From a virus, in the IMG/VR virus record IMGVR_UViG_3300031359_000002, positions 1-20,359 of that record: DNA of 20,359 bases; one strand, given 5' to 3'. Shown one piece after another: positions 1 to 20,359 of the stretch; within the stretch, counting starts at the first letter, position 1; each line of letters begins with the position of its first letter. The position numbers and the translations under genes were made by a program. The notes beneath the pieces were generated by a model that did no database searches, was not told where the DNA came from, and saw only the letters and a list, made by a program, of their open reading frames with translations.

Positions 1-914
1 CCAAAAAGGCTTTGCTGTTTGGCTTTAAGGTCCGATGTTTCTGCTTTTAAAACTTCTTTATGGATATTTAAGGCTCGTTTAATTTCATTATAACGATCAG
101 AAAACTCATCGTACTCGGGGTGCATCTGTTTTTTTATATCGGCTTCCAAACCGATTTCTTCTGCCTCTAAAAGCGCGATCCGTTTAATTTTGTCGCCGCC
201 ATATTTTATATCCGCGATTTTTTCGGTGAGGACGTCTAATTTTTTCCGGATCTGTTTTTCAGTCTGTTTCCCTATTTTCGGCTTTGATTTTTCAAGCGTC
301 TGGATTTCAATCGGCAATGTGTTAACGGCTTCTGCTAATTCCTTGTGCTTAGTTTTCAGCATTTTTCTGCATGAGGTGTAGTTTCTGTGCCCAAAAATGC
401 CCTTGACCGGTTTCAGCTCGTCATATTCGTCGATAATTTGATCGTCAGTCACATTATCGGCCATCTCGAATATTAATTCTCGCCGCTTGGCTACGGACAG
501 GGACATAAAATAATGCACATCGGACATCAGCCGCAGATTCAAGAGCGGCTTTAGTTCTGTTATAAATTCCTTTTGGTTTACCGGGACATCATCGAGGAAA
601 TGATCGGTCGTAAAACCGGTCATGATCTCATTCTTGTAAACCGGCCGGTATATTTTTTTAATTCCGGTTAAACGGGATCCTAAAAAAATATCGGCATAAA
701 CCTCGGCCTGCTCATCGCCGAACCGAATAACGTTAAATTGTGATTTCTGATCCAGGTTAGAGCCGGTCAACAGCCAATAGAATGCATCGGCGACAGATGT
801 CTTGCCGGTACCGTTTTCGCCGGTTATCACGCAGCTCTCGCCGCCTGTTTCAAGGGTAAAATTTTCGATTCCCTTAAAACTTTTTATAATCAATTTACTT
901 AGTTTTACTTTCAA
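1..914 (-). CDS. P-loop ATPase of RecF/SbcC type, 3' end outside window
   Basis: The visible part is 304 residues; the C-terminus lies beyond position 1. The N-terminus reads as an AAA_23/SMC-like ATPase: a short beta hairpin (LIIKSFKGIENFTLE) leads into a Walker A motif GENGTGKTS at residues 32-40, followed by the ADAFYWLLTG segment usual after the P-loop in this family. From about residue 170 the sequence becomes Lys/Glu-rich and helical, as expected for the start of a coiled-coil arm. Walker B and the signature motif would be outside the window. I chose the TTG at 912-914 because a GAGGG lies six bases upstream and the N-terminal beta strand is then complete; a second TTG at 891-893 is possible. 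It overlaps the upstream ribbon-helix-helix gene by 20 bases, so the two are likely co-translated. Probable role: phage DNA recombination or end processing, often paired with an SbcD-like nuclease or ssDNA-annealing protein. Confidence 0.8.
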   Translation of the reverse strand, partial: MKVKLSKLIIKSFKGIENFTLETGGESCVITGENGTGKTSVADAFYWLLTGSNLDQKSQFNVIRFGDEQAEVYADIFLGSRLTGIKKIYRPVYKNEIMTGFTTDHFLDDVPVNQKEFITELKPLLNLRLMSDVHYFMSLSVAKRRELIFEMADNVTDDQIIDEYDELKPVKGIFGHRNYTSCRKMLKTKHKELAEAVNTLPIEIQTLEKSKPKIGKQTEKQIRKKLDVLTEKIADIKYGGDKIKRIALLEAEEIGLEADIKKQMHPEYDEFSDRYNEIKRALNIHKEVLKAETSDLKAKQQSLF

Positions 915-1098
915 TTTTGGCCCTCGCTTTCTGTTTTGGCGGTAAATGTTTGTCTTTCAAAAAATCTTCAATAATTATAGTGCAATAGTTTGACATGCTG
1001 CGCCTATCTGCATTCGAAAGCGCCTTTAATTTTATAAATTCGTCCGCTTCCAATCTCACATTGACCTGTCCCTTTTTATTGGCCTTTTCCTTATACAT
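895..1098 (-). CDS. Ribbon-helix-helix (CopG/Arc-like) small protein
   Basis: 67 residues. Residues 11-48 fit the ribbon-helix-helix plan: a short polar beta strand (QVNVRLEAD), then a helix (EFIKLKALSNAD), a turn with RRSMSNY, and a second helix (CTIIIEDFLKD). The ends are strongly basic. Such proteins dimerise through the beta strand and bind short repeated operators, so this is a likely transcriptional regulator, perhaps of its own leftward operon; an antitoxin-like role is less likely because no toxin gene is adjacent. The ATG has a good AAAGGGA seven bases upstream. The gene overlaps the downstream ATPase gene. The fold assignment is from pattern only. Confidence 0.7.
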   Translation of the reverse strand: MYKEKANKKGQVNVRLEADEFIKLKALSNADRRSMSNYCTIIIEDFLKDKHLPPKQKARAKIESKTK

Positions 1099-1128
1099 GA
1101 TTTTTTCCCTTTACAAAATGTATGAAAA

Positions 1129-1140
1129 AGTATAACTAAA
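1129..1140. promoter_or_regulatory. Possible operator element AGTATAACTAAA
   Basis: This 12-base sequence lies between the ribbon-helix-helix gene start and its putative promoter. Its exact reverse complement occurs at 5421-5432, inside an inverted repeat just before the gene at 5449. GTAT also recurs ten bases upstream (GTATGA then GTATAA). A shared element before two separately oriented transcription units suggests a common regulator; the neighbouring ribbon-helix-helix protein is the obvious candidate, but binding is inferred. Confidence 0.35.
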
Positions 1141-1150
1141 TTTGAAAATA

Positions 1151-1179
1151 TATATATTATATTTTAAACGACGTGTAAA
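1151..1179 (-). promoter_or_regulatory. Putative leftward promoter
   Basis: On the minus strand a TTTACA (five of six matches to the -35 consensus) is followed after 17 bases by TATATA (four of six to the -10) in a very AT-rich stretch. It would drive the ribbon-helix-helix gene and the ATPase. AT-rich DNA gives many chance matches, so this is tentative. Confidence 0.35.
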
Positions 1180-1202
1180 GATATTTTATAAAGAGAGGGT
1201 AA

Positions 1203-1376
1203 GTGCCTAAAATTACAGAGCTATATGCGTTTGTATCGATAGGGAGCGGCCCGAACGATGAAGGGATAATAGGATTTAGAACGGATGGCGGGACATGGAT
1301 GCCTATGGTAGGAGCGGATATGACACGTATAAACCAATTAAAGCCGATGGCGGACCGAATCAATAAAAGAGAATGA
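1203..1376 (+). CDS. Small conserved-type phage protein, 57 aa, GTG start
   Basis: 57 residues, beginning at a GTG with AGAGAGGG six to seven bases upstream and ending in TGA at 1374-1376. The protein contains KITELYAFVSIG, EGIIGFRTDGGTWMPMVGAD and a helical tail with MTRINQLKPMADRIN. This pattern of a short beta region with a GTWMPMVGAD turn and a final helix is one I associate with small hypothetical proteins in phage early regions; the function is unknown. It stands alone between the divergent leftward genes and a strong terminator, so it forms a monocistronic unit, which suggests high or separately controlled expression. An antisense reading frame over the same bases is a shadow. Confidence 0.7.
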   Translation: MPKITELYAFVSIGSGPNDEGIIGFRTDGGTWMPMVGADMTRINQLKPMADRINKRE

Positions 1377-1387
1377 AATTGAGAAAT

Positions 1388-1432
1388 AAAAAAATCTTGC
1401 CAAAACCGGGAAAGCGATGGCAAGATTTTTTT
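1388..1432 (+). terminator. Strong intrinsic terminator
   Basis: A perfect stem TCTTGCCA (1395-1402) / TGGCAAGA (1418-1425), extendable by seven A-T pairs, closes a 15-base loop and ends in a run of seven T. It follows the 57-residue gene by 11 bases. The A tract on the left arm means it could also stop leftward transcripts. Confidence 0.9.
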
Positions 1433-1668
1433 AATGTAAAAGCAAGCGCGTTGAGTTGTTATCGAAAGCCCGGATCAAGTTTCCTCGACCCGAGCTCTCT
1501 TTTGAACTGATCCGATAGTGCAATCTGGAACCAATCTCTTTTAAAATTCAAAGCTCATGACAAATGCAGTAACCAACCCCATTGACATTCAAAGCTCTTA
1601 GCATTCAAAAGTTATCAGCGTTCGCAGTAGCAAAGCGATCAAATCACTAGACAGATCTTTTAAAATTA

Positions 1669-2026
1669 ACAGTTGCGGCACATCCGACACTTAACGGTAA
1701 AAGGTTAATAAAACCGTTGATAGTATCGACCGCGCTTTACAGCTCTTTTAAAGCGACCCGGCTATCTTTTAAAATCACTCTCCCCCCGGACTATCTGCTG
1801 GTAACGGCTCTTTAAAACCTCAAATCATAGACCATAATCAAATGACAGTTGCTTTAAATCATAGACCATAATCAAATGACAGTTGCTTTAAATCATAGGC
1901 CATAATCAAATGACAGTTGCTTTAAATCATAGGCCATAATCAAATGACAGTTGCTTTTAGAACCAAAACCATAGACCAGAAACAACCTGATTTTCTATAG
2001 AAATAACCGCTAAGAGCCGCAACTGT
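1669..2026. repeat. Distant 11-bp inverted repeat flanking the tandem array
   Basis: ACAGTTGCGGC at 1669-1679 is the exact reverse complement of GCCGCAACTGT at 2016-2026. The ACAGTTGC core also appears once in each of the four 34-bp repeats between them, so the core occurs six times, five in one orientation and one inverted. This suggests a recognition sequence rather than chance. Confidence 0.6.
1822..1957 (+). repeat. Four tandem 34-bp direct repeats (iteron-like)
   Basis: Four head-to-tail copies start at 1822, 1856, 1890 and 1924. Each begins AAATCATAG and ends ATGACAGTTGCTTT. Copies one and two carry CATAGACC and copies three and four CATAGGCC; otherwise they are identical. A partial relative (CATAGACC) follows near 1973. 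The length, near identity and position upstream of a winged-helix gene resemble iterons bound by a replication initiator. Confidence 0.9.
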
Positions 2027-2057
2027 CAAGAGTTTAATCAAAGAAAGGATTAAATTA

Positions 2058-2837
2058 ATGGCAACAGCAGCCTTACAAACGTATCAAACCAATCCCATCC
2101 GAAATCAAGTATTTTTCGCAATTCCAAGGACATTGGCGCTAAGAAGCGATATCTCAGATCGCCTTTTCCGGCTAATGTCGATTTTGTATTCGGCGTTCGG
2201 AGAAGACGGCCACATCGAATATAAATTAGCGACGCTCTCAAAACTGTTAAACAAATCCATCCGGTCAACCAAAGAGGTGGTTAAAGAGGCAGTCAAAAAG
2301 GGCCTCATTATCCGCAAATCAACCGGACGATCTTTGGTGTTCGAGCTGGTCGAAAATCCGCCCATCAGAGAGGCGAAAACCTGCACTTCAGAAGTGCGAA
2401 AATCCGCCCCTCTCTTATCATCTAGAAAAGAAACAGAAAAAAGAAAGTTAGAGCCCCCCCCCGAACCGCCCCAAAAACAGCCCCCTAAACCACCTGTCGC
2501 TACGCCTATTCGGGCTACCGCTGACTGTATTAAAAAAATCAGAAAAAACATTCCCGAGAGTGTGAACCCGAATATCAGTGATACGTTTCTTACGATCGGT
2601 ATCGATAAAAACGGGCTTGATTACATGCTTTGGCTTGCTGATGAGTGTCGGGACAAACCGAATCCGGTCAAATATTTTTGTAAAGGAGTCCATCATAGGG
2701 AAAAATTTAACAAATACGACCGGAAAACCGTAAGAGATGGAGAAGCGCAAGCCGTACGGGAGCACGAGCGGCACAAACAGGATTTAAAAGCGATGCTCGA
2801 ATACATAGGAAAAAGATTTGTTGACAAAAATCCTTAA
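2058..2837 (+). CDS. Winged-helix protein, possible phage replication initiator
   Basis: 259 residues. Residues 32-98 form a likely winged-helix domain: helices ISDRLFRLMSILYSAF, ATLSKLLNKSIRSTKEVVKEAVKKG and a beta wing (LIIRKSTGRSLVFELV). Residues 132-150 are a proline-rich linker (PPPEPPQKQPPKPP), and residues 151-259 a helical, basic C-terminal domain. Winged-helix plus linker plus helical tail is the plan of many phage replication-initiation proteins and replisome organisers. The tandem repeats directly upstream support that, but no specific family is certain. The ATG has AAAGGA eight bases upstream. The linker is encoded over a run of nine C (2454-2462), a possible site of slippage. Alternative: a transcriptional regulator. 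Confidence 0.6.
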   Translation: MATAALQTYQTNPIRNQVFFAIPRTLALRSDISDRLFRLMSILYSAFGEDGHIEYKLATLSKLLNKSIRSTKEVVKEAVKKGLIIRKSTGRSLVFELVENPPIREAKTCTSEVRKSAPLLSSRKETEKRKLEPPPEPPQKQPPKPPVATPIRATADCIKKIRKNIPESVNPNISDTFLTIGIDKNGLDYMLWLADECRDKPNPVKYFCKGVHHREKFNKYDRKTVRDGEAQAVREHERHKQDLKAMLEYIGKRFVDKNP

Positions 2838-2873
2838 CATAACAGATAATTAAATCAAAAAGGGTTGATTCTT

Positions 2874-3284
2874 ATGGGCTCTAACATGCAACGAACCATC
2901 AAAGAGCAAAAAAAACTCGGAAGGGTCTGCGGCATAGTTGAGCGTTTCTGTCATAATCGAAAAGCACAACCCGGCCATCGATCCGACCTCTATAACATTT
3001 TCGACGTATTGGCAATGCACCCCCGCCAGGGCATCATCGGCATTCAATGCTGCGGCTCTGATTTCTCCGCCCACTATCGCAAAATCACGGAAGAGTACGC
3101 AGACAATGCGCTTTGCTGGCTTGCATCGGGTAGAGGCCGCACCCATATTGAAATATGGAGCTGGCGTAAAATCCTGAAAAAACGCGGCGGCAAACTGCGT
3201 ATCTGGTCGCCGAGAATCAGACGGGTATCTTACAATGACCTTAAAGGATATTATCGAGCGGACGCAAACACAGAGGCCGCCTGA
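2874..3284 (+). CDS. PDDEXK-like nuclease fold protein
   Basis: 136 residues from the ATG at 2874, which has AAGGG nine bases upstream; a TTG at 2865 directly abuts that site and is less likely. Conserved-looking elements in order: GHRSDLYNIFDVLAM (residues 35-48), the strand GIIGIQCC (53-60), and HIEIWSWRKILKKRGGKLRIW (91-111). This matches phage nuclease-like proteins with a restriction-endonuclease core, where D38/D44 and the strand IQC replace the usual D and ExK. The Gln in place of Glu and Cys in place of Lys could alter catalysis. It may act as a Holliday-junction resolvase or replication-associated nuclease. The fold call is from motif pattern; activity is not shown. The 3' end overlaps the next gene by 50 bases. 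Confidence 0.55.
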   Translation: MGSNMQRTIKEQKKLGRVCGIVERFCHNRKAQPGHRSDLYNIFDVLAMHPRQGIIGIQCCGSDFSAHYRKITEEYADNALCWLASGRGRTHIEIWSWRKILKKRGGKLRIWSPRIRRVSYNDLKGYYRADANTEAA

Positions 3285-3414
3285 AGCAACCTATATGATC
3301 ATTTGTCTCGGCCGGGCGATTAAGTGCTTAAAATACGGAATGATATTTTATAACGAGAATGACGTTAAGCATAAATACTGTGGGTATTGTCATGAATTCC
3401 ACAAACCGTTTTAG
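3235..3414 (+). CDS. Small Cys/His-rich zinc-binding-like phage protein
   Basis: 59 residues, ATG at 3235, TAG at 3412-3414. It overlaps the nuclease gene upstream and the next Cys-rich gene downstream, both in other frames. The C-terminal half has C24, C31, the pair C49-x2-C52, H53 and H56 in the segment KYCGYCHEFH, after NENDVKHK. That CGxCHxFH ending with a preceding NxNDVK is a pattern seen in small phage hypothetical proteins and is probably a zinc knuckle. The ribosome-binding site is weak, so translation may be coupled to the upstream gene. Function unknown; a nucleic-acid or protein adaptor role is plausible. Confidence 0.65.
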   Translation: MTLKDIIERTQTQRPPEATYMIICLGRAIKCLKYGMIFYNENDVKHKYCGYCHEFHKPF

Positions 3415-3613
3415 CCGTACTTGTCTCATTTGCTATTATTTCCGCTTTGCGGGCTTTGACCGGTATTGCGCCCATCCTAGACACCATCAAAAGATTAAAA
3501 ACGAGTATCTGGTCTGTAACGATTGGATCGACATGTTTGAAAAAGCCGCTGATTTTATCAATAAACTACCGATGGAAGACACGTTGAAGATGATAAATGA
3601 CATTCACGATTAA
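3392..3613 (+). CDS. Small four-cysteine protein, unknown function
   Basis: 73 residues from the ATG at 3392; an ATG at 3359 in the same frame would add 11 residues, but that segment lies within the preceding gene and lacks a good ribosome-binding site. Cysteines C11-x2-C14, C26 and C42 could hold one metal (CLICYYFRF, YCAHPRHH, VCNDW). The rest is a helical tail. The spacing resembles a treble-clef or ribbon-type zinc site. It overlaps the previous gene by 23 bases and the next by 17. Function is not recognised. Confidence 0.55.
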   Translation: MNSTNRFSRTCLICYYFRFAGFDRYCAHPRHHQKIKNEYLVCNDWIDMFEKAADFINKLPMEDTLKMINDIHD

Positions 3614-3923
3614 AGACGTTCTTTATATTGTAGGCTGGTTCGCCTCAGTCATCGGCATATTTTTGGCATTTAGAAATGAGTTATACAATCTAAAAAATCA
3701 GCAGAAAAAAGAGCATAGCATTATCTGGCAGGAAGGTGGAAGGTTAAATCTCGTCGATCACAAAGCTTGTAGGGAGTACCGGAATCTGATCTGGCAAAAC
3801 ATGCGCAAGAGCGATAGTGCTATCGATAGAATGTCGGCCAGGTTGGAGGGCATGAACGAAAATATAATCCGAATACTGGTAAAGCTGGAGCTAAATGGAA
3901 AAGGAAATAAAAATAAAATGTAA
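3597..3923 (+). CDS. Membrane-anchored coiled-coil protein
   Basis: 108 residues. Residues 6-25 (KDVLYIVGWFASVIGIFLAF) form one hydrophobic membrane segment, followed by a charged helical region with heptad-like spacing to the end (RMSARLEGMNENIIRILVKLEL). The plan, one N-terminal anchor plus a coiled coil, is common among small phage proteins of unknown role. A holin or spanin role cannot be argued from this alone, since there is no lysis cassette nearby. Its ATG overlaps the end of the previous gene and its end overlaps the next gene by 29 bases. Confidence 0.6.
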   Translation: MTFTIKDVLYIVGWFASVIGIFLAFRNELYNLKNQQKKEHSIIWQEGGRLNLVDHKACREYRNLIWQNMRKSDSAIDRMSARLEGMNENIIRILVKLELNGKGNKNKM

Positions 3924-4551
3924 AGCCGCAGACGGTATGGCGTTAGACGAGCTTTACGAGTTTCAGGGCGAGCTAAAAACCATCTCGGACGATGGGCTTG
4001 AAAAGCTTAAGAAATCGATTTTAAAGTATGGTTTTTCGTTTCCGGTATTCGTATGGGAAAACAAAATTTTGGATGGTCACCAGCGGCTAAAGGCCATAAG
4101 ACAGCTTGTAGAGCAAGGTTATAAAATCAAGGATAATAAGCTTCCGGTGGTGCGGATCGAGGCGAAAAATGAAAAAGATGCCGCTGAAAAGCTGCTATTG
4201 ATAAACTCGCGTTATGCTAAGATTGATCAGGAAGGATTCCAGGTATTTACTTTTGATTTTAATATCGATATTCCCGAAATAGGCAATTTTATCGATATTC
4301 CGGAAATCGTTATCGGTGAATTAGATGATGATACCGTTGATCCTAATGCCGAATGGGATGGAATGCCTGAATTTAACCAGGAAGACGATGCTCCGTATAA
4401 AAGTTTAATCGTACATTTTGAAAACGAAGATTATTTTAAAGATTTTTGTCTTTTAATCAAACAAGTTGTCAGCGATGATGCTAAATATATTTATCATCCT
4501 AAAAAAATTCGAGATGATGTTAAGTCGGTAGCTTACAAAGATGAATCCTAA
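3895..4551 (+). CDS. ParB-like (ParB/Srx fold) domain protein
   Basis: 218 residues. The N-terminal 110 residues form a ParB-like domain: LKKSILKYGFSFPVFVW followed by the box ILDGHQRLKA (residues 58-67, with D60, H62 and R64) and LLLINSRYAKI. A linker leads to a C-terminal module beginning EWDGMPEFNQEDDAPYKSLIVHFE (about 153-176), which I recognise from phage DNA-modification proteins where the same module follows ParB-like domains. The typical fused methyltransferase is absent. The next gene, overlapping by 11 bases, is a glycosyltransferase of the TET-associated type, so a role in DNA base modification is favoured over plasmid partition; that is inference. GGAG lies four bases before the ATG. 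Confidence 0.75.
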   Translation: MEKEIKIKCKAADGMALDELYEFQGELKTISDDGLEKLKKSILKYGFSFPVFVWENKILDGHQRLKAIRQLVEQGYKIKDNKLPVVRIEAKNEKDAAEKLLLINSRYAKIDQEGFQVFTFDFNIDIPEIGNFIDIPEIVIGELDDDTVDPNAEWDGMPEFNQEDDAPYKSLIVHFENEDYFKDFCLLIKQVVSDDAKYIYHPKKIRDDVKSVAYKDES

Positions 4552-5415
4552 ATATCCGATCCATATCCCTTCTAAAGGGCGTTATGAAAAACGCCTTACG
4601 AGCGACTATTTATCAATAATGAAGGTAAAGCATCATTTAATCATCGAAGATCAGGAATATAAAAAATACAAGCTTTACACTAAGGATAATCCATTCGTAA
4701 AGCTGGTTATTTTAGATAAAAAATATCAAAAAAATTATGATGCTTGCTGTAAATTAAAAGATAATGAAAGCCGTGGATCCGGTCCGGCAAGGAATTTTAT
4801 CTGGGATTATAGTATCTCAAACGGCTTTGATTATCATTGGATAATGGATGATAATATCAGGAATTTTATGCGCTTAAATAATAATAAGCGTCAATATGTA
4901 AGAGACGGTACGATTTTCAAATGTATGGAAGATTTCATCAAACGTTATGAAAATGTAGCGATGGGCGGACCTAATTATGTAATGTTCGTTCCCGATAGAA
5001 AAAAAAACCGCCGTTTACATTTAATACCAGGATATATTCCTGTAATTTTATCAGAAACGATGTTCCATTTCGCTGGCGCGGACGATATAACGAAGATACC
5101 GATTTATCGATTAGAATGATGAAATCCGGATGGTGTACCATACTTTTTAATGCCTTTTTACAACATAAGTTAGCGACGCAAGAAATGAAAGGCGGTAATA
5201 CGGACGAGATATATGCCAACGGAACATTGGAAAAATCAAAAATGATAGCGAAGCTACATCCTGATTGTACTAAGGTTGTCTGGAGATTTGGCCGCTGGCA
5301 TCATTATACTGATTACAGAAAATTTAGGAAAATAAAGCTTAAGAAAAGAAAAGATATAGAAATAGAGCCGGGAGTAAATGATTACGGTATGAAACTTGTA
5401 AAAGTCGTAAGTTAG
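4541..5415 (+). CDS. TET-associated-type glycosyltransferase, split by a -1 frameshift
   Basis: One gene in two frames. The first frame gives IHIPSKGRYEKR, GSGPARNFIWDYS (79-91) and the metal-binding-like WIMDDN (100-105), then runs off into nonsense ending at 5119. Shifting -1 at the A run 4999-5007 continues as PPFTFNTRIYSCNFIRND, RWRGRYNEDTDLSIR, and LFNAFLQHKLATQEMKGGNTDE to the TAG at 5413-5415. The combined product of about 291 residues has the motifs and length I expect of TAGT enzymes, which transfer sugars to hydroxylated bases in DNA. The heptamer A_AAA_AAC at 5002-5008 is in phase for -1 ribosomal slippage. So it is either a programmed frameshift or transcriptional slippage, or one base lost in a homopolymer (mutation or sequencing error). 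No TET/JBP oxygenase is in the window. Confidence 0.8.
5002..5008 (+). promoter_or_regulatory. A_AAA_AAC slippery heptamer in glycosyltransferase gene
   Basis: In the frame of the first half, codons AGA AAA AAA AAC end in the classical X_XXY_YYZ form A_AAA_AAC. A -1 slip here joins the two homologous halves with no loss of family motifs. It lies within a nine-A run, so RNA polymerase slippage is an alternative mechanism. I see no clear stimulatory hairpin in the next 30 bases. Confidence 0.5.
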
Positions 5416-5420
5416 TCAAG

Positions 5421-5445
5421 TTTAGTTATACTAATGAAAGTATAA
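5421..5445. promoter_or_regulatory. Inverted repeat upstream of 5449 gene, possible operator
   Basis: TTATACT (5426-5432) and AGTATAA (5439-5445) are perfect inverted arms with a six-base spacer, ending three bases before the start codon of the next gene. The left side TTTAGTTATACT is the exact reverse complement of the element at 1129-1140. The right arm would overlap the ribosome-binding site, so occupation could block expression. Confidence 0.45.
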
Positions 5446-5448
5446 TAT

Positions 5449-6162
5449 ATGGGTAAAAACTGGATCGTTCCATCAAGAAAAGAATTAGATGAAATTGTTG
5501 AAGATGAGAACCAGATTGAGAGTATAAAAATTAAAATCTCAGCTAAATTAATCGAATCCATGATTGGAACGGTTCCGAAAAATAAAAAGATTTTTACAAA
5601 TTTTGTCCAGAATAAAATGGGTGAATTTAAAGGCCACCCAATAAAGACAGCAGCGGAAATGAACGAAGAAGTTGAGTCTGTTTCAGATGCATGCGAAAAG
5701 ACCGCGACAGGATTTCACAGTGACGTGTTCAGTATTTTCATTTACAACTACATGATACTAGGTAATATCAAAGCGAACTTATACTGTCTGATTTCAAACG
5801 GATTTTGCAAAGTTCATTATTACAAAAAAAGCGCTGATCTGTTTATAAAAATCAAACCGCGCAAAATTAGATTTTACTGTGACGATAATGAGCACCCGAT
5901 TCAGTATGCCGATGATACCATAGAACGATCGATCAGAGGACAGACTCCAAAAGGCGAACGGGTTTTTCTGGGTAAAGGCGATGTGATCAATAAAAATTCA
6001 AAATTTAAATTTGAAGTAGAGTTATTTAAAAACGCCCAGGGATTGACGCCCGAAGTTCTGATCGAAGCTTTAAAATTTGGAAAGCATAACGGTCTGGGAC
6101 AATGGCGCGGCTCGGGCGGTTATGGTAAATATAAACTCTTGTCCGTTAAATATATTAAGTAA
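5449..6162 (+). CDS. Conserved-type phage protein of unknown function, 237 aa
   Basis: 237 residues. The first 40 are a charged, helical lead; then IKIKISAKLIESMIGTVPKNKKIF, a helical section with TATGFHSDVFSIFIYNYMILG, beta strands around FIKIKPRKIRFY, and RSIRGQTPKGERVFLGKGDVI. It ends with a glycine-rich turn GLGQWRGSGGYG at 215-226. I recall this plan (a GTVPKN box, a TPKGERV box and a GLGQWRGSGGYG end) from hypothetical phage proteins, but no biochemical role is known to me. The glycine-rich loop near the C-terminus recalls RAMP-type RNA-binding proteins; that is only a resemblance. GAAAG eight bases before the ATG is a weak ribosome-binding site. It follows the glycosyltransferase by 33 bases that hold an inverted repeat. 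Confidence 0.7.
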   Translation: MGKNWIVPSRKELDEIVEDENQIESIKIKISAKLIESMIGTVPKNKKIFTNFVQNKMGEFKGHPIKTAAEMNEEVESVSDACEKTATGFHSDVFSIFIYNYMILGNIKANLYCLISNGFCKVHYYKKSADLFIKIKPRKIRFYCDDNEHPIQYADDTIERSIRGQTPKGERVFLGKGDVINKNSKFKFEVELFKNAQGLTPEVLIEALKFGKHNGLGQWRGSGGYGKYKLLSVKYIK

Positions 6163-6197
6163 CGTTTAGGTATCGTTTTGTAGAGTAGAGCGTGGTA

Positions 6198-6281
6198 ATG
6201 GTATTGTTATGTGGTTTATCGTGAAGGTATAGTGACCTATTGTGATGGTATTGTAATGCGGTCTATCGTGAAGGTGTAGTG
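6198..6281 (+). repeat. GT-rich imperfect direct repeat before the terminase genes
   Basis: Two 37-base copies at 6198-6234 and 6245-6281 differ at four positions and share the strings ATGGTATTGT and TATCGTGAAGGT. A partial third (GGTATAGTGAAG) follows near 6290. The whole stretch 6163-6308 is very poor in C on this strand. No gene is visible. It could be a binding site for terminase or a regulator, or a leader RNA. Confidence 0.75.
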
Positions 6282-6301
6282 TGGTTTGGGGTATAGTGAA
6301 G

Positions 6302-6329
6302 TTTCGGTTTAGTAACGTAAGTACCGAAA
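6302..6329 (+). other. Hairpin-forming inverted repeat
   Basis: TTTCGGT (6302-6308) and ACCGAAA (6323-6329) are perfect seven-base arms around a 14-base loop, 27 bases before the small terminase gene. It lacks a following T run, so a terminator is unlikely; a protein-binding site or RNA hairpin is possible. Confidence 0.4.
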
Positions 6330-6356
6330 AATATTAACATAATTCACAATAAAAAA

Positions 6357-6737
6357 ATGGCCAGAACCAAAGCGACCCAACCGGATTTAAAGCTAGAACA
6401 GATTGAAGCGGCGTTACGTAAATGTAACGGCCTGATAACGCAGACCTCTGTTCTGCTAAATGTCACCCGCCAGGCCATCTATCTTAGAGTTAAGCGCAGC
6501 GCCCGCCTGAGGGCCGTTATCGAAGAAGTAACGGAAAAAGTTCTGGATAGGTGCGAATCTCAATTATTTAAAAATATCAATGACGGCGACGGGAACATGA
6601 CCGCGATTATATTTTATCTAAAAACCAAAGGGCGTCATCGCGGCTATATAGAGCGAAAAGAGACGGAGCTTTCTACCGACGCTAAAAACCCTCCCCGTTT
6701 TACACTCAAATTTATAAAGCCCGATGACCCTGATTGA
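6357..6737 (+). CDS. Terminase small subunit-like, HTH protein
   Basis: 126 residues. Residues 13-50 form a helix-turn-helix (LEQIEAALRKCNGLITQTSVLLNV followed by TRQAIYLRVKRSARLRAV), then helical segments and the phrase IFYLKTKGRHRGYIERKE, which is common in phage small terminases of this type. The protein would recognise the packaging site on the phage genome and hand it to the large subunit. Its position, overlapping the large terminase gene by 14 bases, supports this. It is shorter than P22 gp3 (162 residues) and not obviously homologous to it. No Shine-Dalgarno is seen before the ATG, only an A-rich run, so translation may be low or depend on a leader. Confidence 0.75.
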   Translation: MARTKATQPDLKLEQIEAALRKCNGLITQTSVLLNVTRQAIYLRVKRSARLRAVIEEVTEKVLDRCESQLFKNINDGDGNMTAIIFYLKTKGRHRGYIERKETELSTDAKNPPRFTLKFIKPDDPD

Positions 6738-8148
6738 AATGCCCGACAAGCTGCGGCCTTTGATCGAAAAGCGCAAACGTTTTAAGGTCGCATACGGCGG
6801 CAGGGGAGCGGGTAAAAGCATGACCTATGGTACGTTTTTCGCCCTTCTGGCCGGACAGGGCGGTTTAGTGGGATGTTTTAGAGAGTATCAAAACTCCATT
6901 TCCGAGTCCGTCTATTCTCTGATAAAAAATCAGATCGAAAAATATAGCATGCCCGGTTTTAATATCGGGCGCGTTGAAATCAATCACGTAAGCGGAGGTG
7001 GTTTTAGATTTAAAGGACTTGCCCGTAGCATCGAAAGCGTCAAATCGATGTACGGGTTTAAATATTTTTGGCTGGAAGAGGGCCAGTTTATCAGCGAGGA
7101 AAGTCTCAAAATATTAACGCCTACCCTACGAGAAGACGACGGCGAACTGTGGGTGTCGGCCAATCCGATCAGCAGCGCCGACCCGTTTAGCCAACGCTTT
7201 TTAGTTCCCCATCTAAGCGAGTTGGAAAAATCAGGATACTATGAAGACGATTTACATTTGATCATAAAAATAAACTATTCGGACAACCCATGGTTTCCGC
7301 CGGGGTTGGAGCAAGAGCGTAAATACGACTATAAGACGTTAAGCCGCGCCATGTACGATCATATCTGGGAGGGAGCGTTTAACGATAGCGTGGAAGACAG
7401 CATCATCAAGACGGAGTGGTTTGACGCCGCCATAGACTCCCATAAAAAGCTTAACATTAAACCCAGCGGCGCGATTGTCATAAGTCACGATCCCAGCGAT
7501 CTGGGAACAGATGATAAAGGGCTGGTAACGCGCCACGGAATCCTGATCAAAGAAGCCGAAAGCCGCGATTTTGGGGATATCAATGAAGGTTGCGATTGGG
7601 CCTTAGATAGAGCCATTGCGCAAAAAGCAGACCTGTTCGTCTGGGATACCGATGGGATGGGGATCGGTCTAAAGCGCCAGGTGGCGCAGGCTCTAAAAGA
7701 AAAAAAGATAGGGTGGGAAATGTTTAGCGGCGCCGGCGAACCGGACCGGCCGCAAGCGATTTATGAGCCGGTCGATGATCAGACTCAAAAGCAGAAAACG
7801 AACGCCAATACGTTTAGAAACAAACGCGCCCAATATTATTGGATGTTACGGGATCGTTTCTTTAGAACGTATCTGGCCGTTGAAAAAAAACAATACATAG
7901 ATCCTGAAAAATTAATTTCAATCGACGAAAATATCAAAGACTTGCGATTGCTGCGAAGTGAAACCTGCCGTATACCCAGACGCTATAACAGCTTAGGTAA
8001 AATACAAATCATGAGCAAGCCCGAAATGCTGAAATTAAAAATCCAGAGCCCGAATTTGGCCGACTCGTTAATGATGTCAATGATTTCTCCCGCTCCTGTT
8101 TCTAGAATCAGAAAAGCCAGTCCTAAACCAGTAAGATCATATTTTTAA
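6724..8148 (+). CDS. Terminase large subunit (PBSX/Terminase_3 type)
   Basis: 474 residues, close to P22 gp2 (499). The ATPase domain has Walker A GGRGAGKS at 25-32 and Walker B YFWLEE at 114-119, with VSANPIS at 144-150 as the likely coupling motif. The C-terminal RNase-H-like nuclease domain shows acidic residues in VISHDPSDLG (D256), LFVWDTDG (D308/D310) and NLADSLMMS (D447). It pumps DNA into the prohead through the portal and cuts the concatemer. The ATG at 6724 overlaps the small subunit gene in another frame; an ATG at 6739 is an alternative. No sign of interruption. Confidence 0.93.
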   Translation: MTLIEMPDKLRPLIEKRKRFKVAYGGRGAGKSMTYGTFFALLAGQGGLVGCFREYQNSISESVYSLIKNQIEKYSMPGFNIGRVEINHVSGGGFRFKGLARSIESVKSMYGFKYFWLEEGQFISEESLKILTPTLREDDGELWVSANPISSADPFSQRFLVPHLSELEKSGYYEDDLHLIIKINYSDNPWFPPGLEQERKYDYKTLSRAMYDHIWEGAFNDSVEDSIIKTEWFDAAIDSHKKLNIKPSGAIVISHDPSDLGTDDKGLVTRHGILIKEAESRDFGDINEGCDWALDRAIAQKADLFVWDTDGMGIGLKRQVAQALKEKKIGWEMFSGAGEPDRPQAIYEPVDDQTQKQKTNANTFRNKRAQYYWMLRDRFFRTYLAVEKKQYIDPEKLISIDENIKDLRLLRSETCRIPRRYNSLGKIQIMSKPEMLKLKIQSPNLADSLMMSMISPAPVSRIRKASPKPVRSYF

Positions 8149-8178
8149 TTGACGTAATCTATCAAATTGATTTATAAA
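8149..8178 (+). promoter_or_regulatory. Putative promoter before the portal gene
   Basis: TTGACG (five of six to -35) starts directly after the terminase stop codon and is followed after 18 bases by TATAAA (five of six to -10). It would give a leader of about 100 bases ahead of the portal gene and could boost the structural operon. This is the best sigma70-like match I found in the window. Confidence 0.5.
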
Positions 8179-8221
8179 AGAAATAACACCTACCCGGCAC
8201 GTTTCTGAAGATGCTGCCGAG

Positions 8222-8238
8222 GCCGCGACTAACGCGGC
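8222..8238 (+). other. GC-rich hairpin in portal leader
   Basis: GCCGCG (8222-8227) and CGCGGC (8233-8238) form a perfect six-pair stem with a five-base loop ACTAA. It has no T run after it, so it is not a standard terminator. It lies in the 133-base gap between terminase and portal genes and would fold in the portal mRNA leader. Confidence 0.4.
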
Positions 8239-8281
8239 TCATATCTAAAACAAAACCCAATATACATAACCGGGGGCGTAA

Positions 8282-10366
8282 ATGCCCAGTACCGACGTAC
8301 ATCAAACAGCTTTAGCTCAATTTGACCGTATCCAAGATGCCGTTTGGGAAGAGCGCGAACAGTGCCTTTCAGACCGGCGTTTTTATTCTATTTCCGGCGC
8401 GCAGTGGGAAGGTGATCTCGGGAAACAATTTGAAAACCGCCCGCGTTTTGAGGTCAACAAAGTACACCTGTCTGTTATCCGTATCATCAACGAATACCGC
8501 AACAACCGCATCACGGTCGATTTTGTCGCAAAAGACGGTAAGGAAGACAGCCTGGCCGACACCTGCGACGGTAGATACAGGGCCGACGAACAGGACAGCA
8601 ACGGACAGGACGCCTACGATAACGCCTTTGAAGAGGCCGTCGGGGGCGGTATCGGAGCATGGCGGCTTATCACGTGCTACGAAGACGACGAGGACGACGA
8701 AAACGAATACCAGCGCATCGCCATCGAACCTATTTATGATGCCGACAGCTCCGTTTTTTTCGATCTCAACAGCAAAAAGCAGGACAAAAGCGATGCTAAA
8801 CACTGCTTTGTGATCAGATCGATTTCACGCGACGCTTATATCGAAGAGTACGACGACGACCCGGTCGGCTGGACCAAGGACATCGACAGCAGCGAATTTG
8901 ACTGGGTCACCCCGGACGTCGTCTATATCGCCGAATATTACGTCATCGAAAAAATACCCAAAACAATCGAGATATGGGAAAGCATAGACGGCGAGGAAAG
9001 CCGCTATAGTGAAGATGATTTCGAGCACGACGAAAATCTGTTTGAAATGCTGACCGCCACCGGAAGCCACAAGATAAGAGACAAGAAGGTCAAAAAAAAC
9101 AAAGTTCATAAATATATTCTAAACGGCAACCAGATCATCGAAGACTGCGGCTATATCGCCGGTAACTGTATCCCCGTCGTTCCGGTTTACGGAAAACGTT
9201 GGTTTATCGACAATATAGAGCGTTGTATGGGGCATGTACGCCTTTGTAAAGACGCCCAGCGCCTTAAAAACATGCAGCTATCAAAACTAGGCGAGATCAG
9301 CGCGCTGTCCACGATCGAAAAGCCGATTTTAACGCCGGAGCAGATCGCCGGTCATGAAGACATGTGGGCGGATGATAATATCGAAAATTACCCCTATCTA
9401 TTGACCAACCCCGTTATCGATATGAACGGCAACATCCAGCCGGCCGGTCCGCTGGGTTATACCAAAGTCCCGCAGATCCCGCCCGCCATGGGGGCCCTGC
9501 TTCAAATTACCGAACAGGACATGCAGGATATGCTGGGAAATCAGCAGGCCGGAGAAGAGATCACTCCGAATGTTTCCGGAAAAGCTATCGAGCTGATCCA
9601 AAACAAGCTGGACATGCAGAGTTTTATCTATATGTCCAATATGTCCAAAGCCGTTAAAAGATCCGGCGAAATCTGGCTGTCCATGGCCAAGGAAGTCTAC
9701 GTAGAGGAAGATCGGAACTTAAAAATCGTAACGCCTCAAAAAGATATCGATTCCGTCAAACTAATGGAACCGACGGTAAACGAAGAGAGCGGGGCGGTCG
9801 AGTATAAAAATGATTTTTCACGCGCCAAATTTGATTTAACGGTTTCAGTCGGTCCCTCCACCGCTTCCAAGCGCGCCGCTACAGTAAGGGCTTTGACCGG
9901 AATGCTACAAATGACGGCCGACCCGGCCGACCAGGCCGTAATCACGGGTTTGGCGATGATGAATATGGAAGGCGAAGGGATCGATGAAATCAGACAATAC
10001 TATCGTAAAAAACTAATCAATATGGGAGCCATCGAGCCCAACGAAGAAGAGGCCAAAGAGATCCAGGCGCGCCAGCAAGCCCAGGCTCAGCAGCCCGATC
10101 CGAATCAGCAGTATTTGGCGGCGCTTTCCGCCGAGAGCATGGCCAAGGCCGAAAAAGCCAAGGCGGATACGCAATTGACCGCCATGAAAGCCCAGCAATC
10201 TCAGGTCGATACGATTCATACCTCCGCAAAAGCGGAAGAGACCCGGGCCAAAACCGCTCAGATAATGTCCGAGATGGACACTAAATCCCAACGCGCCGTC
10301 GTTGAGAATATAAAAGATTTAACTCAAATCGAACAGCAAAAGGCCCCCACTGCGCCCAGCCAGTGA
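8282..10366 (+). CDS. P22-like portal protein
   Basis: 694 residues (P22 gp1 has 725). The N-terminus has the familiar DRRFYSISGAQWEGDLGKQF, then RPRFEVNKVHLSVIRIINEYRNNR, and the middle has IEPIYDADSSVFFDLNSKKQDKSDAKH, all typical of the P22_portal family. The C-terminal 95 residues are Ala/Gln/Lys-rich and helical (about 600-690), matching the barrel region of P22 portal. It forms the dodecameric ring at the head vertex through which DNA is pumped and on which gp4-like and gp10-like proteins assemble. GGGGG lies just before the ATG. It is followed directly by the scaffold gene. Confidence 0.93.
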   Translation: MPSTDVHQTALAQFDRIQDAVWEEREQCLSDRRFYSISGAQWEGDLGKQFENRPRFEVNKVHLSVIRIINEYRNNRITVDFVAKDGKEDSLADTCDGRYRADEQDSNGQDAYDNAFEEAVGGGIGAWRLITCYEDDEDDENEYQRIAIEPIYDADSSVFFDLNSKKQDKSDAKHCFVIRSISRDAYIEEYDDDPVGWTKDIDSSEFDWVTPDVVYIAEYYVIEKIPKTIEIWESIDGEESRYSEDDFEHDENLFEMLTATGSHKIRDKKVKKNKVHKYILNGNQIIEDCGYIAGNCIPVVPVYGKRWFIDNIERCMGHVRLCKDAQRLKNMQLSKLGEISALSTIEKPILTPEQIAGHEDMWADDNIENYPYLLTNPVIDMNGNIQPAGPLGYTKVPQIPPAMGALLQITEQDMQDMLGNQQAGEEITPNVSGKAIELIQNKLDMQSFIYMSNMSKAVKRSGEIWLSMAKEVYVEEDRNLKIVTPQKDIDSVKLMEPTVNEESGAVEYKNDFSRAKFDLTVSVGPSTASKRAATVRALTGMLQMTADPADQAVITGLAMMNMEGEGIDEIRQYYRKKLINMGAIEPNEEEAKEIQARQQAQAQQPDPNQQYLAALSAESMAKAEKAKADTQLTAMKAQQSQVDTIHTSAKAEETRAKTAQIMSEMDTKSQRAVVENIKDLTQIEQQKAPTAPSQ

Positions 10367-10380
10367 GAAAGGTTGCTGCT

Positions 10381-11274
10381 ATGACGACAGAAAAAAATGA
10401 AAATGAACAAGATCGATCAAATGATCTTGAACCCGAAATAGAAACCGACCCCCCCGCCGGTGAAGAAGAAGACGGTCTGGAAGAAGGACAAGAGGATAAC
10501 GAGTCCGAACCCGAGCCGTCTTCTTCTCAACAAGACGAGGAGGAAGTAGACGAAATAGAGGTTAGTTTAGGTGAGGAAAGCGATGAGACCGAATCCGGTC
10601 TTATTACGGATTTGAGACAACGCCATCGCAAGCTTAAACAAAAATATCGAAAAACCCAGTATGAACTAGACCAGTTAAAAACACCACAAACAGAGATTGT
10701 AGACGAGCCGGGACCGAAGCCGACTTTAGAAGCGTGTGATTATGACAGCGATGAGTACGACAAGAAGATCAGCACATGGTTTGATAAAAAGCACCGGGCC
10801 GAAGCGGCACAAAAAGAGGCGGCCGCACGGGCTGAAAAGGAAAAATCCGAGTCACAGCGGATCTATCGCAATTACGAAGAGCGAAAAAACAGTCTGAAAG
10901 TAAAAGACTTTAGTGAAAGCGAGGATGCCGTCACCGATGCTTTGAGCATCACCCAGCAAAATATCATATTGTGCGCGGCTAAAAAGCCGGAACTGATCGT
11001 ATATGCCCTGGGGAAATCCCCGGCTAAAATGGAAGAGCTGTCAAAGTTAAACGATATACAGTTTGCCATGGAACTGGCGCGATTGGAGGACAATCTCAAA
11101 GTGGGAAAAAGAAAACCGAAAACCAAACCGGAAAAAACCGTCAACGGAACCGGGACACTATCCGGTACTACCGACCGAACATTGGAACGGCTGCGCCAAG
11201 AAGCAGCGAAGACCGGCGACATGAGTAAAGTCATGCAATACCGGCGCAAAAAAAGGCGGGCGGCGGCCGGGTAA
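10381..11274 (+). CDS. Scaffolding protein, P22 gp8-like by position and composition
   Basis: 297 residues from the ATG at 10381, which has AGAAAGG eight bases upstream; a GTG at 10363 in frame would overlap the portal end and lacks a site. The N-terminal 75 residues are very acidic (runs of Glu/Asp), the middle is a charged helix (LRQRHRKLKQKYRKTQYELDQL; AEAAQKEAAARAEKEK), and the end is basic (MQYRRKKRRAAAG). P22 scaffold has 303 residues with a basic helix-turn-helix at the C-terminus that binds coat, which fits this end. Placement between portal and coat is the same as in P22. Sequence similarity to gp8 itself is not obvious by eye. Confidence 0.8.
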   Translation: MTTEKNENEQDRSNDLEPEIETDPPAGEEEDGLEEGQEDNESEPEPSSSQQDEEEVDEIEVSLGEESDETESGLITDLRQRHRKLKQKYRKTQYELDQLKTPQTEIVDEPGPKPTLEACDYDSDEYDKKISTWFDKKHRAEAAQKEAAARAEKEKSESQRIYRNYEERKNSLKVKDFSESEDAVTDALSITQQNIILCAAKKPELIVYALGKSPAKMEELSKLNDIQFAMELARLEDNLKVGKRKPKTKPEKTVNGTGTLSGTTDRTLERLRQEAAKTGDMSKVMQYRRKKRRAAAG

Positions 11275-11291
11275 AATAAAGGAATAAAGCA

Positions 11292-12545
11292 ATGAGTGAC
11301 TTTAGCAAAGAGGAAAGAGTCGCATTCGAAGATATTTTAGAAGGGTTTGAGGACGCCCTGGTCATTTCCCGCAATGTCTCTAAGTACAATGTCGGAGATA
11401 CCATGAGCGAGCGGTCCAACGACATCATTTGGCGGCCCATCCCGTATATCGGCGTTACATACGACGGAACCGACCAGACCGCTAATTTTCAGGACTATAC
11501 CCAACTTTCCGTACCGGCCGCGCTTGGTTACGAAAAGAGTTTTCCCTGGATCATGACATCAAAAGAGCTGCGCGACAAATTACAGGAAAAGCGGTTGGGC
11601 GAAGCGGGCTATCAAAAGCTTGCCAGCGATATCAATGTGGCTGTCACCAATGTCGCCAGCTTACAGGGTACCTTGGTCGTCGATGTAGCCTCCGCCGCCA
11701 CCGGGTTTGACGATATCGCCGAATATGAAGCCATCATGAACGAAAGCGGCGTACCCCAAATGAATCGTTATGCCGCCCTGTCTACCCGTGATTATAACAA
11801 TATGGCCTCAAATTTAGCCGATCGCGGGACGGTTCAGGACAAAGTAAAGACCGCCTACGAAAAGGCTCGCATCGGGCAGGTAGCCAGCTTTGATACCTAT
11901 AAATTGGATTATGCCTATCGTTTGGCCGCCGGAACCGCGACCGGAATTACCGTCAACGGCGCCAATCAATATTACACGCCTAAAGCCACTAGCACGGCCG
12001 CGACGACCGGTGAAACAGGCAACGTGGACAATCGCTATCAAACTCTGGCAATTGCCGCTACGGGCACCCTGGCCGCCGGGGATTGTTTTACTATCGACGA
12101 CGTTTACAATGTCCATCAGGTTACTAAACAGTCCACCGGTCAGCTCAAAACTTTCCGCGTCATTACCGGAGGCGGAACCGGAAATATCGTTATTTCACCT
12201 CCTATAATCAGCGGAGACGGAGGTACCGACGCCGAACTTCAATACCAGAATGTCGATTCCACGCCGGTTGATACCGCAGTCATTACGTTGCTTAACATTG
12301 CCGATGCCTACGTGAATCCTTTTTGGTATCGTGACAGTATTGAAATCAGGCCGGGGCGCTATGCCGTACCGACCGGATCGGGCGCGGCCGTCATGCGGGG
12401 AACCACCGACAACGGTATAGAAGTCGTCTGGCAAAAATTTTACGACATCAACACCATGAAGATTAAATACCGTCTTGATTGTACGTTCGGCGTAACTTGC
12501 CTTGCTCCTGAAATGACGGGTATCGGAATTTTTGGTCAAACTTAA
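11292..12545 (+). CDS. P22-like major coat protein
   Basis: 417 residues (P22 gp5 has 430). Recognisable pieces are the N-terminal VAFEDILEGFEDALVISRNVS, the block DTMSERSNDIIWRPIPYI, the segment VPAALGYEKSFPWIMTSKELRDK, and the end KYRLDCTFGVTCLAPEMTGIGI. These match the P22 coat family with an HK97-type fold. The central segment from about 205 to 330 would hold the inserted I-domain found in P22 coat. AAAGGA precedes the ATG. It forms the icosahedral shell after assembly on the scaffold. Confidence 0.92.
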   Translation: MSDFSKEERVAFEDILEGFEDALVISRNVSKYNVGDTMSERSNDIIWRPIPYIGVTYDGTDQTANFQDYTQLSVPAALGYEKSFPWIMTSKELRDKLQEKRLGEAGYQKLASDINVAVTNVASLQGTLVVDVASAATGFDDIAEYEAIMNESGVPQMNRYAALSTRDYNNMASNLADRGTVQDKVKTAYEKARIGQVASFDTYKLDYAYRLAAGTATGITVNGANQYYTPKATSTAATTGETGNVDNRYQTLAIAATGTLAAGDCFTIDDVYNVHQVTKQSTGQLKTFRVITGGGTGNIVISPPIISGDGGTDAELQYQNVDSTPVDTAVITLLNIADAYVNPFWYRDSIEIRPGRYAVPTGSGAAVMRGTTDNGIEVVWQKFYDINTMKIKYRLDCTFGVTCLAPEMTGIGIFGQT

Positions 12546-12557
12546 AGGGCTTGTAAA

Positions 12558-12704
12558 ATGCCGTTAAAAAAGGGCTACAGCAAAAAAAGCATTTCGCAAA
12601 ATATTAAAACGGAAATCAAGTCGGGTAAAAAGAGGAGCCAGGCTGTAGCCATCGCCCTTGAAACAGCGCGGCGCGCTAAAAAGAGAGCTAAAAAGAAAAA
12701 ATGA
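12558..12704 (+). CDS. Small basic phage protein, DUF6496-like
   Basis: 48 residues starting MPLKKGYSKKSISQNIKTEI and ending in a run of Lys/Arg; the core KRSQAVAIALETARRAKKR is helical. The phrase KKGYSKKSISxNIKTE with QAVAIAL is a known pattern of a small phage protein family (DUF6496) that often follows capsid genes. Role unknown; the charge suggests nucleic-acid binding. AAAGGG lies eight bases before the ATG. It is too short for usual gene finders. The stop overlaps the next start (ATGA). Confidence 0.8.
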   Translation: MPLKKGYSKKSISQNIKTEIKSGKKRSQAVAIALETARRAKKRAKKKK

Positions 12705-13021
12705 AAAAAGAAATGGTAAAGATTTATCGGCGTTCAAGTCCGCGTACGGGTAAAGATTACGACACGCGCCTGATATTGAAAACAGATCTAAAAATTAATT
12801 TAGCAAGAGGGTGGGTGATCGAGCCCCCCAAACCGCTTATCGTAAAATCACGCAAATCACCAACAATTAAATTAAGCCGGAATGAAATCATTTCGCCGGC
12901 AGATATCAGCGACCAATTAAAAGAGGCAATCAAAAACGATATCGGCCCTCTCAGAGCAATTGCGGCGCGTCATCATGTCAGTTTTAACTCCGCCCAAAAA
13001 ATACGGGCAGGAAAATTATGA
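12701..13021 (+). CDS. Hypothetical protein with C-terminal HTH-like segment
   Basis: 106 residues. The N-terminal half is basic and beta-like (VKIYRRSSPRTGKDYDTRLIL; GWVIEPPKPLIVKSRK). The last 40 residues (LKEAIKNDIGPLRAIAARHHVSFNSAQKIRAGKL) look like a helix-turn-helix. It sits between the coat and gp4-like genes, overlapping both neighbours by four bases, so it is co-translated with structural genes. I do not recognise a family. It may be a small DNA-binding or head-associated protein. Confidence 0.6.
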   Translation: MKKEMVKIYRRSSPRTGKDYDTRLILKTDLKINLARGWVIEPPKPLIVKSRKSPTIKLSRNEIISPADISDQLKEAIKNDIGPLRAIAARHHVSFNSAQKIRAGKL

Positions 13022-13488
13022 GTTGGACTAAAAGACAATTCGTGCGCCAGGCGTTTTCCATGATCGGGTACGCCGATTACGATTACGATTTACAGCCGGA
13101 ACAGTTACAGAATGCCCTATATATCCTTGATTCGATGTTGGCTACCTGGAACGCCAAAATGGTATCATTGGCGTATCCCGTCCCCAGCTCGCCGGAAGAC
13201 AGTGATTTGGACGATGAAAGCAACGTCCCCGATAGAGCGAACGAGGCAATATACCTCAATCTGGCGTTAAAAATTGCGCCGTCATTGGGTAAAACCGTAT
13301 CACCCGATCTAAAAGCGTCCGCCTGGTACGCTTACAATAATCTATTGTCATGGGCTTTGAGCAATCCGCGTAAAATGAGCATGCCCGATACCATGCCGCG
13401 CGGCGCGGGTAACAAACCATGGCGTTTTAATAGTGATGAATATTTAGAGCAAACCGCCGATCCGTACCCACCTTGGGGAGAGACATAA
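13018..13488 (+). CDS. P22 gp4-like tail accessory factor (head-to-tail adaptor)
   Basis: 156 residues (P22 gp4 has 166). The N-terminal SWTKRQFVRQAFSMIGYADYDYDLQPEQLQNALYILDSMLATW and the middle EAIYLNLALKIAPSLGKTVSPDLKASAWYAYNNLLS are characteristic of this family: a helical bundle that docks under the portal ring as the first neck protein and closes the packaged head. The C-terminus MPRGAGNKPWR is also typical. It overlaps the previous gene by four bases (ATGA), and the next gene starts right at its stop. Confidence 0.9.
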   Translation: MSWTKRQFVRQAFSMIGYADYDYDLQPEQLQNALYILDSMLATWNAKMVSLAYPVPSSPEDSDLDDESNVPDRANEAIYLNLALKIAPSLGKTVSPDLKASAWYAYNNLLSWALSNPRKMSMPDTMPRGAGNKPWRFNSDEYLEQTADPYPPWGET

Positions 13489-13956
13489 ATGTATATCAAG
13501 AATTTAACGGCATTGGACAGTTTGGCGGCGGGAGATAATATCGCCATCGGAAGCAGCACCAACGGAGATGACCGCAGGGCGGCGTTGTCTGTTTTACTGT
13601 CGTATATTCAGAGTAATTTAACCATTACGGATACGGCGGCTTTTGCCGAATACACGACGCAATACGCCGCCCCATCGGCCACCGGCCAGAGCATTCAAGT
13701 AACGGACGGCGACGACAGTATCCATTTGATTATTACTCCGGCTGCCGGTTACGCCGCCATGGCGATTGTTTTACCCACTTCCACAAATTGTGCCGATAAA
13801 CAGGATATTTTGGTCAATTGTACCGAAGCCGTAACCACTTTGACGATCGATGGTAACGGAAGCACCGTCGCCGGTGAGCCGACGACTTTGGCGGCCAACG
13901 CCTATTTCAGATTAAAATACGACCTTCCCGGAACCACCTGGTATCGGGTAGGATAA
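13489..13956 (+). CDS. Beta-rich virion-type protein of unknown role
   Basis: 155 residues. The N-terminus (NLTALDSLAAGDNIAIGSSTNGDDRRAALSVLLSYIQSNLT) resembles the leading segment of phage fibre and decoration proteins, and the rest is beta-strand pattern with a closing motif AYFRLKYDLPGTTWYRVG. I have seen comparable proteins near gp4/gp10 genes of podoviruses. It is likely a virion accessory or head-fibre component; the exact place is not known. The gene starts directly after the gp4-like stop codon. Confidence 0.6.
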   Translation: MYIKNLTALDSLAAGDNIAIGSSTNGDDRRAALSVLLSYIQSNLTITDTAAFAEYTTQYAAPSATGQSIQVTDGDDSIHLIITPAAGYAAMAIVLPTSTNCADKQDILVNCTEAVTTLTIDGNGSTVAGEPTTLAANAYFRLKYDLPGTTWYRVG

Positions 13957-13971
13957 GGAGAAAAACAAAAA

Positions 13972-15546
13972 ATGACTCAAGTAATCATCTACCCCTACGG
14001 TACCAAAAAAGTCACCGTACCCGTCGGTCAGTATATCATTATCGCGGCCTACGAAGGCGACGCCAAAGTCTATTTAGGCGTATCCGATCCCAACATGCCG
14101 ACCGTTTATAGCTATTATTCGACCGTCACCAATACGGAAAGCACATTGGGGACCTGGTCCAGCGCCCAGGACGTTCGCATCGATGCCGGGCCCGGGAACA
14201 TATACTACAATGTCGGCGCGAGCCCGACCATCAGTTTACCCACGCCAAACACCCTGGCTGGTACCGGTGATCCTTTTGCCGTAAACGGAGAGGCCGGAAC
14301 ACAAGGCGGGGCTGTTAACGTAACCGGAGGAACCTCTTCTACTTCCGCTAACGCCGGGGGAGCCGTTGCAATAACCGGAGGAACACCCGGAGCGACCGGA
14401 GCCGGTGGAGCGGCTTCTATTACCGGAGGAGCCGGTGGTTCTACATCGGGAACCGGGGGCGCATCCTCTGTTACCGGAGGTGCGGGAACGGCCGGAAACG
14501 CAACCGGAGGTGCCGCTTCAGTTACCGGTGGAGCGGGTCAGGGAACCGGTACAGGTGGCGCGACTAGTATGACTGGCGGCGCATCGGGGGGAGGCGCAAC
14601 GGGTACAGGCGGCGCAAGCTCCATTACCGGAGGAGCGGCAGCCAGCACAAACGGAGCCGGTGGAGCGGTATCAACTACCGGTGGAGCCGGAGCAGGTACC
14701 GGGGCGGGCGGCGCAATATCTTCTATAGGAGGCGCAGCAGGCGCAACTGGAACCGGGGGCGCGGTAACCATTACATCGGGTGCCGGCGGAGCGACATCGG
14801 GAGTATCAGGGGCCGTCGCCGTATCATCGGGCTCGACAACCGCCGCGAGCGCTACCGGGGCTGTTAGTATCGGTAGTGGCGCAGGAGCCGCAAGCGCAGC
14901 CGCTACAGCCGGAGGTGCTTCGGGAACGACTACCGTATCGACCGGGGCGGGCGGCGCAAATACCGGTGGTGCTACCGGAGAAGCCGGAGGTGCCGGCGGC
15001 GCTATGACCGTCAGCACCGGAGCCGGTGGCGCCACCAACAGCGCTGGAGCCCATGATGGAGGCGCCGGTGGTGATTTAGGCATCACGGCCGGAGACGGTG
15101 GCGCTGCATCGGCTGGAACCGGTGACGGTGGGGACGGTGGAACGATAACCTTAACTCCCGGAACCGGGGGCGCTACGACTGGCGGAACCGTTGGGGCGAT
15201 CGGTCAGGTAAAAGCGGCCGGCTTATTCGCCTTAAATACCGCCCAGGTGCTCGACATGTCCGATGCCACCGTACAGTTGACAATCGATCCGGGTTCTACG
15301 GCCGGTACGGTTTTAACTTCCAATATTATGATGGTAGACCCTAATAGCTCTGGTGCCGGTGAGGATCTGGAATTACCGCCGGAAGCGGACGTACCCGGGG
15401 TTGTGCTCTGGATTTACAACACCGGCGGAGAAAACATAGTCGTAAAAGATGATTCCGGGGTAACGACCGTCGATACGGTTGCTACCACGGAGTTCGGTTT
15501 TTTCTTTTGTGACGGAACCGCCTGGCACGGGATGAATGTAGCTTAA
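13972..15546 (+). CDS. Gly/Ala-repeat virion protein, 524 aa
   Basis: Three parts. Residues 1-100 are a beta domain (QVIIYPYGTKKVTVPVGQYIIIAA) of a type found in phage structural proteins. Residues about 112-405 are a repeat domain with consensus GGAxSxTGGAGxxTG, unit 16-18 residues: nine regular copies to about residue 262, then degenerate ones rich in SG, VSTGAGG and GDGG. Residues 410-524 are a second beta domain (LFALNTAQVLDMSD; VVLWIYNTGG; FFFCDGTAWHGM). The repeat domain may form a beta-solenoid or polyglycine-II rod, so this may be a fibre or surface decoration. It has a good AAGGAG. It is inserted between the gp4-like and gp10-like genes, which in P22 are adjacent. An antisense frame inside it is a shadow of the GC-rich repeat. 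Confidence 0.8.
   Translation: MTQVIIYPYGTKKVTVPVGQYIIIAAYEGDAKVYLGVSDPNMPTVYSYYSTVTNTESTLGTWSSAQDVRIDAGPGNIYYNVGASPTISLPTPNTLAGTGDPFAVNGEAGTQGGAVNVTGGTSSTSANAGGAVAITGGTPGATGAGGAASITGGAGGSTSGTGGASSVTGGAGTAGNATGGAASVTGGAGQGTGTGGATSMTGGASGGGATGTGGASSITGGAAASTNGAGGAVSTTGGAGAGTGAGGAISSIGGAAGATGTGGAVTITSGAGGATSGVSGAVAVSSGSTTAASATGAVSIGSGAGAASAAATAGGASGTTTVSTGAGGANTGGATGEAGGAGGAMTVSTGAGGATNSAGAHDGGAGGDLGITAGDGGAASAGTGDGGDGGTITLTPGTGGATTGGTVGAIGQVKAAGLFALNTAQVLDMSDATVQLTIDPGSTAGTVLTSNIMMVDPNSSGAGEDLELPPEADVPGVVLWIYNTGGENIVVKDDSGVTTVDTVATTEFGFFFCDGTAWHGMNVA
14305..15186 (+). repeat. Coding repeat array, 48-54 base unit
   Basis: The DNA behind the Gly/Ala repeats shows recurring ACCGGAGG, GCCGGTGGAGC and ACCGGGGGCGC strings in a 16-18 codon period. 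Copies differ mainly at third codon positions, so protein sequence appears kept while DNA has drifted, which argues for selection on the repeat rather than very recent duplication. Confidence 0.8.
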
Positions 15547-15548
15547 AT

Positions 15549-16931
15549 ATGCAGATACCGATTGTGCACGGCATTTATGCCGATGAAGAATCGAATTTTA
15601 GAACTTTTTATCCAAGAAACCTGGAGCCGGTTGCGTTAAACAGCGGCATTAGCCAAGGATATCTGCGACCGGCTGAAGGGGTGGCAAATTTTGAAAACTC
15701 AATTACATTAAACGGCGCCGATAGGTCGTCTATCAACTGGCTGGATGTATGTTTTAGAGTGATATCGGGAAGTCTTTATAAAATTTTTGACGACGGTTCA
15801 TACGAAGAGATCGATACGGTTGCCGGTTCTACTCAATGTACCATGGATTATTCTTTTGATTATTTGGCGATCGCCGCGGACAAAAAATTATATCTATATG
15901 ACGGCACAACGCTACAGCAGAACGTCGATGCGGATTTAGGCGATGTTTTGGACGTCGTTTATATCGACGGGTATTTTATGACCACTGATGGCTCATTCTT
16001 GGTGATCACGGATTTAGGCGATCCTTTTTCGGTTGGAACCGATAAATACGGATCATCGGAAGTCGATCCCGATCCGATCGTCGGCCTATTAAAAGTTCAT
16101 AACGAAATATTTGCCCTAAACCGTTACACGATTGAAGCGTTTTATAATAAGGGCGCGCCGGTCTTTCCGTTTGCAAGGATCGAAGGAAGCCGCGTGAATC
16201 GCGGGCTTATCGGAACTCATGCCAAATGCGAGTTTAAAGGAGCCATCGCGTTTATGGGTGGCGGCCGCAATGAGCCCACATCGATTTGGATCGCCTCGAA
16301 CGCCGACACTAAAAAAATAGCCACCAGGGAAATTGATCAAATACTTTTGTCTTATACGGAAGTAGAATTAAGCAAGACGGTTTTTGAAAAACGAATCGAC
16401 AAAAACCATGAGCAAATATGGGTCCGGCTGATCGATCAGATATTGATTTATGATGAAAAGACGTCGGAAGCGGCTCAAACCCCCGTTTGGTTTATTAGGA
16501 ATACCGGCCCTAAAAATCTATGCTGGGCCTATAATAAATGGATTGTCGGAAATGATGACGGTCTCGTCGGCTATCTGGACGAGTCGATTTCAACCGTTTG
16601 GGATGTGAGCGTCGAGTGGGAATTTCAGACCAATATTATTTATAACGAAAGCAAGGGTGCCATTGTCCATGAATTGGAATTAGTAGGTTTACCGGGAAGG
16701 GTGACGCTGGGAAACGACCCGACCGTCTGGACGTCATATAGTCTCGACGGAGAAACCTGGTCGAATGAACGCATGATTAATATCGGTCTACAGGGAAATC
16801 GTTTAAAAAGAATGGTCTGGCTCAGCCAAGGGGGTTTTAGAAACTATCGCATTCAACGTTTTAGAGGAAACAGCGATAGCCATTTATCGATCGCACGGCT
16901 GGAGGCCAGGATAGAAGGATTGGAATATTGA
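15549..16931 (+). CDS. P22 gp10-like packaged DNA stabilisation protein
   Basis: 460 residues (P22 gp10 has 472). It has a beta-propeller-like plan with repeated YDGTTLQQNVDADLGDVLDVVYIDGYFMTTDG, VGLLKVHNEIFALNRYTIEAFYNKGAPVFPFARIEGSRVNRGLIG, AIAFMGGGRNEPTSIW and a C-terminal SLDGETWSNERMINIGLQGNRLKRMVW with RRF-like end (RIQRFRGNS). These segments identify the Phage_stabilise family. It binds below gp4 in the neck, plugs the channel and receives the tail needle and tailspike. It is followed by TTGA overlap to the next gene. The tail needle (gp26) is not in this window. Confidence 0.92.
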   Translation: MQIPIVHGIYADEESNFRTFYPRNLEPVALNSGISQGYLRPAEGVANFENSITLNGADRSSINWLDVCFRVISGSLYKIFDDGSYEEIDTVAGSTQCTMDYSFDYLAIAADKKLYLYDGTTLQQNVDADLGDVLDVVYIDGYFMTTDGSFLVITDLGDPFSVGTDKYGSSEVDPDPIVGLLKVHNEIFALNRYTIEAFYNKGAPVFPFARIEGSRVNRGLIGTHAKCEFKGAIAFMGGGRNEPTSIWIASNADTKKIATREIDQILLSYTEVELSKTVFEKRIDKNHEQIWVRLIDQILIYDEKTSEAAQTPVWFIRNTGPKNLCWAYNKWIVGNDDGLVGYLDESISTVWDVSVEWEFQTNIIYNESKGAIVHELELVGLPGRVTLGNDPTVWTSYSLDGETWSNERMINIGLQGNRLKRMVWLSQGGFRNYRIQRFRGNSDSHLSIARLEARIEGLEY

Positions 16932-17212
16932 CCGAAATTTATCCCCCTACAAGACGGCAGCTGGAAGAGTTTTTACCGAACCATGAAATGATCAGGCGCT
17001 TTGAAATACTTTTTCGCATGGTGGGCGAAGATCTGCCGGACGCCATCACCAATAACAGCGACACGGCGCTTAGCGTCGCCAATAGCGCCTTGGCATTGAT
17101 CAGCGATCTTATCAATGATTTTTCAAGTGATCTTACGGCCATCGAGGCCAAAACCAATATCACGCCGGAATATGATTTTGATGATATCCGGTTTTACTGT
17201 CACGCGATATGA
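16928..17212 (+). CDS. Small helical virion-block protein, TTG start
   Basis: 94 residues. The TTG at 16928-16930 overlaps the gp10-like stop codon (TTGA) with AGGAT nine bases upstream. The N-terminal PPTRRQLEEFLPNHEMIRRFEILFRMVGEDLP is followed by a long helix with Ala/Ser/Asp (NNSDTALSVANSALALISDLINDFSSD), a likely coiled coil. I recall similar short proteins next to tail genes in podoviruses, but no assigned role. It probably binds or assembles with the neck or tail. Confidence 0.65.
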   Translation: MTEIYPPTRRQLEEFLPNHEMIRRFEILFRMVGEDLPDAITNNSDTALSVANSALALISDLINDFSSDLTAIEAKTNITPEYDFDDIRFYCHAI

Positions 17213-17541
17213 TTCAATACAAACAATTGGTTCAGGCGCGGGAGAACTCCACAAATGCCGCTAGTATTTATGCCAATTCAAACGATACGCGCCAGGCGCA
17301 GTTATTTATAAAGATCGCCAATGTCTCTACCACAAACGCCTATTGTAGAGTGTTTAACGATGACGGCGGGTCTACGTTCGATCAATCGACGGCGATTTTT
17401 TATGACTTTCTGATTCGTCCGGGGGAAACGCTGGAAGTGGATCACGTACTGGTAAACAATACGAGCGCACGGATCGGCTATCGCAGCAGCGTCGCCAACG
17501 CTTTAACCATAACGGTATACGGGATCATAGATTTGATATGA
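17209..17541 (+). CDS. Small beta-sandwich virion protein, copy one
   Basis: 110 residues, linked by ATGA overlap to both neighbours. The pattern of beta strands with LFIKIANVSTTNAYCRVFNDDGGSTFDQST, then FLIRPGETLEVDHVLVNNTSARIGYRSSVANALTITVYGI, is that of a small phage structural family with an N-terminal ligand-like sheet and a final NALTITVYGIIDL strand. The gene at 18901 has a comparable plan though little identity. Likely a virion accessory protein of unknown position. Confidence 0.6.
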   Translation: MIQYKQLVQARENSTNAASIYANSNDTRQAQLFIKIANVSTTNAYCRVFNDDGGSTFDQSTAIFYDFLIRPGETLEVDHVLVNNTSARIGYRSSVANALTITVYGIIDLI

Positions 17542-18899
17542 GCAAATTAGTCCAGAGCTATCCCATCATCTATCAGATTCAAGATGCCTTGTCCGGCACC
17601 GACAGCGCCTTTGTAATTAAAGGGGTTACGGTCGGAGAAAATCCGGACGGAGATTATATTGATTTCGGCGCAACGCTAAAGGGGAACCAAGTCGTTTCGC
17701 TCGAAGAGATCGGCGATATTTCGGCATTAGACGCTTTTAACCGGCTTCGAGTCAGTAACCCTTATACGATTTTCGACAGTAAACAGCTCTATGACAAACA
17801 GCCGCTTTTGTTTGATGAAAACACGGGGGGTAGCGCCACTTCGGTTCATTCTACGACCCATGCCAGGGTTCGCATGACGGTAACGGCGTCGGCATCCGAT
17901 TACGTTATCAGACAAACCAAACAGCGCTTTAACTACCAGCCCGGAAAAAGTTCTTTGATATTTTTTACTTTTCTGGGTGATCAGGATAGCGGCGTTACCA
18001 AACGGGTCGGTTTTTTTGACGGTACCGGCGCCAACTATTTGACGCCCAACAACGGTATATTTTTACAGATCGATGAAAACGACATCTCCTGGAATATTTG
18101 TAAAAACGGCAGCACCACCGAAACCGTAACCCAGCAAAACTGGAATAAAGACGTCATGGACGGTACCGGAAGCTCCGGTATAAATCTGGATTTTAGAGCG
18201 GTACAACTAGGCGTAATCGATTTTGAATATCTGGGAACCGGCACGGTCAGGGTCGGTTTCGTCATCGATAAAAAACTGATCTATGTTCACCATTTCAACC
18301 ACAGTAACGATTCAAGTTTTACCTCCGTTTACATGTCTACCCCCAATCAACCTATACGATACGATATTCAAAGCGATGGATCCGGGAGCGGATATTTTGA
18401 TCATATCTGCTCCACATCGATGAGCGAGGGAGGGGTGGAGGAAACCGGTGTCACTCATACCGTCGATACGGAAAACACTCATTTAGACGCCGACGCCGCC
18501 GATACGCCTTATGTATTATTGGCCTTACGGCTTAAAACCACTCATTTGGATCTTACCATTATACCGTCATTTATCAGCATGATCAGCGAGACCAACGACG
18601 ATTTCAGGTGGTCGATCCATTTAAACCCCACTTATAACGGATCATTGTCTTACGGAGATATAACAAACTCCGGTTGTCAGTATGCCGCCGGTGCGACTGC
18701 TAACGATATTACCGACCAGGGGTTAAAAACGGATGCCGGCTATGCCAAAAGCAATAGTGTGATCGATCTTCCCATAAAATCGCTACCCAGACTCGGAAGT
18801 CAAATCGACGGAACCAGGGACGAGTTGATTTTAGCGGTTACGCCGCTTTCAAGCAACGCGGATATTCAGGGAAGTTTATCCTTTAAGGAGCTTTTATAA
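17538..18899 (+). CDS. Phage structural protein, DAFNRLRVSNPYTIFDSK type
   Basis: 453 residues. Contains the block SALDAFNRLRVSNPYTIFDSKQLYDKQPLLFDE (about 63-95), then RQTKQRFNYQPGKSSLIFFTF, NWNKDVMDGTGSSGINLDF and VIDFEYLGTGTVRVGFVIDKKLIYVHHF, and MSTPNQPIRYDI. These are hallmarks of a widespread phage virion protein with a large beta domain; I know it as a structural hypothetical without firm function. It is next to the gp10-like gene, so attachment to the neck or capsid surface is likely. Coupled by ATGA to the previous gene. Confidence 0.75.
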   Translation: MSKLVQSYPIIYQIQDALSGTDSAFVIKGVTVGENPDGDYIDFGATLKGNQVVSLEEIGDISALDAFNRLRVSNPYTIFDSKQLYDKQPLLFDENTGGSATSVHSTTHARVRMTVTASASDYVIRQTKQRFNYQPGKSSLIFFTFLGDQDSGVTKRVGFFDGTGANYLTPNNGIFLQIDENDISWNICKNGSTTETVTQQNWNKDVMDGTGSSGINLDFRAVQLGVIDFEYLGTGTVRVGFVIDKKLIYVHHFNHSNDSSFTSVYMSTPNQPIRYDIQSDGSGSGYFDHICSTSMSEGGVEETGVTHTVDTENTHLDADAADTPYVLLALRLKTTHLDLTIIPSFISMISETNDDFRWSIHLNPTYNGSLSYGDITNSGCQYAAGATANDITDQGLKTDAGYAKSNSVIDLPIKSLPRLGSQIDGTRDELILAVTPLSSNADIQGSLSFKELL

Positions 18900-18900
18900 T

Positions 18901-19236
18901 ATGGCGGTAACCATTACTAATATTATCCCGCGTAAAAACCCGACCATAAACTTTGAGATCCAGTATGTCGCTAGTAACTGTACGACCGTGATCGATAAGT
19001 TCACCGTAACCAATGTAACCGCCAATAATATTATTTTCGGCGTTCATCTGGTTCCGAGCGGAGGGAGCAACAATAATACGAATTTAGTGCTCTATCCTAA
19101 AGCGATTGCGAGGTACACCACCTATACCTGTCCTGAAATCGTCGGACAGGTGCTTTTAAACGGCGGGTTTATCGTCACTTACGCCAGCGCTGCCACCAGC
19201 CTTGTCTTAAGCGCTAGCGGAAGGGAGATTACATAA
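18901..19236 (+). CDS. Small beta-sandwich virion protein, copy two
   Basis: 111 residues. Strand-rich with VIDKFTVTNVTANNIIFGVHLVPSGGSNNNTN, LYPKAIARYTTYTCPEIVGQVLLNGGFIVTYASAATSLVLSASGREI. The ending SxLVLSASGREI is shared by a family of small phage structural proteins. AAGGAG lies ten bases upstream of the ATG. It begins one base after the previous stop. Similar plan to the gene at 17209, likely an accessory of the 453-residue protein. Confidence 0.65.
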   Translation: MAVTITNIIPRKNPTINFEIQYVASNCTTVIDKFTVTNVTANNIIFGVHLVPSGGSNNNTNLVLYPKAIARYTTYTCPEIVGQVLLNGGFIVTYASAATSLVLSASGREIT

Positions 19237-19237
19237 G

Positions 19238-19699
19238 ATGGCTTTACTATCACCTATAAATTTGCATCTATCAAGGTCCCAACAGATACTACAAGGAGGG
19301 GATCAGTTAGATGAGATGCGCAGAATATTGCTGGAGCGCTCGACTACACCGGCTGCTCAAGCGGAATTGGACAGGCTAAACCCCGCCCAAAACTTACAAG
19401 GATTACGGCCTCCGGAGCCGCAACAGCCGATGTATTCACAGCCGGCTCCGCCCTATCAACAGCAGTATCCGATGTCTCAGCCCTATCAGCAGCAACCGGC
19501 GCCGCCTTATCAACCACAACCGCAACAACCGATGGCTCCAATGGGGCAACAGCCGTCATTGAATCAGCCGATACAGCCGCCTTATCAGCAAATGAACGGC
19601 TTAAGCATACAGCCTACTAATAACGATCCTTATATGATGCCGTCATATTACAACCAACCGATGATAGGAAATATGGGAGGAAATCAACTGTTATGGTAG
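19238..19699 (+). CDS. Pro/Gln-rich low-complexity protein
   Basis: 153 residues. The N-terminal 50 residues are helical (LSRSQQILQGGDQLDEMRRILLERSTTPAAQAELDRL). The remainder is a disordered Pro/Gln/Tyr tract with repeated PPYQQ, QPYQQQ and PQQPM strings (about 58-120), then an Asn/Met/Tyr tail. AAGGGAG precedes the ATG. The position in the structural block and the coupling to the next gene (overlap of seven bases) suggest a virion or assembly protein. No family recognised. Confidence 0.65.
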   Translation: MALLSPINLHLSRSQQILQGGDQLDEMRRILLERSTTPAAQAELDRLNPAQNLQGLRPPEPQQPMYSQPAPPYQQQYPMSQPYQQQPAPPYQPQPQQPMAPMGQQPSLNQPIQPPYQQMNGLSIQPTNNDPYMMPSYYNQPMIGNMGGNQLLW

Positions 19700-20359
19700 A
19701 CGAGATCGAACTGGTTGAAAAAATAAACAGCCTTCCGAAAATTCATTGTCCGATTTACCACCATTTCGCGCCGGGTGTTTATTTGCGTGAAATGCACATA
19801 CCGCAAGGTACCGTTGCTATCGGCCATTACCATAAAACCCGCCATTTTTGCGTATTGTCTAAAGGAGTAGCAATATTTATCGGGAAAAACAAAAAGCCCG
19901 AAATGATCACCGGACCGACCACGTTTATCGCCGATCCGGGCCATAAAGTCGTTTTTGCCGCCAGCGATATCATCGTCCAGAACATCCACCCCAACCCCGA
20001 TGATATCACCGACCAGGATGAGCTTGAGCAGATATTTATCGATCAATCAAATTATTTTACTACACTGCTAAGCGATAACGGCGACCATCTACAAGACCGC
20101 ATTGATTTTGAAGCGCTAAATTATGTTCAGCCCGAATGGGAATCTTATATTGATTTACCGCAGCCGTACAAATCCGTCATCACCATTCGAAAATCGGGTA
20201 TTCATGGAAAAGGAATATTTTCAACCTGTCCCTGGGGTTCCGATGAATATATCGGTCCGTTTATTACGCGCGGTAAAGTAACTGAATTGGCCAGGTATAT
20301 GAATCATTCCGTCGATCCCAACGCAAAGTTAAGCATCATCAATCAAGATGAAGTCATTG
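19693..20359 (+). CDS. Cupin-SET domain fusion, 3' end outside window
   Basis: 222 residues visible. Residues 19-100 form a cupin-like domain: CPIYHHFAPGVYLREMHIP, GTVAIGHYHKTRHFCVLSKG (39-58, with H45, H47, H51 as likely metal ligands) and PTTFIADPGHKVVF. After a linker, residues 161-222 start a SET domain: SVITIRKSGIHGKGIF (GxGxF-like at 172-176) and ARYMNHSVDPNA (200-211, the NHS motif of SET lysine methyltransferases). The rest of SET, including the post-NHS catalytic tyrosine, is outside. Phages carry both domains, usually apart; the join here is unusual. Substrate unknown. Coupled to the gene before it, so late expression is expected. Confidence 0.8.
   Translation, partial: MVDEIELVEKINSLPKIHCPIYHHFAPGVYLREMHIPQGTVAIGHYHKTRHFCVLSKGVAIFIGKNKKPEMITGPTTFIADPGHKVVFAASDIIVQNIHPNPDDITDQDELEQIFIDQSNYFTTLLSDNGDHLQDRIDFEALNYVQPEWESYIDLPQPYKSVITIRKSGIHGKGIFSTCPWGSDEYIGPFITRGKVTELARYMNHSVDPNAKLSIINQDEVI

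Follow-up and report, generated by a model that had tools for sequence, protein, structure and literature searches.

The cupin-SET gene and its surroundings in the window

The stretch of DNA analysed here, hereafter the window, is a virus fragment of 20,359 bases in total, derived from an environmental, short-tailed phage. Homologs of TerL, the P22-like portal, the P22 coat, gp4 and gp10 mark the phage as P22-like and bear out the virion-block location given in the preliminary description. At the 3' end lies a gene in which a cupin-fold domain is followed by a SET domain. The features concerned are as follows, all on the plus strand.

8282-10366 (+): P22-like portal (profile match)
11292-12545 (+): P22-like coat protein (profile match)
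15549-16931 (+): homolog of the gp10/Hc3 head-closure (packaged-DNA stabilisation) protein, upstream neighbour of the slot (profile matches)
18901-19236 (+): 111-aa protein whose family frequently lies immediately 5' of cupin-SET (100/127 copies adjacent)
19238-19699 (+): Pro/Gln-rich, lysine-free ORF of 153 aa that follows the 111-aa protein and overlaps the cupin-SET start with its end
19693-20358 (+): cupin-SET ORF of 222 codons, truncated at the 3' end of the contig (about 266 aa at full length in ortholog L002)
19732-20058 (+): cupin-fold (double-stranded beta-helix) domain, residues ~14-122 (PHROG 12032; AlphaFold2 model; Z 11.1 to HP0902)
19825-19845 (+): H45-x-H47-x3-H51, cupin motif 1 with His replacing the canonical Glu (HHH in 13/65 SET-linked cupins)
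20059-20154 (+): variable linker, residues 123-154 (dN/dS 0.18)
20155-20358 (+): N-terminal two-thirds of the SET domain, ended by the contig (Pfam, family matches, structure; dN/dS 0.015)
~20206-20220 (+): SET GxG motif, GKGIF (G172 and G174 invariant, 91/91)
~20302-20310 (+): SET NHS motif (N204 and H205 invariant, 91/91)

The frame runs uninterrupted from the ATG at 19693 until it leaves the contig at 20358, and H45/H47/H51, GKGIF and NHS are all found within it, confirming that a cupin and a SET domain share one frame. The ORF is matched strongly by PHROG 34170 (E=6.9e-30) and its N-terminal part by PHROG 12032. Against Pfam SET (PF00856), the fragment scores only 17.1 bits, under the cut-off of 22.4, because the domain is cut by the contig end; the full-length ortholog, at 30.9 bits, exceeds the cut-off. 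This ortholog, L002:6001-6798, is a protein of 266 aa with 94% identity to that of the window. It extends the frame by 44 residues, with EITIDY followed by a stop, and the missing end that it supplies includes the E-x-T-x-D-Y catalytic motif with Tyr245. The downstream sequence called for by the preliminary description thus completes the SET domain, and no frame break between the domains was encountered in relatives, the fused ORF being unbroken in 80/80 loci fetched by the cupin-SET profile search. Between the window and L002, dN/dS is 0.043 overall, and the values of 0.023 for the cupin and 0.015 for SET imply that both domains are under strong purifying selection.

Other genes in the window may also be recorded. 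An ORF at 4541-5119 (+) matches a TET-associated glycosyltransferase (TAGT, PF20691, E 4.4e-25) at profile positions 1-145 of 205 only; the next ORF, in another frame at 5116-5415 (+), may hold the rest, a possible frame break. It is adjoined by a weakly DndB-like ORF at 3895-4551, and the pair suggests DNA hypermodification. At 13972-15546 (+) a Gly/Ala/Thr-rich repeat protein with GGAxS/TGGA units is encoded; it measures 524 aa in the window against 590 aa in L002 (21-1793), a close relative, which implies that repeat number changes quickly.

Structure and conservation of the two domains

The SET domain is small and intact-looking, and all catalytic and cofactor motifs are present, namely GxG, NHS and a catalytic motif of the ELxxDY type. 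Residues G172, G174, N204, H205 and Y245 were invariant in 91/91 non-redundant SETs (<70% identity) covering all arrangements. Within 50 non-redundant members, S168, G172, G174, T197, N204, H205, E240 and Y245 were invariant, although the relatives were retrieved by short motifs including RYxNH, which makes the conservation of RYxNH alone partly circular; GxG was in none of the retrieval patterns and Tyr245 was absent from those of the first scan. All 46 aligned family members, the window fragment included, match Pfam SET at E<=0.01. The AlphaFold2 model built from 46 sequences (pLDDT 86.5, pTM 0.81) reproduces both folds: residues 155-246 superpose on the SET domain of MLL1 with Z 11.8 and 1.7 A over 81 residues (VIA-align), and residues 17-102 align to the cupin HP0902 with Z 11.1, corresponding to a double-stranded beta-helix.

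It can be observed that the SET domain is compact, with about 28 residues from GxG to NH and a conserved GxRTPxGR loop at the place of SET-I. Many window-type fusions carry an added GCxGG loop directly before the strand of the catalytic Tyr. In the alignment and the model, the SET-I segment is reduced from the classical insert and no post-SET was seen; substrate binding must therefore differ from that of classical enzymes. The viral enzyme vSET is likewise without a post-SET, which is not required of the SET superfamily. Judged from its motifs, the domain is predicted to be an active SAM-dependent protein-lysine methyltransferase.

For the cupin, a Foldseek search returned matches to TM1459 and KdgF. 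The motifs of metal cupins, G(X)5HXH(X)3-4E(X)6G and PXG(X)2H(X)3N, are absent: His51 takes the place of Glu, the motif-2 His is lacking, and a hydrophobic residue stands where motif 2 would supply the canonical fourth ligand. The N-terminal domain is consequently classed by cupin fold only and not as a metal-dependent cupin. The three histidines of the preliminary description hold for the window but not as a family feature, with HHH found by motif match in just 13/65 non-redundant SET-linked cupins. Residue 45 varies among H, A and K, and residue 47 between H and Q. Among SET-linked cupins, H-Q-H is the most frequent triad (23), HQQ was counted in 7, and AHY, AHH and KHH also occur; in cupin-only members, it is mostly K-H-H (37).

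Gene arrangements and genomic position among relatives

At least 575 related stretches were found in IMG/VR by the cupin-SET profile search, and the cupin/SET pair is kept by hundreds of related bacteriophage contigs. A search of NCBIfam gave no match, nor did a viral scan for cupin-only relatives with L008 as query. In the survey of 335 loci with separate cupin and SET profiles (ARRANGEMENTS), 227 were cupin-SET fusions, 80 held the cupin alone and a few held SET only, counts inflated by near-identical contigs, many of which recur between scans, and by pattern-based retrieval. The reverse fusion, SET-cupin, was intact in 8 loci representing six distinct contigs (L110, L117, L122, L132, L225, L231). 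A further reverse fusion, L222:3505-4372, has a frame break inside SET near NH, either an assembly error or recent decay; its relatives L225 and L231 are intact. As adjacent genes, SET precedes the cupin in 4 loci (L149, L264, L259, L261) and follows it in L095, while in L270 and L276, again with the cupin first, ~1.2 kb separates the two. The gene pairs of L095 and L149 overlap by ATGA, as coupled genes typically do. The window fusion is thus one form of a recurrent cupin/SET partnership with at least four gene arrangements, and joining in several different orders speaks for the two domains working together.

A linked cupin was present in 145/153 loci from SET-only queries; five of the other eight are truncated at the beginning of their contigs, and the remainder come from two contigs, L134 (identical to L300) and L328. 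Stand-alone SET members came from other scans (L097, L098, L108). That of Pelagibacter phage Kolga EXVC016S (L108:4965-5273) is a mini-SET of ~100 aa, distant from any cupin and not within an ejection cluster. The cupin tree requires a minimum of 5 switches between linkage to SET and occurrence alone, but only 1 is forced by strongly supported branches, the cupin and SET trees being poorly resolved.

Among 215 testable fused loci, meaning those with enough sequence for the next gene to be called, the next gene encodes a P22 gp7-like ejection protein in 183. Cupin-only homologs occupy the same slot in Vibrio P22-like phages, where they precede gp7-like genes, and in Krylovirinae, where the genes that follow are T7 gp14-like. 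In phiKMV there is no gene in the slot, showing that the cupin is optional. The link with ejection genes is not universal, since the modules of zth2-2 (L006) and L276 sit between terminase and portal. Near the cupin/SET genes of these two, and likewise between terminase and portal, are a GNAT acetyltransferase with a Pfam match (L006:13081-13569) and a GNAT-looking ORF without one (L276:3104-3511). In another relative (L005, MW202557.1), an antisense CDS annotated 'contryphan-vn-tryptophan' (3809-4375, minus strand) lies just upstream and slightly overlaps the start of the cupin-SET gene, which is unannotated in the public record.

Sequence comparison of the adjacent gp7-like ejection protein revealed no lysine conserved specifically in SET phages, and a SET-specific lysine of this protein was dropped as candidate substrate; 12/73 SET-phage proteins lack Lys among their first 60 residues. 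Upstream, 116/123 loci that hold the 111-aa protein family are cupin-SET fusions, and a Lys in its IDKxT motif is found in 19/33 non-redundant copies. This protein is a possible partner of cupin-SET; its enrichment upstream may reflect phage lineage only.

Proposed role and comparison with known systems

The reading preferred here, with a probability of about 45%, is that of an active mini-SET lysine methyltransferase whose cupin attaches it to the tail/ejection assembly; the likeliest targets are tail or ejection proteins of the phage. In this scheme, the P22-like podophage would make the two-domain protein late in infection. Without catalysing a reaction itself, the cupin may serve the tail/ejection complex as a docking or assembly module and bring the enzyme to its target, and the SET domain would methylate lysines in a SAM-dependent manner. 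At least one phage tail or ejection protein would most likely be modified during assembly. The wider proposition is more tentative: that a widespread group of podophages has a dedicated cupin and mini-SET methyltransferase modifying its own tail/ejection machinery, with DNA delivery dependent on lysine methylation.

Alternatively, the protein could be packaged and ejected with the DNA, SET then methylating host proteins of the nucleoid, the envelope or defence soon after infection begins. The gene usually stands directly before the first ejection-protein gene, and bacterial and PBCV-1 SET enzymes are established to act on the chromatin of other organisms (PMC10117894). However, nothing points to packaging, the role suggested by cupin-only homologs is one in assembly or structure, and some relatives adjoin terminase and portal instead, so that this alternative is considered unlikely. 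Lower still stands the suggestion that the cupin forms an appendage or adhesin on the tail, which SET modifies with consequences for host recognition. Every member is matched by PHROG 12032 'short tail fiber protein' (46/46 aligned members) and by PHROG 24280 'tail fiber adhesin', but the tail-fiber label is annotation only; for ORF43 of phiAP1, experimental validation of such an annotation is noted as absent (PMC8703784). Moreover, the gene precedes ejection genes and varies little, unlike receptor-binding genes, which tend to be variable and located elsewhere.

SET folds with little activity exist, and the shortened SET-I region and missing post-SET would fit a catalytically dead module serving a structural or peptide-binding purpose. 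Absolute conservation of Tyr245, the NH pair and GxG across large divergence and all arrangements makes this improbable, because a purely structural role would not need them invariant. Least credible is a cupin that switches the methyltransferase on or off by binding metal or a small ligand, as the preliminary description had suggested might be the case: although the HxHx3H triad is intact in the window and 13/65 SET-linked cupins, like that of the 4-His cupin TM1459, a general switch is not borne out by the variable triad and the missing motif-2 His.

Returning to the proposed methyltransferase acting on the phage's own tail or ejection proteins, its significance is that SET enzymes are best known from eukaryotes, where they write chromatin marks, and from bacteria and viruses, whose effectors imitate those writers. 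In these bacteriophages, a SET subfamily that looks active is tied to a cupin, and its gene mostly opens the DNA-ejection cluster. If it is active, protein-lysine methylation would be a step in building or using the phage injection machine. The cultured phages Rhodoferax P26218 and Pseudoalteromonas PH1 give direct access to the question.

Among open-licence literature, no papers on phage SET or cupin-SET proteins were found, and the genome paper of Rhodoferax phage P26218 does not mention its cupin-SET protein. The nearest homologs at family level are those of PHROG 34170, with the same architecture, including P26218 gp30 and a relative that UniProt lists as 'SET domain containing protein' (A0A6J5PTS6). 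That PHROG is an automatic catalogue entry with function listed as unknown, and its make-up, slot and arrangements are not described in the searched papers. PHROG 12032 cupins, such as gp38 of Sphaerotilus phage vB_SnaP-R1, are homologous and occupy the same slot before a gp14-like ejection gene, but are without a SET domain. T7 gp13 (PF11090) and P22 gp14 (DUF2824) share the position immediately before the first ejection gene and have no sequence relation to cupin or SET. Both had been taken, as a presumption, for GNAT-type modifiers of the same slot; the positions were confirmed, but Pfam gives just the two families named, and the predicted model of P22 gp14 (pLDDT 42) was too poor for a structure search.

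By structure, the best match is the SET domain of MLL1/KMT2A, with which the motifs are shared; the 81 aligned residues span ~124 in MLL1, the phage domain being without most of SET-I. The closest viral counterpart is vSET of PBCV-1, an H3K27 methyltransferase (PDB 1n3j/3kma) and likewise a minimal viral SET, matched by profile at E 1.9e-4 and by VIA at Z 10.1 over 82 residues. It is a stand-alone protein of a eukaryotic virus and acts on host histones, whereas the phage SET is fused to a cupin and is shorter between GxG and NH.
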